Source: Saccharothrix violaceirubra
GTDB lineage: Bacteria; Actinomycetota; Actinomycetes; Mycobacteriales; Pseudonocardiaceae
Reading direction: 5' to 3'
Length of the DNA stretch: 64,000 nt
NCBI RefSeq assembly: GCF_014203755.1
Contig: NZ_JACHJS010000001.1
Span: 5,952,001-6,016,000, forward strand
Position 1 is the first letter of the stretch. The number at the start of each line of letters is the position of its first letter. Both the position numbers and the translations under genes were made by a program. Positions 1 to 64,000 of this stretch are shown here, one piece after another. The notes beneath the pieces are model-generated. The model saw only the letters and a program-made list of their open reading frames with translations. It was not told the DNA's origin and did no database searches.

Positions 1-2184
1 ACCAAGTACACCGTCGACCCGGGACCGACGTCGCGGCCCGCACCCGACACGCGCACCTACCGCTTTCCCCGTGAGGTCTCCGCGTTCGCGGGCCGGTCGG
101 CGCAACTCGACCGGCTCGACTCGTTCCTCGCGGCATCGCACGCGCCGCAGGGCATGCCGCTGGTCACGCTGCACGGCATGCCCGGCGTCGGCAAGACCGA
201 ATTGGCCGTCCACTGGGCACATCGGCGGCGGGCCGACTTCCCGGACGGCATGGTGCTGTTGGACATGGGCGGTCACGGCGGCGGCGAGCCGGTGACCCCG
301 GACAACGCGATCTCGTTGCTGCTGGGCCGCCTGGGCATCCCGCCGCACCGGATACCCGCCGAACCCGACCGCCGGGCGGCCGTGCTCGGCCGGGTGCTCG
401 CCGACCGTCGGACCCTGCTCGTGCTGGACAACGTGCGCGACGCCGGCCAGGTCCGTCCGCTGCTGGATTCGACCTCGGCCGCGTTCATGTTGCTGACCAG
501 CCGGGACCGGCTGCGTTCCCTGGCGATAAGGGACGGTGCGCACACCGTCGCGGTCCCCGAGCTGACCACCGACGAGAGCCTCGACCTGCTCCGCTCGACC
601 ATCAAGGACGAACGGTCGCCGCGCGACGACGCGGGCCTGCTGGAACTGGCACGCCTGTGCGGCGGCCTGCCGCTGGCGCTGAAGATCACCGGCAGGCACG
701 TCGCGGACCGTCCCCGCGAGACACCGGGACAGCTCGCCGACCAACTCAAGGCCCATCGCGATCTCCTGTTCCGGCACGAGGACGACGAGTCGATCAGCCT
801 GCGCTCCGTGTTCTCCTGGTCCTACCAGGCGCTGTCGACCGACACCGCGCGCGTGTTCCGCACGCTCGGTCTCCTGCCCGGAACGCGACTGGGCAGCGAG
901 GCCGTCGCCGCGCTCACCGGGCTGACGTCGACGGTCGCCACCAAACACCTCGACGCGCTGGCACACGTGAACCTCCTCGACCACGACGTCGTCGACCGCT
1001 ACCGGATGCACGACCTGCTGCACGACTACGCCGCGACGTGCGCCGCGGAGACCGACCCGGACGAGGAGCGGAACGTCGCCGTCGAGCGCCTGTTGACCTG
1101 GTACGCCGTCACCTGCTCGGCGGTCAGCCGGCAGTTGTCGCCGCAGAGCCCACCCGTACCGGAACTGCCGGACGTGGGGGTGTCCCCGTTGTCGTTCGCA
1201 TCGGACCAGGCGGCGATGGAGTGGTGCGCGCAGGAACGGGCGAACCTGGTGGCCGCGACGAAGCTGGCTTCCGCCAACGGTTTCCACGACCAGGCGTGGC
1301 GCATCCCGGCGGGCGTGCAGGAGGTGTTCGAGCGCTCGGGCTACCACGACGACCTGCTCGCGAGCCACGAGTGGGCCCTGGAGTCGGCCCACGCCGTCGG
1401 TGACGTCGAAGCCCGCCTGGGCACGCTGAACAACCTGGGCGTCATGTACCTCAACGTCCAGCGCCTGGACGACGCGCTCCGACACCTGCGACAGGGTTTG
1501 GACCTCGCGCGGTCGTGGGGCCACGAGGAAGGCGAGGCGGTCTGTCTGCACAACGTGGGTCGAGCCCACTTCGGACGTGGAGAGATCGACGTCGCACTTG
1601 AGTACTACCGACAGGCCCTGGCGATCAACAAGCGACTCGGCGGCGGCGAGGGCGAGGCGTTCGGCCACCACGGGATCGGCTTGGCTCACCTCAGCCTGGG
1701 CAACCTGGCCGAGGCCAAAGCGAACTTCGCCGAGGCGCTGCGCCTGCGCGTGGAGATCAACCACGTGCGCGGCCAGGGCACGACCCTGACCGCGCTGGCC
1801 GAACTCCACCACGACAACGGCGAACTGGACGAGGCCCTCGACTACTGCCGCCGCGCGTTGGACGCACATCGGGAGTCCGGCGACCGCAAGGAGACTTGCC
1901 ACGCGCTGGCTGTCCTCGCCAGGATCGAGTTCGACCTCGGTGACTTCCGCGGCGCGTACGAGCGGGCAAGCCACGCGGCCGAGCTGGCCCATGAGCTCAA
2001 CGACGTGCACACGCAAGCGCGGTCACTACACCTGTTGGGACACATAGACATCGCTTCGGGTCGGACACGACACGCGGTGATACGCTGGCAGCAGGCCCTC
2101 TCCCTCTACACTTCGATCGACGCTCCCGAGCGCCTTGCCGTACAGGAGCACCTGGAAGCCCTCCACTACGACGGTTTGGCCTGA
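1..2184 (+). CDS. STAND NTPase with NB-ARC and TPR repeats (5' end outside window)
   Basis: The reading frame is open from base 1, so the true start lies upstream. Codons before the first in-window ATG (154) already encode a typical pre-NB-ARC linker (PREVSAFAGR). The NB-ARC ATPase core follows: P-loop GMPGVGKTE near base 180, Walker B LLVLDNV near 415, LLTSRDR near 490 and the GLPLAL motif near 665. A winged-helix-like region comes next, and from about base 1,390 to the end there are TPR-type repeats (NNLGVMYLN, HNVGRAHF, HHGIGLAHL). Actinomycete relatives are AfsR-like regulators or STAND sensors used in signalling and phage defence. The missing N-terminus (SARP, HTH, protease or other effector) decides which one this is. 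It sits beside other defence genes. Confidence 0.85.
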   Translation, partial: TKYTVDPGPTSRPAPDTRTYRFPREVSAFAGRSAQLDRLDSFLAASHAPQGMPLVTLHGMPGVGKTELAVHWAHRRRADFPDGMVLLDMGGHGGGEPVTPDNAISLLLGRLGIPPHRIPAEPDRRAAVLGRVLADRRTLLVLDNVRDAGQVRPLLDSTSAAFMLLTSRDRLRSLAIRDGAHTVAVPELTTDESLDLLRSTIKDERSPRDDAGLLELARLCGGLPLALKITGRHVADRPRETPGQLADQLKAHRDLLFRHEDDESISLRSVFSWSYQALSTDTARVFRTLGLLPGTRLGSEAVAALTGLTSTVATKHLDALAHVNLLDHDVVDRYRMHDLLHDYAATCAAETDPDEERNVAVERLLTWYAVTCSAVSRQLSPQSPPVPELPDVGVSPLSFASDQAAMEWCAQERANLVAATKLASANGFHDQAWRIPAGVQEVFERSGYHDDLLASHEWALESAHAVGDVEARLGTLNNLGVMYLNVQRLDDALRHLRQGLDLARSWGHEEGEAVCLHNVGRAHFGRGEIDVALEYYRQALAINKRLGGGEGEAFGHHGIGLAHLSLGNLAEAKANFAEALRLRVEINHVRGQGTTLTALAELHHDNGELDEALDYCRRALDAHRESGDRKETCHALAVLARIEFDLGDFRGAYERASHAAELAHELNDVHTQARSLHLLGHIDIASGRTRHAVIRWQQALSLYTSIDAPERLAVQEHLEALHYDGLA

Positions 2185-2204
2185 ACCCCCATCAGCGGGT
2201 TTCT

Positions 2205-2231
2205 CGCGTCGGTCCGCTCCGCACCGACGCG
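2205..2231 (+). terminator. Hairpin after the STAND gene
   Basis: A 9-bp perfect stem (CGCGTCGGT / ACCGACGCG) with a 9-nt loop lies 21 bases after the stop codon, flanked by TTCT and AAAG. It fits a rho-independent terminator between two convergent genes. The rest of 2,232-2,454 is comparatively AT-rich around 2,270-2,350, and I see no gene there. Confidence 0.5.
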
Positions 2232-2454
2232 AAAGTCCGACCCGGTGCCCCGGCCGAGGGGCGCAATGATCGAATCATCTACGATGCCATCTATGATCAA
2301 CGTTTTGTTGTCGTTCGCGCAGTCCGCTTTCGACCTCTGCTGGATGCGCTATTTTTGATCGCCGCCGTGGCCACGAACGCCCAGCCGATACCGAGGACTC
2401 CGGACCGGAACAGGCTTTGGTCGGCGTCGTCGACCAAAGCCCGCAGCCGACGAC

Positions 2455-3360
2455 TCAGGCACACCGCTCGCCCGGCACCTGCCACCGCACGCCGTAGGCC
2501 AGGCCCGGCTTGAGCAGGCGGAATCGCATGCGGAACTCGCCCGCACCATCCACCGGATGCCGGTCGCCACTGCGATCCCGATCCGTGCCACGCACCGTCC
2601 ACACGTGGGACGGTGCGTGCGGACCGAAGCGCCCCCGCAGTTCCAGCAGATCGCAGGGCTGCCGCGGCACGTACACCAGTCCCGGCTGCCCGACGCCCAA
2701 CGCCTTCGGCCGGAAGCGGATCGAGAAGTCGTGGCACTCGCCGGCCGCGAGCGGCGCGGGCATGGCCAGGACCGGGCCTGCGCGGTCGACCAGGGTGCCG
2801 CCGTACAGCACGTGCATGTCGGGAGCCGACCGGACGGCCGGGAACGGTGACACGAGCGCCAGTTCGCGCAGGCCGTCCCGCTCGGCGACGATCCGGTGCC
2901 GCTCGATCACCTCGGGGCGAGACCGGTCCAGCACGAGCACGGCGTGCAGCTCGGTGGTGCGCCACCCGTCCGACCCGACGACCGGACGCTCCGGCGGCTC
3001 GGTGGCCAGCTCGGCGAGGTGGTTGATCGCCTCGTCGACCCGGCGTCGGATCGTGCGCGGATCACGGTCCATCCGGACCGCCGTCCAGTGCACCCGGTCC
3101 TGGTAGAGGGGAAACCGCGCCTCCTGGTCGATCGCGAACGCCGCGAGCGTGGCCGCGCGCAGGTCGGCAGGCAGCATCCCGGCCAACTCGACGAGCCGGT
3201 CCGACACCTTCCGGCGGATGACGCGCGGCTCGTCGTCGTCGGTCACGCCGCACGTCGCCCGCAGGGTCGGGCCCACCCGCTCCCCGATCCGACCGGCCAG
3301 TACGCCGCGCCCCTTGCGGAGCGACTTCAGCTCCCGGACCAGGTCCGTGTACGCGTTCAT
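2455..3360 (-). CDS. Uncharacterised 301-aa actinobacterial protein of conflict-system type
   Basis: This starts at ATG 3,360 (MNAYTDLV) and ends with TGA. Residues 1-115 form a basic, helix-rich domain (LKSLRKGRG, RIGERVGPTLR, DRDPRTIRRRVDEA). I recognise that style from actinobacterial proteins found next to STAND or vWA genes, where it often precedes other domains. Residues 125-300 look beta-rich (LHAVLVLDRS, LVYVPRQPCDL, GVRWQVPG) and match no domain I can name. It is the last gene of the leftward run that begins with the Wadjet genes, 86 bases after a truncated vWA gene, so the two may once have formed a pair. Function unknown. Confidence 0.7.
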   Translation of the reverse strand: MNAYTDLVRELKSLRKGRGVLAGRIGERVGPTLRATCGVTDDDEPRVIRRKVSDRLVELAGMLPADLRAATLAAFAIDQEARFPLYQDRVHWTAVRMDRDPRTIRRRVDEAINHLAELATEPPERPVVGSDGWRTTELHAVLVLDRSRPEVIERHRIVAERDGLRELALVSPFPAVRSAPDMHVLYGGTLVDRAGPVLAMPAPLAAGECHDFSIRFRPKALGVGQPGLVYVPRQPCDLLELRGRFGPHAPSHVWTVRGTDRDRSGDRHPVDGAGEFRMRFRLLKPGLAYGVRWQVPGERCA

Positions 3361-3446
3361 CAACCCACCCTCGCCGTTCTCCACGATCTCGCGCGGTGCA
3401 GCGTGCGATCGGCCCGTGGACCGGAAGTGGACGCATCGTGGATGTC

Positions 3447-3773
3447 CTAGACGTGGTCGGCCCGCAACGCCGACGACGCCACCGACACCGACAACGCGGT
3501 CCGAAGGAGGATGCCGTCCTGCCCGACGAAGGCGCGGGACGTGCCGATCCGGTCGAGGGTGTCGAGGTCGACGGCGCCCAGGCCGAAGGCGAACACGGCG
3601 GGGTGCGGCGGCCAGCCGGGGTCCACCAGGGCCGCGAACGCCTCCGCCCAGGTCGCCGAGTCGGTCGGGCGGCAGTCGGAGACGAGGAAGACGACCGGCC
3701 GCCGGACCCGGTGGCGTGCCTTCAGCCTCGGTGCCACCGCACGATCCGGCTCTGATCCGCGCAGACACTGCGC
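3447..3773 (-). pseudogene. Truncated vWA-domain (TerY-like) protein, N-terminus missing
   Basis: The frame encodes the C-terminal half of a TerY-like von Willebrand A domain: RPVVFLVSDCRPTDSATW, then HPAVFAFGLG, then DTLDRIGTSRAF. Full TerY-type proteins are about 210-230 aa and begin with a metal-binding DxSxS motif. Here the frame begins directly at the jetC stop codon (3,774-3,776), so the MIDAS strand is absent. The expected SDG is also SDC. I infer a deletion that fused jetC's 3' end to the middle of an old vWA gene. A GTG at 3,737 could start a 96-aa product, but it would lack the fold's first strand. Confidence 0.65.
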
Positions 3774-6700
3774 TCAGTCGTCCTCGCCCACCTCTTCATC
3801 GACCACCTCGGCGCCGTTCCACACGAACCGGGCGGTGGTGACGGCGTCGTCGTCGCCACCGCTGATCAGCTGGTGGATCGCGATGCCGTCCAACTCGCGG
3901 TAGGTGCACCACTCGTGGTCGGAGGTGAGGACCAGGTCGAGGTCCAGCGCCGACAGCAGTTCGAACACCTGGCCGCGGTTGACGGTGTCGACACCGACGA
4001 AGACCTCGTCCAGCAGGATGACCCGAGGCGCTCCGGTGACGGCCTGGTAGTGGGCGGCCACGGCGGCGAACAACGGCAGGTGCAGCGCGATCGCCTTCTC
4101 CCCACCCGACAGCGCGCCGTGGAGCTTCTTGGTCAGGGGCTGCCAGCCCGTCCCGTTCATGCGGTCGACCTTCACCACGAACCTGTGCCAGGCCGTGTAG
4201 TCGAACACCTGCCCCAACTGCTGTTCCCAGTTGGTGGCCGTCTCGTCGCCCTTGGCCTGCCCGACCCGGTCGCGGAAGAACCGGTGCAGCGACTCGCGGT
4301 CCTCCTCGGTCAACCGCACGGGGTCCTTGAGCAGGAGGTCACGAGCCGCTTTCGTGCCCGGTGGAAGCTCGGGCGAGACCTCCCACACCAGCCGAACCGC
4401 CACCTTGGAAGCGGTGCGCACGCGCTCCAAGCGGGCGTTCATGCCGTCGACCAGGTCGTGCGCCTGCCGTATCCGGGCGGCGAGGTGGCGGCGGGTGTCC
4501 CCGGTGAGGGTCCGGTCGAACAGCTCGCGCTCCTGCGCGGTGATGTCCTGCCTGCTGCGTTCCGCGTCGGACCGCAGCAGGTCCGACAGGGCCGAAGCGC
4601 CGATCCTCACCCCGTCCACCATCGCGGAGAAGATCTGGACGTCCTCGTCGGAGTCGAGTTCGAGGTCGGCCCGACCACCCAAAATCTCGCGGGAGGCGTG
4701 CACCTCCTCCGCCAACCGGTGTGCGGCATCGCCAAGGTTCTTCGGCGAGTGCGCCAACGCCGGCCACGCGGCCGCGACCGACCGCGCGGCGTCGAGCGCT
4801 GCCCGGACACCACTCGACGCCGTCAGCACCCGTCCGAACGCGGACAGGTCGTCCAGACCGCTGTCGGCGGGCAGGCTGCCGTCCGCCAGGTGTCGGAACC
4901 GCACCGCGGCCTGGTCGCGTACCTCGGTGGCGCGGTCGCGGTCACGCGCGTCGGTGGCCCGCCGGTTGGTGAGTTCTCCCAGGCGCTGCGCCAGGGTGCC
5001 GATCTCCTTCTGATTGGCACTCGCCTCCCGCCTCGTCGAGTCCAGCCGCTCGCGCAGCACGGCGAGTTCGTCCAACACCTGTCGGTAGTCGAAGCCGATG
5101 GCGCCTTCCACGGCGTCCAGCTCGCTGTCGAGTCCTCGGCCCACGGCTTCGGCGTCGTCGGCCTCGTCCTCGCGCTGTTCGGCGACGTGCCGGGACCGCT
5201 GAGCCTGCTCGGCGGTCCGGTCCGCTTCCCGGCGTGCCGCGAGCAGAGCGGTGTGCTCGTCGATCCAGGCATCGGACGCGGTCCGGAAGGCGGCCACGGC
5301 GGCCACGACCGCGGTGAGCGCTTCCCGTTCGGCGGGCAGGCCGTGTTCGGCTGCCGTCGTGGTCAGCGCACGCAGGGCGCGGTCCACGCGCTGCTCGCTC
5401 TTCGCGAGGCCATCCAGTGATCGCCGAACCACACCGTCGGCGCTGTAGACCAGCGAATCCGCTCTGGTCAGGGCTTCCAGTGCCGCGTTCGCACCGGTGT
5501 GGTCGGGCCGAGCGTGCCGGTCGGCCTCGACGTCGGACCTGCGTTCGGCCAGGGACCGCAAGGCGGCCGTATGCGTCCCGATCAGTCCTTCCTGGACGGC
5601 GATCCGCTCACGAAGTCCGGTCAACCGGCGCTGCCGGGCCCGTTGTCTGGCGAGCGCGCCGATGTGCGAAGTCTCGTCCTTGCGCCAAGTGCCACGCAGA
5701 TTGCCGATGCGCCAACCGCCGTCGGCTCCGATGGCGACCGGGTGGACTTCGGGCAGGTCCTCCCCGTAGGCCACCCCGCCGAGCAGTCGGGCGACGACGT
5801 CCGCGGCGACAGGCGGGTCGACCTCGGGCACGAGGACGTCGGCGAGGGAGCGACCCGGCGCGGGCGGCACGGCGCCGGGCTCGGCGAACGTGTCGTGCCC
5901 GACGACCGCGCCGTCGTGGCCGACCCAGGCGTCCAGGAGCCCGGACGCCTGGAGCGCGGCCTCCACCGACGCGCGGACGTCGTCGGGCACCGCGTCGGTG
6001 AACCGGACCAGGCGCCACAGCGGTGCGCCGGTCATGGCCTGCCGGTCGGCGGTTCGCGTGTGCGGCGGCTGGGGAGGCAGGTCCTCCTCGGTCAGCAGCA
6101 GCCGGACCTCGTCGCGCAGCGCATCCCGATCGCGCTCGGCTGCCGCCAACGCCGTCCCGACCAGGGTCTCTTCCCGGGTGATGGTGTTCAGCACCCGGCT
6201 CGCAGCGGAATCGATCTTGGTCAGCATCGCGGTCTCCGACGCCGCGAGGTCGGCCAGTGCCTCGGGGTCGGCGAAGGTCAGCTCACGACAGCCCGCCGCC
6301 CACACCAGGACGGCGGCGCGGAGTTCCGCGAGCGCGGACTCGCGCCGGACGGCGGACTCGGCCCGCCGTTCGGTGGCCTCAGCCAGGGCTTCCCGTGCCT
6401 CGTCGAGCGCACGTTCCGCGTCCTGCCTGCTGTTGACCGCGACCTCGTGCTCGTTGAGAGCGGCGCGCACGGCCTCGACCTGCTCGGCACGTGCCTGGAC
6501 CGCGGCGCGCAGGAGAGCCCGCGCGCGTGAAGGTTCGGCGAGGACGCGGGCGATCTCGGCGTGCACCGAGGCGAGACCGACGCGGGCGGCGGCGGTCGAG
6601 GCACCATCGGCCAGCGCTCCCGCGGCCGCGGCCCGTGCCTGCGCGTGCCGGGCAGCGGTGTCGGCCGCTTCCGCGTCGGTCCGCGCGACCTGGCGGTGAC

Positions 6701-7835
6701 GGGCCGCGTCGGTACGCCTCTTCCCGGCGGTCGCACGAGCCTCGCGAACGCGGGTCCGCAACCGGTCGAGCTGTTCGCCCTTCCGGTACGCCTCGCTGCC
6801 GGTCAGGCCCTGGATTCGCCCGTCGGTCTCGACGATGCGGTGCTCCAGCAGCTCGCCGCGTTCTTCGGCCTCTTCTTTGTGCCGCACGGCGCGGCGGTGC
6901 TCGTCTTCCGAGAGTTTCGCGGCGTCCGCCAGGTTGCCCAGCTCCGTGGTGGCAGAGATCAGCTTCGCCGCCGCGGCACGCAGCACACGCTGCGCATACG
7001 CGCGTTGCCTGGTCTTGAGGTGCTGCGCGACCTCCACTTCCGCGTCGAGGCGTTTGAGCTGCTCGCGCTGCCGGTCCAAGCGCTCGAAGCCCTCCGCGAG
7101 GTCGCTGATCTCCGCCTCGCCCAGCGGCGGCAGCGCCTTGGACAACAACGCGGACAGCAGCCCGGGGTCGAGCCGCTGCGAGAGTTTCGGCGTGCGGAGC
7201 TGGAGCAGGGCCGTGATGAGCGCGTCGTAGCGCTGCTCGCTCAAGCCGGGGAACAGGGTCGAGCGCACGGCCGCCCGATAATCGGCCGCGTTCTGGTGGA
7301 GCGCGCCCAGGTCGCCGAGCGCCGCTTCCAAAGCCTTGCTGGTGAGGGGAGCGTTGTTCGGGTCGGTGAGGTCGAGGCCACCCGGTACGCCGATGCGCTG
7401 CCCTGTGGTGAAGTAATCCGGGTGCACCGCGGTGGTGTGCCTGGTCGCGGCGAGCCGCGCGCCGCATGAGAACCACCTGTCCGGCGAGCCGTCAACGCCG
7501 GGGAAGCGGAACTCCAGCCACACGTACCCGACCCTCGTGGTGCCGGTCGCCCCTTCTCCCATCAGGTTCCAGTGCATGGTCCGCTCGGAGGTGCCGAACG
7601 TGGAGAGCCGGTTGGCGCGCAGGTTGGCGTCGAACAGGAACGGCAGGAGCAGCTCCAACGCCTTCGACTTGCCGGTGCCGTTGGGGCCACGCAGCAACAA
7701 CCGTCCTTTGTGGAACCTGAAGACCTCGTCGTAGTAGCGCCACACGTTCAGGATCCCGGCGCGTTCGGGCACCCACCTGGCCACCGCCTCCGGCGTGGCA
7801 CCGCTCTCCGCGCGTGGCAGCCCGGTCACCGTCAC
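3774..7835 (-). CDS. jetC: Wadjet SMC-like ATPase JetC (TIGR02680 family)
   Basis: This 1,353-aa protein is the motor subunit of Wadjet, an SMC-like complex (MukB/MksB relatives) that extrudes and cleaves circular plasmid DNA. The Walker A motif GPNGTGKS is at residues 50-57. A very long Ala/Arg/Glu-rich region of about 1,000 residues (coiled-coil arms and hinge) follows. Near the C-terminus are the ABC signature LSGGEKA (about 1,242) and Walker B VILLDEVF (about 1,272). The order and length match the TIGR02680 family of actinobacterial four-gene loci. The start GTG 7,835 overlaps the jetB stop by 4 bases (GTGA), showing translational coupling. The ATPase motifs look intact. Confidence 0.93.
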   Translation of the reverse strand: MTVTGLPRAESGATPEAVARWVPERAGILNVWRYYDEVFRFHKGRLLLRGPNGTGKSKALELLLPFLFDANLRANRLSTFGTSERTMHWNLMGEGATGTTRVGYVWLEFRFPGVDGSPDRWFSCGARLAATRHTTAVHPDYFTTGQRIGVPGGLDLTDPNNAPLTSKALEAALGDLGALHQNAADYRAAVRSTLFPGLSEQRYDALITALLQLRTPKLSQRLDPGLLSALLSKALPPLGEAEISDLAEGFERLDRQREQLKRLDAEVEVAQHLKTRQRAYAQRVLRAAAAKLISATTELGNLADAAKLSEDEHRRAVRHKEEAEERGELLEHRIVETDGRIQGLTGSEAYRKGEQLDRLRTRVREARATAGKRRTDAARHRQVARTDAEAADTAARHAQARAAAAGALADGASTAAARVGLASVHAEIARVLAEPSRARALLRAAVQARAEQVEAVRAALNEHEVAVNSRQDAERALDEAREALAEATERRAESAVRRESALAELRAAVLVWAAGCRELTFADPEALADLAASETAMLTKIDSAASRVLNTITREETLVGTALAAAERDRDALRDEVRLLLTEEDLPPQPPHTRTADRQAMTGAPLWRLVRFTDAVPDDVRASVEAALQASGLLDAWVGHDGAVVGHDTFAEPGAVPPAPGRSLADVLVPEVDPPVAADVVARLLGGVAYGEDLPEVHPVAIGADGGWRIGNLRGTWRKDETSHIGALARQRARQRRLTGLRERIAVQEGLIGTHTAALRSLAERRSDVEADRHARPDHTGANAALEALTRADSLVYSADGVVRRSLDGLAKSEQRVDRALRALTTTAAEHGLPAEREALTAVVAAVAAFRTASDAWIDEHTALLAARREADRTAEQAQRSRHVAEQREDEADDAEAVGRGLDSELDAVEGAIGFDYRQVLDELAVLRERLDSTRREASANQKEIGTLAQRLGELTNRRATDARDRDRATEVRDQAAVRFRHLADGSLPADSGLDDLSAFGRVLTASSGVRAALDAARSVAAAWPALAHSPKNLGDAAHRLAEEVHASREILGGRADLELDSDEDVQIFSAMVDGVRIGASALSDLLRSDAERSRQDITAQERELFDRTLTGDTRRHLAARIRQAHDLVDGMNARLERVRTASKVAVRLVWEVSPELPPGTKAARDLLLKDPVRLTEEDRESLHRFFRDRVGQAKGDETATNWEQQLGQVFDYTAWHRFVVKVDRMNGTGWQPLTKKLHGALSGGEKAIALHLPLFAAVAAHYQAVTGAPRVILLDEVFVGVDTVNRGQVFELLSALDLDLVLTSDHEWCTYRELDGIAIHQLISGGDDDAVTTARFVWNGAEVVDEEVGEDD

Positions 7836-9064
7836 GACTCGTCCTCGACGTCGTCGGTGCTCGTCCGGCTCACCGCGTAGCGGGTGGCGACGGGCCGGGC
7901 ACGCACCACACCGCTGTCGAGCCGGACGAGGCCGAACGCCTTGAGCACGTCCACCGCGTCGGCGACCAGCCGAGTGGCACCGTCCTCGCCGCGGTAGCCC
8001 TTGGCCCACTTCGGGAAGCGGCCCAGCAGTGCGTCGGCCTCGGTGCGCAACTGCTCGACGGCGACCGGTCCGGGCGCGGACGTGATCACGTCGAGCAGCA
8101 GCAGGGCGGCGATCTTGGCGTTGCCGGAGTCGTCGGGGAACCGATTGTCCGTGGCCACGCCGTCCGGGTCGATCAACATGACGCCTTCGGCCCGTTCCTC
8201 CACCAGCAACCCGGCCTGGTCGGCGGCCCGGCGCAGGAGCTGCCCGCCGGTCGGTGACGACAGGTAGGCCAGTTCCGCGGGCGTCAGGTCGTCGCGGTGC
8301 ACGACCGGGTCGTCGACCAGCTTGCGGAACACCGAGTGCCGCAGCCACAGGTTGCGCTGGACCTCGGAGGCCGGTTCGTCGGTGTCGCCGTACCGCCGCT
8401 CGCGGGACAACCGCGTCAGCAGCTCGGTGAAACGCAACGGCACCTCGTCGGCCGGGACCGCTACCTGCGACGCACCGACCGGGCTCACCAGCAGGCGCAT
8501 GAGCAGCGTCGCGTCCACCCGGTAGAGGACTTTCGCGTCGGCGGAGTCCACGAACGACTCCGTGGCGCCGTCCACGACGTCGACCGCGCCGACCGACTCC
8601 AGCAGCCGCAGCGCGTCGACGAAAGCCATCCGCTCGGCGCGGCTGGACGTGTCGAACGGCGGCAGCACCGGGTCCACGGCCGACGCCTGGACGACGCGGT
8701 CCGCCAACAACCCGACCGTGGTCACCGGCACCCCCAGCAACTCGGCGGCCACTACGCACAGCAGGGTGTACCGGCGGCGGTCGAACGGCGCCCGCCCCGT
8801 GCGGTGCCGTCGTGCCGGGCGAGTCGGGTCGTCGGCGACCCGGACCTTGGCCAACCGCGCGTACCCCAGGCGGGGCTCGACGACCAGCGACCACCCGCAG
8901 TAGTAGTCGAACCACTTCTCGACGGGTTCGCGCCGCCTGCGCACGAGGTCGAAGGCCTCCGGTGCGGTCCTCGCCCCGATCAGCGGCGTCGCCAGCAGCA
9001 AGCGGATGGCCCGCGCCACCTCCTCGCGCTCCGCGATGACCAGTTGGTTCGCCAGGTTGCTCAT
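7832..9064 (-). CDS. jetB: Wadjet subunit JetB (DUF2398 / TIGR02678 family)
   Basis: This 410-aa protein resembles the TIGR02678/DUF2398 family, the small kite-like (MukE/MksE-like) subunit that bridges JetA and JetC. It is winged-helix-rich and has no catalytic motif. Recognisable segments are the N-terminal AIRLLLATPLI, WFDYYCGWSL, the RRYTLLCVVAAELL helix, and LWLRHSVFRKL in the middle. ATG 9,064 overlaps the jetA stop (ATGA) and its own stop overlaps the jetC start, so the three genes are strictly coupled. An open frame continues upstream of this ATG inside jetA, but that is the non-coding alternative frame. Confidence 0.9.
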   Translation of the reverse strand: MSNLANQLVIAEREEVARAIRLLLATPLIGARTAPEAFDLVRRRREPVEKWFDYYCGWSLVVEPRLGYARLAKVRVADDPTRPARRHRTGRAPFDRRRYTLLCVVAAELLGVPVTTVGLLADRVVQASAVDPVLPPFDTSSRAERMAFVDALRLLESVGAVDVVDGATESFVDSADAKVLYRVDATLLMRLLVSPVGASQVAVPADEVPLRFTELLTRLSRERRYGDTDEPASEVQRNLWLRHSVFRKLVDDPVVHRDDLTPAELAYLSSPTGGQLLRRAADQAGLLVEERAEGVMLIDPDGVATDNRFPDDSGNAKIAALLLLDVITSAPGPVAVEQLRTEADALLGRFPKWAKGYRGEDGATRLVADAVDVLKAFGLVRLDSGVVRARPVATRYAVSRTSTDDVEDES

Positions 9065-10617
9065 CCGGTCGTCGCCGCCCCTTCGGCAGGTCCCCGGGGT
9101 CGTCGTGCCGCCCGGCCACCCGGCGTGCGGATCTCGATGTCGTAGTCCGGGCCGGTGAACACACCGCGCGGAGTCCTGAGCACCGCCTGCTCGTGCTGCG
9201 CCCCCGGCGGCCTCAACAGGATCTCCACCCGCCCGTCGCCCGTGGTGGCCCGGTGGACGCCGTGCCGGTCCGGCGTCGCGGCCAGGGCCCGTCCGAGCAG
9301 GTCGAGCAGCCGTTCGAGCACCTCGTGGTCCAACCTCCCGAACCGCGACAACCTCGTGCCACCGGCGGTGTCCAACCGGTCCCACGCGGCCTTCAGCGCG
9401 GCCCGCTCCGCACGAGCCGACTCGGCGCGCGCCGCTTTGACCGCGGCCACGTCGCGCACCCGCCCGGTGCGGGTGAACCGCTCGGTCCGCCCCGCGCTGC
9501 GCAGCAACGCCGACACCTGCACCGGTGGCGCGTCGACCCACCGGGCCGACGACACCACGAGTTCCGGGTCGGGGTGCGCGAGGTGCGCGTGCCGGGCCGA
9601 GCCGAGCCCGAAGGCGGTCGACCACAGCAGGTGCAGGTCCTCCTCGGTCGGTGCGACCGCGAACCAGCGCGCCAGCTCGCGGAAGTCCGCCGCCGCACTG
9701 GTCGACCTGCGCCTGGACTCGGTGATCCGGTCGAGCACCTGCAACAACGCGATGATCGCGCGCCTGGCGACCACGAACAGCTGCTGGACCCGGGGCGTGC
9801 CGCCGTCGACCGGCAGGAACCACGCGCGCAGCCCCTCCCACCTGGCCCGGCGCAGTTCCAGCCACGCCACCGCCGGATCACCACCCGACGTGGGCGGGAG
9901 TTCGGCGCCCACCAGCGCGCGGTGGCGCAAGAGGACCACTCCCCGGTCCTCGACCAGCCCGACCCGGTTGGCGATCGCGTGCGCCCGCTGCTCCAGGTTC
10001 GTGGTGAACTCCTGGAGGTACGCCACGGTCGCCGACTTGACCTCGCGGAACGTCTCCTGGTCGGGCCCCTCCGCCCGCAACAGGCGCTGCAACTCGCCGT
10101 TGAACTGCTTCGTGTTGCCCCGCAACGCCTCCAGGTGTCCCTCCAGCTCGACCAGCGTGCTGAAGATCCGGCGATCCGGCACACCGGGATCGCCCAGTTG
10201 CGCGACCAGCTCACCGAGCCGGTCCGCGATCGCGTCGAGCACCGCCGTCTGGAGCGCGCCCGTCGAGGCCAGTACGCCCATCGCGTGCACCACGCCGGCC
10301 AGGGCGGCTTCGCCGCGTTTGGTCAAGGAGTACTGAAGGTTGCGCCGCTCGTACTCGTCGGCGGTCCGGTAGTCCTCGGCGTGGTTCTGGGTGATGTCGA
10401 GCAGCCGCCAGTCGCGCAGGCTCCCCAGTGCCGCGGTCAGGTCCTTGTCGTCCAGCGGGTCGAGCCGGCCCAGCGAGCGGAGCCTGCCCCGCACGTCGTC
10501 CAGCCCCAGAGCGGTCTCCAACCGCTCGTTGGCCTCACCGAACGCGTGCAGGATCGCCACGTACAACTCGGCTCGCTCGCCCGTGGTGAACCGGAACATC
10601 TCCGGCGGCACGCGCAT
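9061..10617 (-). CDS. jetA: Wadjet kleisin-like subunit JetA (DUF2397 / TIGR02677 family)
   Basis: The 518-aa protein resembles the TIGR02677/DUF2397 family, the kleisin-like (MukF/MksF) subunit that closes the JetC ring. It opens with the typical MFRFTTGERAELYVAILHAF, then DVRGRLRSLG and a winged-helix segment, and continues through long helices (DRIFSTLVELEGHL-like, TVAYLQEFTTNLEQ). The start is uncertain: ATG 10,617 has a close GGAGG, while TTG 10,626 or GTG 10,632 lie just after a strong GGGAGGAGG. The product changes by at most five residues. The gene begins 38 bases after the jetD stop and overlaps jetB by 4 bases. Confidence 0.9.
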   Translation of the reverse strand: MRVPPEMFRFTTGERAELYVAILHAFGEANERLETALGLDDVRGRLRSLGRLDPLDDKDLTAALGSLRDWRLLDITQNHAEDYRTADEYERRNLQYSLTKRGEAALAGVVHAMGVLASTGALQTAVLDAIADRLGELVAQLGDPGVPDRRIFSTLVELEGHLEALRGNTKQFNGELQRLLRAEGPDQETFREVKSATVAYLQEFTTNLEQRAHAIANRVGLVEDRGVVLLRHRALVGAELPPTSGGDPAVAWLELRRARWEGLRAWFLPVDGGTPRVQQLFVVARRAIIALLQVLDRITESRRRSTSAAADFRELARWFAVAPTEEDLHLLWSTAFGLGSARHAHLAHPDPELVVSSARWVDAPPVQVSALLRSAGRTERFTRTGRVRDVAAVKAARAESARAERAALKAAWDRLDTAGGTRLSRFGRLDHEVLERLLDLLGRALAATPDRHGVHRATTGDGRVEILLRPPGAQHEQAVLRTPRGVFTGPDYDIEIRTPGGRAARRPRGPAEGAATTG

Positions 10618-10655
10618 GGCCTCCAACAGCACCCTCCTCCCACCGGTCGAGCACG

Positions 10656-11891
10656 CTACGGCAGACCACCGACATCCCGTCCGCGATCGTCGAGTTCGTC
10701 CAAGAGCCGCGCGGTGACCCGTTCCTCCGGAACCGCCGATCCGTGCTCGCGCATCGCACCCGCCAGCCCACCGTCCCACGGTGCCTCGGTGACCCGTCCC
10801 ACCGAGGTGCCGACGCGTGCGCCGCCCAGCGCGGACAGGTAGTCGTCGGCGGCCATGCGCCACGGCACCGCGCCGGTGCGCGCCATCACGTGCGCGGCGA
10901 TCCGCACGCCCTCGCCGTCGAAGTCCCCGTGGTAGCGCAGCGTCGCCCCGGCCGTGCTCAGACCACGCAGGAGCACGATCACCGCACTGTTGGGCCAGCC
11001 CGACGTGCACACCACCGGCGGGCACGAAACGCCGAAGCGGACCACCGCCACCGCGAGCACGCTCGGGTTCTCGAACACCCACACGTCCTCGGGTGTCCCG
11101 ACGAACGAGGTCGCCCGGACCTGCGCCAGGGTCAGGGCCGCGACGTGCCCCGCGTCGGCGCACACGCGCAGCACCCCGCCCCCGACACCGCCCAACCGCA
11201 GGCCGGCGACCAGAACGACCGGGGACAACTCGTCCTCGACCACGCCGGCGCGCTCCCACAGCGCCCGCCGCTCCTGCGCGTCTCCCGGCGGGTCGACGCC
11301 GTACAGCACCGCCAGCGCCCGCAGGACCAACCCGGCGCACCGCGTTCCCTCGTCCAGGGCGTGCGGATCGCCGAGGACGGACTCCGCCAGCACCGGCAGC
11401 GGCACACCCGTGGCGGGCAACGCGGCGACGACCCGCAGGGCCCGGTCGAGCGCATCCCGGGTGCGCTCGACCGACCCACCGACGAGCCCGGCCCGCCGGA
11501 CGGCGCCCGCCCACTCCAGCAACGCCGGTTGAGCGACCACCACGGGGTGCCGGGTCACCCACTCCCACAACTCGGTCCGCGCCGCCCCGGCAAGCGCCCG
11601 CCGCGTGGCCCGGTCTTCCAGCGGTCCCGACAAGACCGCGACCACGTCGCGCACGCCCGCCCCCACCGACGAGATCAACAACTCGTCGAGCGCGGCCACC
11701 GACACCGTCGTGTACTCACCCGGCAGGCGCTCGTCCCCCAGCAGATCGGCCACGGCCGCCCGCTGCTCCTCGTCGAGGGGACCGACCTTCACCCGGCTGA
11801 CCGGGCGTCCGGACGACAACCGGTCGTGCACGGCCCGCCACAGGGGTCGCAGGGCAGCGGAGTCGAGCCCGTTCAACGAACGCACGACCAC
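10656..11891 (-). CDS. jetD: Wadjet Toprim nuclease subunit JetD (TIGR02679 / DUF3323-DUF2399)
   Basis: The 411-aa protein matches the TIGR02679 family. JetD is the nuclease of Wadjet and resembles the topoisomerase VI A subunit. The Toprim glutamate lies in VFENPSV (about E274). The acidic metal-binding pair is in YHGDFDGEG (D323 and D325). The N-terminal half carries the DUF3323-like winged-helix region (VGPLDEEQRAAVADLL). The start is GTG 11,891, with TGA as stop. In families I recall, jetD usually comes last, but here it is transcribed first. It follows a 444-aa gene by only 6 bases. The catalytic residues look intact, so the system could be active. Confidence 0.92.
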   Translation of the reverse strand: MVVRSLNGLDSAALRPLWRAVHDRLSSGRPVSRVKVGPLDEEQRAAVADLLGDERLPGEYTTVSVAALDELLISSVGAGVRDVVAVLSGPLEDRATRRALAGAARTELWEWVTRHPVVVAQPALLEWAGAVRRAGLVGGSVERTRDALDRALRVVAALPATGVPLPVLAESVLGDPHALDEGTRCAGLVLRALAVLYGVDPPGDAQERRALWERAGVVEDELSPVVLVAGLRLGGVGGGVLRVCADAGHVAALTLAQVRATSFVGTPEDVWVFENPSVLAVAVVRFGVSCPPVVCTSGWPNSAVIVLLRGLSTAGATLRYHGDFDGEGVRIAAHVMARTGAVPWRMAADDYLSALGGARVGTSVGRVTEAPWDGGLAGAMREHGSAVPEERVTARLLDELDDRGRDVGGLP

Positions 11892-11897
11892 ACCCTG

Positions 11898-13232
11898 TCA
11901 GAGCCCGGCTCCGCGGACCCCGGCCGGGAGGACGTACCCCAACTTGAGCAGTGCCTTGCGGAACTTCGGCTCCTGGTCCGGCCGGACGGCGAGGTGGCGG
12001 TCACCGATCGGGCGGCACAGCCCGCGCAAGGCACGGTCACGGGTGATCAACGTGGCGAGTGCCGGATCGAGGCACTCGATGACACGGACATGCCCGAAAT
12101 CGGTCAGCCGCGAACCCCGCCGCTCGACATCCGCGACCAGCGTGCGCACCGCGTCGGGCAGCTCATGCCCGGTCCGCGCAACGAGGAATTCGACGAACTC
12201 ACCGAGGTCGCGACCGTTGTCGAGCGCCGTGAGCAGGCCGGCCGCCGACACCGTCCAGACCCGGTCGGCGGTCTGCTCCGCGTAGGCGGACAGGACGAGC
12301 CGGTCCGCGGCACCGATGTCACCCATCGCGACGACGTCGAGGTTGGGCAGCACCTTCAGCGGCCGGGCCCCGGCGGTCGTGGGCTCGGGCGGCTGGTAGG
12401 CGTCGGTCAGACCGAGGGCGTAAGCGCCCAGCGCGGTGAGCCTGATCGCCACGAGCCCGTCGTAGCGGCTCAACGCGTCCAGGTCGTCACCACCCCAGTT
12501 GTCGACGTAGTCGTCACGCGCACCACGCGGGTCGACGTAGTCGAGGTCGATCAACCCGAGCGTGCCCGCGTACTCGAACAACACGGCCAGGGTGTAGCGA
12601 CCTTCGAGGAGTTCCCAGTCGTGGTGCCCGTCGTAGCCGAGGCTGCCGTACTCCGGGTCGACCAGGTAGAGCTTCCACACCGCCCTGTCGTTGCGGGCGA
12701 TGGTGGGACTCATGTTGCCGCGCCGCATGGCGGTGAACAGGAAGTCCACGTCGACCCATTTGTCCGGCGGGCAGCCGGCCAACGCCGCGGCGACCGCCTG
12801 TCGCCGGGTCTTGGCCGCGGTGAGCACGTTGCGGGCCTGCTGGCCCTTGATCTGCTCGACCCGGCTGAACTCGTCGATCACCGCGTGGGTGAGCCAGCGC
12901 CGCCACAGGTCCCGAATGACCTCGGCGGACGGCTTCCCGAGCGCCGCACGCCCTTTCGGGGTCAACCGGAGGCAAGTGCCGTCAAGTGTCGCCAGCCCAC
13001 CGGCCTGGAGCAACAACGGCCACGCGAACGCCGCGATGGGCTCGTCGTCGTAGAAGTCACCGCCCACCAGGTGCGCGCCGACGGTCCGCACGGTCGCGGC
13101 GGACGGACGCCTGGTCTTGTCGCTGCACTTCACCTTCTGCGCCGCGCACAGTTCGAGCACTGCACGCAGGTTGGCCAGGGCTTCCTCCTCGGTGAACCGC
13201 ACCTGCTCCGGTGAGGAGTCCATCGAATTCAC
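11898..13232 (-). CDS. Uncharacterised 444-aa protein with helicase-associated (Helicase_C_3-like) region, coupled to jetD
   Basis: GTG 13,232 overlaps the stop of the upstream small gene (GTGA) and follows AGGGGG. ATG 13,223 is an alternative start. Residues 1-110 look like a winged helix (LRLTPKGRAALGKP). The centre is rich in Asp and aromatic residues (DYVDNWGGDDLDALSRYDG). Residues 280-370 (VLPNLDVVAMGDI, then AADRVWTVSAAGLLTALDNGRD, split here by one residue-level gap) resemble the XPB/Ssl2-type Helicase_C_3 domain found in actinobacterial helicase-associated proteins. No helicase motor motif is present. Its stop is 6 bases before the jetD start, so it should be made together with Wadjet. 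The role is unknown: a Wadjet accessory, or the partner of the broken helicase upstream. Confidence 0.7.
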   Translation of the reverse strand: MNSMDSSPEQVRFTEEEALANLRAVLELCAAQKVKCSDKTRRPSAATVRTVGAHLVGGDFYDDEPIAAFAWPLLLQAGGLATLDGTCLRLTPKGRAALGKPSAEVIRDLWRRWLTHAVIDEFSRVEQIKGQQARNVLTAAKTRRQAVAAALAGCPPDKWVDVDFLFTAMRRGNMSPTIARNDRAVWKLYLVDPEYGSLGYDGHHDWELLEGRYTLAVLFEYAGTLGLIDLDYVDPRGARDDYVDNWGGDDLDALSRYDGLVAIRLTALGAYALGLTDAYQPPEPTTAGARPLKVLPNLDVVAMGDIGAADRLVLSAYAEQTADRVWTVSAAGLLTALDNGRDLGEFVEFLVARTGHELPDAVRTLVADVERRGSRLTDFGHVRVIECLDPALATLITRDRALRGLCRPIGDRHLAVRPDQEPKFRKALLKLGYVLPAGVRGAGL

Positions 13233-13546
13233 GTCCCCCTTGCCCAACGGCGGTAGGCGTCGATCCACTGCGCGCCTTCCACCGGTGTGTCGGGCAGCGG
13301 CAGTTCCAGGACGGGAATCCGCTGCTTCGACCTACCACGCACGCAGACAGCCACGATCTGCTCGTCATCGGTCAGGTCCACACCCGTCACGATCACGTCC
13401 ACGCCCAGCACCACCGTCCGGAACGGCACGGCGAGGTACTCCTCGATCATGGTGTGGAATGCCGTGACGCATTCGCTGTCGTTGTAACAGTCGACAGTCG
13501 CCTCCGCGATCAGCGCGTCCAACGCAATCCGATTCGATCGGCTCAC
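13229..13546 (-). CDS. Small CcbP-like (calcium-binding) protein
   Basis: This roughly 105-aa acidic protein is made from GTG 13,546 (alternative GTG 13,564). The pattern NRIALDALIAEATVD, then a glutamate-bearing helix before the segment VPFRTVVLG, then VDLTDDEQIVAVC and a terminal DAYRRWARG, resembles the CcbP calcium-binding family first described in cyanobacteria. In actinobacteria such proteins also occur beside helicase-containing loci. The assignment is by pattern only. The stop overlaps the start of the 444-aa gene by 4 bases, so it belongs to the same leftward operon as Wadjet. Confidence 0.55.
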   Translation of the reverse strand: MSRSNRIALDALIAEATVDCYNDSECVTAFHTMIEEYLAVPFRTVVLGVDVIVTGVDLTDDEQIVAVCVRGRSKQRIPVLELPLPDTPVEGAQWIDAYRRWARGT

Positions 13547-13729
13547 GCCACGAGGTTCCCACACTCGATGACGGGACTTCCCCGGCCACGCGGCACGTGG
13601 TGACCGCGAGCGCCGGCATCTTCACCGCCACGCCTTCCGCCGACCACCTGTGGAGGCGACGACCGCGGCGGACCGCGCTCCGCGCCGCACCTGTCGTCGT
13701 ACTGCTGTTCATATGCCCTCCTCCCAGGG

Positions 13730-14395
13730 CCGCAGCGTCGATTACGGTGTCACCGAACTCGAAGTCGAACTCGGCGGTGCGGGCAAGGTCGCCTGCGTGG
13801 TCACCTCCGGCGCTGACTGTGGCGGACAGACCCACGCAGACCAGGCCCTCGACGTCGACATGGCCGCGCAGGCGACGCACCAGGCAGGCGATCTCGGTGC
13901 CCAACGCGCCCTGGTAGGTGTGCACCTCATCCAAGATCAAGTGCCGCAGCGCACCGTCCCCGAACAGCTTGCGGTCGTCGCGCCGGGTAAGCAGGTACTC
14001 GAGCATGGAGTAGTTGGTCAGCAGGATGTCCGGCGGAGCATCCTGCATCGCGTCCCGCACGTTTGCGGGGTTCCCCCGGTGTAAACCCCATGGCGCAGGC
14101 CGAGTTGCTCACAGGCTGCCTTGACACGATCCTCTTGATCGTTGACCAGGGCGTTCATCGGGTACAGCGCGATCGCTTTCACACCGCGGCGATGCCGGTT
14201 GGCGAAGGCGTGCGCGACGATTGGGATCAAGAACGCTTCTGTCTTGCCGGAGCCCGTCCCGGTAGCGACCAGCGTGTTCGATCCGGCGTGGATGCGGGTG
14301 ATCGCGGCGACCTGATGGGCGAACAGCCGCTCCACCCGAGGGACCGCCTCGCAGACCTGTGTTGCCGATCACGCTACGAAGCAGGTTCATGTCAC
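13730..14395 (-). pseudogene. Frameshifted, truncated DEAD/DEAH-box helicase (DUF1998-type N-terminal half)
   Basis: Two frames together give the first RecA-like domain of a large superfamily 2 helicase. From about 14,350: LFAHQVAAI, then P-loop ATGTGSGKTEAFL, then ALYPMNALVNDQ and GVYTGGTP. After a frameshift near 14,060 (one base appears missing in the run before ACGTGCGG) the text continues PPDILLTNYSMLEYLL, the DEVH box HLILDEVHTYQGALGTE, and the motif III region VGLSATV. The sequence then loses similarity near 13,730, and the second RecA domain, which should span another kilobase or more, is absent. It is dead unless the sequence is wrong. It was probably the motor of a defence locus together with the 444-aa gene and the CcbP-like gene. 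Confidence 0.75.
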
Positions 14396-14553
14396 CAGAG
14401 TGACGACTTCGCCTGACAGCGAACTTCCGCTCTGCCATCATCGCCTACCGGGCATGAGCGAGGGGGGCGCGGGAGGCATGGCCAAAGACGTCGGCATCTT
14501 GGCCGAGACGGACGAACGCATCAGCTTCGGAGCCGAGACGGTCGGCGAGGTAG
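14396..14553. other. No recognisable gene between helicase remnant and operon
   Basis: Short open frames exist on both strands here. The plus frame from 14,400 contains a Gly/Ala-rich stretch (VGEVAGGVASGVLSTITG) that could be the N-terminal part of the fragment that follows, joined by a frameshift near 14,590. I cannot support any of them as a gene on their own. Confidence 0.3.
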
Positions 14554-14817
14554 CGGGAGGCGTCGCCAGCGGCGTCTTGTCCACCATCACTGGACCTGTG
14601 GAGTCGCCTCGAAGCCTACGCCCGCCATGTGCTGTCACACGTTCTCGTCCATGACGACGGCTGGGCCAAGATCGCCGAGCCCGACTCGGCCGACTCGTTC
14701 GTCATGGCCGTGCGGGCGGTCACGCTGATCGCCGACCACAGGTTCAGCGCCGATGGCGACCATGGCTGGGTCGCGGGCTGGCTGCGCTGTATCGCCGACA
14801 TGGTGATTTCCTCGTGA
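14554..14817 (+). pseudogene. Short gene or C-terminal gene fragment heading the ESX-like operon
   Basis: After an in-frame TAG at 14,551 the frame reads without a stop to TGA 14,815. It gives a convincing protein tail (SLDLWSRLEAYARHVL, then DDGWAKIAEPDSADSF, then GDHGWVAGWLRCIADMV). Possible starts are GTG 14,626 or ATG 14,629. The stop lies inside the ribosome-binding region of the next gene (GAGGAGGG), so it was part of the same operon. It is probably the remaining C-terminus of a longer first gene cut when the helicase side was rearranged. I do not recognise the family. Confidence 0.4.
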
Positions 14818-14827
14818 GGAGGGCTTG

Positions 14828-15346
14828 ATGACCGATCCCCACCGGATGATCGAAGATTACGAGAGCCACACGTCGGCCCTCCTGGAGCGGGCTGAGGAAG
14901 CCAAAGCCAGGATCGCCGAGCTGACCGGTTCCGCCACCAGCTCCGATGGTGCGGTGAGCGTGAGCGTCAGCGCGGGCGGCGCCTTGGTGAGCCTGTCGTT
15001 CGGTTCGAAGGCCGATGACATGCCGAAGGAACGCCTGGCCGCGCTGGTGGTGTCCACGGCAAAGCGCGCCCAGGCGCAGGCCGTCGGCCGGATCGCCACG
15101 ATCATGGCTCCGGTGGTCGGCGACAACAGCGACGCGATGCGTTTCGTCCAGGAGCAGATCCCACCGATCGACGTCTCCGACGAGCACACCGGCGAGCCAC
15201 AGCCACAGTTCGTGGTGAATGAGGAACAACAGGACGCGGCGGCGACCCGGCAGACGCCGGCCGCTCGGCCGGTGCGTCGTCCGGTCAAGGACGACGACAC
15301 CGATTACGACCAACGCGGCGTGTTCAAGAAGGACGGTGGTTGGTGA
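14828..15346 (+). CDS. YbaB/EbfC-family protein of a type VII-like operon
   Basis: The 172-aa product starts at ATG 14,828, ten bases after the upstream TGA and behind GAGGAGGG. Residues 1-100 fit the YbaB/EbfC fold: an N-terminal helix (MIEDYESHTSALLERAEEAK), a beta sheet (GAVSVSVSAGGALVSLSF) and a long C-terminal helix. The tail is acidic and proline-rich (PIDVSDEHTGEPQPQ) and ends in GVFKKDGGW. YbaB-like proteins precede WXG100-type genes in many actinomycete cargo operons, and this one does so. Its stop overlaps the next start (TGATG). Likely a DNA- or partner-binding accessory; exact role unknown. Confidence 0.75.
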   Translation: MTDPHRMIEDYESHTSALLERAEEAKARIAELTGSATSSDGAVSVSVSAGGALVSLSFGSKADDMPKERLAALVVSTAKRAQAQAVGRIATIMAPVVGDNSDAMRFVQEQIPPIDVSDEHTGEPQPQFVVNEEQQDAAATRQTPAARPVRRPVKDDDTDYDQRGVFKKDGGW

Positions 15347-15675
15347 TGTCCGGCGGGTACCAGGTCGATCTCGCGGTGCTCGAAGCGCACGAGCGCGAGT
15401 TCAAGGCGCTCATCGCGGGACTCCCGGAGGCGGCGGACGCGGCGTCCGACTACGTCGGCAACGTGCAGGCGTGGGGCGTCGTCGGCCAGTTCTTCGCGCT
15501 GGTGATGAAGAATTGGACGGACGACGCGAGCGAGTACGTCGGCACGGTCAAGCAAGCAGGTGACGCGGTGGTGGAGCGTTTCGCCGGCATGCGCCAGACC
15601 TACGCGGACCAGGAAGAGGCAATGGCGCAGGCGTTCGGGAAGCTGCGTGAAGGCCTGGGCGGAGCCAAGCCGTGA
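15346..15675 (+). CDS. Small helical WXG100/EspC-like protein
   Basis: This 109-aa protein (ATG 15,346; GTG 15,343 also possible) is almost entirely helical with a central bend around QAWGVVGQF and a second tryptophan in MKNWTDDASEY. It resembles the helical-hairpin WXG100/EspC group, partners of type VII (ESX) secreted proteins. A strict W-x-G is absent (W-G-V instead), so the family call is tentative. It sits between a YbaB-like gene and a large protein with the same start/stop overlaps (TGATG before, GTGA after), the usual order of such modules. Confidence 0.65.
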   Translation: MSGGYQVDLAVLEAHEREFKALIAGLPEAADAASDYVGNVQAWGVVGQFFALVMKNWTDDASEYVGTVKQAGDAVVERFAGMRQTYADQEEAMAQAFGKLREGLGGAKP

Positions 15676-16970
15676 GCGACGAGGGACCGAAGAACATCAC
15701 GGAACTGAACCCGCTCAACGCGACCGAAGGGTTCAAGACCGACGACCTCGCCGGGTTCTCCAACTTCGACAGCCCGACCCAGGCGTGGGACGCCTCCGGC
15801 ATTTTCGGCAGCGCCGCCAACACGATCTATGACGGGGTCAAGGGCGACTGGGGCGCCGTCGCCGGTGATCTCGCCGGGGTCGGCATGGACCTGCTCGGGT
15901 TCGTGACCAACCCGCTGGGCAGCCTGCTATCCGCAGGCATCGGCTGGCTCATCGAGCACATCGGGTTCCTCAAGGAAGGTCTCGACCTGCTCGCGGGCGA
16001 CCCGGACGCCGTGACCGCGATGGCGACGACGTGGAGCAACATCGCCAAGCGCATGCGGGAGACCTCCGAGAAGTACTCCGACACCCTCGACACGCTGAGC
16101 GGCTCACAGGGCGCAGCGATCGACGGCTACCGCAAGGCCGTGCAGGACTTCTCCAACGTGGTCTCGGGCGGCGCCGGCCACGCCACCTCCGCCGCCCAGG
16201 CCATGACCGTGGCCGCGTCGGCCGTCGGCATTGTGCGCGGCGCGGTCCGTGACGCCATCGCGACGTTCGTGTCCAACGCAATCATCAAGTTCGCCGCGGC
16301 GACCGCACTGGCACCGGTCACGTTCGGCGCGTCCCAGGCGGCGTTCATCGCCGATACCGTCGCGCAGGGCGCGATCACGGCAGGCAAGAACGCCAAGAAG
16401 ATCCGCAAGGTCGTCAAGCAGCTCGAAAAGGTCGCCGACGACGCCAAGAACTCGCGGAACATGCTCAAGGGCACGACCAGGAACCTCGAGAAGACGGTCA
16501 CGAACTACAACCGCGACGCCGCGAAGCACGCCAACCAGGCGCTGAACATGGTGAAGAAGGCGCAGGCGGGCAAGCTCGACGCGGGTGACGCCAAGCGGTT
16601 GGAGGCGCTCGGCGAGCAGGGCGAGAAGCTGAAAGGCGACAAGAAGGACGCGATCGACTCGCTGGCAGGCACGCGCAACGACAACCTCCGCGAGCGCATG
16701 GGCACCGGTGACCCCCGGCTGGACAACGCCGGTGACATGCTCGAACGAGAGATTTCCCTCGGGCCTGGCCGGCCGGAGGTCGGTCTCCCGAACTGTCCCA
16801 AGGTCCTCGGCAACGCGGCGGTCCAGGAGTGGAGCGACCAGACCCACCGCGAGGCCGACGCCCAGGTCAAACAGGACGTGAAGGACGAAGCCTGGCGGAC
16901 GTACTGGGAGGAGCAGCGCGAGAACGCGGGGACGCCCGACCGGTTCCAGCGCATGGAGGGCGACCTGTGA
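15672..16970 (+). CDS. 432-aa putative type VII-associated effector or scaffold
   Basis: GTG 15,672 overlaps the preceding stop (GTGA). Residues 1-120 contain a flexible acidic start and glycine-rich hydrophobic helices (GVGMDLLGFVTNPLGSLLSAGIGWLI, shown as two parts GVGMDLLGFV and NPLGSLLSAGIGWLI). A WXG-like helical pair follows at about 110-170 (MATTWSNIAKRM). Residues 190-260 are hydrophobic and glycine-rich, and a long basic coiled-coil-like stretch (ITAGKNAKKIRKVVKQ) comes after. The C-terminal 80 residues (PNCPKVLGN, DEAWRTYWEEQREN) are of unknown fold. The shape suits a secreted LXG/PPE-like protein, but I recognise no toxin domain. Confidence 0.65.
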   Translation: MSDEGPKNITELNPLNATEGFKTDDLAGFSNFDSPTQAWDASGIFGSAANTIYDGVKGDWGAVAGDLAGVGMDLLGFVTNPLGSLLSAGIGWLIEHIGFLKEGLDLLAGDPDAVTAMATTWSNIAKRMRETSEKYSDTLDTLSGSQGAAIDGYRKAVQDFSNVVSGGAGHATSAAQAMTVAASAVGIVRGAVRDAIATFVSNAIIKFAAATALAPVTFGASQAAFIADTVAQGAITAGKNAKKIRKVVKQLEKVADDAKNSRNMLKGTTRNLEKTVTNYNRDAAKHANQALNMVKKAQAGKLDAGDAKRLEALGEQGEKLKGDKKDAIDSLAGTRNDNLRERMGTGDPRLDNAGDMLEREISLGPGRPEVGLPNCPKVLGNAAVQEWSDQTHREADAQVKQDVKDEAWRTYWEEQRENAGTPDRFQRMEGDL

Positions 16971-18166
16971 TCGAGGCGCTCGCGCGCAGGATGGCCGGAG
17001 TGGTCCTGGTCACCCTCGGCGCGACCGTACCGGTCGTCGCCTACACACGCCTTGACGCGTGGGACGCCGAACTCGCGGGCCGCGCCGACCCGTCCCCGAC
17101 CGGGCTGGTCGACATGCTGCTGGGCGGTATCGGCATCGTGTTGATCATCGGCGCCGGACTGTGGTGGCATCGGCGCCGCACGACGATGTGGCCGATCTGG
17201 GCCCGCTGGGCGGCAATCCCAGGCCTGTTCCTCGCGGTCTTCACCTGCCTTTCCATCGCGGAGAAGCGAAACGCGCCGGTCGCGCTCGCGATCGGCGTGG
17301 GGTTGATCGTGGCCTGCTGGGCGTTGAGCGAGGCGGTAAGGCTCGTCATGACCCGCCCCGTCACGGACGGGTTGATCGCGTCGAGACTCGAGATCCCGTT
17401 CCGCGTCAGGGTTCTCAAGGCGCGGTTGTGCGTTCGGCACGACAGACTTGTGCTGGACAGCCTGACCTCACAGCGGAAGCGGTCACGTGACGCGATCGCG
17501 GTGCCGTGGCAGGCGCTTCGGTCCATCGAGCTGGTCGACGTCGAACAGGAGACGGTCTGCCGGGTGCTGGTGTTCTCCGGTCTGCCGGAGGCGAACGCAC
17601 GTGAGTTCGACGTGACTCCCGGTCCCGCGCTGCACATCGTCGGCACCGCACGCGAACTGCTCGTGCCGGTCACGAACGAGGTCGGACGTGCCGTTCTGCG
17701 TGCGGTCGAGGCTCGATCAGCCGACATGGAAGTCGACGAGGGCGAACTCGCCGAGGACGAGTGGCGGCGGAAGAGCGGTGTCCGGACGACCAACGCGCTC
17801 ACCCGCGCCCAGCGCCGCGCCGGCGTCCACTACCGCACCGACTATCGACCGTACCGTCTGATCCCCGTGGCGGGCTTCCTTCTGATGCCTCTCTTCGCCT
17901 TGTTCGGCATGACGCTGTCACTGGCCACGGGATCGAAGAAGCAGCAGGAACAGTTCTACGTCGTGGACGGGGTCGTGAGCCCCTGGAACGTCGCGATCCT
18001 CGCTGTCGCCTCCATCGGGTTCCTGTACGTCCTGTACCGCTTGGTAGGCAAAAGCTTCCTGAGCTTCATGGAGGGGCAGAACTACATCGAGGCCTACCCC
18101 GAACCGCCTGCCCGAGCGAAGACCGGAACCGTACCGGGCTCCGGCAAGCGCAACAGGAAGCGATGA
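16967..18166 (+). CDS. 399-aa multi-pass membrane protein closing the ESX-like operon
   Basis: GTG 16,967 overlaps the previous stop (GTGA), with GGAGGG 12 bases upstream. Hydrophobic segments near residues 8-25 (MAGVVLVTLGATVPVVAY), 48-65, 80-96 and 103-120 form one cluster. A soluble domain of about 170 residues follows (VPWQALRSIELVDVE resembles a PH-like fold). Two more segments lie near 300-320 (VAGFLLMPLFALFGM) and 340-360. The C-terminus is basic. I do not recognise the family. From its position as the last gene after a putative effector, it could be an immunity or anchoring protein. Confidence 0.65.
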   Translation: MIEALARRMAGVVLVTLGATVPVVAYTRLDAWDAELAGRADPSPTGLVDMLLGGIGIVLIIGAGLWWHRRRTTMWPIWARWAAIPGLFLAVFTCLSIAEKRNAPVALAIGVGLIVACWALSEAVRLVMTRPVTDGLIASRLEIPFRVRVLKARLCVRHDRLVLDSLTSQRKRSRDAIAVPWQALRSIELVDVEQETVCRVLVFSGLPEANAREFDVTPGPALHIVGTARELLVPVTNEVGRAVLRAVEARSADMEVDEGELAEDEWRRKSGVRTTNALTRAQRRAGVHYRTDYRPYRLIPVAGFLLMPLFALFGMTLSLATGSKKQQEQFYVVDGVVSPWNVAILAVASIGFLYVLYRLVGKSFLSFMEGQNYIEAYPEPPARAKTGTVPGSGKRNRKR

Positions 18167-18334
18167 CCTGGATCGAGCCCCACGAAAGTGTCACCCCGAT
18201 AGCGCGGCCATTCGCTGATCGGCCAGCCAAGCGATGGCAGACCGACCCATTTGGCGCGCGCCAAGGATAGTCTCGACGGTGTTGGCGGAGTCCGGTCGTC
18301 GGAAACGTTCAGCCGCTCCACATCTGCCGATGGG

Positions 18335-21300
18335 CTAATTGGTCTCGTCCTCCGCCACCAGTTCCGCCTGCTGGAGGATCAGGTCGGTTGCCGACGCCTC
18401 CTTGTCGGGCGGATAGCCATGCTTGAGCAGGAGGCGTTTGATCCTCGTGCGGAGCTTCGCCCGCACCGTCTCCTTCACGTTCCAGTCCGTCTTTGCATCC
18501 TCGCGGACGATGGCTGTCAGCTCATGGGCAATGGCGCGCATGGTCTCGTCCTGCATCGCGATGCGAGCCGACTCGTTGGAGGTCAGGGCGTCGTAGAAGG
18601 CCAGTTCACTGTCGGTGAGCCCGATTTTTTCCCCGCGCTCCTTCTGCACCTTGATCGCCTGCGCGATTGCGACAATCTCGGCCATCACCTGTGCGGCATC
18701 AATGGTGCGGTTCTGGTATCGGTTCATTGACTGGGCGAGCATCTCCGAGAACTTCCGCCTCACCACGACATTGCTTTTTCCGATCACCTTGACCTCGTTC
18801 TCGATGAGACGGCGGACGGCCTCCAACCTCGCATTTTTTAGGTCGGCCGTTTCGAACCGCCGCCGAAACTCGTCGTCGATGATCGAGATGTCCGGGACAT
18901 CAATACCGGCTTCGGCAAACAGGTCGATGACACCGCTGCCCGACACATGCTCGGATACGATCTGCCTGATAGCAGTGTCGAGTGCCGCGTCGGATTCGCT
19001 GCGGCGAGAATCGGTCTCCAGTTTCGCGATCTGGCCCCGGACAGCGTCGAAAAATGCGACGTCCTCGACGACCGCCTTGGCCTCATCCGAGGTGGGTACG
19101 AGCGAATACAGCTTCTTCAGGCGGCTGGAATGGGCCATGAACCGCTTCTTCACGCTCGGCTGCCCGTCGCTGGCGTCCTCGAACTCCCCCGGGTCAGAGT
19201 CGCTGGCACCGTCGTCGGTGCGGTCAGTTTCCAGCAAGTGGTCCAGCACCGCGGTAACCGCGTAGAGCCACGCCTTCTGCCCGCCGTCGCCGAGGATCGT
19301 CACCCAGTCCACGCCGTGCAGCAGGTCGCTACAAACCGAGTGCTCGACCAGCATCTCCGGGATAGCCGCTTGCCGAACGTCCGCGCCGATGACCCGGTCG
19401 GCTTTGTCCCGCTGGGTGTAGGTGGTGAGGGCCTCGTGGAGGTCGTTGGCGATGCCGATGTAGTCGACGACGAGCCCGGATGGCTTGTCCTTGAAGGTGC
19501 GGTTGACGCGAGTGATGGCCTGCATCAACCCAGCCGAGCGCATCGGCTTGTCCACGTACATGGTGTGCATCGGCGGTGAGTCGAACCCGGTCAGCCACAT
19601 GTCCCGGACGATCACGATCTCCAGCGGGTCATCGGGATCGCAGGCGCGTGCCTTCATCTCGCGGCGCTGCTGCTTATTGCGGATGTGCGGCTGGAAGCGG
19701 GCAGGATCGGTCGCGTCACCTGTGATGACGACCTTGATCGCGCCAGTCTCGTCGTCTTCGGTATGCCACTTCGGGCGGAGCTTGACGACCTCGTCGTACA
19801 GGTCCACGGCGATCCGACGCGACATCGTGACGATTATGCATTTGCCCGCGAGCACACCCTGCCGTGCTTCCCAGTGCGTGACGATGTCGGTGGCAAGCTC
19901 ACTAATCCGCTTCTTCGACCCGACGATCGCCTCGACACGCGCCCATTTCGTCTTCAGCCGCTCCGCGATCTCCTCCTCCGAGCCAACGGTCGCGTCATCG
20001 AACTCATCGTCGATCAGGTTGCGGGCATCCTCCGGCAGTTCAACCCTGGCCAGGCGCGGCTCATAAAACACCTTGACCGTCACGCCATCAGCAATGGCCT
20101 GCGTCATGTCGTACACGTCGATGTACTCGCCGAAGATCTCCGCCGTCGAACGGTCCTTCTCATCAATCGGCGTGCCAGTGAACCCGATGAACGACGCGTT
20201 CGGCAGCGCGTCCCGCACATTGCGTGCGAACCCGTCGATGAGGTCGTAGTTGGTGCGGTGCGCCTCATCAACCATCACCACGACGTTGAGCCGCTCCGAT
20301 AGAGTCGGGAACTTCCGGCCCGCCTCCCGGTCTCCCTTGGTGAGCCCGAACTTCTGGATCGTGGTGAAGACGATACCTCCGGACTCCCGACCATCCAGCA
20401 GCGCTTTCAGATGGTCCCGTGATTCAGCTTGCACCGGGGATTCTGGCAACGGCGAACCGGGCTTCGACGAGGCGAACGTATCGTCGTACAGCTGGTCATC
20501 AAGGTCATTGCGGTCGGTCAACACCACGACGGTCGGGTTTTCCATCGCCGGGTGCGACATCACCAAGCCTGCGTAGAACGCCATCTCCAAAGACTTCCCG
20601 GAACCTTGCGTATGCCACACCACCCCAGCACGTCCGTCGCCCTCGACAGCCTCAACGGTCTGGCTGACCGCCTTCTTCACTGCCCAGTACTGGTGGTATT
20701 TCGCTACCGCCTTGCGGGTCTTCTCTCCCTCGCCGAACGTCGCGACGAAGTGGCGGCACAGGTCGAAAAACACGTCAAGCCGGAACATGCCCCTCGTCAG
20801 CACCTCGACCTGCGGCATCTTTAACCCATCACCATCACGAGGGTCCCGGATGTGCCCATCGATAGTTTTCCAAGCCGCCCAGTGGTTCCATGGCGCGCTG
20901 AATGACCCCGCCAAAGCCTCCACCCCGTCAGAAACGACCGCCACCTGGTTCCACTTGAACACATCCGAAATCTGGGACCGGTAGGTCTGCGTCTGCTGAT
21001 ACGCTCCACTGACCTTCGCGTACGCCTTGCCCGTACGCTTCAACTCAAACAGCGCCAGCGGCAGCCCGTTCACAAATAGCAGAATGTCCGGCCGCCGCGT
21101 CTTCTTCGCGCCTTGGATCGAGAACTGATTAACTGCGACCAGGTCGTTGCCAGCCGGGTCATCCCAGTCGATCAACCACGCCCGGGCAGCCCTGGCGTTG
21201 CCGTCAGCATCGCGGTACTCCACCGGCACGCCGTGGATCAGAAATCGGTACGCCCGCCAATTCTCCGACTCGACCGCAGGCGACTCAGCCCGCCTCACCA

Positions 21301-21517
21301 TCGCCACCACATCCGCCACCGCGTCCGGCGGCAGATCAGGATTCAGCCGGACGACCGCGTCCCGCAGACGACCCTCCAAGATCGTGTCTCGGTAGTCCGA
21401 GCGCTCCGCCTTCGGCTCTCCCGGCGCTATGTTGGGGCCGTACACATGCCTCCAGCCCAACTCCCCAAGCAGCTCCAGAACCCAGTGCTCCAAGTCATCC
21501 TCAGTCGGCGTCAACAC
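18335..21517 (-). CDS. hsdR: Type I restriction enzyme R subunit
   Basis: The 1,060-aa product is a full-length HsdR, the ATP-driven translocase and nuclease of a type I restriction-modification system. The PD-(D/E)xK nuclease shows as RPDILLFVN and LALFELK (D144, E158, K160). The helicase P-loop is HTQGSGKS (about 302-309). The DEAH box is MVDEAH (417-420), followed by GFTGTP and a second RecA domain with MWLTGFDSP and QAITRVNR. The C-terminal part is the usual helical region that binds the methylase. It starts at ATG 21,517, 12 bases downstream of hsdS. All nuclease and ATPase residues look intact. Confidence 0.96.
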
Positions 21518-21529
21518 TGGCGTTGCCCC

Positions 21530-22678
21530 CTAGATTTCTTTAGCCCGCACCCGGCCAGACATCAGCAGCGGCAACAGCTCGTCACGAGTTTTGGTTAAGA
21601 CCACAACTTCCTCATCCAGTGCCGAAATGATCGAGTCCATCGTTGATAGCGCACTTTCGAGCGAATCGTCATCGATCCACGGAACAGAGAGGGCCGCCAT
21701 CCCAGCTTTGTTAATTGCAGCGAACACCGTGCCGGTTCCCAGATGGATATCCCACAGAGCGGTATCCGCTTGGAGGGCCTGAAACAAGGTTGCTTGCCGA
21801 CCAACCGCCCGAAGACCGCCTACACCGCGCCCCAGCGCGGTCTTCTCAGTCGCGATGTTCAGCTCGCCGACAGGTGCCCTGACGGCCACAAGAATGTCAC
21901 CTCGGTCTGCCAGACGAGTTGGCTTTGTGGTCCATATCCTCCGGCTTGGAAAGCGCCAACCGAAATCCCGGACGCCCTGGTAGAAGGCCACACCTTCGCC
22001 GTCTTCGTTGTATGTATCGCCTGGGGGTGACTGACCCATGGTGATGGTCGCAACTTCTTCCAAGCGGCGGCGTTGAACGCCATCCCATCCACGCCGGAAC
22101 GAGGCGAGTTGGGCTTCCGCAAGCCCCGCCATGAGTTTCCGGTTCGTCTCGATCAGGTCGTCGAGCGCACCGAGAACTGAGGCAATGCGGCGCTGTTCAT
22201 CGAGGAGTGGCAACCAAATCCGGCAGGCTTGAATGCGATCGGGCGCCGTATGAAGAATCTTCGAACCTGAGGCCGACAAGTAGAGTTGACGATTGAGATC
22301 GTTGGTCTTGAAGATGTAATAGGCAAAGCGCTCGTCAAGACGAGTGTCGTCAACCTCAATGCGACCAATTCGCTGGTTGTGCAAATAAAGGCGACCATCA
22401 TCCGGCACCACCATCGGGTAGCCCAAAATCTCGCCGTCGGCTGTTTGGCATGTCATTGCGACCAAAAGATCGCCCGCGCCCAGCCGGAACTTCCTTGGAT
22501 ACTCCGCGACGTACGCCTGAACCCGCTCAGGTTCGAAGCGACTAGAGCGATCCCTTGCAAAGTCTCCAATTCGGATAAGCCGAGGTTCGCTGTCGAGCTC
22601 GGCGTCCTTACATCCCTTGCTCGGAAACGCCCAACCGTGATAAACGTTCAGAACCTCCCCCAGCCGCACGTCACTCAT
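21530..22678 (-). CDS. hsdS: Type I restriction-modification specificity subunit
   Basis: This 382-aa protein contains two target-recognition domains separated by conserved helices, the usual HsdS plan. TRD1 begins VRLGEVLNVYHGWAF and ends before the spacer helix LDEQRRIASVLGALDDLIETNRKLM. TRD2 begins RRRLEEVATITMGQSPPGDTY and ends before a second copy of the helix (LSTMDSIISALDEEVVVLTKT). Its DNA target cannot be read from sequence. The gene overlaps hsdM by 8 bases. Base composition is clearly lower in G+C than the neighbours, as expected for a recently acquired specificity gene. Confidence 0.94.
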   Translation of the reverse strand: MSDVRLGEVLNVYHGWAFPSKGCKDAELDSEPRLIRIGDFARDRSSRFEPERVQAYVAEYPRKFRLGAGDLLVAMTCQTADGEILGYPMVVPDDGRLYLHNQRIGRIEVDDTRLDERFAYYIFKTNDLNRQLYLSASGSKILHTAPDRIQACRIWLPLLDEQRRIASVLGALDDLIETNRKLMAGLAEAQLASFRRGWDGVQRRRLEEVATITMGQSPPGDTYNEDGEGVAFYQGVRDFGWRFPSRRIWTTKPTRLADRGDILVAVRAPVGELNIATEKTALGRGVGGLRAVGRQATLFQALQADTALWDIHLGTGTVFAAINKAGMAALSVPWIDDDSLESALSTMDSIISALDEEVVVLTKTRDELLPLLMSGRVRAKEI

Positions 22679-24284
22679 CGCTCACGACCAGCGAGCCAAG
22701 CGCAGTGAGGACCGCAGCCTGGAGTTCTTCGCGTTTCTTGAAGCCCTCGCGAATCTCGTCATTGAACCTGGCGATCTTCTCGTCGAGGGGCTCACCATCG
22801 CCTTCGACTTCTTCGCTACCGACGTAGCGACCTGGTGTGAGGATGTAGGAGTGCTCGGCGATCTCTGCGGTCCTGACTACGCGACAGAATCCCGGGATGT
22901 CTTCATAGGGTTGGTCGCTGCTGGCGTCGGTGCCGCGCCAGGCGTGGTAGCTGTCGGCGATCTTGAGGATTTCGTCGGTGTTGAAGGCCCGAAGGGTTCG
23001 GGCCTCCATGAAGCCAATCTTGCGGGCGTCAATGAAGAGAGTCTCGCCCTTACGTGACCTGGTGGCCGCCCCATTGGGGATGCCTGCCTTGTTCTTAGTA
23101 AGGAACCAAAGGCACACCGGAATCTGGGTACCGAAGAAGAGTTGTGACGGAAGGGCAACGATGCACTCGACGAGGTCGGCCTCGACGAGCTTCTTTCTGA
23201 TCTCGCCCTCGCCGGATTGTTGGCTCGACAATGATCCGTTGGCTAGGACGGTCGCCATGGTCCCAGTCGGCGCCAAGTGGTGGAGCATGTGTTGGATCCA
23301 GCCGTAGTTGGCGTTGCCGTCTGGAGGTGTGCCGTACCGCCAGCGCACGTCGTTCTCCAGCCTGGTACCGCGCCAGCCGTCCTGGTTGAACGGCGGATTG
23401 GCGATCACGAAGTCCGCGCGCAGGTCGGGGTGCTGGTCGTTGTGGAAGGAGTCGCCCCACTCCGCGCCGAGGTTGGCATCGATGCCACGCAGGGCGAGGT
23501 TCATCTTCGCTAGGCGCCAGGTGGTCGGCACCGATTCCTGTCCGAAGACGGAGATGTCGTTGCGCACGCCGCCGTGGGCGCGGACGAACTTGTCGGCTTG
23601 GACAAACATGCCGCCGGAGCCACAAGCGGGGTCGAAAACGCGACCGTGGTAGGGCTGGAGCATCTCCACAAGGAGCTGGACCACCGAGCGCGGCGTGTAG
23701 TATTGGCCGCCGCGCTTGCCCTCGCCCCCGGCGAAGCGGCCGAGGAAGTACTCATAGACGCGACCGAGCACGTCGAGCCCCTTGTGTTCCTCGGCCGCCA
23801 GGTCGGCGCGAGAGAACACGTCGATAAGCCCGCCGAGCATCTCCGGGGTGAGTTCCTGTCGGGTGTAGTTCTTTGGCAGCACGCCACGCAACGTCGGGTT
23901 CTCCCGTTCGATCGCCGCCATCGCCCCGTCGATCCTGGCACCGATGTTCGTCTGCTTGCCCGCCTTACGCAGGTCCTGCCAGCGGTGACCGTCAGGAACC
24001 CAGAACACACCCTCGGCGGTGTACTCGTCCCGATCTTCAAGCACTGATTGCTTCGCAGTCTCGTTGGGCATGAAGTAGTCCGAGTCCGGGTCGTTGACCA
24101 GCCCGGTCAGCTCCTCCTGACGAGCGGTGAACGTGTCCGAAACGTACTTCAGGAAGATGAGACCGAGCACGGGGTGCTTGTACTCGGCGGCATCCATGGA
24201 CGAGCGCAACGCTGTCGCCGAATCCCAGAGGACCTCCTCCAGGCTCTTGTCCTGCTTCGCCTTCGTCCTCGGCGGCACCGGCAC
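22671..24284 (-). CDS. hsdM: Type I restriction-modification N6-adenine methylase subunit
   Basis: This 537-aa HsdM starts at GTG 24,284. The N-terminal helical bundle includes DSATALRSSMDAAEYK and LIFLKYVSD. The AdoMet-binding motif I is DPACGSGGM (218-226), and the N6-adenine catalytic motif IV is NPPF (296-299). The C-terminal helix KIARFNDEIREGF supports docking with HsdS. It methylates the site read by HsdS and protects host DNA from HsdR. As first gene of hsdM-hsdS-hsdR it would be made before the nuclease. Only decayed DNA lies upstream, so the promoter must sit within about 24,285-24,360. Confidence 0.96.
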   Translation of the reverse strand: MPVPPRTKAKQDKSLEEVLWDSATALRSSMDAAEYKHPVLGLIFLKYVSDTFTARQEELTGLVNDPDSDYFMPNETAKQSVLEDRDEYTAEGVFWVPDGHRWQDLRKAGKQTNIGARIDGAMAAIERENPTLRGVLPKNYTRQELTPEMLGGLIDVFSRADLAAEEHKGLDVLGRVYEYFLGRFAGGEGKRGGQYYTPRSVVQLLVEMLQPYHGRVFDPACGSGGMFVQADKFVRAHGGVRNDISVFGQESVPTTWRLAKMNLALRGIDANLGAEWGDSFHNDQHPDLRADFVIANPPFNQDGWRGTRLENDVRWRYGTPPDGNANYGWIQHMLHHLAPTGTMATVLANGSLSSQQSGEGEIRKKLVEADLVECIVALPSQLFFGTQIPVCLWFLTKNKAGIPNGAATRSRKGETLFIDARKIGFMEARTLRAFNTDEILKIADSYHAWRGTDASSDQPYEDIPGFCRVVRTAEIAEHSYILTPGRYVGSEEVEGDGEPLDEKIARFNDEIREGFKKREELQAAVLTALGSLVVSDE

Positions 24285-24359
24285 TCTCCCTTACCTGCTC
24301 TGTCACGCTAGTCGACTCACAGTAGCGTCAGAGCCTAGTACTCCAGTTGTAGATCGTGA

Positions 24360-24602
24360 TGTTCGCGGTTCATCGGCCGATTGTCGCTGGTAGTGGGCCT
24401 GCTGGGCACGGTATTGGTGGCGCCTACGCCATAGTGACCAGCGCAGGACGTGCAGGATGTCGGTAGCCCGCGCGACCACGAGCGTGTTGTAGAGGTGCCG
24501 GATTTCGGCGAGTGTCAACGGATCAGCCCTGTGGGTGTGGGTCTGGCGTGGGCGGTGACCGTCACGATCGCGAGGAAGGCATGGGCCAGCAACACGAGCG
24601 TT
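24360..24602 (-). pseudogene. C-terminal remnant of an IS701-type transposase
   Basis: Two frames joined near 24,517 give the typical end of actinobacterial IS701/IS4-like DDE transposases: TTLVLLAHAFLAIVTVTA, then LTLAEIRHLYNTL, then HVLRWSLWRRRHQYRAQ. The catalytic domain is absent. Its left part reads directly into the PAPS-reductase-like remnant at about 24,600, so the element has eroded down to its last 80 codons. Confidence 0.65.
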
Positions 24603-24841
24603 GTCCGCCGAGATCCGGCGCACCGGGATGCCCTTCTTCTCGGCGTGCGCGGCGAGCCGTTCGAGGTTGGCGTAGACGGCGCGTGGCTCCCAGCCCGTGT
24701 CGGCGAACAGGCGACGCCGAAGGGTGAGATCTTCCCTTCACACGCCAGGAGCAGGACCGTGGTGCTCCGCACTCTGGCGTCCAGAGACAGCAGTCGCAAC
24801 GCGGGCCCGGGATCGGGTGCCGCCGGGTTTGTCGCGGTCAT
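24598..24841 (-). pseudogene. Frameshifted PAPS-reductase-like / adenine-nucleotide alpha-hydrolase-like gene fragment
   Basis: ATG 24,841 overlaps the stop of the methylase remnant (ATGA). The frame reads MTATNPAAPDP then LRLLSLDARVRSTTVLLLA, like the family's LSLGAGVQSTT P-loop-like motif. After a shift near 24,735 it continues RRRLFADTGWEPRAVYANL, then AHAEKKGIPVRRISA, where complete relatives have FADTGWEP and VSAGN. The expected 200 further residues are replaced by transposase sequence. Such genes accompany cytosine methylases in actinophages and integrative elements. Confidence 0.65.
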
Positions 24842-25140
24842 GCCGCTGCCACCTCCTGCCCGGTCTGGGACCGGTGGTCGGTGTTCAGGAGTTCGGCGAG
24901 GTCGTCGAGCAGCAGGGCCACCGCGTGGGCGGCCTGCTGGGGAACCACGCCGTTGCCCAGCGCTCGCAACTGCGCGGTGCGAGGCAGCGGAAGGTCGGTG
25001 TCCCACCCGGCGGGCAGGCCCATGAGGTGCTCGACGAAGGCGGGCGCGAGCACCGGCCGGCCGTGGTTGCCGGGCCCGGCCGCCGGTGAGTCGGTTGGTG
25101 CGGGCGGTCAGCGGCGTCTTTGACTACGGAGTCGTATCGG
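24838..25140 (-). pseudogene. C-terminal remnant of a DNA cytosine methyltransferase
   Basis: The last 70 codons match the end of phage-type C5-cytosine methylases: APAFVEHLMGLPAGW, then AQLRALGNGVVPQQA. Upstream, a different frame preserves LDRYDSVVKDAADRP, the usual tryptophan-poor linker region, so at least one frameshift exists near 25,060. The catalytic PC motif and AdoMet site are missing. Weak similarity may continue to about 25,300. Confidence 0.65.
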
Positions 25141-25607
25141 TCGAGCTGTTTCCCTGCTTCTCGCACCACGTCTTGGGAGCACGTGGTGGATGTCGACTGT
25201 CGAACGCGCGGCCGCCGCCGGGGCCCGGCAGCGTTGTCGTGCGCGGCGATCACCGTCTTCCCGCGAACAGCACGAGCAACCGCCTCCTGAGGAGGTGTGG
25301 GTCGGTAGCTCAACCAGGCGGCGGGGACGGGGACAGCATCTGGCGCAGGATGGCGTAGCAGCGAGAGGCTAACCGCGGGTTCGGGCACCAGACGTCCACT
25401 GACGACCCCACCAGACCATCCTGGGTCATTGCACCAGCACCGAACATGGACGGCGGGTACGACGACCACGAAGTTCTTTGGCAGATCCGCCCGGCCGGTT
25501 TACCGCGACCTGGAGCATACGGCTGACAACATTTCGTCCAGAGCGACCGTCTGCTCCAGATTTGCTCCAGACAGGCCGCCGCAGTCCACAGTGGACCCGA
25601 AAGCAAG
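25141..25607. other. Gene-free stretch at the island end next to tRNA-Ala
   Basis: No convincing gene is visible. The stretch contains short imperfect repeats such as CTGGAGCA twice near 25,545-25,565 (minus sense), and is where an integrative element's attachment end would be expected. No integrase remnant was recognised. Confidence 0.35.
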
Positions 25608-25646
25608 ATCGCCCGCCACCTGCATTACCGCAGGTCAGCGGGCGAT
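25608..25646 (-). terminator. Terminator of tRNA-Ala
   Basis: The outer stem ATCGCCCGC / GCGGGCGAT (9 bp) is continued by ACCTGC / GCAGGT (6 bp) around the loop ATTACC, with a small internal bulge. It lies 20 bases beyond the 3' end of the tRNA on the minus strand. Confidence 0.75.
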
Positions 25647-25666
25647 TCGTATGCGGTATTCGATTG

Positions 25667-25739
25667 TGGAGCTGAGGGGACTCGAACCCCTGACCCTCAC
25701 ACTGCCAGTGTGATGCGCTACCAGCTGCGCCACAGCCCC
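25667..25739 (-). tRNA. tRNA-Ala (GGC)
   Basis: 73 nt without an encoded CCA. The acceptor stem GGGGCTG pairs with CAGCTCC, and the discriminator is A. The D-arm is GCGCAGCTGGTAGCGC. The anticodon stem TCACA/TGTGA encloses the loop CTGGCAG, giving anticodon GGC. The T-arm is AGGGGTTCGAGTCCCCT. It is transcribed leftward, so its 3' end faces the accessory island, the arrangement produced by integration into a tRNA 3' end. Confidence 0.97.
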
Positions 25740-25860
25740 GTGCTCACACGTCGCGTTCGAGGACTTCTGTTCCCGGCGTTCCGTGTGGCAATACCGTACA
25801 ACATCACGCCCCAGGGAGCGAAATCGGGGGTGCCCGATCGGCGTTCCCGCACGTCAGGGC

Positions 25861-26601
25861 CTACTTCACGAGGTTGCCCAGCCAGTCTCCGTCGAGGCTG
25901 ACGACCTGCCCGTCTTTCGCCACGGTCGGCGTGCCCTTGAAGTACGGCAGGGCCCTCGTAGTGTCCATCTCGGTCTGGGTGACGGCGTCGTACTTGCCGC
26001 CCTCGACGCACTGCTTGAACGTGTCGCCCGTGATGCCGAGATCGGTGCCGAGCTTCACGAGGCGTTCCTTCGTGTACCCCGGACCGCCCTCCTCGGGCTG
26101 GGTGCGGAACAGCGATTCGTGGAACTCCCAGAACTTGTTCTCGTCGACCGCGCACAGCGCCGCGTTGGCCGCGTCCTTCGAGTACCCCTCGGGGCTGGAG
26201 AACTTCACCAGCAGCGGCAGGACGTGGTAGCGGACGCGCAGGGTGCCGGCCTCGATCTCGGTCTTGATGCGCTCCCCGTACTCCTTCTTGAACCGGCCGC
26301 ACACCGGGCACAGGAAGTCCTCGTACACGTCGATCGTCACCTTCGCGGACTCCGGTCCGACGACGACCACGCCGGCGTCGCGCGCGATCGGCGCGGAGAT
26401 CCCGCTGATCCCGTCGGCGGTGGGACCCTCGTCGGACGACGAACTCTTCGACCAGATGACGCCGACGATCACCACCAGCGCGAGCACGACGACGACCGCG
26501 ATGCCGAGCACCACCTTGTTCCGGTCGCCCCCGGAACGGGCGGCGACCACCGCACGGGTCGCCTGCTTCTTCTTCCGCGCGCTGCGTTCCGCCCCACCCA
26601 C
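25861..26601 (-). CDS. Membrane-anchored DsbA-family thiol-disulfide protein
   Basis: The 246-aa product starts at ATG 26,601. A basic N-terminus (SARKKKQATR) precedes one membrane helix at about residues 30-50 (VVLGIAVVVVLALVVIVGVIW), then a Ser-rich linker. The outer thioredoxin-fold domain has the active site CPVC (98-101) in VYEDFLCPVC and a cis-proline in FKGTPTV. It fits the actinobacterial DsbA-like (Thioredoxin_4) family that oxidises or isomerises exported proteins. It is probably transcribed with or after the MFS gene (70-base gap). Confidence 0.88.
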   Translation of the reverse strand: MGGAERSARKKKQATRAVVAARSGGDRNKVVLGIAVVVVLALVVIVGVIWSKSSSSDEGPTADGISGISAPIARDAGVVVVGPESAKVTIDVYEDFLCPVCGRFKKEYGERIKTEIEAGTLRVRYHVLPLLVKFSSPEGYSKDAANAALCAVDENKFWEFHESLFRTQPEEGGPGYTKERLVKLGTDLGITGDTFKQCVEGGKYDAVTQTEMDTTRALPYFKGTPTVAKDGQVVSLDGDWLGNLVK

Positions 26602-26671
26602 GTCAGGATCCCTTCTGGAAAAGCCGCGTCCCGCAGGCTATCGGGAGATGCTGAGTGGAACCTGAGTGGTA

Positions 26672-27901
26672 CTACCGGGAGCCGACCGGCTCGGCGTCGG
26701 GCGCCTTCGACCGCACGCGTGGCAACGTCTCGGGCGCGAACAGCCACACGGCCGTCGCCACGACCATCGTCGCCCCGGTCAACCCGAACGCGTACTGGTA
26801 CGACAGGTGGTCCACCAGGAAACCCGACAGCAGCGGTCCGACGATGGCGCCGCAGTCGGCGACCATCTGGAACGCCGCGAGCACCGGCCCACCCTTCGCG
26901 TCGGGTCCGATGACGTCCGCGACCACGGCGTTCTGCGGCGGGTTGAGCAGTCCCGCGCCGATGCCCGCGACCGCAGACGCGATCATGAACGCGGGCACGG
27001 ACTCGGTGAACCCGAGCCAGATCGTGCCCACCGCGGACACCACGAGCCCCGCGATCGCCAGTGGTTTACGCCCGATCGTGTCGGACAGCCGCCCGGACAC
27101 CATCAGCACGGCCGCGTTGCCCACGGCGAACACCGACAGCGAGATCCCGGCCAGGCCCGGCGACCCGTGCAGCGCCTCGACCACGAACAGCGGCACGAGC
27201 GAGATCCGCACGCCGAACACCGCCCACCCGTTGGCGAAGCTGGACACCAGCGCCGCCCGGAAGGCCCCCGAGTTCCACGCCTGCCGCACGGTCAGCGTCG
27301 GCGCCGCGTCCGGGCTCACGGCCGCCAACGTCGACCGCCGCAGGAACCACCACACGACGAACGCGGCCAGGACGAGCGTCACGGCGTACACCACGAACGG
27401 CACCCGGATCGAGAACCCGACCAGGGCCGCGCCGACGATCGGTCCGGCGATGTTGCCCAGCAGGAACCCGGTGGCCCACAGCCCGGACGCCCGGCCGCGC
27501 ATCGACGGCGGCGTGATCCGGATGAGCAGGCCGACGGCCGAGACCGTGAACATCGTGGACCCGATGCCGGCCAGCGACCGGAACACCAGCAGCTGCCAGT
27601 ATGCGGTGGCGAAGCCGCACGCGGCAGTGCCGGCCGCCACGATGAGGATGCCCGCGACGTAGGTGCGGGGTTCGCCGATCCGGCTGACCAGACGTCCGCT
27701 CATCGGCGCGAACAGCAGCCTGACCAGCGCGAACGCACTCACCACCGCGGACACGGCGGTGGTCCCGACGTCGAAGCTCTTGGCGTAGGAGGGCAGGACG
27801 GGCGCCACGATCCCGAAGCCGACGGCGATGATGAAGCTGGCCGCGACCAGCACCCACACCTCGCCGGGCAACCGGGGCTCCGACGCGTCTTTCCCCGGCA
27901 C
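26672..27901 (-). CDS. Major facilitator superfamily transporter, probable drug exporter
   Basis: This 409-aa protein has about 12 hydrophobic segments in two six-helix halves. The first half contains the MFS motif A-like loop GRLVSRIGEPR and motif C-like GFLLGNIAGPIVGAAL. The second half has GRLSDTIGRKPL and the motif AGIGAGLLNPPQNAVVADV. This layout is that of 12-TMS proton antiporters of the DHA type. The substrate is unknown. It starts at GTG 27,901 and is divergent from hrpB across an AT-rich 80-base promoter region. Confidence 0.88.
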   Translation of the reverse strand: MPGKDASEPRLPGEVWVLVAASFIIAVGFGIVAPVLPSYAKSFDVGTTAVSAVVSAFALVRLLFAPMSGRLVSRIGEPRTYVAGILIVAAGTAACGFATAYWQLLVFRSLAGIGSTMFTVSAVGLLIRITPPSMRGRASGLWATGFLLGNIAGPIVGAALVGFSIRVPFVVYAVTLVLAAFVVWWFLRRSTLAAVSPDAAPTLTVRQAWNSGAFRAALVSSFANGWAVFGVRISLVPLFVVEALHGSPGLAGISLSVFAVGNAAVLMVSGRLSDTIGRKPLAIAGLVVSAVGTIWLGFTESVPAFMIASAVAGIGAGLLNPPQNAVVADVIGPDAKGGPVLAAFQMVADCGAIVGPLLSGFLVDHLSYQYAFGLTGATMVVATAVWLFAPETLPRVRSKAPDAEPVGSR

Positions 27902-27982
27902 AGCGCCCCTCCCTCTCCGTTAGCTGTGCGAAGGATATGCATAAAGACAACTAAATTCCCAGGGCCGGCACACTGCTTCTTC

Positions 27983-30304
27983 GTGGACCTGCCCGATCTG
28001 CCCATCCGCGCCGCGCTGCCTGAGATCAAGCGCACGTTGGACGCCCACGGCACGGCGGTCCTCGTGGCGCCGCCGGGCACGGGCAAGACCACCCTCGTCC
28101 CCTTGGCCCTGGCGGGACGCGTGGTCGTGGCCGAACCACGTCGCATCGCCGCCCGTGCCGCCGCCGCGCGCATGGCGGCGCTGCTGGGCGAACCGGTCGG
28201 CCGCACCGTCGGCTACGCGGTGCGCGGCGACCGGAAGACCTCGAAGGACACCCGGATCGAGGTCGTCACGTCCGGCCTGCTCGTCCGCCGACTGCACCGC
28301 GACCCGGAGCTGCCCGGCGTCGACACCGTCCTGCTCGACGAGTGCCACGAACGACACCTGGACGCCGACCTCCTGCTCACCCTGCTGCTGGACGCCCGCG
28401 CCGCGCTGCGCCCGGACCTGCACGTCCTGGCCACGTCCGCGACCGTGGCCGCCGACCGCCTCGCGACCATCCTGGACGCCCCGGTCCTGACCGTGACGGC
28501 ACGCACGTTCCCGGTCGGGATCACCCACGTCGCACCGGCCAGGGGCGAGCGCGTCGAGACCACCGCGGTCCGCGCGATCCGCCGCGCACTGTCCGAAGTG
28601 GACGGCGACGTGCTGGCGTTCCTGCCCGGTGTCGGCGAGATCGCCCGGACCGCGGCCCTGCTCGCCGACGTGGACGTGGTCCCGCTGCACGGACGCCTGT
28701 CGTCACGCGACCAGGACGCCGCGCTGCGGCCGGGCCCGCGACGGCGCGTCGTGCTGGCCACGTCGATCGCCGAGTCGAGCCTGACCGTGCCCGGCGTCCG
28801 GGCCGTGGTCGACGCGGGCCGGTCGCGCGTTCCCCGCACGGACCACCGTCGCGGGCTGTCGGGCCTGACCACGGTCCGGGTGAGCGCGGCCGTGGCGGAA
28901 CAACGAGCGGGCCGCGCGGGCCGCGAAGCACCGGGGCACGCGTACCGCTGCTGGCCGGAGCACGAACACGGCACCCTGCCCCGCTACCCCGAGCCCGAGA
29001 TCCGCACCGCCGACCTGACCCGCCTGGCCTTGGAGCTGGCGTGCTGGGGAACGCCCGACGGCACGACGCTGACCTGGTGGGACCCACCGCCGCAAGGCGC
29101 ACTGGAAGCGGCACGCACCACCCTGCGGGCGTTGGGCGCACTCGACGCCGAAGGCAACGCCACCTCACGCGGCCACCGCCTGCTCGACCTGGGCCTGCAC
29201 CCGAGGCTGGCCCGGGCACTGCTGGACGGCGCACCTGTCACCGGAACCCGCACGGCGGCCCAGGTCGTGGCCGTGCTCGACGCCGACCGGACCACGAGGG
29301 TCGAACTGGACCCCCGCGACGCCGACCCGAAGGAAGTCCGCCGCCTCTCGTCGTTGATCCCGACCGAAGCGGCCACAACCGACGACCCGGCGTTCGTCGT
29401 GGCCCTGGCCCACCCCGAACGCCTGGCCCGTAGACGCTCGCCCGGCTCCTCCGTCTACCTGATGGCGAGCGGAACGGCCGCCGAACTCCCGCCGGGAACG
29501 ACACTCGCCGACGCCGAGTGGCTGGCGGTCGCCGTGGCGGACCGGGAGCCGGGACGCACCAACGGCCGGATCCGCCTGGCCGCCCGCGCGGACGAGACGC
29601 TGGCCCTGACCGCCGCACCGACCCTGATCAGGGAGGAGGACGACATCCGCTGGGACGGCGACGTGGTCGCGGACCGCGTCCGCTACCTGGGCGCGATCCC
29701 GTTGGGCAGAAAACCCCTGAACTCACCCGAGGCGACCCGCCGGGCACTACTCCTGGGCCTCAAAGCGGAAGGGCTCGCCCTTCTCCACTGGACCCAGGAC
29801 GCCACCCGCCTACGCGAAAGGATGGCGTTCCTGCACCAAACCCTGGGCGCACCTTGGCCCCCGGTGGACGACGAGGCACTGCTGCCTTACGTGGACACGT
29901 CCACCGCACGCCGCAAATCCGACCTGGCCAGAATCCACGCCGCGAACGTGCTCCAAGCCGCACTCCCCTGGCCCGAGGCGACCCGCCTGGACACCCTGGC
30001 CCCGGACAGCCTGGAAGTCCCGTCGGGCTCCAGAATCAAGATCGACTACTCGACCGGAGACCCATTCCTGGCCGTCAAGGTCCAGGAAGCCTTCGGCTGG
30101 ACCGAAACCCCGAAACTGGCGGACAACCGCGTCCCGCTGGTGCTGCACCTACTCTCCCCCGCAGGCCGCCCGACCGCCGTGACAGCGGACCTGACGTCGT
30201 TCTGGAAAACCGGCTACCCCCAGGTCAGATCCGAACTCCGCGGCCGCTATCCCAAACACCGTTGGCCCGAGGACCCCACGACCGCCCCACCGGCCCGCCG
30301 CTGA
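27983..30304 (+). CDS. hrpB: ATP-dependent RNA helicase HrpB
   Basis: The 773-aa product matches HrpB, a DEAH/RHA-type helicase of unknown physiological substrate. Start GTG 27,983 gives VDLPDLPIRAALPEI, the typical opening. The motifs are P-loop APPGTGKTT, EPRRIAARAAA (Ia), LLDECHER (II), ATSATVAADRL (III), TSIAESSLTVPGV (V) and AEQRAGRAGRE (VI). The ratchet/HA2 region follows, and the C-terminus ends with the HrpB signature FWKTGYPQVRSELRGRYPKHRWPEDP (quoted here as FWKTGYPQVR and GRYPKHRWPEDP). The open frame extends far upstream opposite the MFS gene, but that part is non-coding. Length is slightly shorter than the 820-aa E. coli protein. Confidence 0.93.
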   Translation: MDLPDLPIRAALPEIKRTLDAHGTAVLVAPPGTGKTTLVPLALAGRVVVAEPRRIAARAAAARMAALLGEPVGRTVGYAVRGDRKTSKDTRIEVVTSGLLVRRLHRDPELPGVDTVLLDECHERHLDADLLLTLLLDARAALRPDLHVLATSATVAADRLATILDAPVLTVTARTFPVGITHVAPARGERVETTAVRAIRRALSEVDGDVLAFLPGVGEIARTAALLADVDVVPLHGRLSSRDQDAALRPGPRRRVVLATSIAESSLTVPGVRAVVDAGRSRVPRTDHRRGLSGLTTVRVSAAVAEQRAGRAGREAPGHAYRCWPEHEHGTLPRYPEPEIRTADLTRLALELACWGTPDGTTLTWWDPPPQGALEAARTTLRALGALDAEGNATSRGHRLLDLGLHPRLARALLDGAPVTGTRTAAQVVAVLDADRTTRVELDPRDADPKEVRRLSSLIPTEAATTDDPAFVVALAHPERLARRRSPGSSVYLMASGTAAELPPGTTLADAEWLAVAVADREPGRTNGRIRLAARADETLALTAAPTLIREEDDIRWDGDVVADRVRYLGAIPLGRKPLNSPEATRRALLLGLKAEGLALLHWTQDATRLRERMAFLHQTLGAPWPPVDDEALLPYVDTSTARRKSDLARIHAANVLQAALPWPEATRLDTLAPDSLEVPSGSRIKIDYSTGDPFLAVKVQEAFGWTETPKLADNRVPLVLHLLSPAGRPTAVTADLTSFWKTGYPQVRSELRGRYPKHRWPEDPTTAPPARR

Positions 30305-30960
30305 TCCGGCACGTTACGAAACAAGAGTATTGGGGTCACCAACCAGTGTCACGCGCCTGACCAGCTACAACGCCGTATGTGTGGGCAAACCGGTACAGTT
30401 TTCGCACCTGGTGCAGTGGATTTGCGGACGGGACGTACCCGCAGCCCCCTGGTGACGACCAGTCGGGCCTTTGTCTTTTCGGCTCCCGTGACTCCACGGA
30501 GACGACTTACTCGGCAAGGCACTCGCGGCCCTCGAACGGCACGAAGCCGAGAATGCCGTGCTCCACCACGGATTCGGGGTACCCGTAGCCGTGCTGGTTC
30601 GGGCGATCAGGTCGAACGCCGTCGCCAGGACATCTGGTGGCCATGGCTGGATGGGCCACGTCAACTTGGCTCTTCACCATGCGCTCGCCGAGATCCGGAG
30701 TCTTGGACGACGGGTCGATCGGGCTGTCCGACCTCGACTGGCGACCGTCGCCGACGGTCCAGGCGATCGAGGCCAAGTCCGGTATCGCCCACCAGGCACC
30801 GTGTCACCACTGCGGCGAACCCAGGATCAACCTCGTCCAGCCGATAGGCAGACCTCGCGGTTTCTGCTCGAACGCCTGCCGCCAAGCGCCGACGGAACAG
30901 GCCCGATCCCGACCACAGCCACTCCCGACTCACCGGTACCCGGCACTGATCGCCCGAAAC
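30305..30960. other. Gene-poor stretch with possible decayed coding sequence
   Basis: Between hrpB and the tmRNA terminator no intact gene is convincing. On the plus strand a helix-like stretch (KALAALERHEAENAVL) appears near 30,500-30,560. In another frame, near 30,790-30,890, there is a zinc-finger-like pattern CHHCGEP followed by GRPRGFCSNACRQ. These could be two pieces of one small frameshifted gene. Confidence 0.35.
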
Positions 30961-30962
30961 GA

Positions 30963-30997
30963 CGGAAGCGGCTCCCCAAGGCGGGGAGCCGCTTCCG
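30963..30997 (-). terminator. tmRNA terminator
   Basis: A perfect 15-bp stem (CGGAAGCGGCTCCCC / GGGGAGCCGCTTCCG) with a 5-nt loop lies 55 bases beyond the tmRNA 3' end on the minus strand. Confidence 0.85.
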
Positions 30998-31052
30998 ACA
31001 CCGTCCTTGCTCGGCGTGGTCCTCGCGGACCGCGGTCCGAACAGGGCGGCGC

Positions 31053-31425
31053 TGGTGGAGGTGCCGGGAATCGAACCCGGGTCCTCTGCCGGCTCATCAA
31101 GGCTTCTCCGTGCGCAGTCCGCTACGCCTCTACTCGACCCCGGTGATCACGCGGACAAGTCACCGTGACGGGCCCAGCCACTGTGGGTGTCCCCCTCGCT
31201 CCCCGTGGCCGGGGGCGGAGGTGAGTCTCCTTGCTGATGCCGGACTCCGGGGCGGAGACGCCCCCGGGCCGACAGCGTCAGCTCCTCGCTCAGGCGGCGA
31301 GGGCGAACGCGCGCTGGTCGTTGGACTCGGCGCTTATTGGTTTGCGATGACGCTTACGGTGGTCTCTCGCCTGCACCGGCACGCTTCCCTTGAATCGACG
31401 CACAAAGTCGAAACCGTTCACCCCC
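31053..31425 (-). ncRNA. ssrA: Transfer-messenger RNA (tmRNA)
   Basis: A one-piece tmRNA of 373 nt. The 5' end GGGGGTG pairs with CACCTCC near the 3' end, followed by ACCA (CCA encoded). The conserved GAACGGTTTCGAC lies just inside the 5' end, and the T-arm reads GGGTTCGATTCCC. The reading frame for the tag, on the minus strand near 31,290-31,335, ends GCC GAG TCC AAC GAC CAG CGC then Ala-Phe-Ala-Leu-Ala-Ala and TGA. This gives a tag AESNDQRAFALAA if GCC is the resume codon, by analogy with mycobacteria. It frees stalled ribosomes together with SmpB, encoded 2 kb away. Confidence 0.96.
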
Positions 31426-31448
31426 TGGTCTGGGTACCTCTCCGGCAC

Positions 31449-31454
31449 ATCATA
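31449..31454 (-). promoter_or_regulatory. Possible -10 element for ssrA
   Basis: TATGAT on the minus strand lies 23 bases before the mature tmRNA 5' end, consistent with transcription starting in a short 5' leader removed by RNase P. No well-spaced -35 was found, so this is tentative. Confidence 0.35.
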
Positions 31455-31589
31455 ACGCCCCGCGCGGCCGACATCATTCCCAATAAGGTGGTAGGGCTGT
31501 CCCCACCCCCCGGACGCCGGTTGACCTGATGGTTCACCAGGCCCGGAGCGGCGATGCTGGTCGGGGACACCAGCGGAAGCGGGGAGAAG

Positions 31590-32840
31590 ATGACGACTGC
31601 TCGGACCGGACCGGACATCGCTCGGATCAGCGGGTACTTCCTGCTCAACCTGGTGAGCGGGATCTTCTGGTTCAGCCTGCTCACGTCGCTGCTGGCCACG
31701 AGCATGGGGTTGCTCGTGGTCTGGATCGGCTTCCCGCTGCTGGCCCTGACCCTGATGCTGGCCCGCACAGCGGCCGGCGTCGAACGGGCGTGGCTGCGGC
31801 CGACGCTCGGCATCGCGATCGAATCCCCGTACCGGCCGATCCCGGAGGGGTCGGTGATCGTGCGGACGCGCGCCATGATGACGGACCCGGCGACGTGGCG
31901 CGACCTGCTCTACTGGGTGGTCATGCTGCCCCTGGGCATCATCGAGTTCGCCCTGGTGGTGGCCCTGTGGCCGGCGGTGCTCTCGCTCGTCACGTTCCCC
32001 GTCTACCAGCAGTGGCTGCCCGGCAACCTGGAGATCACGCTCGGCGCGGACGTCTACACGATCGACTCGTTCGGCGAGGCCGTCCCGGTCAGCGTGGTCG
32101 GCATCGTGCTCGGCATCCTGCTGCTGCCGCTGCTGCGCGGCCTGGCCCGCGGGCACGCCGCGCTGGCCAAGTCGCTGCTCGGCCCGTCGCGCAACGAGAA
32201 GCTGGTCGCCGAGACCGAACGCCTGTCCGCCAGCCGCGCCCGGGGCGTCGAGGCCGCCGAGGCGGAACGCCGGCGCATCGAACGCGACCTGCACGACGGC
32301 GCGCAGCAACGCCTGGTCGCCGTCGCCATGGGCCTGGGCCGGGCGCGCGGCAAGATGGAGAGCGACCCCGACGCCGCCGCCGCGTTGATCGCCGAGGCGC
32401 ACGCGGACGCCAAGCTCGCCATCTCCGAGCTGCGCGACCTGGCCCGGGGCATCTACCCGTCCGTGCTCGGCGACCGCGGCCTCGACGCGGCCCTGTCGTC
32501 GCTGGCCGCGAAGTGCCCGATCCCGGTCACCGTGTCGGTCGAGGTCGACCCGCGCCCGCCGACGGCGGTGGAGAGCACGGCGTACTTCACGGTCGCCGAG
32601 TCGCTGACCAACATCGCCAAGCACTCGGGCGCCACGCAGGCCGACGTGAAGGTCACGCGCACCGAGAACTCCGTGGTCGTCGAGGTGACCGACAACGGTC
32701 ACGGCGGCGCGGAGGTCCGTCAGGGTGGAGGGCTCGCGGGGCTCGCGGACCGGGCTGCGACCATTGACGGCGTTGTCGTCGTGGTAAGCCCGGTCGGGGG
32801 GCCGACCGTGATCCGGACGGAGTTGCCGTGCGCGTGGTGA
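31590..32840 (+). CDS. Two-component sensor histidine kinase (sensor-domain + HisKA_3)
   Basis: From ATG 31,590 (after GGGGAG; ATG 31,554 also possible) the product is 416 aa. Residues 15-190 hold four hydrophobic segments (YFLLNLVSGIFWFSL, LLVVWIGFPLLALTL, LGIIEFALVVALW, VVGIVLGILLLPLL), a PF13796-like sensor region. The dimerisation and phosphoacceptor helix follows: AERRRIERDLHDGAQQRL with His235. The HATPase domain has ESLTNIAKHS (N box), VTDNGHGG (G1) and GLAGLADR (G2). It belongs to the NarL-partner class. Its end overlaps the regulator gene by 13 bases. The signal is unknown. Confidence 0.9.
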   Translation: MTTARTGPDIARISGYFLLNLVSGIFWFSLLTSLLATSMGLLVVWIGFPLLALTLMLARTAAGVERAWLRPTLGIAIESPYRPIPEGSVIVRTRAMMTDPATWRDLLYWVVMLPLGIIEFALVVALWPAVLSLVTFPVYQQWLPGNLEITLGADVYTIDSFGEAVPVSVVGIVLGILLLPLLRGLARGHAALAKSLLGPSRNEKLVAETERLSASRARGVEAAEAERRRIERDLHDGAQQRLVAVAMGLGRARGKMESDPDAAAALIAEAHADAKLAISELRDLARGIYPSVLGDRGLDAALSSLAAKCPIPVTVSVEVDPRPPTAVESTAYFTVAESLTNIAKHSGATQADVKVTRTENSVVVEVTDNGHGGAEVRQGGGLAGLADRAATIDGVVVVVSPVGGPTVIRTELPCAW

Positions 32841-33472
32841 TCGCGGAGGACTCGGTCCTCCTGCGGGTGGGTGTCGAACGCCTGCTCGCCGATGAGGGGA
32901 TCGAGACCGTCGCGGCGGTCGAGGACGGGGAGGCGCTGCTCGCGGCCGTCGACGAGCACCGCCCCGACCTGGCCCTGGTGGACGTCCGCATGCCGCCGAC
33001 GTTCACCGACGAGGGCCTGCGGGCGGCGATCGAGGCCCGCAGGCGCCACCCCGATCTGACCGTGCTCGTGCTCTCCCAGTACGTGGAGGAGCGCTACGCG
33101 GTCGAACTGCTCGCGGGCGGTGCGAACGGCGTCGGCTACCTGCTCAAGGAGCGGGTGGCCGACGTCGCCGAGTTCGTGGCCGCGGTCCGCCGGGTCGCCG
33201 ACGGCGGCACGAGCATCGACCACGAGGTCATCACGCAGCTGATGGTGCGCAGCAAGCGGAACCCGGTCGACTCGCTGACCCAGCGGGAACGCGAGGTGCT
33301 GGGACTGATGGCCCAGGGCCTGTCGAACACGGCCATCGCCGCGTCGCTGGTGGTGTCCGACGGCGCCGTGGAGAAGCACGTCGGCAACATCTTCGCCAAG
33401 CTCGGCCTGGAGCCCAGCACGTCCGAGCACCGCCGCGTCCGGGCGGTGCTCGCCTACCTCAACCTGACCTAG
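32828..33472 (+). CDS. NarL/LuxR-family response regulator
   Basis: This 214-aa regulator starts at GTG 32,828. The receiver domain has acidic residues E7/D8, phosphoacceptor Asp52 in ALVDVRMPP, and Lys106 in YLLKERV. The LuxR-type HTH occupies about 148-205 ([19 protein letters not shown], then [14 protein letters not shown]). It partners the overlapping kinase gene. The stop codon TAG is shared base-for-base with the convergent smpB stop (CTAG). Confidence 0.93.
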
Positions 33473-33945
33473 TACCGGCCCTTCAACGCCCGGCCGTGCG
33501 CCTTGCGGATCTCCCGGTCGGCGTCCTTCTTGGCCAGGTCCTGGCGCTTGTCGTACGCCTTCTTGCCGCGGGCGAGCGCCAGTTCGACCTTGACGTACCC
33601 GTCCTTGAAGTACATCTGGAGCGGGATCAGCGACAGACCGCTCTCCTTGGTCTTGCCGATCAGCCGCTCGATCTCCTGGCGGTGCAGCAGCAGCTTGCGC
33701 TTGCGCCGCACCTCGTGATTGGTCCACGTGCCCGCGACGTACTCCGGGATGTGCAGGGCGTGCAGCCAGATCTCGCCGTCGTCGACCTGGCCGAAGGCGT
33801 CCACAAGGGACGCCCGGCCCATCCGCAGGCTCTTCACCTCGGTGCCGACGAGCACGACACCGGCTTCGTAGGTGTCGAGGATGGTGTAGTCGTGCCGAGC
33901 CTTGCGGTTCGACGCGATCACCTTCTGACCGCGCTCCTTGACCAT
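33469..33945 (-). CDS. smpB: SsrA-binding protein SmpB
   Basis: This 158-aa product is the tmRNA partner in trans-translation. Typical signatures are [36 protein letters not shown] and the basic C-terminus [19 protein letters not shown] (written in part: [14 protein letters not shown]). The normal length is about 150-160 aa. It starts at ATG 33,945, 30 bases after ftsX's stop, so it likely belongs to the prfB-ftsE-ftsX-smpB run. Its 3' end overlaps the response regulator. Confidence 0.97.
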
Positions 33946-33975
33946 GCGAGCAACCTTACGTCAGCGCGCCACCGG

Positions 33976-34878
33976 TTATAGGCGGACGTAGAGACGCAGC
34001 GTGACGTAGCCGGTCAGCGCCGAGATCACGACCGCGACCCCGAGCAGGATCGGCGAGATGATCAGGATGTCCAGCTGGCCGATGGCGGGCAGGATGCCGG
34101 ACGTGAACAGGTCGCCGAAGACCCGGTCCAGGGCCGTGACCTTGAACGCCATCAGCGCCAGCACGCCGGTGATCGCACCGATGATGCCCGCGACCACCGC
34201 CTCGATGAGGAACGGCAGCTGCGTGTACCACCGCGTCGCGCCCACCAGGCGCATGATCCCGACCTCGGTGCGCCGGGTGAACGCGGACACCTGGATGGTG
34301 TTGGAGATCAGCAGCAGGGCGGCCAGCGCCTGGAACGCGGCCAGCGCCAGCGCACCGTCCCGCAGGCCGTTGAGCACGTCGAACAGCCGTGCCATCAGCT
34401 CGCTCTGGTCCTTGACCGACTTGACACCGGCCTTGCCGGAGAACGCCTGCACGATCACCTCGGACCGCTCGGCCTCGACCAGGCTCACCCGGAACATGGC
34501 CGGGATCGCCTCGGGCCGGGCCAGCTTCACCAGCTCCGGCTGCGCCTCGAACATCTCCTTGAACCGCTCGTAGCCCCGCTCGCGGTTCTCGTAGACGACC
34601 GTCTTGACGCCGGACGTGCCCTCCAGGTCCTTGCGCAGACCGGCGCACGGGTCCTGGGCGCAGTCCTTGTCGTTCGCGCTGATGTCGTTGGTCAGCAGGA
34701 CCGACACCTCGAGCTTGCCCTGGTAGTTGTCCTGCATCTTGTCGACCATCCGGACGACGAGCAGGCCCAGACCGAGCAGGAAGAGGGAGATCGCGGTCGT
34801 GAGGATCATCGCGATGGTCATCGTGACGTTCCGGCGCAGACCGGTCACGACCTCGCTGAACACGAAGCTGCTACGCAT
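33976..34878 (-). CDS. ftsX: Cell-division membrane protein FtsX
   Basis: The 300-aa product has one N-terminal transmembrane helix ([19 protein letters not shown]), an extracellular domain of about 120 residues with a cysteine pair (CAQDPC) typical of actinobacterial FtsX, and three C-terminal helices ([48 protein letters not shown]). With FtsE it controls peptidoglycan hydrolases at the septum. It starts at ATG 34,878, 47 bases after ftsE. Confidence 0.96.
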
Positions 34879-34925
34879 CGGGGAAGGCGTTCCTCAGGTT
34901 CCGGGGAAAGGGTGTCTCGGCGGGC

Positions 34926-35615
<690 letters not shown>

Positions 35616-35701
35616 GAGGCCGGAGTGTACTCGTGAGCCCGCGTCCACCTCCGGCTCGCCCGCCCTTCGGCGGCGAGCCGGAGACTTGACCGATCAGGTG
35701 A

Positions 35702-36805
35702 TCAGGCCGTCTGACGGCGCTTGCGCCACCGGATGCCGGCCTCGAGGAAGTCGTCGATCTCGCCGTCGAGCACCGCGGACGGGTTGCCGACCTCGTGCTC
35801 GGTGCGCAGGTCCTTGACCATCTGGTAGGGGTGCAGCACATAGGAGCGCATCTGGTTGCCCCAGCTCGAACCGGAGTCCTTGAGGGCGTCCATCTTGGCC
35901 TGCTCCTCCTGGCGCTGCCGTTCGAGCAGCTTGGCCTGGAGGACGGCCATCGCGGTGGCCTTGTTCTGGAGCTGGCTGCGCTCGTTCTGGCAGGACACCA
36001 CGATTCCCGTCGGGATGTGCGTGATGCGCACGGCCGAGTCGGTCGTGTTGACGCCCTGTCCACCCGGACCGGACGAGCGGTACACGTCGACGCGCAGTTC
36101 CTTCTCGTCGATGTCGACGTGGTCGGACTGCTCGACGACGGGCACGACCTCGACGCCGGCGAACGACGTCTGCCGGCGGCCCTGGTTGTCGAACGGCGAG
36201 ATGCGCACGAGCCGGTGGGTCCCCTGCTCGACGCTGAGCGTGCCGTACGCGTAGGGCGCGGTGACGCGGAACGTCGCGGACTTGATACCCGCCTCTTCCG
36301 CATAGGACGTGTCGAACACGTCGACGGAGTAGTTGTGGCGCTCGGCCCAACGCGAGTACATGCGCAGCAGCATCTCGGCGAAGTCGGCCGCGTCGACGCC
36401 GCCGGCCTCGGCGCGGACGGTCACCAGCGCGTCCCGCTCGTCGTACTCGCCGGACAGGAGCGTGCGGACCTCCAGCGAGGAGATCTCCTCGCGGAGCTTG
36501 GCCCGTTCGACGTCGGCCTCGGCCGCACTGCCCTCGTCGCCCTCGTCCTCGGCCAGCTCGTAGAGCACACCGAGGTCGTCGAGCCGGTCGCGCAGCGCGA
36601 CGACCCGGCGCAGCTCGCCCTGCTTGTGGGACAGCTGGCTGGTGACGCGCTGCGCCTTCTCCTGGTCGTCCCACAGGTCGGGGCGGGCGGCCTGCTGCTC
36701 CAACTCCGCGACCTGGGCACGCAGCGCGTCGAGGTCCATGACCGCCTCGATGCTCGCGAGCGTGGCGGAGAGGTCCTTGATGTCTGCTTCGACGTCCAAG
36801 TTCAC
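35702..36805 (-). CDS. prfB: Peptide chain release factor 2
   Basis: This 367-aa RF2 reads UAA/UGA stops. The SPF recognition tripeptide lies in [10 protein letters not shown], and the peptidyl-hydrolase GGQ is in [15 protein letters not shown]. It starts at ATG 36,805 and runs uninterrupted. The in-frame TGA used for autoregulatory +1 frameshifting in many bacteria is absent, as is usual in high-GC actinobacteria. It heads the conserved prfB-ftsE-ftsX-smpB cluster. Confidence 0.97.
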
Positions 36806-36856
36806 GGCAGAAGATTACGCCGGCACCGGCCGCCGAGTGCGACCGGTGGGCGAGCT

Positions 36857-37357
36857 TCAGGCCGACGGAATGGCGTCCAGCAGCTTCAGCACGGCCTTCG
36901 CGTGGGCGAGACCGAACTCGGCGACGGCCTTGGAGTAGGCGTCCTCGGCGGTCTTGACCGCGGTCTTGGCGGCTTCCTGGTCGGCGCCGTACCGGGCCCG
37001 CGCGGCGTCCACGAGACCCTGGCGCTGCTTGGCGGTCAGGGACCCGGCGTGCACCAGGCGCAGGATCAGCGGGCTGCGCAGGTGGTCCGGGCCGGGCTCG
37101 GTGAGCAGCCAGTTCTTGAACGCCTTCTTGCCGGCGGCGGTCAGCACGTACTGCTGACTCGACCGCGGCCCCTGCTTGCCGAGGCGCAGCAGGCCGGCGT
37201 CCGCCAACGCGGGCAGCTCGCGGTAGACCTGGCTGCGGGTGACGCTGAAGAACGCACCGAAGCGCTCTCCGGCCTCCGCCACGAGCTGGCCACCGGTCTT
37301 GGGTCCGTCGTGCAGCAGTCCGAGCAGGGCCGCCGCCGTCGCATTCAGGTCCGACAC
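36857..37357 (-). CDS. PadR-family transcriptional regulator
   Basis: The 166-aa product (GTG 37,357, VSDLNATAAALLGLL) has the PadR winged helix (HDGPKTGGQLV, VTRSQVYRELPALADAGLLR, QQYVLTAAGKKAFKNWL) followed by a helical Vir-like C-terminal dimerisation region of about 80 residues. The effector is unknown. Upstream (37,358-37,430) are two CTGTCCACA elements, close to DnaA boxes but one base off. The promoter probably lies there. Confidence 0.85.
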   Translation of the reverse strand: MSDLNATAAALLGLLHDGPKTGGQLVAEAGERFGAFFSVTRSQVYRELPALADAGLLRLGKQGPRSSQQYVLTAAGKKAFKNWLLTEPGPDHLRSPLILRLVHAGSLTAKQRQGLVDAARARYGADQEAAKTAVKTAEDAYSKAVAEFGLAHAKAVLKLLDAIPSA

Positions 37358-37743
37358 GACGTCAACGGTGCCATCAGAACGCCCGGCTGTCCACAATGGT
37401 CAGCCGTTCTGTCCACAGTGGCTGATCACGGGCTAACGACATTGAGCCAAGCGGAGCAACGGGAAGCTCCGCTGCGTGACGACGTGCCGATCGACGCCAC
37501 GCGTTCGGCCGCTTGACCTCGTCGGTCCACGCCACCTGGAAAACCTTGGCGGACAAGAGGTTCGCTCATACCTGTCACCCGAATGGCAGCATGTCCATAA
37601 CCGCGCGCACCGATGCAACCGTTTCGGCGCCGGAACCGGTAGCACAACCCGGTGATGTGTCCGCCGGACTCTGGCACACACGTCCCGTGGTGGGACCATT
37701 ACCTGGGGCAACCCCTCTGCCCCCTGAGGTCGTGGAGGTGCGC
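37358..37743. other. Divergent intergenic region
   Basis: This region separates the PadR gene from the small zinc-binding gene. Apart from two CTGTCCACA copies (about 37,385 and 37,405) and a short hairpin near 37,450-37,475, I see no feature. Confidence 0.4.
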
Positions 37744-37935
37744 GTGGGCATCAAGTGGATGGACTCGAAGGTCGTGAAGAGCGCCCGTGCACTGGCCGGG
37801 CGCATCCCGGAACAGGGCGCCAAGGACGAGTGCATGGTGTGCGGCAAACCGATCCGCCGACACCGCACCGTCACGGGCGAGGGCCGCGTCTGCTCCCTCA
37901 CCTGCGCCCAGTACTGGGCGGAAAACATGTCGTGA
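37744..37935 (+). CDS. 63-aa zinc-ribbon-like protein
   Basis: GTG 37,744 follows GGAGG with a 5-base spacing. A longer open frame upstream lacks protein character. The product has a basic helix (WMDSKVVKSARALAGRI) then CMVCGKP, a basic loop (RRHRTVTGEGR) and VCSLTCAQYW, so four cysteines (CxxC...CxxxC) likely bind zinc. A strong terminator follows the stop. I do not know its function. The size and finger suggest a ribosome- or RNA-associated protein. Confidence 0.65.
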   Translation: MGIKWMDSKVVKSARALAGRIPEQGAKDECMVCGKPIRRHRTVTGEGRVCSLTCAQYWAENMS

Positions 37936-37947
37936 GTGTCGCGAACG

Positions 37948-37985
37948 CGAAAGCGGCCCCTCTCCTGGGAGAGGGGCCGCTTTCG
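37948..37985. terminator. Bidirectional terminator between zinc-ribbon gene and tRNA-fMet
   Basis: A perfect 17-bp stem (CGAAAGCGGCCCCTCTC / GAGAGGGGCCGCTTTCG) with a 4-nt loop lies between the convergent ends of the small gene (plus) and the tRNA (minus). Confidence 0.85.
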
Positions 37986-37991
37986 GCTTTG

Positions 37992-38065
37992 TAGCGGGGA
38001 CAGGATTTGAACCTGCGACCTCTGGGTTATGAGCCCAGCGAGCTACCGAGCTGCTCCACCCCGCG
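37992..38065 (-). tRNA. Initiator tRNA-Met (CAT), copy 1
   Basis: 74 nt without encoded CCA. 5' CGCGGGG faces 3' CCCCGCT with an unpaired C1/T72, and the anticodon stem carries three G-C pairs (GGG / CCC) around CTCATAA. Both are hallmarks of the formyl-methionine initiator tRNA. It is identical to copy 2, 307 bases away. Confidence 0.95.
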
Positions 38066-38150
38066 TCGACATGTAGAACTCTACACCACCGTCAAACCCC
38101 ATTTCCACCACCCCCCATTTCCACACTCTCCGCAGGTCAGACCCCCTTCC

Positions 38151-38243
38151 CGCGCGAGTCCTCCACTCAGGCACCCCGAACCACGCACTCGGACACCACG
38201 AGATACCCGCCCAGGCACCACGAGATACGCGCTCGGGACACCC
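38151..38243 (-). repeat. Degenerate 22-bp tandem repeat, copy A
   Basis: Four units with a 22-base period occur between the two tRNA-fMet genes. In minus-strand sense they read GTCCCGAGCGCGTATCTCG, GCCTGGGCGGGTATCTCG, GTCCGAGTGCGTGGTTCG, then a terminal GCCTGAGTGGAGGACTCGCG. Each of the first three is followed by TGGT or GGGT. The same series, including the distinctive last unit, occurs at 55,771-55,858. Confidence 0.75.
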
Positions 38244-38252
38244 GCACATGCG

Positions 38253-38290
38253 AAAAGGCCCGGTCCGAGTTTCCTCGGACCGGGCCTTTT
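38253..38290 (-). terminator. Terminator of tRNA-fMet copy 2
   Basis: A perfect 16-bp stem (AAAAGGCCCGGTCCGA / TCGGACCGGGCCTTTT) with a 6-nt loop lies 9 bases past the tRNA 3' end. It ends in a T-run in both directions. Confidence 0.9.
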
Positions 38291-38298
38291 CGGCTTTG

Positions 38299-38372
38299 TA
38301 GCGGGGACAGGATTTGAACCTGCGACCTCTGGGTTATGAGCCCAGCGAGCTACCGAGCTGCTCCACCCCGCG
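38299..38372 (-). tRNA. Initiator tRNA-Met (CAT), copy 2
   Basis: Identical over all 74 nt to copy 1, including the mismatched C1/T72 pair and the G-C-rich anticodon stem. The short 3' flank (GGCTTTG in plus sense) is also shared, which suggests duplication of a tRNA-plus-terminator unit. Confidence 0.95.
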
Positions 38373-38456
38373 TCGGTAATGATGACTCTACGCGGAAGAC
38401 CGCCCGGAGTGCAAATCGGGTGGCCCGGACGTGTCCAGGGCCACCCGATCAGCCGG

Positions 38457-41450
38457 CTAGTTCGTCGGTGTCGGCGAAGGCGCGACCGAGGACTGGGGCG
38501 TCTGGGTCGCCGCCGCCGCACTCGCGGCCTCGAACTTCTTCGTCGCCACGTCCAGGTCCTTGTACGCCTGGCCGAGGGCGGCGAAGTCACCGCTGCTCTG
38601 GGCCGCCTTGATGGCGTTCAGGGCGGTCTGGATGTCCTTCACGGCCTGTTGCAGCTCGGTGCTCTGCCCGGTGCCGTTCGGCGGCGGGGTCGTCGAGGTC
38701 GGCGGGGTCGTCGTCGACGGCGGCTGGTTGCCGTTGCCCGGGTCGGGCACCTGGGACGACGCACCCGAGAGGACCTGTTCCAGCGCGGCGCTCAGGGTGG
38801 GCGCGTAGCCGACCTTGTCGCCGAAGCTGACCAGGACCTTCGAGAGCTGCGGGAACGACGTGTTCTGACTGGCCCGTTCGATGTAGACCGGTTCGACGTA
38901 GAGCAGGCCGCCGCCGACCGGGAGGGTCAGCAGGTTCCCGTAGACGACCTTCGTCTTCTGCTGGGTGAGCAGGTTCAGCTCCGAGGACACCTGGGCCGAG
39001 GTGAGGAACTGGGTCTGGATCTGCTGGGGACCCTTCGCCTCGTTGTTCAGGGTCAGGACGCTGATCTTGCCGTAGTTGTCCGGGTCGGACCGCACCGTCA
39101 CGTAGGACGCCATGAACTCGCGGTTCTGCCGGACCAGCGAACTGGTCAACTGGAAGCTGACCTTCTTCACGTCACCCGTCGGATCGCCCGCCAGCACGTA
39201 GAACGGGGGCTGCTGGTCGCCCGGCGCCTTGCTGTTGGTCTGCTGCGCCGCCTCCACCGTCGTCGGGTTGTCGACGGTCGGGTCCGACGGGACGTCCCAG
39301 AACGACACGCCGGAGAAGAACTGGCTCGGGTCGTCCACGTGGTACTGCGACAGCATCTCCCGCTGGACCTTGAACAGGTCCTCGGGGTAGCGCAGGTGCT
39401 CGCGCAGCGACGGCGACATCTCCGAGCCCGGCTTGACCGTGTCCGGGAAGACGCCCATCCACGCCTTGAGCACCGGGTCCTTCTCGTCCATCGCGTACAG
39501 CTTCACCGTGCCGTCGTAGGCGTCCACAGTGGCCTTGACCGAGTTGCGGATGTACGCGATCTGCCGGTCCGGCTGCGCCGCCACGCCCTTGAGCGAGTCG
39601 CTGGTGACCTCGCCGAGCGAGGTCTTGCGCGCATACGGGTACTCGTCGAGCGTGGTGTACCCGTCCACGATCCAGGTGATCCGGCCGTCGACGACCGCCG
39701 GGTACGGATCGCCGTCCACGGTCAGCCACGGCGCCACCGCCGACACGCGGTCGCGCGGGTTGCGGTTGAAGATGATCCGCGAGTCGTCGCCGATGGCCGA
39801 GTTGAACAGGATGTTGCGCTGGCTGTAGGCGGCGGCGAAGACGAGCTTGTTGAACAGGCCGCCGATGCGGACGCCGCCCTTGCCGTCGTAGGTGAACGAC
39901 GACTCGTCGGTGTCGTACTCGCCCGGCGCACCGGTACCCCGGCCGCCGACGATGGCGTAGTCGTTCGCGGAGCCGAGTTCGCCGAAGTAGATGCGCGGCT
40001 GCTTGACGCCGAACGGCCCCTCCTTGAGGTTGGCGTTCTGGTCGATCTCGGCGACCTCGAACACCGGGTAGCCGCCGCCGTCGCCCGAGCCCGCGGGCGT
40101 GTTGACCTTGCTGGCCTCGGCGAACACCATGCCGTTGCCGTGCGTGTAGATCAGGTGCTGGTTGATCCAGTCGCTCTGGCCCTGCGGGATGCCGGCGGTG
40201 CGCAGCTCGCGCACGGCGACGATGTAGTCCTGGAGCTGACCGTCCACTTTGTACCGGTCGACGTCGAGCTTCTCCGGGAACGCGTAGAACGGCCGCAGCT
40301 GCTGGAACTGGGTGAACGTCTTGGCGACCACGGCCGGGTCGAGCAGCCGGATGTTGCCCAGCGTCGCCTGGTCGCTCTTGAGTTCCTCCAGCGACACGTT
40401 CTGCTTGCCCTCGTACGGCTTCGTCTCGACGACGTCGTCGGTGACCCCGTACGCCTCCTTGGTCGCCTTGATGTTGCGCGAGATCGACTCGGCCTCTTTG
40501 TTGATCGCGTTCGGCTTGACCGAGAACTGCTCGAGCACCGCCGGCCACGCGGCGCCGACCAGGATGCTCGACAGCACCAGCAGCACGGTGGCGATCGCGG
40601 GGAGCTGGAGGTTGCGCAGCACGGCGCCCGCGAAGAACGCGATCGCGCAGAACACCGCGATGAACAGCAGGATCAGCTTGGCCGGCAGCACCGCGTTGAT
40701 GTCGGTGTAGCTCGCGCCGCCGAATTTCTCGTGCTCGGCGAACAGCAGCTGGTAGCGGTCGAAGAAGTAGGCAATCGCCTTGAGCAGCACGAACAGGCCG
40801 GCGACCACGGACAGGTGGGTGCGCGCCGGCCCCGAGAGCTGACCGCCGCGACCGGCCAGCCGGATGCCGCCGAACAGGTAGTGCGCGACCACCGCGCCGA
40901 CGAACGAGATGGCCGTGGCGATGAACAGCCACCCCAGCAGCCACGTGTAGAACGGCAGCTTGAACGCGTAGAAGCCGATGTCGTGGCCGAACTGGGCGTC
41001 GACCTGGCCGAAGTCGACGGCGTTGAGGAAGAGCTGGAACTCCTGCCAGTGGCCCTGCGCCGACGTGCCCGCGATGACGCCGACGAGCACCGGCAGGCCG
41101 ATGGCGAACAGCCGCATCCGCCGGGTCACGGCCGCGCGGTAGCGGGCGATCGGGTCGTCCGGACCGGACACCGGCACGAACACCGGCCGGGTCCGGTAGG
41201 CGATGACCAGGTTGAGCGCGGCCAGGCCACCGACCAGCAGACCGACGGCGAAGAACAACCCGAACCGGGTCGCCAGCACCGTTCCGTACACGCTGCGGAA
41301 GCCGACCTCGCCGAACCACAGCCAGTTGACGTAGGTGCCGAGCAGCCTGGAACCGGTGATCAGACCGACCAGGAGCACCGCACCGACGATGAGCAGAATC
41401 CGGCTTCGACGGGACAGCCGAGGCAGTCCGACCGGGGGCCGTGTGGCCAC
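38457..41450 (-). CDS. UPF0182 family membrane protein
   Basis: I start it at GTG 41,450 (VATRPPVGLPRLSRR), giving 997 aa, the family's usual size. Seven hydrophobic segments fill the first 320 residues (ILLIVGAVLLVGLITGS, FGLFFAVGLLVGGLAAL, LFAIGLPVLVGVIAGTS, LGWLFIATAISFVGAVV, VVAGLFVLLKAIAYFF, LILLFIAVFCAIAFFAG, ATVLLVLSSILVGAAW). A large exported domain follows (DINQHLIYTHGNGMVFAEA-like core, LYVEPVYIERAS). The tail is low-complexity Pro/Thr-rich. It corresponds to mycobacterial Rv3193c, also next to the PDZ protease. Its role is unknown. Confidence 0.93.
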   Translation of the reverse strand: MATRPPVGLPRLSRRSRILLIVGAVLLVGLITGSRLLGTYVNWLWFGEVGFRSVYGTVLATRFGLFFAVGLLVGGLAALNLVIAYRTRPVFVPVSGPDDPIARYRAAVTRRMRLFAIGLPVLVGVIAGTSAQGHWQEFQLFLNAVDFGQVDAQFGHDIGFYAFKLPFYTWLLGWLFIATAISFVGAVVAHYLFGGIRLAGRGGQLSGPARTHLSVVAGLFVLLKAIAYFFDRYQLLFAEHEKFGGASYTDINAVLPAKLILLFIAVFCAIAFFAGAVLRNLQLPAIATVLLVLSSILVGAAWPAVLEQFSVKPNAINKEAESISRNIKATKEAYGVTDDVVETKPYEGKQNVSLEELKSDQATLGNIRLLDPAVVAKTFTQFQQLRPFYAFPEKLDVDRYKVDGQLQDYIVAVRELRTAGIPQGQSDWINQHLIYTHGNGMVFAEASKVNTPAGSGDGGGYPVFEVAEIDQNANLKEGPFGVKQPRIYFGELGSANDYAIVGGRGTGAPGEYDTDESSFTYDGKGGVRIGGLFNKLVFAAAYSQRNILFNSAIGDDSRIIFNRNPRDRVSAVAPWLTVDGDPYPAVVDGRITWIVDGYTTLDEYPYARKTSLGEVTSDSLKGVAAQPDRQIAYIRNSVKATVDAYDGTVKLYAMDEKDPVLKAWMGVFPDTVKPGSEMSPSLREHLRYPEDLFKVQREMLSQYHVDDPSQFFSGVSFWDVPSDPTVDNPTTVEAAQQTNSKAPGDQQPPFYVLAGDPTGDVKKVSFQLTSSLVRQNREFMASYVTVRSDPDNYGKISVLTLNNEAKGPQQIQTQFLTSAQVSSELNLLTQQKTKVVYGNLLTLPVGGGLLYVEPVYIERASQNTSFPQLSKVLVSFGDKVGYAPTLSAALEQVLSGASSQVPDPGNGNQPPSTTTPPTSTTPPPNGTGQSTELQQAVKDIQTALNAIKAAQSSGDFAALGQAYKDLDVATKKFEAASAAAATQTPQSSVAPSPTPTN

Positions 41451-41564
41451 TGGGCACGCTCCTGGATCGCGGGTGGTGGCGTTGTACGTTCTGTCCAACT
41501 CTAGAGAGGTCGGCCAGGGTTCCCCGTTCGGTTGCCCGTTTGGAGTGGATGCGACGATGACGCC

Positions 41565-42095
41565 GTGCCGGCCAGTGAGGAGCAGCCCGTGGTTTTGCCC
41601 GCCGTCGCCCGCGAGGTCGAGGAGTTCGTCTCCACCGCCGGGTGGAACCAGGCCCCCCAGCTGTTCGCGCTGGTCCCCACCGCGGAGCTGCTCGCCCGAC
41701 AGCCCGAGCTGGCCGGTCAGCTCGACCCGGCGGCCTCGCCGCTGACGCCGATCGCCCAGGAGTCGCTGCCCGACGACGAACTCGACAAGGCGCTGGCGGG
41801 CATCGTGTGGCCGGACGTGGTCACCGGGTGCGCGTTGGCGCAGGAGATCGTCGTCCTGCCGCCGGACGCCGAGGAGTCGCTGTCGGCCGACCTCGGCGAC
41901 GCGGAGGCCCGCCGGATCGCCGCCGAGCACCCGCGACGGCGCGAGGCACGGCTGGTCGCGGCCGTACTGCGCGACGGCACGGTGTCGTGCGTGCTGCGGT
42001 TGCGCGGCGGGGTCGAGGCGCCCGACGAGGTCGTCGAGCACCCCGAACTGGCGCCGAACCTGACCGACGCGCTGCTGGCGACGTTCCAGCCGTAG
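41565..42095 (+). CDS. PPA1309 family protein
   Basis: The 176-aa product begins MPASEEQPVVLPAVAREV if GTG 41,565 is used. GTG 41,589 has a better ribosome-binding site (GAGGAG) and gives 168 aa. Recognisable family segments are VSTAGWNQAPQLFALVPTAEL, split by one residue from LARQPELA, then LAGIVWPDVVTGCALA and EIVVLPPDAEE. These conserved cytoplasmic proteins of actinobacteria have no known function. It is divergent from the UPF0182 gene and convergent with the PDZ protease gene. Confidence 0.85.
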   Translation: MPASEEQPVVLPAVAREVEEFVSTAGWNQAPQLFALVPTAELLARQPELAGQLDPAASPLTPIAQESLPDDELDKALAGIVWPDVVTGCALAQEIVVLPPDAEESLSADLGDAEARRIAAEHPRRREARLVAAVLRDGTVSCVLRLRGGVEAPDEVVEHPELAPNLTDALLATFQP

Positions 42096-42096
42096 G

Positions 42097-43185
42097 TCAG
42101 CAGCCGGGCGCGTCGCCGCCCGCGTCGATCGACTCGAGGGATTTCACCGCGTCGTCGATCTTCTCGACCTTGACCAGGCGCAGGCCCTCGGGCGCGTGCT
42201 GGCGGGCCTCGTCGCAGTTGCCCGCCGGCACCAGGAACACGGTGGCGCCGCCTTCGCGGGCGGCGACCATCTTGAACGGGATGCCGCCGATGCGGCCGAC
42301 CTCGCCCTTGTCGTTGATCTCGCCGGTGCCCGCGACCGAGTTGCCGCCGTTGAGCTCGCCGGGCGTCAGTTTGTCCACGATGGACAGCGCGAACATCAGG
42401 CCGGCCGACGGGCCGCCGACGTCGTCGAGACTGATCTTGATCTCGAACGGCACGTCGGCGCGCTCGACCGGCAGCACGCCGAGGAAGCCGTTCGCGCGGT
42501 CGTCGTCGGGCTTGCCGAGCGTGACCCGGGTGGACTTCTTCTCGCCGCCGCGCTCGAAGACGACCTCGACCTCGTCGCCGGGCTTGGTGGTGGACAGCGC
42601 GGTGCGCACGTCCTCGGCGACGGCCACGGTCCGGCCGTTGACGCCGAGCAGCCGGTCGTTGGGCTCGATCGAGGCCTCGGCGGCACTGCCCTTGGTGACC
42701 TCGGCGACGACGACCTTCATCGGGTACTTGAGGTAGCGCAGCGCGGCCACCTCGGCGCTGGTCTGCGAATCCTGGAACGCCTTCGTGTTCTCGTCGCGCA
42801 CCTTCTGCTCGGACTCGCCGGGCCGGAAGAACTCCTCGCGCGGCGCGAGCGCGTACCGGCCGCTGACCCACAGGCCGAGCGCGCCGAACAACGACACGTC
42901 GTCGGTGAGCTGCACCGTCGTCATGGTCAGGTGCCCCTTGGTCGGGAACGTCTCCTGGCCCTCGATGTGCACGACGTCGGTGTCGCCGACCTGCCCGAGC
43001 GTGTCGTAGGTCGGGCCCGGACCGAGCGCGACGTAGGGCACCCGGGCGAACCCGCCCAGCAGGCCGAGCACGAGCACCGAGAAAAGACTGATCACCAACG
43101 TCCAGGTGCGCCTGGTCAGGCCGCGACGCGGCGGCGGCGTCGGTACCGGTGGCTGCTCGACGGCCGTCTCGGTGCGCTCTGTCAC
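42097..43185 (-). CDS. Membrane PDZ / Lon-like serine protease
   Basis: The 362-aa product (GTG 43,185) has one N-terminal membrane helix at about 29-47 (TLVISLFSVLVLGLLGG). A PDZ domain at about 155-225 (AEVTKGSAAEASIEPNDRLL, GVNGRTV) follows, and then a Lon-type (S16) proteolytic domain. The Ser-Lys dyad is Ser260 in DVGGPSAGLMFAL and Lys305 in GGIPFKMVAA. It matches the YlbL-like family and mycobacterial Rv3194c. It acts outside the membrane; substrates are unknown. Confidence 0.92.
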   Translation of the reverse strand: MTERTETAVEQPPVPTPPPRRGLTRRTWTLVISLFSVLVLGLLGGFARVPYVALGPGPTYDTLGQVGDTDVVHIEGQETFPTKGHLTMTTVQLTDDVSLFGALGLWVSGRYALAPREEFFRPGESEQKVRDENTKAFQDSQTSAEVAALRYLKYPMKVVVAEVTKGSAAEASIEPNDRLLGVNGRTVAVAEDVRTALSTTKPGDEVEVVFERGGEKKSTRVTLGKPDDDRANGFLGVLPVERADVPFEIKISLDDVGGPSAGLMFALSIVDKLTPGELNGGNSVAGTGEINDKGEVGRIGGIPFKMVAAREGGATVFLVPAGNCDEARQHAPEGLRLVKVEKIDDAVKSLESIDAGGDAPGC

Positions 43186-43266
43186 GGTCCACAGCGTACG
43201 ACCATGGCCGCACGCCCTCCGCGAACCGGTACCGCGTGCCCGCACCCGTCCGCGTACCGTGGTGGT

Positions 43267-44559
43267 ATGAGCGACCTGCCCTTCGGGTTCGGCCCGCAGG
43301 ACCCCGACGACGACCGCCGCAAGGGCGACGACCAGAGCGGCGCCAACCCGTTCGACTTCGGCCAGCTGGGCGCGATGCTCAGCCAGCTCGGCGCGATGTT
43401 CAGCAACGCGGGTTCGTCGGCGGGACCGGTCAACTACGACCTCGCCAAGCAGATCGCGTTGCAGCAGCTGTCGGACTCCGGCCCGACGATCGGGTTCGGC
43501 CCGGACCAGGGTTCGGCGGTCACCGACGCGGTGCACCTGGCCGAGATGTGGCTCGACCCGGTGACCTCGCTGCCCGCGGGCAGCCGCACGACCCAGACCT
43601 GGACCGCGCGCGACTGGGTCGAGCGCACGCTGCCGACGTGGCAGCGGCTGTGCGACCCGGTCGCCCGGCGCGTGTCGGGTGCGTGGGTCGACGCGATGCC
43701 CGCCGAGGCGAAGGAGGCCGCGGGCCCGCTGCTGTCGATGCTGGGCCAGATGGGCGGCATGGCGTTCGGCTCGCAGTTGGGCGGCGCGCTCGCCCAGCTC
43801 GGCTCCGAGGTGCTGACCTCGACCGAGGTCGGGCTGCCGCTGGGCCCCGAGGGCACGGCCGCGCTGCTGCCGGCCAACATCGAGAAGTTCACCGAGGGCC
43901 TGGAGCGACCGGCGAGCGAGGTGCTCGTCTTCCTGGCCGCGCGCGAGGCCGCGCACCAGCGGCTGTTCAGCCACGTGCCGTGGCTGCGGCAGCGGCTGCT
44001 GGACACCGTGGAGGCGTTCGCGCAGGGCATCACGGTCGACACGTCGGCGTTGGAGCAGCTCGCGGGCCAGGTCGACCCGGCGAACCCGGCGTCGATCGAG
44101 GAGGCCATGAAGTCGGGCATGCTCGAACCGAAGACCACGCCCGAGCAGCAGGCCGCGCTCGCCCGGCTGGAGACGCTGTTGGCACTGGTCGAGGGCTGGG
44201 TCGACGTGGTGGTGGCGGACGCGGTCGGCGAGCGGCTGCCGGGCGCCGAGGCGTTGCGGGAGACGCTGCGCCGGCGGCGGGCCTCGGGCGGTCCGGCCGA
44301 GCAGACGTTCGCCACGCTGGTCGGGCTGGAGCTGCGGCCCCGGCGGCACCGGGCGGCGGCGGCGCTGTGGAAGCTGCTCGGCGACAAGCACGGGATCGAG
44401 CAGCGCGAGAGCGTCTGGGAGCACCCGGACCTGGTGCCCGGTTCCGAGGACCTGGACGACCCGTTGGAGTTCGTGGAGCGGTTCGGCAGTACCCGGGCGG
44501 CGTTGGAGGACCCGATCGCCGAGCTGGAGCGGACGCTCAAGGAAGAACGCGACGAGTAG
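43267..44559 (+). CDS. Zinc-dependent metalloprotease-like protein (DUF2342)
   Basis: This 430-aa protein starts at ATG 43,267. The N-terminus is Gly/Asp-rich (LPFGFGPQDPDDD). The DUF2342 core has the family's modified zinc motif, REAAHQRLF (about 226-234), in place of HExxH, with further conserved LVEGWVDVVV and RRRHRAAAALW. The family is called zincin-like, also F420-associated, but activity is not established. It corresponds to mycobacterial Rv3195 and is divergent from the PDZ protease gene. Confidence 0.9.
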   Translation: MSDLPFGFGPQDPDDDRRKGDDQSGANPFDFGQLGAMLSQLGAMFSNAGSSAGPVNYDLAKQIALQQLSDSGPTIGFGPDQGSAVTDAVHLAEMWLDPVTSLPAGSRTTQTWTARDWVERTLPTWQRLCDPVARRVSGAWVDAMPAEAKEAAGPLLSMLGQMGGMAFGSQLGGALAQLGSEVLTSTEVGLPLGPEGTAALLPANIEKFTEGLERPASEVLVFLAAREAAHQRLFSHVPWLRQRLLDTVEAFAQGITVDTSALEQLAGQVDPANPASIEEAMKSGMLEPKTTPEQQAALARLETLLALVEGWVDVVVADAVGERLPGAEALRETLRRRRASGGPAEQTFATLVGLELRPRRHRAAAALWKLLGDKHGIEQRESVWEHPDLVPGSEDLDDPLEFVERFGSTRAALEDPIAELERTLKEERDE

Positions 44560-44562
44560 GCG

Positions 44563-45090
44563 TCAGTCCTCCTCGGTGATGCCCAGGCCCGCCGCGGCGG
44601 ACAGGCCTTCCAGGTAGCCGATGGCCCGTTCGGCCTTCGGGTACCGGTGCACCAGCGCCCAGAAGTCCTTGCCGTGGCCGGGCACGCGCAGGTGCGCCAG
44701 TTCGTGCACGAGGACGTAGTCGAGGACCCACGCGGGCACGTCGCGCAAACGTTCGCTGATCCGGATCGTGCCCTCGCTGGGCGTGCACGACGCCCACCTC
44801 GTGCGCATCGGGGGCACCCACCGCACGCTGCGCGGCTCCACACCGTCGAGGTAGCGGGCGGACAGGTCCTCGCACCGCGCGAGCAGGGCCGCGTCGGAGG
44901 TGCGCGTGGGCGAGCGGCGCCGGGTCTCGCTGTGCTGGAGGCGGCTGAGCATCTCGGCGACCCAGTGCTTCTCCTCGGTCTTGGTCATACGCGCGGGAAG
45001 CAGGACGACCACCTTGTCGCCTTCGCGGTACGCGCTCACCATGCGGCGCCGTCGTGCGCTGCGCCGCACCTCCACGTGCGGTTCGGGCAT
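44563..45090 (-). CDS. YgjP-like M48-type metallopeptidase / metal-dependent hydrolase
   Basis: From ATG 45,090 the product is 175 aa; GTG 45,099/45,114 or TTG 45,120 would add up to 10 residues. It shows the family signatures VEVRRSARRRRMVSA, RWASCTPSEGTIRIS and the zinc-binding motif VLVHELAHLRVPGHGKDFW, with two histidines and a downstream HxxxFW. YgjP/SprT-like proteins are metal hydrolases of uncertain substrate. The gene is convergent with the DUF2342 gene, 3 bases apart. Confidence 0.88.
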   Translation of the reverse strand: MPEPHVEVRRSARRRRMVSAYREGDKVVVLLPARMTKTEEKHWVAEMLSRLQHSETRRRSPTRTSDAALLARCEDLSARYLDGVEPRSVRWVPPMRTRWASCTPSEGTIRISERLRDVPAWVLDYVLVHELAHLRVPGHGKDFWALVHRYPKAERAIGYLEGLSAAAGLGITEED

Positions 45091-45294
45091 GGCGTTCACG
45101 GTAAAGGCAGGCACCGACAATCCGCGGCGTCCAAGCGGCGGTGCGTCCGCTCACCACCCGGTGGATTGGGCCGAACGGCGGCTGGACACGCGGGGCCACA
45201 CGTGCAAGCGCGGAGGCGGGTGCGGAGGTAGCGTGCTGCGCAGCCAACGAGTGTGGCGCAGATCGCTCCGCACTCTCGATGCGAGGAGGAAGCC

Positions 45295-45450
45295 GTGGCC
45301 GAGACCTACAACGGCTACTGCGTCAAATGCCGGGAGAAGCGGGACTTCCCGGGCGAGATCCACGAGAGCAACAACCGCAGGATGGCGAAGGGCAAGTGCC
45401 CGGTCTGCGGCACCACGGTGACCCGCATCCTCGGCAAGGCGAAGGTGTGA
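45295..45450 (+). CDS. DUF5679 family small zinc-ribbon protein
   Basis: GTG 45,295 lies behind GAGGAGGAAG. The 51-aa product contains two CxxC pairs, YCVKCREK and KCPVCGTT, with a basic middle (ESNNRRMAKG). The short actinobacterial DUF5679 family has this pattern, and function is unknown. Confidence 0.85.
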   Translation: MAETYNGYCVKCREKRDFPGEIHESNNRRMAKGKCPVCGTTVTRILGKAKV

Positions 45451-45540
45451 CCTCCGGGGGTTGGCACGCGTCGCCGTGTCAACCCCCTCGACCCGCCCTG
45501 TGGACAACTCCGGGGTCGGTCGTCCGACAAGTGGCAGGCG

Positions 45541-46566
45541 GTGCGGCGCTTCGGCAGGCTGCGCGCCGTGGACCTACCCGACCGCCCCCGGGCACTGCCC
45601 GGGTTGCCGCTGCTCAAACGGCATCGTGACGTCGTCCAGATCGGGGTCGACGGCCGCCACGCCGTGATCGTCGAACAACTGCCGCCTCCGCTGGTCGAGG
45701 CGCTGCTCGGTCTCCGCGGCCGGCACACGCTGGCCGAACTGCGCGCACGACTCCCCCACCACGCCGACGACCTCGTCGGCGTGCTGCGCGGCCTGGTCGA
45801 AGCCGGTCTCGTGGACGAGACCGTGCCGCAGGACGGGCGGTTGACCGCCGAGACGACCGCGTGGGCGTTGCGTACCCGCAGGTCGGCACGCCATGTACCC
45901 GAAGCGCGGGCGAAGCGGTGCGTGGCGGTCCGGGGTGACGGGCGGCTGGCCGTCGCGGTCGCCGCCCAGCTCGCGGCGGCGGGCGTCGGGTTCGTGCGGG
46001 TCCGGGCGGAGGGCCGCGTGGGGGCCGAGGACACCGGGTGCGGCTACCTGGACGCGGACGTCGGCCGACCGCGTGCCGAGGCCGCCGCCGACGCGGTGCG
46101 CCGGGCGCGCGAGACCGTGCGGCGCGGCTCGGGCGCACCCGATCTGGTGATCTTGACCGACGCGCTGGCGTACGGCCCCGAGGTGGCGTGGCCGTTGATG
46201 AAGGCCCGGACGCCGCACCTCGTGGTCCGCGCCCGCGAAGGGCTCGGCGTGGTCGGTCCGCTCGTCGTGCCCGGCCGGTCGAGCTGCCTGCGGTGCGCCG
46301 ACCTGCACAAAGGCGACGTGGACGACGGGTGGCCGATGATCGCGGCCCAGCTCGCGGACCTGCCGCAGCACGCGGACCTGGCGACGACCACGGCGACCGC
46401 CGGGTGCGCCGTGGCGCAGGCGTTGCAGGCGCTGGACCACGGCGACGCCGCGATCGCCCGGCCGCCGACGTGGGACGCGACGCTGGAGGTCGACGCGTTC
46501 GCCGGGTCGGTGCTGCACCGGATCGCGCCGGTGCACCCGCGCTGCGATTGTCGTTCGCTCGCCTGA
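45541..46566 (+). CDS. ThiF-like / TOMM-cyclodehydratase-like protein without catalytic partner
   Basis: The 341-aa product (GTG 45,541; GTG 45,568 possible) has an N-terminal winged-helix-like region of about 100 residues (GLPLLKRHRDVVQIGVDG, LPPPLVEALLGLRG), like the leader-binding domain of cyclodehydratases. A Rossmann-like region follows (AVAAQLAAAGVGFVRVRAEG), then PDLVILTDAL and the cysteine-bearing GRSSCLRCADLHKGDVDDGW, typical of ThiF/E1-like proteins of thiazole peptide systems. The ATP-grip glycine loop is weak. The gene sits in a conserved block (Rv3196 position), so a core housekeeping role is more likely than peptide synthesis. Confidence 0.75.
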   Translation: MRRFGRLRAVDLPDRPRALPGLPLLKRHRDVVQIGVDGRHAVIVEQLPPPLVEALLGLRGRHTLAELRARLPHHADDLVGVLRGLVEAGLVDETVPQDGRLTAETTAWALRTRRSARHVPEARAKRCVAVRGDGRLAVAVAAQLAAAGVGFVRVRAEGRVGAEDTGCGYLDADVGRPRAEAAADAVRRARETVRRGSGAPDLVILTDALAYGPEVAWPLMKARTPHLVVRAREGLGVVGPLVVPGRSSCLRCADLHKGDVDDGWPMIAAQLADLPQHADLATTTATAGCAVAQALQALDHGDAAIARPPTWDATLEVDAFAGSVLHRIAPVHPRCDCRSLA

Positions 46567-46633
46567 AGCCGCCCTCAGGAACCGCTGTGTAGGTTCTTCC
46601 CAGGAGGCGTCGGGTCGGGGGGAGGATCATCGG

Positions 46634-47944
46634 GTGAGCGAGATCCCGCGCAAGGCCGTCCAACGCACCGCCAAGCTGGCCGGCATCCCGCTCGGGGTGG
46701 CCGGCCGCGTCGTCGGGGGCTGGGGGAAGCGGCTGGCCGGGCGCAGTTCCGAGGAGGTCAACGCCGAGGTCTCGGCGAAGACGGCCGAGCAGGTGTTCGC
46801 CGTGCTGGGGCAGCTCAAGGGCGGCGCGATGAAGTTCGGCCAGGCGCTGTCGGTGTTCGAGGCGGCGGTGCCCGACGAGCTGGCCGAGCCCTACCGGGAG
46901 GCGTTGACCAAGCTCCAGACCGCCGCTCCCCCGATGCCCGGCCGGACCGTGCACCGGGTGCTGACCGAGCAGCTCGGGTCGGCGTGGCGATCCCGGTTCG
47001 AGTCGTTCTCCGACGAGCCGTCCGCGTCCGCGTCGATCGGCCAGGTGCACCGGGCGGTGTGGCACGACGGGCGCGACGTCGCGGTGAAGGTGCAGTACCC
47101 GGGCGCGGACGAGGCGTTGCAGTCGGATCTGAAGCAACTGCTGCGGTTCAGCCGGCTGCTCCAGGCGATCATGCCCGGCACCGAGGTCAGACCGCTGCTG
47201 GAGGAACTGCGCGACCGGTACCTGGAGGAGTTGGACTACCGGACCGAAGCGGACAACCAGCGGGTGTTCGCCAAGGCGTTCCACGGTGACGCGAACGTGG
47301 TGGTGCCGCGCGTGGTGGCCAGTTCGCCCAAGGTCATGGTGACCGAGTGGACCGAGGGCGTGCCGCTGTCGACGATCATCCGTTCGGGGTCCGTGGAGGA
47401 CCGTGACCACGCCGGGCGGTTGCTGTCGGAGTTCCACTTCTCGGCGCCGTCGCGGTCGGGGTTGCTGCACGCGGACCCGCACCCGGGCAACTTCATGCTC
47501 GGCGCCGACGGGCGGCTGCGGGTGCTCGACTTCGGGGCCGTGGCCCGGCTGCCGGAGGGGTTGCCGCGCACGTTGGGGCTGATGACGCGGATCGCGTTGG
47601 ACGGGCGGTCGTCGGATCTGGTCGACCTGCTGCGGTCGGAGCACTTCATCCGACCAGGCACGGAGTTGCATGCCGAGGACGTGCTCGCGTACCTGGCGCC
47701 GTTCGTGGAGCCGTTGCGCACGGAGAGGTTCCACTTCACCCGCAAGTGGCTCCAGAAGCAGGCCGAACGAGTGGGTGACCTGCGCAGTCCGGATTCGCAG
47801 ACCGGGCGGTCGCTCAACCTGCCACCGCAGTACCTGCTCATCCACCGGGTGACCCTGGGCGCGACCGGCATCCTGTGCCAGCTCGACGCGACCGTGCCCG
47901 CGCGGGCGATCGTGTCGCGGTGGCAGCCGGGCTTCGCGGACTGA
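46634..47944 (+). CDS. ABC1/AarF (UbiB-like) atypical kinase
   Basis: The 436-aa product (GTG 46,634) has the UbiB KxGQ signature as GGAMKFGQALS, the Ala-rich nucleotide loop SASIGQVHRA, the lysine in VAVKVQYPG, the ExD-type EELDYRTEADNQ, catalytic LLHADPHPGNFML and metal-binding VLDFGAV. UbiB-family proteins are small-molecule or lipid-linked ATPases. In mycobacteria the corresponding gene (Rv3197) neighbours whiB7 and has been linked to drug tolerance. That link is recalled knowledge, not seen here. Confidence 0.93.
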   Translation: MSEIPRKAVQRTAKLAGIPLGVAGRVVGGWGKRLAGRSSEEVNAEVSAKTAEQVFAVLGQLKGGAMKFGQALSVFEAAVPDELAEPYREALTKLQTAAPPMPGRTVHRVLTEQLGSAWRSRFESFSDEPSASASIGQVHRAVWHDGRDVAVKVQYPGADEALQSDLKQLLRFSRLLQAIMPGTEVRPLLEELRDRYLEELDYRTEADNQRVFAKAFHGDANVVVPRVVASSPKVMVTEWTEGVPLSTIIRSGSVEDRDHAGRLLSEFHFSAPSRSGLLHADPHPGNFMLGADGRLRVLDFGAVARLPEGLPRTLGLMTRIALDGRSSDLVDLLRSEHFIRPGTELHAEDVLAYLAPFVEPLRTERFHFTRKWLQKQAERVGDLRSPDSQTGRSLNLPPQYLLIHRVTLGATGILCQLDATVPARAIVSRWQPGFAD

Positions 47945-47945
47945 G

Positions 47946-47973
47946 TTGTCCACAGGGGGTCGAGTTGTCCACA
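47946..47973 (+). promoter_or_regulatory. Pair of DnaA-box sequences
   Basis: Two perfect TTGTCCACA boxes start at 47,946 and 47,965 (19-base spacing), just after the ABC1 gene stop. A third in inverse orientation (TGTGGACAA) is at 45,499-45,507. The sequence fits the actinobacterial DnaA box. There is no sign of an origin nearby. Confidence 0.5.
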
Positions 47974-48025
47974 GTTTCAGAACACGTGGTGGCCACCCGA
48001 CCGTCCACTCGGCACGATCGACTCC

Positions 48026-48574
48026 ATGGACATCCGAACCACGACCGCCCTGCTGGCGGCAGGCGTGACCAGGTACATGCTCGATCTCCGCTGCCGTCCC
48101 GGCGGGCCGTGGCAGCGACTGCTGCCCGGCGTGGTGCTCCTGGCGGGCGGCCCGCCGACGCGTGACCAGTTGGTGCGCGCGGCTTTGCTGTACGTGGGCG
48201 TGGGTGCGGCGCTCACCGGGGTCGACGCCCTCCGCGTCCACGGCTTGGACCTGCCACCACCCGACCGCGTGCACGTGCTGCAACCCGCGGGTCGCCGTCG
48301 CGCGGGCAACCACCGGGTGCTGGTCGAACGCACCACGCGTTTACCTCTTGCCACGGTGGCATGCCCTGTCCGCGCCGCCGTGGACGCCGCCCGCCACGAC
48401 CCGGACCCCCTGCACCAGCACTACCTGCTGGCCAAGGTGGTCGACGCGGGCCTGGCCACGGTCACCGAACTACGCACAGAACTGGAGGCCGGCCCCAGAC
48501 GAGGCACAGCCGTCCCCCGAGCAGCCCTACGCTCCCTGTCGACCCGCCCCGACCTCCGAGCCATGACCCGCTGA
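48026..48574 (+). CDS. AbiEi/DUF559-like N-terminal domain protein
   Basis: This 182-aa protein starts at ATG 48,026. The pattern GVTRYMLDLRCRPGGPWQRLLPGVVLL (here as GVTRYMLDL and GPWQRLLPGVVLL) followed by ALTGVDALRVHGLDLPPPDRVHV (ALTGVDALRVHGL, PDRVHVLQP) is the AbiEi-type antitoxin wing seen in actinobacterial DUF559 proteins. The nuclease-like C-terminal domain of those proteins is missing; here the last 50 residues are Arg/Pro-rich. No toxin partner is adjacent, so an antitoxin role is unlikely. Confidence 0.65.
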   Translation: MDIRTTTALLAAGVTRYMLDLRCRPGGPWQRLLPGVVLLAGGPPTRDQLVRAALLYVGVGAALTGVDALRVHGLDLPPPDRVHVLQPAGRRRAGNHRVLVERTTRLPLATVACPVRAAVDAARHDPDPLHQHYLLAKVVDAGLATVTELRTELEAGPRRGTAVPRAALRSLSTRPDLRAMTR

Positions 48575-49628
48575 CAACCCGAATCCCTTTGCCCTTCTCG
48601 TAGCCCCTGAGCAGAAAGGAGTGTTCGCCGGGTTCGACGTGGCCGACGCATTCGGATCGAAGTCATGGTCCACAGGCGTCACCGGATTTGGTGGCATCGC
48701 CGGATCGCTGATCGGGTCAGCCCCAGGGCAGGTCCCGTTTTGCCGTGGGTGCCGGTTTGCGCTGCCCTGCCCTCGACGCACGGACGGCACGACCGACGAC
48801 CAGTGGTTACGGGTAGTTCCCGGTCCGGACACGGGCACAGTGCGGACACCACGCCGTAGACCTGAACGCGACCGGAGAACGACCGCACGACAGACCACCG
48901 CACGACGGCGAACCTGAGCCGCGGAGGCGGTTCGACAAGCTCGCCACGCACAGACCCGCTGCCGGTCGTAGTCGATCAACCGTGTCGATCGGGGCGTCGC
49001 CGGTGATGGGTAGGCCGTGCATCCGACCACCGGAGTCCGCCTGCCTGGCGGCGAGGCCACCCGGACCGTCACTGTTCTCGACACCACCGCGGCGGACACC
49101 ACGCTGCCACGCAGTGTCGACAGCCTGAAAACCGTTCTCCAGCAACGCGAACAAGTCGCCGCCGAAGTAGAGGAGACAGTCGATGCCCACCCTCTTGCCG
49201 GGTACCGACCCGATGGACGCTGTCCGGAAGTGTCGGTGTCGATCATGAGGCAACCGCCCCGTCGGGGCAGGGCAGGTTCCTGCCGCGGAACCGGTCCACC
49301 ACAAGGCAGGTCTGCCACGCCACCAGTCCCACCGGCCCGGACCACGACCAGATCGGGGAGCCGGTCGTCCACACCGGCACACCCCGAACAACACGATGCG
49401 CGACCGCTCCGTCAACGGATCCGGTCGGCGGTCGAACGGGCATCACCCACCTGAAGAACCGAAGGATCCCCGCCGCCATCCACACCGCCACCACGCTCGG
49501 GCACCACTGACCCGGCACTCCTTCCCGGTAACGGGGCGACCGCCGGTGCGGGCCTGCCCGCTCGGTACTGCCGCGTGGGAGGCGGCCGATCCCGCTCGTC
49601 CACCGCCACGCACTGAGCTTTCATCCTG
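48575..49628. other. Gene-free stretch of scrambled remnants
   Basis: No frame on either strand gives a recognisable protein over this kilobase. Short homology-like pieces (for example FGGDLFALLENGF on the minus strand near 49,150) suggest decayed coding DNA. It adjoins a dead transposase and is probably mobile-element debris. Confidence 0.4.
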
Positions 49629-50165
49629 TGGTCTCGTAGTTCTGTAGGACGTGGATGGCTTTGGCGATGGATCCGGCTTGGCGCAGGGCGGCGAGGGTGT
49701 TCCGGATGCGGGCCGCGGCGGTGTCGTGGGTGCTGCCGGGGCAGATCGCCCGACACTCACGGGACGTCGCCGTCGGGTGAGGCGACGACCTGCGGGTTCA
49801 TGCCGTGGATCTTGTGTTTGCCGGAGTGGAAGGGCCGGTCGGCGGCGATCCGGTCCATCGGGATCGGGGTGCCGTCGACAATCGGGTGGGCGTGGCCTTG
49901 GCGCATGGCCACACTCAACGCCGCACGCGGCTTCGGGGCCGCCGCGCGAGCGGCCCGACGGTCTCGTCGACGTAGCACCGGCAGGTCGTGGTCGACACCT
50001 CGGACCCGGCGCCGACCTCGACGAACGGCTCGCCCTCACGCGGACGGACGAGCACCGGCCCGGATCGGGCTTGCGTCACACCGGGCCCGATTCCTTCCGG
50101 CGGGCACGGATCAGGCCGGACACGAAGGTCGGGGTCTGATGTGACAACGGCAGCGCGGCGCGATG
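49629..50165 (-). pseudogene. Broken IS5-family (DDE_Tnp_4-type) transposase
   Basis: Several frames combine to one transposase. Near 50,150: LSHQTPTFVSGLIRARRKE. Near 50,000: VGAGSEVSTTTCRCYVDETVG. Near 49,870: VDGTPIPMDRIAADRPFHSGKH, then HGMNPQVVASPDGD, the region of the first catalytic aspartate. Near 49,700: PGSTHDTAAARIRNTLAAL. At least two stops or frameshifts interrupt it, and the last third with the catalytic glutamate is absent or altered. Inverted repeats were not identified. Confidence 0.75.
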
Positions 50166-50336
50166 GAACAGCCCGGGCGAACGGAACATCCTGGTCGACG
50201 CCACTGCCACCAGGGGCTTCGCCGCATCCAGGCAACGCCGCGCCGACCGCCGTCAACAAGTGATCAGCACAAACCCCTGCCCATCAACACGTCCAGACGA
50301 GGATGAGATGGACTCCCTGTCGTTGTCAGGAGGTGG
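50166..50336. other. Intergenic remainder after the transposase remnant
   Basis: Nothing recognisable. It may include the right end of the IS5-type element. Confidence 0.3.
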
Positions 50337-50510
50337 TCACCAGTAGTCCGCGGGCAGCTTGCCCTCGATGTCGCGCACATGGGTCCGCGCGCACTCGTGG
50401 CACAACCACCGCTCGACACCGTCTTCCCGTTCCCGCACCCAGGCCAGTGACAGCACCGGGTCGGTGACCGAGGCTCGGGTCCGACCGCAGCGGGAACAGG
50501 CGTCGGTCAT
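50337..50510 (-). CDS. 57-aa zinc-ribbon protein coupled to a methyltransferase
   Basis: ATG 50,510 overlaps the methyltransferase stop (ATGA). The product has CSRCGRTRASV, a tryptophan-bearing strand (VLSLAWVRERED), CHECARTHV and the acidic end IEGKLPADYW. Two CxxC pairs suggest a zinc ribbon. Such small proteins are common in actinobacteria, and the function is unknown. Confidence 0.75.
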   Translation of the reverse strand: MTDACSRCGRTRASVTDPVLSLAWVREREDGVERWLCHECARTHVRDIEGKLPADYW

Positions 50511-51400
50511 GGTTTGCGGCCGGTGTGGACGGTGTTCGCCGCCAGGAGGAACACGTCGTCCCGGGTGCCCGCGTACGCGGGGTCGGTCGGGTCGAGCAGG
50601 CGCTTGAGCGCGTCGCGGTCGGACGGGTGGAGGTTGGTCGCCGCCACGTCGGCCACCCAGCCCAGGCGTTCGACCACCCACTCGCGCAGGGCGGGTGTCG
50701 GCGGTGCGGGGAGGTCGACCAGGTAGCTGAACGCGGTCACATCGGCCAGGCCGGCATCCCTCAGCACGACGTTCCAGCCCACGGGCAGGCGGACGGCTCC
50801 GGGCAGGGACTCCTTCATCCGCACGAACCACGCGGCGTGGGCGGCGGCAAGGCGGTCCTGGAGGCCGGGCTCGCCGACGCCGACGTCCCACGGCAGGCAG
50901 CGGGCTTCCAACCCGCCCTCGCCGAGGGCGAGCAGGCCGCCGGGTGCCAGGGCGTCGGCCAGGTCGGCGACGATCCGGCGCTCGTCGGGCAGGTGGTGCA
51001 CGACGTAGTGGGCCCAGACCAGGTGCGCGCCACCCGCCAGGTCGGCGAGGCGTTCCGCGGCGAGGTCGGCGAGCACCGGACGGACCTGGACCACCGGCTT
51101 CGGCGAGTCGGTCTCGTACGCGGCGGCGGTGCGGGCGACCGTGGCGGCGGCGTCGAGCAGCTCGGGGACGGCGTCGACCAGGACCACGGTCCCGCCGCCC
51201 CGGGCGGCGAGCGCTTCGACGAGTGCGACGCTCATCCCGCCGGTGCCGGAGCCGACGTCGACGACGGTCGGGTGGTCGGGCAGTCCGTCGACCAGGCGCA
51301 GCGCGACCTCGCGCAGGCGGTCGGCGACCAGCGCGTCACCCCGGCGCATGCCGGCGAGGCGGGCGGTCCAGTCGATTCCGTCGTGCGTGTGAGCGGCCAC
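50507..51400 (-). CDS. SAM-dependent methyltransferase (class I)
   Basis: This 297-aa protein starts at GTG 51,400. It shows the Rossmann motif I VVDVGSGTGGMSVAL (about 46-60), VLVDAVPELL (motif II), AHYVVHHLPDE and the SAM_MT-like LADALAPGGLLALGEGG. The C-terminal 130 residues bear WNVVLRDAGLADVTAFSYL, as in small-molecule O/C-methyltransferases. The substrate is unknown. It is coupled to the 57-aa zinc ribbon. Confidence 0.88.
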   Translation of the reverse strand: MAAHTHDGIDWTARLAGMRRGDALVADRLREVALRLVDGLPDHPTVVDVGSGTGGMSVALVEALAARGGGTVVLVDAVPELLDAAATVARTAAAYETDSPKPVVQVRPVLADLAAERLADLAGGAHLVWAHYVVHHLPDERRIVADLADALAPGGLLALGEGGLEARCLPWDVGVGEPGLQDRLAAAHAAWFVRMKESLPGAVRLPVGWNVVLRDAGLADVTAFSYLVDLPAPPTPALREWVVERLGWVADVAATNLHPSDRDALKRLLDPTDPAYAGTRDDVFLLAANTVHTGRKP

Positions 51401-51637
51401 CGGATCACGGTACCGACGACGCGCCCGACCCTCCCCTCGGAGCGGCGGCCACCGCCCGCGACGCGCGGAACTTCACCCGTATCCCCGACCCGAAACCGTG
51501 ATCGGGACGGAGTCGGCCGTCGGTCCCGGTTCGGGGGTCGGGTCCGCCGACCCCCGGTCCGGCAGGGCGCCGCCTGCTGCGGGACAACGGTTTCAGGCGG
51601 TGCGCCCGAAGGACGACCAGGGCGGCCCGAACGACGA
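51401..51637. other. Intergenic region with no gene
   Basis: Short Pro/Arg-rich frames only. It contains ACGACCAGGGC twice (about 51,612 and 51,634), the second copy forming part of the terminator stem. Confidence 0.35.
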
Positions 51638-51670
51638 CCAGGGCAGACCGGACACGCCGGTCTGCCCTGG
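51638..51670 (-). terminator. Terminator of the whiB7 operon
   Basis: A perfect 14-bp stem (CCAGGGCAGACCGG / CCGGTCTGCCCTGG) with a 5-nt loop lies 17 bases after the stop of the 74-aa gene, on the minus strand. Confidence 0.8.
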
Positions 51671-51687
51671 GTCGACCAAGTCGACGA

Positions 51688-51912
51688 TCAGAGTGCGCGG
51701 GACTTCGACTGGGCCCGGCGGTGGGCCCAGGCCGCCAGTCGCTGCCACCTGCGGGCGACGACGAGGCGGTGGGCCAGGCGATCGTGCCTGGCGAGTATCT
51801 CCGCTTCGTGCATTCGGGATCTGGCCAGGTTTTCTTCGAGCAACATGGGGTTACCTCGCGGGTCGAGTTCGATGATCATGGCTTCGTCTGCGGTGGATCG
51901 GTACGCGGTCAC
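51688..51912 (-). CDS. 74-aa basic protein translationally coupled to whiB7
   Basis: GTG 51,912 overlaps the whiB7 stop (GTGA), and a terminator follows. The N-terminus is acidic (STADEAMIIELDPRGNPM), then a helix-rich, Arg/Ala-rich stretch (LARSRMHEAEILARHD, then RRWQRLAAWAHRRAQS) suggests nucleic-acid or membrane-surface binding. I know no family for it. Its co-expression with whiB7 points to a role in the same stress response. Confidence 0.6.
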   Translation of the reverse strand: MTAYRSTADEAMIIELDPRGNPMLLEENLARSRMHEAEILARHDRLAHRLVVARRWQRLAAWAHRRAQSKSRAL

Positions 51913-52310
51913 GCGGCGGCCTCCTGGTTCTTGGCCCCCCGGACGACGGTCGCGGCGGGTGCCGCGGGAACAACGGGTGCGGCGTCCTTGCGGGGGCGCC
52001 CACGGGGACGCTTCCGCGCGATCACCGCGCCACGCTCGAAGATCTCGCCACCCCAGACCCCCCAGGGCTCGTGCCGGGCGATGGCACCCGCCAGGCACTC
52101 CGCGATCACCGGGCAGGAGACGCAGAACTTCTTGGCCTCCTCCAACTCGGCGGGCGCGTCGGCGAACCACAGGTCGGGGTTGTTGGTGCGGCAAGGCAGT
52201 TCCAGGCCGGCGTCCGGCGCGGTGTCGATCAAGGAAGCGACACCCGCCCCGGTCAGGTCCGGCTCGGTGGTGGACAACGCCCCGGCTATCGGGACGGTCG
52301 CGGTCAACAT
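51909..52310 (-). CDS. whiB7: WhiB7-type transcriptional regulator
   Basis: This 133-aa protein starts at ATG 52,310 after GGAG (8-base spacing). Four cysteines (C40, C63, C66, C72) bind a [4Fe-4S] cluster. The GVWGGE turn (EPWGVWGGEIFERG) contacts sigma-A. The AT-hook RKRPRGRPRKD near residues 100-109 identifies the WhiB7 subgroup, which activates intrinsic antibiotic-resistance genes and its own promoter. The neighbours uvrD2 upstream and a nearby ABC1 kinase match the mycobacterial whiB7 locus. The long leader with a terminator hairpin is described separately. Confidence 0.92.
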   Translation of the reverse strand: MLTATVPIAGALSTTEPDLTGAGVASLIDTAPDAGLELPCRTNNPDLWFADAPAELEEAKKFCVSCPVIAECLAGAIARHEPWGVWGGEIFERGAVIARKRPRGRPRKDAAPVVPAAPAATVVRGAKNQEAAA

Positions 52311-52384
52311 CAGAAAGGCTCCTGTCACAGGTACTGCGATGGGGTTTGTGGTCGTGCGGAAAGAGCTGGAAAGGGCTGGAAACA

Positions 52385-52426
52385 CACGAAGGCCGCGGAT
52401 CCGATTACGGGTCCGCGGCCTTCGTG
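52385..52426 (-). terminator. Attenuator hairpin in the whiB7 leader
   Basis: A perfect 15-bp stem (CACGAAGGCCGCGGA / TCCGCGGCCTTCGTG) with a 12-nt loop sits 26 bases after a small upstream ORF and 75 bases before the whiB7 ATG. A T-rich run (TGTGTTTCC) follows on the minus strand. It would stop transcription before whiB7 unless an antiterminator forms. Confidence 0.75.
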
Positions 52427-52451
52427 AGCTGGTGGCCTGACTACATGGGTG

Positions 52452-52676
52452 TCAGGTACTTCGCTCGTGCGCGGACGGCGCAACGTTGCTCGGTGCGACG
52501 GTCAGTGCGTACCGCACCGCCGCCGTCGTCTGGATCTGCTCAACTCGCTTGCCACCCCAAGTGGTGGCACGGCGATCGCGGGCAGACTTCTCCCCCGCGA
52601 CGCGAGCGACGCCGGACAGCAGGACGCCACCGAGCATCGGATGACCCGGCTGTACGAATGGCATGAGAGTCTTCAC
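52452..52676 (-). CDS. whiB7 upstream leader ORF
   Basis: GTG 52,676 lies 8 bases after GAGGAGG. The 74-codon frame (MKTLMPFVQPGHPML...) ends at TGA 52,452, just before the attenuator hairpin. The sequence resembles no enzyme. In mycobacteria and Streptomyces, slowed translation of a leader ORF relieves termination and switches whiB7 on; the layout here is the same. Shorter in-frame starts (ATG 52,664) are possible. Confidence 0.55.
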   Translation of the reverse strand: MKTLMPFVQPGHPMLGGVLLSGVARVAGEKSARDRRATTWGGKRVEQIQTTAAVRYALTVAPSNVAPSAHERST

Positions 52677-52758
52677 CGGGGTCACCTCCTCAGGGCGGTC
52701 TCGTCGCGAACGTGCTCTATCGAATCCCCAGCGGGCGCTCCGCGCCCGGCCTCAGCAG

Positions 52759-52786
52759 GTTATGACTCCGCGTGCGGCGCGTGCAA
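52759..52786 (-). promoter_or_regulatory. Probable whiB7 promoter with AT-rich activator site
   Basis: On the minus strand TTGCAC (52,786-52,781) and CATAAC (52,764-52,759) are separated by 16 bases. Directly upstream of the -35 is AAAAAGCGG, matching the AT-rich patch that WhiB7's AT-hook binds just upstream of the -35 in its own promoter. It lies between the uvrD2 stop and the leader ORF. Confidence 0.55.
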
Positions 52787-52823
52787 CCGCTTTTTCGGCA
52801 AAACCTGTCGATCGGGTGCTTTT

Positions 52824-54863
52824 TCAGCGTTTGCCCTGGACAAGGGCCAGGACATCGGCACCGAAGCGGTCCAGCTTGGCCGCGCCGATGCCGGCGATCG
52901 TGACGAGCCCGGCGACGTCCTCGGGACGCTGCTCGGCGATGGCCACGAGCGTGGCGTCGGTGAAGACGACGTACGCGGGCACCTTCAACTCCTTGGCCCG
53001 CCCGGCACGCCACGAACGCAGGCGGGTGAGCAGGTCCTCGTCCACGTCCGACGGGCACGTGACGCACCGACCGAGCTTCACCCCGCGGGTGTCGGTCAAC
53101 TGCGAGTCGCAGATCCGGCACCGCGGCCGGGGCCTGCGCTGGGCCGGCTCACGACGGGCGACGAGCGCGGCCGGGTGGTCCTCGGGGACCAGCCCGTGCA
53201 GGAACCGGCTGCGGCGGCGGTAGCGGCGCCCGCCCGGCGCGCGGGCCAACGCCCACGACAGCCACAGGTGCTCGCGGGCCCGGGTCACACCGACGTAGAG
53301 CAGTCGGCGTTCCTCCTCGATCGCGGCCTCGTCGCCGTCGGCGTGCAGGATCGGCACGGTCCCCTCGACCAGGCCGACCAGGAAGACCGCGTCCCACTCG
53401 AGGCCCTTGGCCGCGTGCAGGGACGCGAGCGTCACGCCCTCGACGGTCGGCGGGTGCTGGGCCTCGGCGCGCAGGTCCAGTTCGACGACGAACGCGGGCA
53501 GGTCGGCGGACTCGACGGTGGCCGCGAACTCCTCGGCCAACTCGACCAGCGCCAGCAGCGACTCCCACGTCTGCCGGGCCGCGCCGCCGGTCGGCGGCTC
53601 GTCGGTCAGGCCGAGCGGCGCGAGGACCTGCCGGACGACGTCGGGCAGCCCGCCGTCCGGTGCGCCCGCACCACGCAGTGCGAGCACCGCACGCCGCACC
53701 TCGGCCCGCTGGAAGAACCGCTCGCCGCCGCGCACCTGGTACGGGATGCCGAGCTCGGCCAACGCCTGCTCGAACAGCTCCGACTGGGCGTTGACCCGGT
53801 AGAGCACGGCGATCTCGCTGGCCGCCACGCCCGCGTCGAGCAGGGCCTTCGCCCGCTGCGCGACGGCGGCGGCCTCGACCGACTCGTCGTCGAACTCGGT
53901 GAACGCGGGCTCGGGACCGTCCGGGCGCTGCCCGACCAGCCGCAGCCGCGACCCGGCGGGCCGGCCGCGCGCGAACCTGAGCACGTTGTTCGCCAGACCC
54001 ACGACCTGCGGCGTCGACCGGTAGTCGCGTTCGAGCCTGACCACGGTCGCGTCCGGGAAGCGGCGCGGGAAGTCCAGCAGCGGACGCGGCGAGGCGCCCG
54101 CGAACGAGTAGATGGTCTGGCTCGCGTCCCCGACCACGGTCAGGTCGTCACGCGGACCCAGCCACGCGTCGAGCACACGCTGCTGCAACGGCGTGACGTC
54201 CTGGTACTCGTCGACGACGAAGCACCGGTAGCGGTCGCGGAACTCCTCGGCGACCTCACCGTGCTCCTCCAGCGCGGCGGCCGTGTGCAGGAGCAGGTCG
54301 TCGAAGTCGAGCAGGCACGCGTCGTTCTTGAGCTGCTCGTAGGTCTGGTAGACGCGCACGACCTGGTCGGCGGGCGCGGGCGTGTCGCGGTGCGCGCGCT
54401 CGGCCGCGAGCGGGTACGACTCGGGCGCGATCAGGGACGCCTTGGACCACTCGATCTCGCCCGCGAGGTCGCGCAGCGAATCCGACTCGGTGGACAGGCC
54501 GACCCGGTTGGCGGCCTGCGCGACCAGGCGCAGCTTGTTGCCGTCGATCAACTGCCAGTGCGGACCGCCCACGACGCGCGGCCAGAAGTAGCGGAGCTGG
54601 CGCAGCGCGGCGGCGTGGAACGTGCGGGCCTGCGCGCCGTGCACGCCCAGCGCGCGCAGCCGGGTGCGCATCTCGCCGGCGGCACGCGCGGTGAACGTGA
54701 CGGCGAGGACCTGGCCCGCGGCGACGTGCCCGCGGACGACGAGGTGGGCGATGCGGTGCGTGATCGTGCGGGTCTTGCCCGTGCCCGCACCGGCCAGGAC
54801 GCAGACCGGTCCCCGCGGCGCCTCGACGGCGGCACGCTGTTCGGGGTCCAGTCCGTCCGGCAT
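52824..54863 (-). CDS. uvrD2: ATP-dependent DNA helicase UvrD2
   Basis: I start at ATG 54,863 (679 aa), with GAGG 8 bases upstream; ATG 54,872 adds three residues. Superfamily 1 motifs are intact: P-loop [23 protein letters not shown] (Ia), [10 protein letters not shown] (II), [11 protein letters not shown] (III), LERDYRST (IV), [16 protein letters not shown] (V) and [12 protein letters not shown] (VI). UvrD2-specific features follow: a four-cysteine cluster (CRICDSQ, CVTCPSD) and a C-terminal HRDC domain ([19 protein letters not shown]). It is a DNA-repair helicase, essential in mycobacteria. It is divergent from the DUF4191 gene. Confidence 0.95.
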
Positions 54864-54934
54864 GCGGCCCATCCTCGCATTGGGACGAGGCGGCGGGGTG
54901 AAGGGGCGACCCGGCGAGCCGTATCCTGGTGGGT

Positions 54935-55666
54935 ATGGCTGGTAAGCAGGACAAGGCGGCTGCCAAGGAAGCGGCGAAGGCCCGGCGCGCGGCTTCGAAG
55001 GCGAGGCGCTCGCAGATCTTCGAGGCGTTCAAGATGCAGCGCCGCGAGGACAAGGCGCTCGTGCCGCTCATGCTGCTGTGCCTGCTGGGCACCGCCGCGG
55101 TCGCCTTCCTCGTCGGTCTGATCTGGGACATGCAGTGGGTGCTGCTGCCGCTGGGCCTGGCGGTCGGCGCGCTGCTGGCGGTGATCCTGTTCGGTCGCCG
55201 GGTCCAGCGCAACGTGTTCGCGAAGGCCGAGGGGCAGACCGGCGCGGCGGCGTGGGCGCTGGACAACCTGCGCGGCCGGTGGCGGGTGACCCAGGCGGTC
55301 GCCGGGACGACCAGCGGCGACATGGTGCACCGGGTGATCGGCCGGCCCGGCGTCATCCTCGTCGCCGAGGGCGCACCGCACCGGGTCAAGGCGCTGCTCG
55401 CGCAGGAGAAGAAGCGGGTGGCCCGGGTGATCGGCGAGACGCCCATCTACGACGTGATCGTGGGCAACGAGGAGGGGCAGATCCCGCTCCGGCGGTTGCA
55501 GGGGCACCTGATGAAGCTGCCGCGCAACATCACCAACCCGCAGGTGGACTCGTTGGAGAACCGGCTGAACGCGCTGGCCAACCGGGGCGGGGCGGCGTTG
55601 CCCAAGGGGCCGTTGCCGCAGGGTGCGAAGATGCGGAACGTGCAGCGCGCGATGCGCAAGCGCTGA
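54935..55666 (+). CDS. DUF4191 family membrane protein
   Basis: The 243-aa product starts at ATG 54,935. The first 50 residues are strongly basic and helical ([17 protein letters not shown]). Two adjacent membrane helices lie at about 50-88 ([22 protein letters not shown] in part, [19 protein letters not shown]). A cytoplasmic domain follows ([48 protein letters not shown]). This family is universal in actinobacteria and of unknown function. A strong terminator follows 14 bases after the stop. Confidence 0.9.
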
Positions 55667-55680
55667 GGTTCGGATTTCGC

Positions 55681-55708
55681 GAAGGCCCCGCCCACCGGCG
55701 GGGCCTTC
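55681..55708 (+). terminator. Terminator of the DUF4191 gene
   Basis: An 11-bp stem (GAAGGCCCCGC / GCGGGGCCTTC) with a 6-nt loop is followed by TCG. Confidence 0.8.
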
Positions 55709-55770
55709 GTCGTGTCCGGGGTCCGACTCGCCGGCATGGGGTGCGGAGCGTCGGCGGCGGGGTCCGGTGG

Positions 55771-55858
55771 GCGTCCGAGTGCGTATTTCAGGGTGTCCGA
55801 ACGCGTGTTTCGGGGTGCCTGAGCGTGTATTTCGGGGTGTCCGAGTGGAGGACTCGCG
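55771..55858 (+). repeat. Degenerate 22-bp tandem repeat, copy B
   Basis: Three 22-base units begin GTCCGAGTGCGTATTTC, GTCCGAACGCGTGTTTC and GCCTGAGCGTGTATTTC, each ending AGGGT or GGGGT. A terminal unit GTCCGAGTGGAGGACTCGCG follows. The array lies between the DUF4191 terminator and the glnA terminator and matches the array at 38,151-38,243. Confidence 0.75.
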
Positions 55859-55864
55859 AAAGGC

Positions 55865-55900
55865 CGAAGGCCGGGCGCCCCGCGGGGTGCCCGGCCTTCG
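55865..55900 (-). terminator. Terminator of glnA
   Basis: A 16-bp stem with one G-T pair (CGAAGGCCGGGCGCCC / GGGTGCCCGGCCTTCG) lies 13 bases after the glnA stop on the minus strand. Confidence 0.85.
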
Positions 55901-55913
55901 TGGTGAAGCTCGA

Positions 55914-57338
55914 TCACACGTCGTAGTACAGGTGGAACTCGTACGGGTTCGGGCGCAGGCGCAGGGGGTCGATCTCCTGCTCGCGCTTGTACGTGATCCA
56001 CGTGTCGATCACGTCGGGGGTGAAGACGCCACCCTCCAGGAGGAACTCGTGGTCGGACTCGAGGCTGTCGAGCACCGCGTCCAGGGTGGCCGGGACCTGC
56101 TTGACGCCGCGAGCCTCCTCGGGGGGCAGCTCGTAGAGGTCCTTGTCGACCGGGGCCGGCGGCTCGATCTTGTTCTTCACGCCGTCGAGGCCCGCCATCA
56201 CCATGGCCGAGAACGCCAGGTACGGGTTGCCCGACGAGTCGGGGCAGCGGAACTCGATGCGCTTGGCCTTCGGGTTGTCGCCGGTGATCGGGATGCGCAC
56301 GCACGCCGAGCGGTTGCGCTGGGAGTAGACCAGCGACACCGGGGCCTCGTAGCCCGGGACCAGGCGGTGGTAGCTGTTCACGGTCGGGTTCGTGAACGCG
56401 AGCAGCGACGGGGCGTGGTGCAGGATGCCGCCGATGTAGTGGCGTGCCATGTCGGACAGGCCCGCGTAGCCGGCCTCGTCGTGGAACAGCGGCACGCCGT
56501 CCTTCCACAGCGACTGGTGGGTGTGCATGCCCGAGCCGTTGTCGCCGAACAGGGGCTTGGGCATGAAGGTGACGGACTTGCCCGCCTGCCACGCCGTGTT
56601 CTTGATGATGTACTTGAACAGCATCACGTCGTCGGCCGAGTGCAGCAACGTGTTGAACTTGTAGTTGATCTCGGCCTGGCCGCCGGTGCCGACCTCGTGG
56701 TGGGCACGCTCGATCGTGAAGCCGCTGTCCTGGAGGTTCAGCGTCATCTTGTCGCGCAGGTCGGCGTAGTGGTCGGTCGGCGTGACCGGGAAGTAGCCGC
56801 CCTTGTACTTGACCTTGTAGCCCCGGTTGCCGCCCTCTTCCTCACGGCCGGTGTTCCACGCGCCGGAGATCGCGTCGATCTCGTAGAAGGAGGCGTTGGG
56901 CTGGGTGTCGAAGCGGATCGAGTCGAAGATGTAGAACTCGGCCTCGGCACCGAAGTACGCGGTGTCCGCGATGCCCGACTCGGCGATGTACTGCTCGGCC
57001 TTGCGCGCGATGTTGCGCGGGTCGCGGCTGTACGCCTCGCGGGTGAACGGGTCGTGCACGAAGAAGTTGATGTTCAGCGTCTTCTCGATCCGGAACGGGT
57101 CGAGGCGCGCGGTGTACAGGTCGGGCAGCAGCAGCATGTCCGACTCGTGGATCGACTGGAAACCGCGCACGGACGAGCCGTCGAACGCGAGGCCCTCCTC
57201 GATGGCGTCGGCGTCGAACGCGGCGGCCGGGAGCGTGAAGTGCTGCATCACGCCGGGCAGGTCGCTGAAGCGGACGTCGATGAACTTCACGCCCTCGTCG
57301 GAGATGAACTTCAGGACCTCGTCGGGATTCTTGAACAC
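55914..57338 (-). CDS. glnA: Glutamine synthetase type I
   Basis: This 474-aa enzyme makes glutamine from glutamate, ammonia and ATP, and its dodecamer is cytoplasmic. Signatures include [11 protein letters not shown] (N-terminal latch), the metal site in [30 protein letters not shown] in parts ([16 protein letters not shown]), the ATP region and RIEFRCPD. Tyr402 in [10 protein letters not shown] is the adenylylation site. The full GSI-beta architecture means GlnE, encoded 2.6 kb away, can switch it off. It starts at GTG 57,338. A candidate GlnR box lies 113 bases upstream. Confidence 0.97.
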
Positions 57339-57450
57339 CCTCGTCGACTCCTCTGCTGCGGTGGGGCGTGTATCGCCGCCGCGCTTCGGGCGCGGCCGTT
57401 CCGTCGTCGGTGACGCTATGGGCGCGGTGTTGCCCGGCAGTCACCCTCGT

Positions 57451-57466
57451 GTTTCGCCAGTGTTAA
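57451..57466 (-). promoter_or_regulatory. Candidate GlnR-binding box upstream of glnA
   Basis: The minus strand reads TTAAC-N6-GAAAC, close to the actinobacterial GlnR a/b site (GTNAC-N6-GAAAC; the first base differs). It lies between glnA and the divergent RDD gene and could activate glnA under nitrogen limitation. Confidence 0.5.
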
Positions 57467-57534
57467 CGGGGCCCGTGTGCCGGGCAACACGACCTCGCGT
57501 CCCTCACCCAACGACACGGGCTTACGCTGGTGGG

Positions 57535-58008
57535 GTGAGCAAGTGGACCGGTTCGTGGCTGTCGGGACCGCGCGCGGCGCTGGAGCCGGGCGCCGACTCG
57601 AACGACGGGACCGCACAGCGCTGGAAGGGCGAGCGCCTCGGTCTGCCCAAGGACGGTCCGGGTTCGGTCGCCTCGACCGGGCGCCGGGCGTTCGCGATCA
57701 TCGTGGACTTCGCGCTCGCCGCCGGTGTCGCCGGGCTGTTCACCTACCCCGACCTGCCGCGCAACTGGAGCCTGCTCGCCTGGTTCGCCATCACGACGGT
57801 CGCGGTCGCGTTCTTCGGCTTCACGCCCGGTCACGCGCTGTTCGGCCTGCGTGTGGCCCGGATCGACGGCGTGGCGCTGGTGGGCGTGCCGCGGGCGGCA
57901 CTGCGCACCGCGTTGATCTTCCCGATCATCCCGGCCGTGGTGTGGGACGCCGACGGCCGCTGCCTGCACGACAAGGCGGCGCGCACGGTCGTCATCCGCG
58001 TCCGTTAG
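57535..58008 (+). CDS. RDD family membrane protein
   Basis: The 157-aa product (GTG 57,535) has the RDD motif as GRRAFAIIVDFALA and a conserved GHALFGLRV loop. Three hydrophobic segments are visible (AIIVDFALAAGVAGLF, LLAWFAITTVAVAFFGF, ALRTALIFPIIPAVVW). RDD proteins are proposed transporters or lipid-handling proteins. This gene neighbours glnA in many actinobacteria (mycobacterial Rv2219A/Rv2219 area, recalled). The stop overlaps the convergent 202-aa gene by 4 bases. Confidence 0.85.
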   Translation: MSKWTGSWLSGPRAALEPGADSNDGTAQRWKGERLGLPKDGPGSVASTGRRAFAIIVDFALAAGVAGLFTYPDLPRNWSLLAWFAITTVAVAFFGFTPGHALFGLRVARIDGVALVGVPRAALRTALIFPIIPAVVWDADGRCLHDKAARTVVIRVR

Positions 58009-58613
58009 CGCGGGATCACCACGTCGTCGACGGTGAGCGAACCGCCGGTCGGCGCGAGCTGGCCGAGGATGCCCGCGAAGGTGATGTCCAGGGTCTTCGC
58101 CGCGGCGGACGGTCGCCCCTCGAAGTCGAACCGGCCGGTGATCGTGCCGCTCTTGGGGATGCTCGCCGGCCACTGGCTGGTCGACACGGACGCGCCGTAG
58201 GTGCCGCCGGCGTCGTCGACCGCGGACACGGTCGCGACCGGCAGTTCCATCCTGGCCGCGCTCGCGTTGACCGCGACGGCGTGCACGCTCAGTCGACCGT
58301 CCTGGTAGTCGACCCTGGTCACCTCCACCGTGAGCAGGCCGCGCGACCGCTTCCACGAGCCGATCGCGACTCTGGCCTCCTCTGCGGCCTCCTCGGTGAC
58401 GCGTGGCGGCGGCGTGGTCGTCACGTCGGACGCGCTGTCCGCGATCGGCGCGACCGGCGGCGACGTGGTCGGCCGCAGGTCGAGGCTGAACGCGCCGATG
58501 CCCACGACGCCGGACACCACGCCCTGCACGACGGCGAGCAGCACGAGCACGCCCGCGGCGGCCAGGGCGATCTTCGGCCCCGCGTGTCGCTTCCTGCGGT
58601 GGGAGTGCGGCAT
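58005..58613 (-). CDS. Single-pass exported protein of unknown function
   Basis: ATG 58,613 (MPHSHRRKRHAGPK) gives 202 aa. A basic N-terminus precedes one hydrophobic helix at about 16-42 (IALAAAGVLVLLAVVQGVVSG). A Pro/Thr-rich linker comes next, then a beta-rich outer domain of about 110 residues (LTVEVTRVDYQDGRLSVHAV, GRFDFEG, DITFAGI) of DUF4352-like immunoglobulin style. No catalytic motif is visible. It is a cell-surface protein facing outward. Confidence 0.65.
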   Translation of the reverse strand: MPHSHRRKRHAGPKIALAAAGVLVLLAVVQGVVSGVVGIGAFSLDLRPTTSPPVAPIADSASDVTTTPPPRVTEEAAEEARVAIGSWKRSRGLLTVEVTRVDYQDGRLSVHAVAVNASAARMELPVATVSAVDDAGGTYGASVSTSQWPASIPKSGTITGRFDFEGRPSAAAKTLDITFAGILGQLAPTGGSLTVDDVVIPR

Positions 58614-58740
58614 GGTGTCCTTCGTCCGGGTTCTCGAACGGGTGACGGCGGCCAGTCTGCAAAGCAGAGCCCCGCTCGTCAACGTTCGCGGCGCACGGGC
58701 TGCCCATGACCCGTCCGTGGCCTCGGGTTAGGGTCGCGCC

Positions 58741-58953
58741 GTGTCTGAAGACCTCGCTCCCACCGCCCAGGTGCTGTCCACCGTCGTGTACGACTCCGCC
58801 GCCGAGGCGATCGAGGCGATCGCCGCCGCCGACACGCTCGGCCTCGGCATCAAGGTCGCGAACCGGCTCGTCCCCGAGGAGGAGTCCGAGGACCTCGTCG
58901 AGGAGTGGGTCGTGGAGATCCTCACCGCCGTCCCCACCGTCGACGAGAGCTGA
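58741..58953 (+). CDS. 70-aa acidic protein of unknown function
   Basis: GTG 58,741 starts a short protein with alanine-rich helices and acidic runs (AAEAIEAIAAADTLG, VPEEESEDLVEEWVVEIL). Codon third positions are GC-rich as in real genes, and a terminator begins at its stop codon. No family recognised. Confidence 0.55.
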   Translation: MSEDLAPTAQVLSTVVYDSAAEAIEAIAAADTLGLGIKVANRLVPEEESEDLVEEWVVEILTAVPTVDES

Positions 58954-58980
58954 CCGGCCCGACGGTGTGACGGGCCGGTC
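58952..58980. terminator. Bidirectional terminator
   Basis: A 10-bp stem (GACCGGCCCG / CGGGCCGGTC) with a 9-nt loop lies between the 70-aa gene and the convergent oxidoreductase gene. Confidence 0.65.
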
Positions 58981-58983
58981 CCG

Positions 58984-59913
58984 TCACACCGTCAGCACGA
59001 CCTTGCCCCGCACGTGCCCGCCTTCGAGCAGGCGTTGCGCGTCGGCCGCCCGCTCCAGTGGGAACGTCCGCTGCACCTCGACCCGCAGCGCGCCCGCGTC
59101 GACCTGCCCGGCCAGCCACCGCAGGTCCTCGGCCACGGGCTTGGCGTAGGCGTACACGCCGCCGAGCGCCGCCACATTGGCGTCCACAATGGACACGATG
59201 CGACCGGGTTCGCGGGTCAGCGCCACCGAGTCCTCGACGGCCGGCCCGCCGACGCAGTCGAACGACACGTCGACCCGCCCGTCGCCGCCGACCGCCTCGG
59301 CCACGTTGTCGACCAGCGCGTCGCCGTAGGCGACCGGCTCGGCACCCAGCGAGCGCAGGAAGTCGTGGTTGCGCGGCGAAGCCGTGCCGACCACGCGCGC
59401 CGCGCCGAGCGCCTGGGCGATCTGCACGGCCAGATGTCCGACACCGCCCGCCGCCGCGTGCACGAGCACGGTGTCGCCGGCCGACACACGGACCTTCCGC
59501 AGCGCCTGCACGGCGGTCAACCCGGCCAGCGCCAGGCCGCCCGCCTCGACGAATGACAGCGACTCCGGTTTGTGCGCGAGGCCGCGTTCGTGCGCCGCGA
59601 CGAGTTCCGCGTACGTGCCGTGCTGGACGTGGTCTTTGCGCTGGTAGCCGAACACCTCGTCGCCGACCGCGAAACCGTCGACCGCCGAACCCACCGCGCG
59701 GACGACGCCGGCGACGTCCCAGCCGGGCACGAGCGGGAAGTGGTGTGGCAGCGCGCCCGCCGCGAGGCCTTGGCGCACCAGCCGGTCCACCGGGTTCACG
59801 CCCGCCGCCCGGACCTCGACCAGCACCTGGTCGAAGGAGATCGGCGGGTCGGGCAGTTCCCGGTACTCCAGGACGTCGACGTCCCCGAATTCGTTCTGCG
59901 CGATCGCTTTCAC
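58984..59913 (-). CDS. Zinc-independent NADPH:quinone oxidoreductase-like (MDR family)
   Basis: The 309-aa product (GTG 59,913, VKAIAQNEFGDVDVLE) is of the medium-chain dehydrogenase/QOR type. GVNPVDRLVRQG and VPGWDVAGVVRAVGSAV form the catalytic domain. AGGVGHLAVQIAQALGA is the NADPH-binding glycine loop, and SFDCVGGPAVED follows. The cysteine-rich structural zinc loop is absent, as in quinone reductases. The substrate is unknown. It lies 62 bases from glnE, both on the minus strand. Confidence 0.88.
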   Translation of the reverse strand: MKAIAQNEFGDVDVLEYRELPDPPISFDQVLVEVRAAGVNPVDRLVRQGLAAGALPHHFPLVPGWDVAGVVRAVGSAVDGFAVGDEVFGYQRKDHVQHGTYAELVAAHERGLAHKPESLSFVEAGGLALAGLTAVQALRKVRVSAGDTVLVHAAAGGVGHLAVQIAQALGAARVVGTASPRNHDFLRSLGAEPVAYGDALVDNVAEAVGGDGRVDVSFDCVGGPAVEDSVALTREPGRIVSIVDANVAALGGVYAYAKPVAEDLRWLAGQVDAGALRVEVQRTFPLERAADAQRLLEGGHVRGKVVLTV

Positions 59914-59975
59914 GATCCCAGTGTTCACGAACCGGTGAGGGTTCGCCGGATGGTCACCCAGTGTCCACAATGGAC

Positions 59976-62900
59976 CTACGAGCCGTAGAAGATCCGTTCG
60001 ACGACGGCACGGGCCCGACGCGTGGTGCGGCGGTAGGAGTCGAGGAACTCGCCCGGCTCCTCGTCACCGTGCCCCATGGCCGCCGCGACGGCGGTCAGGT
60101 CACGACCCGACGAGGGCAGCTGGTCGTTGGGCTTGCCCCGCACCAGCATCACCGCGTTGCGGGCACGGGTGGCGAGCGTCCACGCGTCGAGCAGCGCGGT
60201 CGCGTCGTCGTCCTCGATCAGCCCCGCCTCGCCCGCCGCGCGCAGGCCGCGCACGGTCGACGGCGTGCGCAACGCGGACACCTCGCCGGCGTGCTGGAGT
60301 TGCAGCAACTGCACGGTCCATTCCACGTCGGCGAGCCCGCCGCGACCGAGCTTGGTGTGGGTCGACGGGTCCGCGCCGCGCGGCAGGCGTTCGGCCTCGA
60401 CCCGCGCCTTGATCCGGCGGATCTCCCGCACCGCCGCCGCGTCGAGCCCCGCCGCGGGGTACCGGATCGGCGCGATCATCTCCACGAACCGCGCGCCCAG
60501 CTTCTCGTCGCCGCCGACGACCCTGGCCCGCAGCAACGCCTGCGCCTCCCACAGCTCCGACCACTGCGCGTAGTACGCCCGGTACGACTCGAAAGTCCGC
60601 ACGAGCGGACCCTGGCGGCCCTCGGGACGCAGGTCGGCGTCGACCTGGAGCGCCGGGTCCTGGCTCGGCGCGCTGAGCAGGCGGCGCACGCGTTCGACGA
60701 CCGAGTTCGCGTACTTCACCGCCTCCTGGTCGGTCGCGCCGTCGACCGCCTCGCACACGAACATCACGTCGGCGTCCGAGCCGTAGCCGAGTTCGCGTCC
60801 GCCGAGCCGGCCCATGCCGATCACCGCGATCCGGGCCGGCGCCGGACCCGCGGCGCGGACCACGGCGTCGAGCGCGGACTGGAGGACCGCGACCCACACC
60901 TGCGACAGCGACACGCACACGTCCCGCGTGCCGGCCAGGCCGAGCAGGTCGGCCGACGCCACCCGCAGCAGTTCCTGGCGGCGCAGCGACCGGGCGGCGG
61001 TGACCGCCCGGTCGAGGTCGTTGTAGCGGGACACGGTGCTGCGCAGGGGATTGCCGATGGTCATCGGGTCGAACCCGGTCAACGCGGACGTGTCCGCCAG
61101 CACCCGCAGCACCTCGGGCGCGCGCACGAGCAGGTCCGGCACGAGCCGGGACGTGCCCAGCAGCGTGGCGAGCCGCTCCACGACCAGGCCCTCGTCCCGC
61201 AGCAGCCGCAGGTACCAGGGCGTCTCGGCCAACGCCTCGGACACGCGCCGGTACGCGAGCAGTCCGCCGTCCGGATCGGGCGTGGTGGCGAACAGGTCGA
61301 GCAGCACGGGCAGCAGCGCGCCCTGGATACGGGCCCGCCGGGACACGCCGCGGGTCAACGCCTCGATGTGCTTGAGCGCGCCGTCGGGCGCGGCGTAGCC
61401 CAACGCGGACAGCCGGAGCGCGGCCTCGGCCGTGGTCAGCCGCAACGCCTCGGTCGGCACGTTCGCCACGGCCTGGAGCAACGGCCGGTAGAACAGCTTC
61501 TCGTGCAGTCGGCGGACCTGGTTGGCGCGCTTGCGGAACTCGCCCAGCAGCACCCTGGCCTCGGACTGGCCGCCCTCGCCGGTGAAACCGACCGAGCGGG
61601 CGAGCCAACGCAGGCCCGCCGCGTCGTCGTCGGCCGGGAACAGGTGCGTGCGCAGCAGCCGTTGGAGCTGCAACCGGTGTTCGAGCGTGCGCAGGAACCG
61701 GTACGCGCGCCCGAAGTCGGCCGCGTCCGCGCGCCCGACGTACCCGCCGCGCCCCAACGCGGCCAACGCCTGGGTCGTGGCCTGGATGCGCAGCGTCTCG
61801 TCGCCGCGGCCGTGCACCAGTTGCAGGAGCTGCACGGCGAACTCCACGTCGCGCAGGCCGCCCCGGCCCAGCTTCAGCTCCCGGTCGGCCAGGCCCGCCG
61901 GTACGTGCTCCTCGACGCGCCGGCGCATCGCCTGCACGTCCGGCACGAAGTTCTCGCGTTCGGCGGCGGTCCAGACCATCGGCCGGACCACCTCCAGGTA
62001 GTCCCGGCCGAGCCGCTCGTCGCCGACCACCGGCCTGGCCTTGAGCAGCGCCTGGAACTCCCACGTCCGGGCCCACCGCTGGTAGTACGACGCGTGGCCG
62101 TCGAGCGTGCGCACGAGCGCGCCCGCCTTGCCCTCGGGCCGCAACGCCGCGTCGACCTCGAAGCACGCCTGACCCGCGACCTGCATCATCGTGCCCGCCA
62201 CCCGCGTGGCCACGCCCAGGTCGCCCTCGCCGACGAACACCACGTCGACGTCGCTGACGTAGTTCAGCTCGCGCGCGCCGCACTTGCCCATGGCGATCAC
62301 CGCCAACCGGCACTCGTCGGACTTGGCCACCTGGCGCCGGGCCACGTCCAGCGCGGCGTCGAGCGCGGCGACGGCCAGGTCCGACAGCAGGCCCGCCACG
62401 TGGTCGTAGTCGACGTAGGGCAGGTCCGGTTCGACCACGTGCGCCAGGTCCTCGGCCGCGATCCGGCACAGGGCCGCGCGGTAGGCCAGGCGCAACGCGC
62501 GCACCGCGTCCGCACCGGAGCGGTCGGCGACGGCGGGCAGCAGGTCGAACGAGGACACCGGCTCGGGGTCGACCAGCGACCGCCACAGGTCCGGGTTGCC
62601 GACCAGCAGGTCGGACAGCGCGGTCGACGAACCCAGCACCGCGAGCAGGCGTCCACGCAGCACGACGTCGGCGCGCAACACGGCGTCGAGCGCGGGCCAG
62701 TCGACGGCTTCCCGCAGGCGGTCGACCCCGCGCAGCGCGAGGTCCGGGTCCGGGCAACGGGACAGCGCGACCAGCACGGGTTCGCTGCCCTCGGTCGGCC
62801 GGTCGAGCCACCAGCCGGCCGCGCGGAGGTGGTCGACGGTGCGCGCCTCGGTCAAGCCGAACCGCGCGGGCGACATCGTGGGACGGACTGACTCGGTCAT
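59976..62900 (-). CDS. glnE: Bifunctional glutamine synthetase adenylyltransferase/adenylyl-removing enzyme
   Basis: ATG 62,900 gives 974 aa. The protein has two nucleotidyltransferase domains: an N-terminal one with MGKCGARELNYVSDVDVVF and a C-terminal one with MGRLGGRELGYGSDADVMF, each with the paired Asp of the active site. PII-linked helical regions follow both (LQLVHGRGDETLRIQ, LQLQHAGEVSALRTP). It adenylylates Tyr402 of GlnA when nitrogen is rich and removes AMP when it is scarce. It matches the essential glnE of actinobacteria and is linked with glnA here. Confidence 0.96.
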   Translation of the reverse strand: MTESVRPTMSPARFGLTEARTVDHLRAAGWWLDRPTEGSEPVLVALSRCPDPDLALRGVDRLREAVDWPALDAVLRADVVLRGRLLAVLGSSTALSDLLVGNPDLWRSLVDPEPVSSFDLLPAVADRSGADAVRALRLAYRAALCRIAAEDLAHVVEPDLPYVDYDHVAGLLSDLAVAALDAALDVARRQVAKSDECRLAVIAMGKCGARELNYVSDVDVVFVGEGDLGVATRVAGTMMQVAGQACFEVDAALRPEGKAGALVRTLDGHASYYQRWARTWEFQALLKARPVVGDERLGRDYLEVVRPMVWTAAERENFVPDVQAMRRRVEEHVPAGLADRELKLGRGGLRDVEFAVQLLQLVHGRGDETLRIQATTQALAALGRGGYVGRADAADFGRAYRFLRTLEHRLQLQRLLRTHLFPADDDAAGLRWLARSVGFTGEGGQSEARVLLGEFRKRANQVRRLHEKLFYRPLLQAVANVPTEALRLTTAEAALRLSALGYAAPDGALKHIEALTRGVSRRARIQGALLPVLLDLFATTPDPDGGLLAYRRVSEALAETPWYLRLLRDEGLVVERLATLLGTSRLVPDLLVRAPEVLRVLADTSALTGFDPMTIGNPLRSTVSRYNDLDRAVTAARSLRRQELLRVASADLLGLAGTRDVCVSLSQVWVAVLQSALDAVVRAAGPAPARIAVIGMGRLGGRELGYGSDADVMFVCEAVDGATDQEAVKYANSVVERVRRLLSAPSQDPALQVDADLRPEGRQGPLVRTFESYRAYYAQWSELWEAQALLRARVVGGDEKLGARFVEMIAPIRYPAAGLDAAAVREIRRIKARVEAERLPRGADPSTHTKLGRGGLADVEWTVQLLQLQHAGEVSALRTPSTVRGLRAAGEAGLIEDDDATALLDAWTLATRARNAVMLVRGKPNDQLPSSGRDLTAVAAAMGHGDEEPGEFLDSYRRTTRRARAVVERIFYGS

Positions 62901-62939
62901 CGCGACCACCGTAGACCCGTCACCCGAACGGGTAGAACG

Positions 62940-63143
62940 TCAGCGGGCCACGATCAAGTAGACCCCGAAGCCGACGACCGCGAAACACCCGGCGAAGCAC
63001 ACCGACGCCAACGCCGTCGCGCCACCACGCGAGTCGCGCGCCGACCACACCCGCAGGCCCGCCGAGAACAGCACCACGATGCCCAGCACCACGGCCAGGC
63101 TCACGCCGAACACCGTGCCCAGGGCCGACCAGTCGATCTTCAC
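62940..63143 (-). CDS. 67-aa single-protein membrane partner of PiT
   Basis: ATG 63,143 overlaps the stop of the phosphate transporter gene (ATGA). The product has two hydrophobic helices (VFGVSLAVVLGIVVLFSAGL, CFAGCFAVVGFGVYLIV). Small proteins of this size directly follow pit in many actinobacteria. A structural or accessory role with the transporter is inferred only. Confidence 0.65.
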   Translation of the reverse strand: MKIDWSALGTVFGVSLAVVLGIVVLFSAGLRVWSARDSRGGATALASVCFAGCFAVVGFGVYLIVAR

Positions 63144-64000
63144 AGCACCACCTTGTGCGGCTCGGCCTGCGCGGCGAGCTCGTCGACGACGTGCTCGGGC
63201 CGTACCGGTTCACGCCGGGACATCAGCCAGATGACCAGCGACACCGCGATACCCACGGCGGCGACCGCGACCACGCCCGCCGTGCCCAGCGACGCGACCT
63301 TGCCCGCCAGCGCCCCGACGAGACCGGCGGCCGGCAGCGTGAACAGCCAGGCCAACGCCATCCGACCGGCCACGCCCCACCGCACCCCGTCGAGCCGGCG
63401 GCCCAGGCCCGAGCCCATGATGCCGCCCGACGCGACGTGCGTCGTCGACAGCGCGAAGCCCAGGTGCGACGACGCCATGATCACGGTCGCCGCGCTGGTC
63501 TGCGCCGCGAATCCCTGCGGCGCCTCGATCGTGGTCAGGCCCTTGCCCAGCGTGTGCGTGATCCGCCAGCCGCCCAGGTAGGTGCCGAGCGCGATGGCCA
63601 CGGCCGCGCTCAGGATCACCCACAGCGGCGGTTCCGAACCCGGCGCCAACGTGCCCGCCGTGATCAGGGTCAGGGTGATGATGCCCATGGTCTTCTGGGC
63701 GTCGTTCGTGCCGTGCGCCAACGACATCAGCGCGGCCGAGGCGATCTGCCCGGTCTTGAACCCACGGTCTCGCACCTTCTCGTCGGTGCGCCGCGACAGC
63801 CGGTAGGTGAGCACGGTCGCGAGCAGCGCCACGATGCCCGCGACGAGCGGCGCGGCCACCGACGGGACCACGACCTTGTCGACGACCTTCGCGAAGTGCA
63901 CTGCGTCCGCGCCGGACGCGATCCAGGTCGCGCCGATCAACCCGCCGAACAGGGCGTGCGAGGAACTCGACGGCAGGCCGACGTACCACGTGACCAGGTT
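63140..64000 (-). CDS. pit: Inorganic phosphate transporter, PiT family (5' end outside window)
   Basis: The frame is open to the right edge, giving 287 C-terminal residues; full PiT proteins are about 400-420 aa. The edge sequence reads NLVTWYVGLPSSSSHALFGGLIG, in shorter pieces WYVGLPSSSSH and ALFGGLIGATW, the first PiT signature. The second conserved region is ALMSLAHGTNDAQKTMG, followed by hydrophobic helices and FALSTTHVASGGIMGSGLG. It carries low-affinity phosphate (metal phosphate) symport with H+. It is coupled to the downstream 67-aa gene. Confidence 0.9.
   Translation of the reverse strand, partial: NLVTWYVGLPSSSSHALFGGLIGATWIASGADAVHFAKVVDKVVVPSVAAPLVAGIVALLATVLTYRLSRRTDEKVRDRGFKTGQIASAALMSLAHGTNDAQKTMGIITLTLITAGTLAPGSEPPLWVILSAAVAIALGTYLGGWRITHTLGKGLTTIEAPQGFAAQTSAATVIMASSHLGFALSTTHVASGGIMGSGLGRRLDGVRWGVAGRMALAWLFTLPAAGLVGALAGKVASLGTAGVVAVAAVGIAVSLVIWLMSRREPVRPEHVVDELAAQAEPHKVVL

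Follow-up and report, generated by a model that had tools for sequence, protein, structure and literature searches.

The window analyzed here, a stretch of 64,000 nucleotides of Saccharothrix violaceirubra DNA, carries at positions 3774-11891 four Wadjet genes that are all encoded by the minus strand and run jetD-A-B-C. These genes and the two reading frames upstream of them are as follows.

13229..13564, minus strand: ORF encoding 111 aa, preceding the 456-aa gene and part of a block common to G494 and G507 (loci L155 and L156) at approximately 91%
11898..13268, minus strand: 456-aa gene directly upstream of jetD, with a weak match to PF13625 (Helicase_C_3)
10656..11891, minus strand: jetD, first cistron, nuclease subunit of 411 aa (TIGR02679; PF11796 DUF3323 and PF09664 DUF2399)
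10627..10655, minus strand: jetD-jetA spacer without overlap, with a Shine-Dalgarno-like GGAGGAGGG at 10640-10632
9061..10626, minus strand: jetA, kleisin-type subunit (TIGR02677, PF09660), start TTG at 10626 or ATG at 10617
7832..9064, minus strand: jetB, KITE-type subunit (TIGR02678, PF09661)
3774..7835, minus strand: jetC, SMC ATPase of 1353 aa (TIGR02680)

The jetD gene starts with GTG 6 nt past the stop of the upstream gene, and its own stop (10658-10656) is located 29 nt before the TTG or 38 nt before the ATG of jetA, the start of which was read from the sequence. The other junctions overlap, as the first-pass annotation had described: the jetA stop and the jetB ATG share ATGA (9064-9061), and the jetB stop and the jetC GTG share GTGA (7835-7832), the actual start of jetC being 7835 within a longer open frame. 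No internal stops were found in the four jet genes. The translation of JetC contains the Walker A (GPNGTGKS), signature (LSGGEK), and Walker B (LLDEVF) motifs, and the TOPRIM-type glutamate (in FENPS) and the DxD motif (in DFDGEG) of JetD are intact in the window and were found in every D-first JetD of the alignment. The earlier claim of intact motifs in both proteins held in the translation and the JetD alignment.

All four proteins matched their NCBIfam profiles over approximately the full profile length, with 317.9 bits for JetD (TIGR02679, cut-off 196), 484.3 bits for JetA (TIGR02677, cut-off 165.85), 339.3 bits for JetB (TIGR02678, cut-off 124.65), and 1121.6 bits for JetC (TIGR02680, cut-off 462.85); these scores are well past the curated cut-offs, which excludes chance matches. 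The best PADLOC family was a '2' (type II) family for each protein, in agreement with the type II label that had been proposed tentatively. With JetA2, JetB2, JetC2, and JetD2 proteins, four contiguous genes on one strand, and SMC motifs in JetC, the locus is confirmed at the sequence level as a complete, intact-looking type II Wadjet (JetABCD); the claim of a complete system with jetD placed first was correct, including its coordinates. The arrangement with jetD last, which is typical and lies outside the family models used, is found neither in the window nor in its clade.

The 456-aa and 111-aa genes were considered as core parts of the system and rejected, because no tblastn match to them was found in 120 loci (L031-L150), although the block recurs at two of the seven other D-first loci of the genus. 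The 456-aa gene is a traveling neighbor outside the core Wadjet system. The flanks of the D-first locus differ among genus members, and the locus is present in only 8 of 25 genus genomes, so that part of its spread may have been horizontal.

The AF2 model of JetD (pLDDT 93.7, pTM 0.61) matched 8b7f, 1d3y, and 7til in a fold search and shows a TOPRIM nuclease with the JetD/MksG/TopoVI-A fold; no PDB sequence match for JetD was found up to an E value of 10. The mean dN/dS of Saccharothrix JetD (0.256 over three pairs) indicates purifying selection. Relatives of JetD were found in none of 50,697 phage records and in 23 of 72,556 plasmid records. JetC of the window matches 9qe0_A (E 3.2e-81), JetA matches 9qe0_E (2.6e-15), and JetB weakly matches 9qe0_D (0.0036); we take PDB entries 9qe0 and 9qe1 to be nvJET, the type II Wadjet of Neobacillus vireti, an organism of a different phylum from that of the window. 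nvJET is reported to be a Wadjet-II that cleaves naked circular DNA (PMC12647877). By homology with the Wadjets studied to date, JetABC would work as a dimeric SMC motor, loading onto DNA and extruding it into loops, and the complete extrusion of a small circular DNA would activate a JetD dimer, the TOPRIM domain of which would then cut the plasmid.

The first-pass annotation took A-B-C-D to be the usual order of these genes, and wider samples bear this out. A sample of the taxonomic order (229 genomes) contains 53 JetDs that have a JetA on their contig at a distance of no more than 12 kb; 45 of them follow JetA, 5 precede it, and 3 are flanked by a JetA on either side. In a phylum sample, 14 of 16 JetDs are located after JetA, the others being that of the window locus itself, before JetA, and a divergent one, as read by hand. 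The 80 nearest named loci comprise 40 of A-B-C-D, 27 of D-A-B-C, and 9 of A-B-C order, together with 4 that are cut by a contig end and were left out (L085, L105, L147, and L149); D-first loci thus amount to 27 of 76 classifiable loci, in ten named genera, and these counts lean to the present neighborhood because the loci were scanned for with an alignment of eight JetAs near the window. One of the 27 (L100) is absent from the trees described below. Among the genus loci of this lineage, the order is D-first in 8 of 8, three of which (L157-L159) appear to be the same as named loci L073, L072, and L071. The D-first order is rare in the taxonomic order, yet not peculiar to the window locus.

The nearest A-B-C-D relatives of the window locus are found in Streptomyces and Pseudonocardiaceae; these type II loci have the same families and differ in ending with jetD. 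In 36 of 40 A-B-C-D loci, jetD has an available start that shares 4 nt with the end of jetC; a corresponding 4-nt overlap between jetD and jetA is available in 3 of 27 D-A-B-C loci, and the D-first loci have a spaced D/A junction instead. Corynebacterium glutamicum MksFEBG differs from the window locus in being a type I Wadjet. Its order is mksF-E-B-G, with the nuclease last (PMC10123090).

In a JetABC tree of 85 rows, 29 D-A-B-C and 9 A-B-C loci form one clade with an SH-aLRT of 100, and all JetD-bearing rows of this 38-row clade are D-first. In a JetD tree of 74 rows, the 29 D-first JetDs are located on one side of a branch with an SH-aLRT of 93, which is below the 95 mark; they are grouped beside those of related A-B-C-D loci, which broadly matches the JetABC tree as judged informally. 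Both trees are quick builds with SH-aLRT as the only support, the JetABC trees were constructed without a mixture model, and meeting long branches were flagged. The D-first order, which a branch of soil actinobacteria has in common, is most readily explained by a single old rearrangement. According to the trees, the resident jetD of one ancestor, the descendants of which are now found in Pseudonocardiaceae and Nocardiaceae, would have been relocated from behind jetC to before jetA; the direction of the move is given by the outgroup, and the grouping of the D-first JetDs in their tree suggests that the resident gene was moved rather than replaced. As judged from the sequences, this move would have abolished the 4-nt overlap with jetC and made jetD the first, separately initiated cistron. 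We assign a probability of roughly 85% to the reading of the locus as a complete type II Wadjet, the D-A-B-C order of which is an inherited trait of the clade.

The first-pass annotation had suggested a rearrangement, which the trees support as an event, although it is clade-wide and not special to the window locus; the prevalence of the same order among close relatives, which it had named as evidence against its view, is what was found in the nearest clade. A recent rearrangement confined to this locus, or an artefact of assembly, may be suspected from the scarcity of the order outside the clade; however, independent assemblies from the genus and from ten named genera have the same order, and this explanation is almost certainly wrong. 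The gene at the front may also have been a foreign nuclease gene from another Wadjet lineage that displaced the resident one. Tandem arrays able to pass jetD to an adjacent jetABC exist, as in L066, the order of which is A-B-C-D-A'-B'-C' with the jetD of the first system directly preceding the second JetABC, but the grouping of the D-first JetDs with one another and near those of related A-B-C-D loci makes such a displacement improbable.

Within the clade, one descendant group (Amycolatopsis orientalis/azurea) appears to have dropped jetD at a later step and retained JetABC. The JetA, JetB, and JetC of D-less Amycolatopsis loci show mean dN/dS values of 0.167, 0.151, and 0.170, respectively (36 pairs), indicative of purifying selection. 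Beside these loci and the D-less JetABC loci of the genus of the window, no JetD remnants were found, except for the JetD of a separate neighboring system in some. The loss of a conserved N-terminal stretch of JetB in D-less loci was considered and rejected, since FDL.RRRREP..WFDYYCGW is retained, as judged by eye. Two Amycolatopsis genomes with D-less JetABC (G090 and G168) have weak places for the type I JetD_C (PF09983), at 23.6 and 22.1 bits, just over the cut-off. Forty hand-picked loci, the order counts of which are not frequencies due to this selection, contain 42 systems: 18 A-B-C-D, 18 A-B-C, 5 D-A-B-C, and 1 C-A-B-D. Among these, L042 (G201) was scored as D-less and has a weak DUF2399 place behind jetC (24.1 bits vs. 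a cut-off of 23.4). On the tree of the 42 systems, with L042 taken as JetD-bearing, the presence or absence of D requires six changes, at least five of which are forced by well-supported branches; the loss of JetD therefore looks repeated, while such counts cannot themselves distinguish gain from loss. The MksBEF of Pseudomonas aeruginosa, a JetABC-like complex without a nuclease, is comparable to these D-less loci, which differ from it in being type II and in their apparently repeated loss of JetD.

The genome of the window has a second JetABC (G000:C1:6064748-6071320) without a JetD of its own in the 19.9 kb examined, as in MksBEF-like systems, and the JetA of this second lineage is present in 25 of 25 genus genomes. 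The jetD of the window is the sole PF09664 place in the genome, in which neither a PF09983 place, a pseudo-JetD apart from a weak match to the window jetD, nor a TIR fusion at E 1e-40 was found; the window JetD may conceivably serve the second JetABC in trans. In four genus genomes (G000, G492, G494, and G507), the D-first locus and the second JetABC share a contig and are approximately 100-130 kb apart. Elsewhere in the second lineage, JetD persists as TOPRIM-dead proteins, and in three genomes a JetD N-terminus is fused to a TIR domain near JetABC; the cutter has decayed, gone, or been swapped for another enzyme. A model of the pseudo-JetD (pLDDT 80) had no fold-search match at E 0.001, which is neutral as to its fold. 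Overall, JetABC looks to have repeatedly outlived JetD, the place of which is taken in one lineage by a TIR protein or by a dead, yet conserved, JetD. A literature search that covered few subscription papers found no report of a Wadjet with the D-first order, of a type II Wadjet lacking JetD, or of a Wadjet-TIR pairing.

These relatives in both JetABC lineages, without JetD or without its active site, raise the idea that the window locus has ceased to restrict plasmids and is maintained for a role in chromosome organization, as proposed for MksBEF. Nevertheless, its four genes are intact, the catalytic residues are retained in the aligned D-first JetDs, and JetD is under purifying selection, which leaves this idea with little probability. 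Another question is whether the new position of jetD is adaptive, either raising or uncoupling JetD synthesis relative to JetC or allowing jetD to be switched separately. The lost C/D overlap, the separate Shine-Dalgarno-like site before jetA, and the maintenance of the order across genera are consistent with this view; however, persistence fits neutral change as well and one group later lost jetD, and we regard an adaptive origin as possible, but rather doubtful. We infer that the D-first order may have changed the JetD:JetABC ratio, the one fact that points to this being the replacement of the 4-nt overlap by a spaced junction, and a neutral rearrangement is about as likely.

Beyond the inherited D-first order, we tentatively propose that type II Wadjets have an exchangeable effector slot. 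The JetD of the second lineage would have lost its TOPRIM glutamate and in some cases then an aspartate, and would have left the operon or vanished; in some species, a protein in which the JetD N-terminal domain, possibly the part that docks to JetABC, is fused to TIR would have taken its place. The sensing of circular DNA by JetABC would then lead to NAD+ loss, with cell death or dormancy, rather than to plasmid cutting, or JetABC would act as a condensin where no effector is left, and the D-first operon of the window would represent the system that still cuts and that some of these genomes have retained. Lamassu has an SMC-like sensor, the effector domains of which are interchangeable, TIR being one of them (PMC10586767); the TIR fusion in the present study differs from it in using the JetD N-terminal domain and in being located near a Wadjet JetABC.

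The single move of a nuclease gene offers a natural experiment on the importance of JetD dosage or of the coupling of JetD to JetC, since close relatives with A-B-C-D, D-A-B-C, and A-B-C order may be compared in one laboratory host. If it is true that JetABC outlives JetD, the manner in which JetABC passes its signal to an effector would become testable, as would the question of whether condensins of the MukBEF/MksBEF type came from defense systems.

The type II Wadjet locus of Saccharothrix violaceirubra was annotated in the first pass as a complete system in which jetD is placed first, and PADLOC, NCBIfam and Pfam matches to all four subunits bear this out. The type II label, about which that annotation was uncertain, holds as well, the best PADLOC families all carrying the number 2. 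In order of transcription, the genes in the window are:

10656-11891 (-): jetD, first; PADLOC JetD2, NCBIfam TIGR02679, Pfam DUF3323 and DUF2399
9061-10626 (-): jetA, second; JetA2, TIGR02677, DUF2397
7832-9064 (-): jetB, third; JetB2, TIGR02678, DUF2398
3774-7835 (-): jetC, last; JetC2, TIGR02680, SbcC_Walker_B

The NCBIfam matches of all four proteins were far over the cut-off and covered the profiles almost end to end, and no internal stops were present in the four reading frames. The A/B and B/C overlaps are ATGA and GTGA, respectively, and a gap of 29 or 38 nt, containing GGAGGAGGG, lies between jetD and jetA. In sequence searches of the PDB, JetC and JetA matched 9qe0, JetB matched it weakly, and JetD had no match; 9qe0 is presumably the structure cited for the Neobacillus vireti type II Wadjet, which is reported to cut naked circular DNA (PMC12647877). 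In the published description, JetABC senses the shape of DNA and extrudes loops and JetD is the nuclease; the same paper points out that type I has received most of the work (PMC10586767). On the jetD side, DruE/DpdJ-like DEAD helicase pieces (window 13365-14335, -), whose profile matches end after the N-terminal few hundred positions, adjoin genes of 456 and 111 aa and are likely the remnant of another defence locus. Past the jetC end is an AfsR/HaaT-like NB-ARC/TPR protein (window 154-2184, +), approximately 33% identical relatives of which sit behind D-less (A-B-C) JetABC loci of Amycolatopsis.

The view that jetD is usually last was upheld in an order sample of 229 genomes (65 JetD and 76 JetA places, paired by script), in which 45 of the 53 JetDs that share a contig with a JetA no more than 12 kb away followed JetA, five preceded it (G000, the own genome, and G111, G192, G214 and G223) and three lay between two JetAs (G097, G168 and G215). 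The other 12 of the 65 JetDs had no JetA within that distance on the contig, several being on other contigs and some at contig ends; these unlinked DUF2399 places include G004:C2:980476-980916 and G112:C229:39734-40195. Among 16 pairs read by hand in a phylum sample of 266 genomes, a few of which are common to the order sample, D followed A in 14, was divergent in one (G479:C89:76677-80538) and was first only in the own locus. A search of named species that used eight aligned JetAs from near the window, and was hence biased to this neighbourhood, gave 40 A-B-C-D, 27 D-A-B-C, nine A-B-C and four cut loci among the best 80 of 141 relatives; by database records, the 27 belong to Nocardia (10), Amycolatopsis (4), Saccharothrix (3), Actinophytocola (2), Actinokineospora (2), and Lentzea, Allokutzneria, Kibdelosporangium, Actinosynnema, Pseudonocardia and an unplaced MAG (one each). 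A C-A-B-D order was observed at L050:2021-9925, and jetC is broken into at least two frames in several Streptomyces genomes (L087, L093, L138, L139 and L141), reflecting either sequencing error or decay. In the parts of the literature available, Wadjet is reported in 42% of actinobacteria (PMC10482375), the Corynebacterium glutamicum operon has the order mksF-E-B-G (PMC10123090), and no description of a D-first order was found.

Regarding the origin of this order, a quick IQ-TREE (LG+G4) of concatenated JetA, JetB and JetC (85 rows) placed 29 D-first and nine D-less loci in a single clade (SH-aLRT 100) nested within A-B-C-D loci, and a smaller tree of 42 picked systems contained a clade of five D-first and six D-less loci (support 99). 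Since all 29 D-first JetDs also fall on the same side of one branch of the JetD tree (74 rows, SH-aLRT 93), the two trees together support the view that a resident jetD was relocated, apparently once in this sample. The rearrangement suspected in the first pass thus stands insofar as jetD appears to have moved, but it is not specific to this locus, being common to the 29 D-first loci of the clade. Within the best 80 of 141 named relatives, a 4-nt overlap of the jetC stop with the jetD start was available in 36 of 40 A-B-C-D loci, and a 4-nt D/A overlap in three of 27 D-first loci. At L066:4722-18802, one jetD sits between two sets of jetABC in a tandem A-B-C-D-A'-B'-C' arrangement; if the leading A-B-C were lost from a stage of this kind, D-first would result, and the order may have arisen in this way. 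The own locus is an intact type II Wadjet whose gene order is uncommon and inherited; the observation is real and modest in itself.

Eight of the 25 Saccharothrix genomes carry the D-first locus, with D-A-B-C in all eight (the window and L154-L160, of which L157-L159 appear to be the named loci L073, L072 and L071). Its flanks differ among members, the common block spanning window 3733-12113 in the comparison with G492 and 3767-13584 in that with G494; the limits for G507 are close to those for G494.

The D-less loci of the D-first clade all belong to the Amycolatopsis orientalis/azurea group (9/9, best 80 of 141), and have lost first-position jetD; JetABC of this type without it was observed in L067-L070, L106, L114, L121-L123, L128, L133, L137 and L144. 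The fetched stretch holds a separate system's JetD in four of the nine (L121, L123, L128 and L133) and no JetD match in the other five. PF09664 had no match in four of six order-sample genomes with such a locus (G055, G069, G076 and G090), and a weak PF09983 place barely over the cut-off was present in G090 and G168. Mean dN/dS over 36 pairs of the nine loci was 0.167 for JetA, 0.151 for JetB and 0.170 for JetC, relative to 0.092 to 0.289 in D-bearing relatives (two small sets of three loci each), and their JetABC is evidently under purifying selection.

A further type II JetABC is present outside the window (G000:C1:6064748-6071320, equal to L051:6701-13342), with no adjoining JetD in the fetched stretch. 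By score (395-426 bits) and span, JetA of this second type was assigned in 25/25 genus genomes, and it lies approximately 100-130 kb from the D-first locus in the four carriers with both on one contig. The order was A-B-C in all 15 fetched genus loci, three with a TIR fusion and 12 with no JetD-like gene in the fetched stretch; no further conserved neighbour was found among the loci compared. The JetD of this lineage appears to be decaying: the TOPRIM Glu is replaced in every aligned member (L044-L047, L058, L165-L170, L174 and L175), and L047, L058 and L165-L170 have a broken DxD as well. The JetD of L043, which is outside the Glu-less set in the tree of 42 systems, keeps Glu. The conserved dead JetDs, with Glu and the second Asp replaced, are:

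L047:5443-6465: dead JetD
L058:12662-13684: dead JetD
L165-L170: dead JetD

With one of them as query, a protein search retrieved 53 proteins, some of them fragments and the named ones mostly from Saccharothrix and Lentzea. In the alignment column of the Glu, 49 of the 53 carry Arg, and in that of the second Asp, 51 carry Thr or Ser. The 337-aa form occurs in eight of 25 genus genomes, far from the second JetABC in all four with both on one contig (G491, G494, G504 and G507) and on another contig in the remaining four; pieces lie at contig ends in G500.

In three genomes (G498, G499 and G502), a gene behind the second JetC encodes the N-terminal half of JetD fused to a TIR domain:

L182:15818-16942 (+): JetD-TIR fusion behind the second JetABC
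L185:1306-2412 (-): the same
L186:15828-16934 (+): the same

The gap from jetC is 37 nt in G499 and approximately 1.7 kb, with an intervening ORF, in G498 and G502. Pfam scores were 81.6-87.3 bits for DUF3323 and 82.5-87.6 bits for TIR_2; PADLOC assigned JetD2 to residues 4 to 232-233 and a ThsB-type TIR to approximately 223-350, the best match being the uncharacterised PDC-S66 (TIR part). In the PDB, the TIR half of P0055 (the G502 type) matched, among others, the NAD+ hydrolase AbTIR (E 7.3e-29). At E 1e-40, the fusion was found in three of 390 family genomes, all Saccharothrix and all behind the second JetABC, and not in the own genome; the protein database holds seven (P0054-P0060), and that of G498 is 100% identical over 97% to an S. 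saharensis protein. The fusions group with JetDs of the second lineage in a tree of N-terminal halves (SH-aLRT 99). In the accessible portions of the literature on Wadjet and JetD, no Wadjet-TIR combination was found, TIR being a Lamassu effector or a reference item there. The value of the finding lies in the series A-B-C-D, D-A-B-C and A-B-C, together with a JetD that appears to be decaying or swapped at the companion locus.
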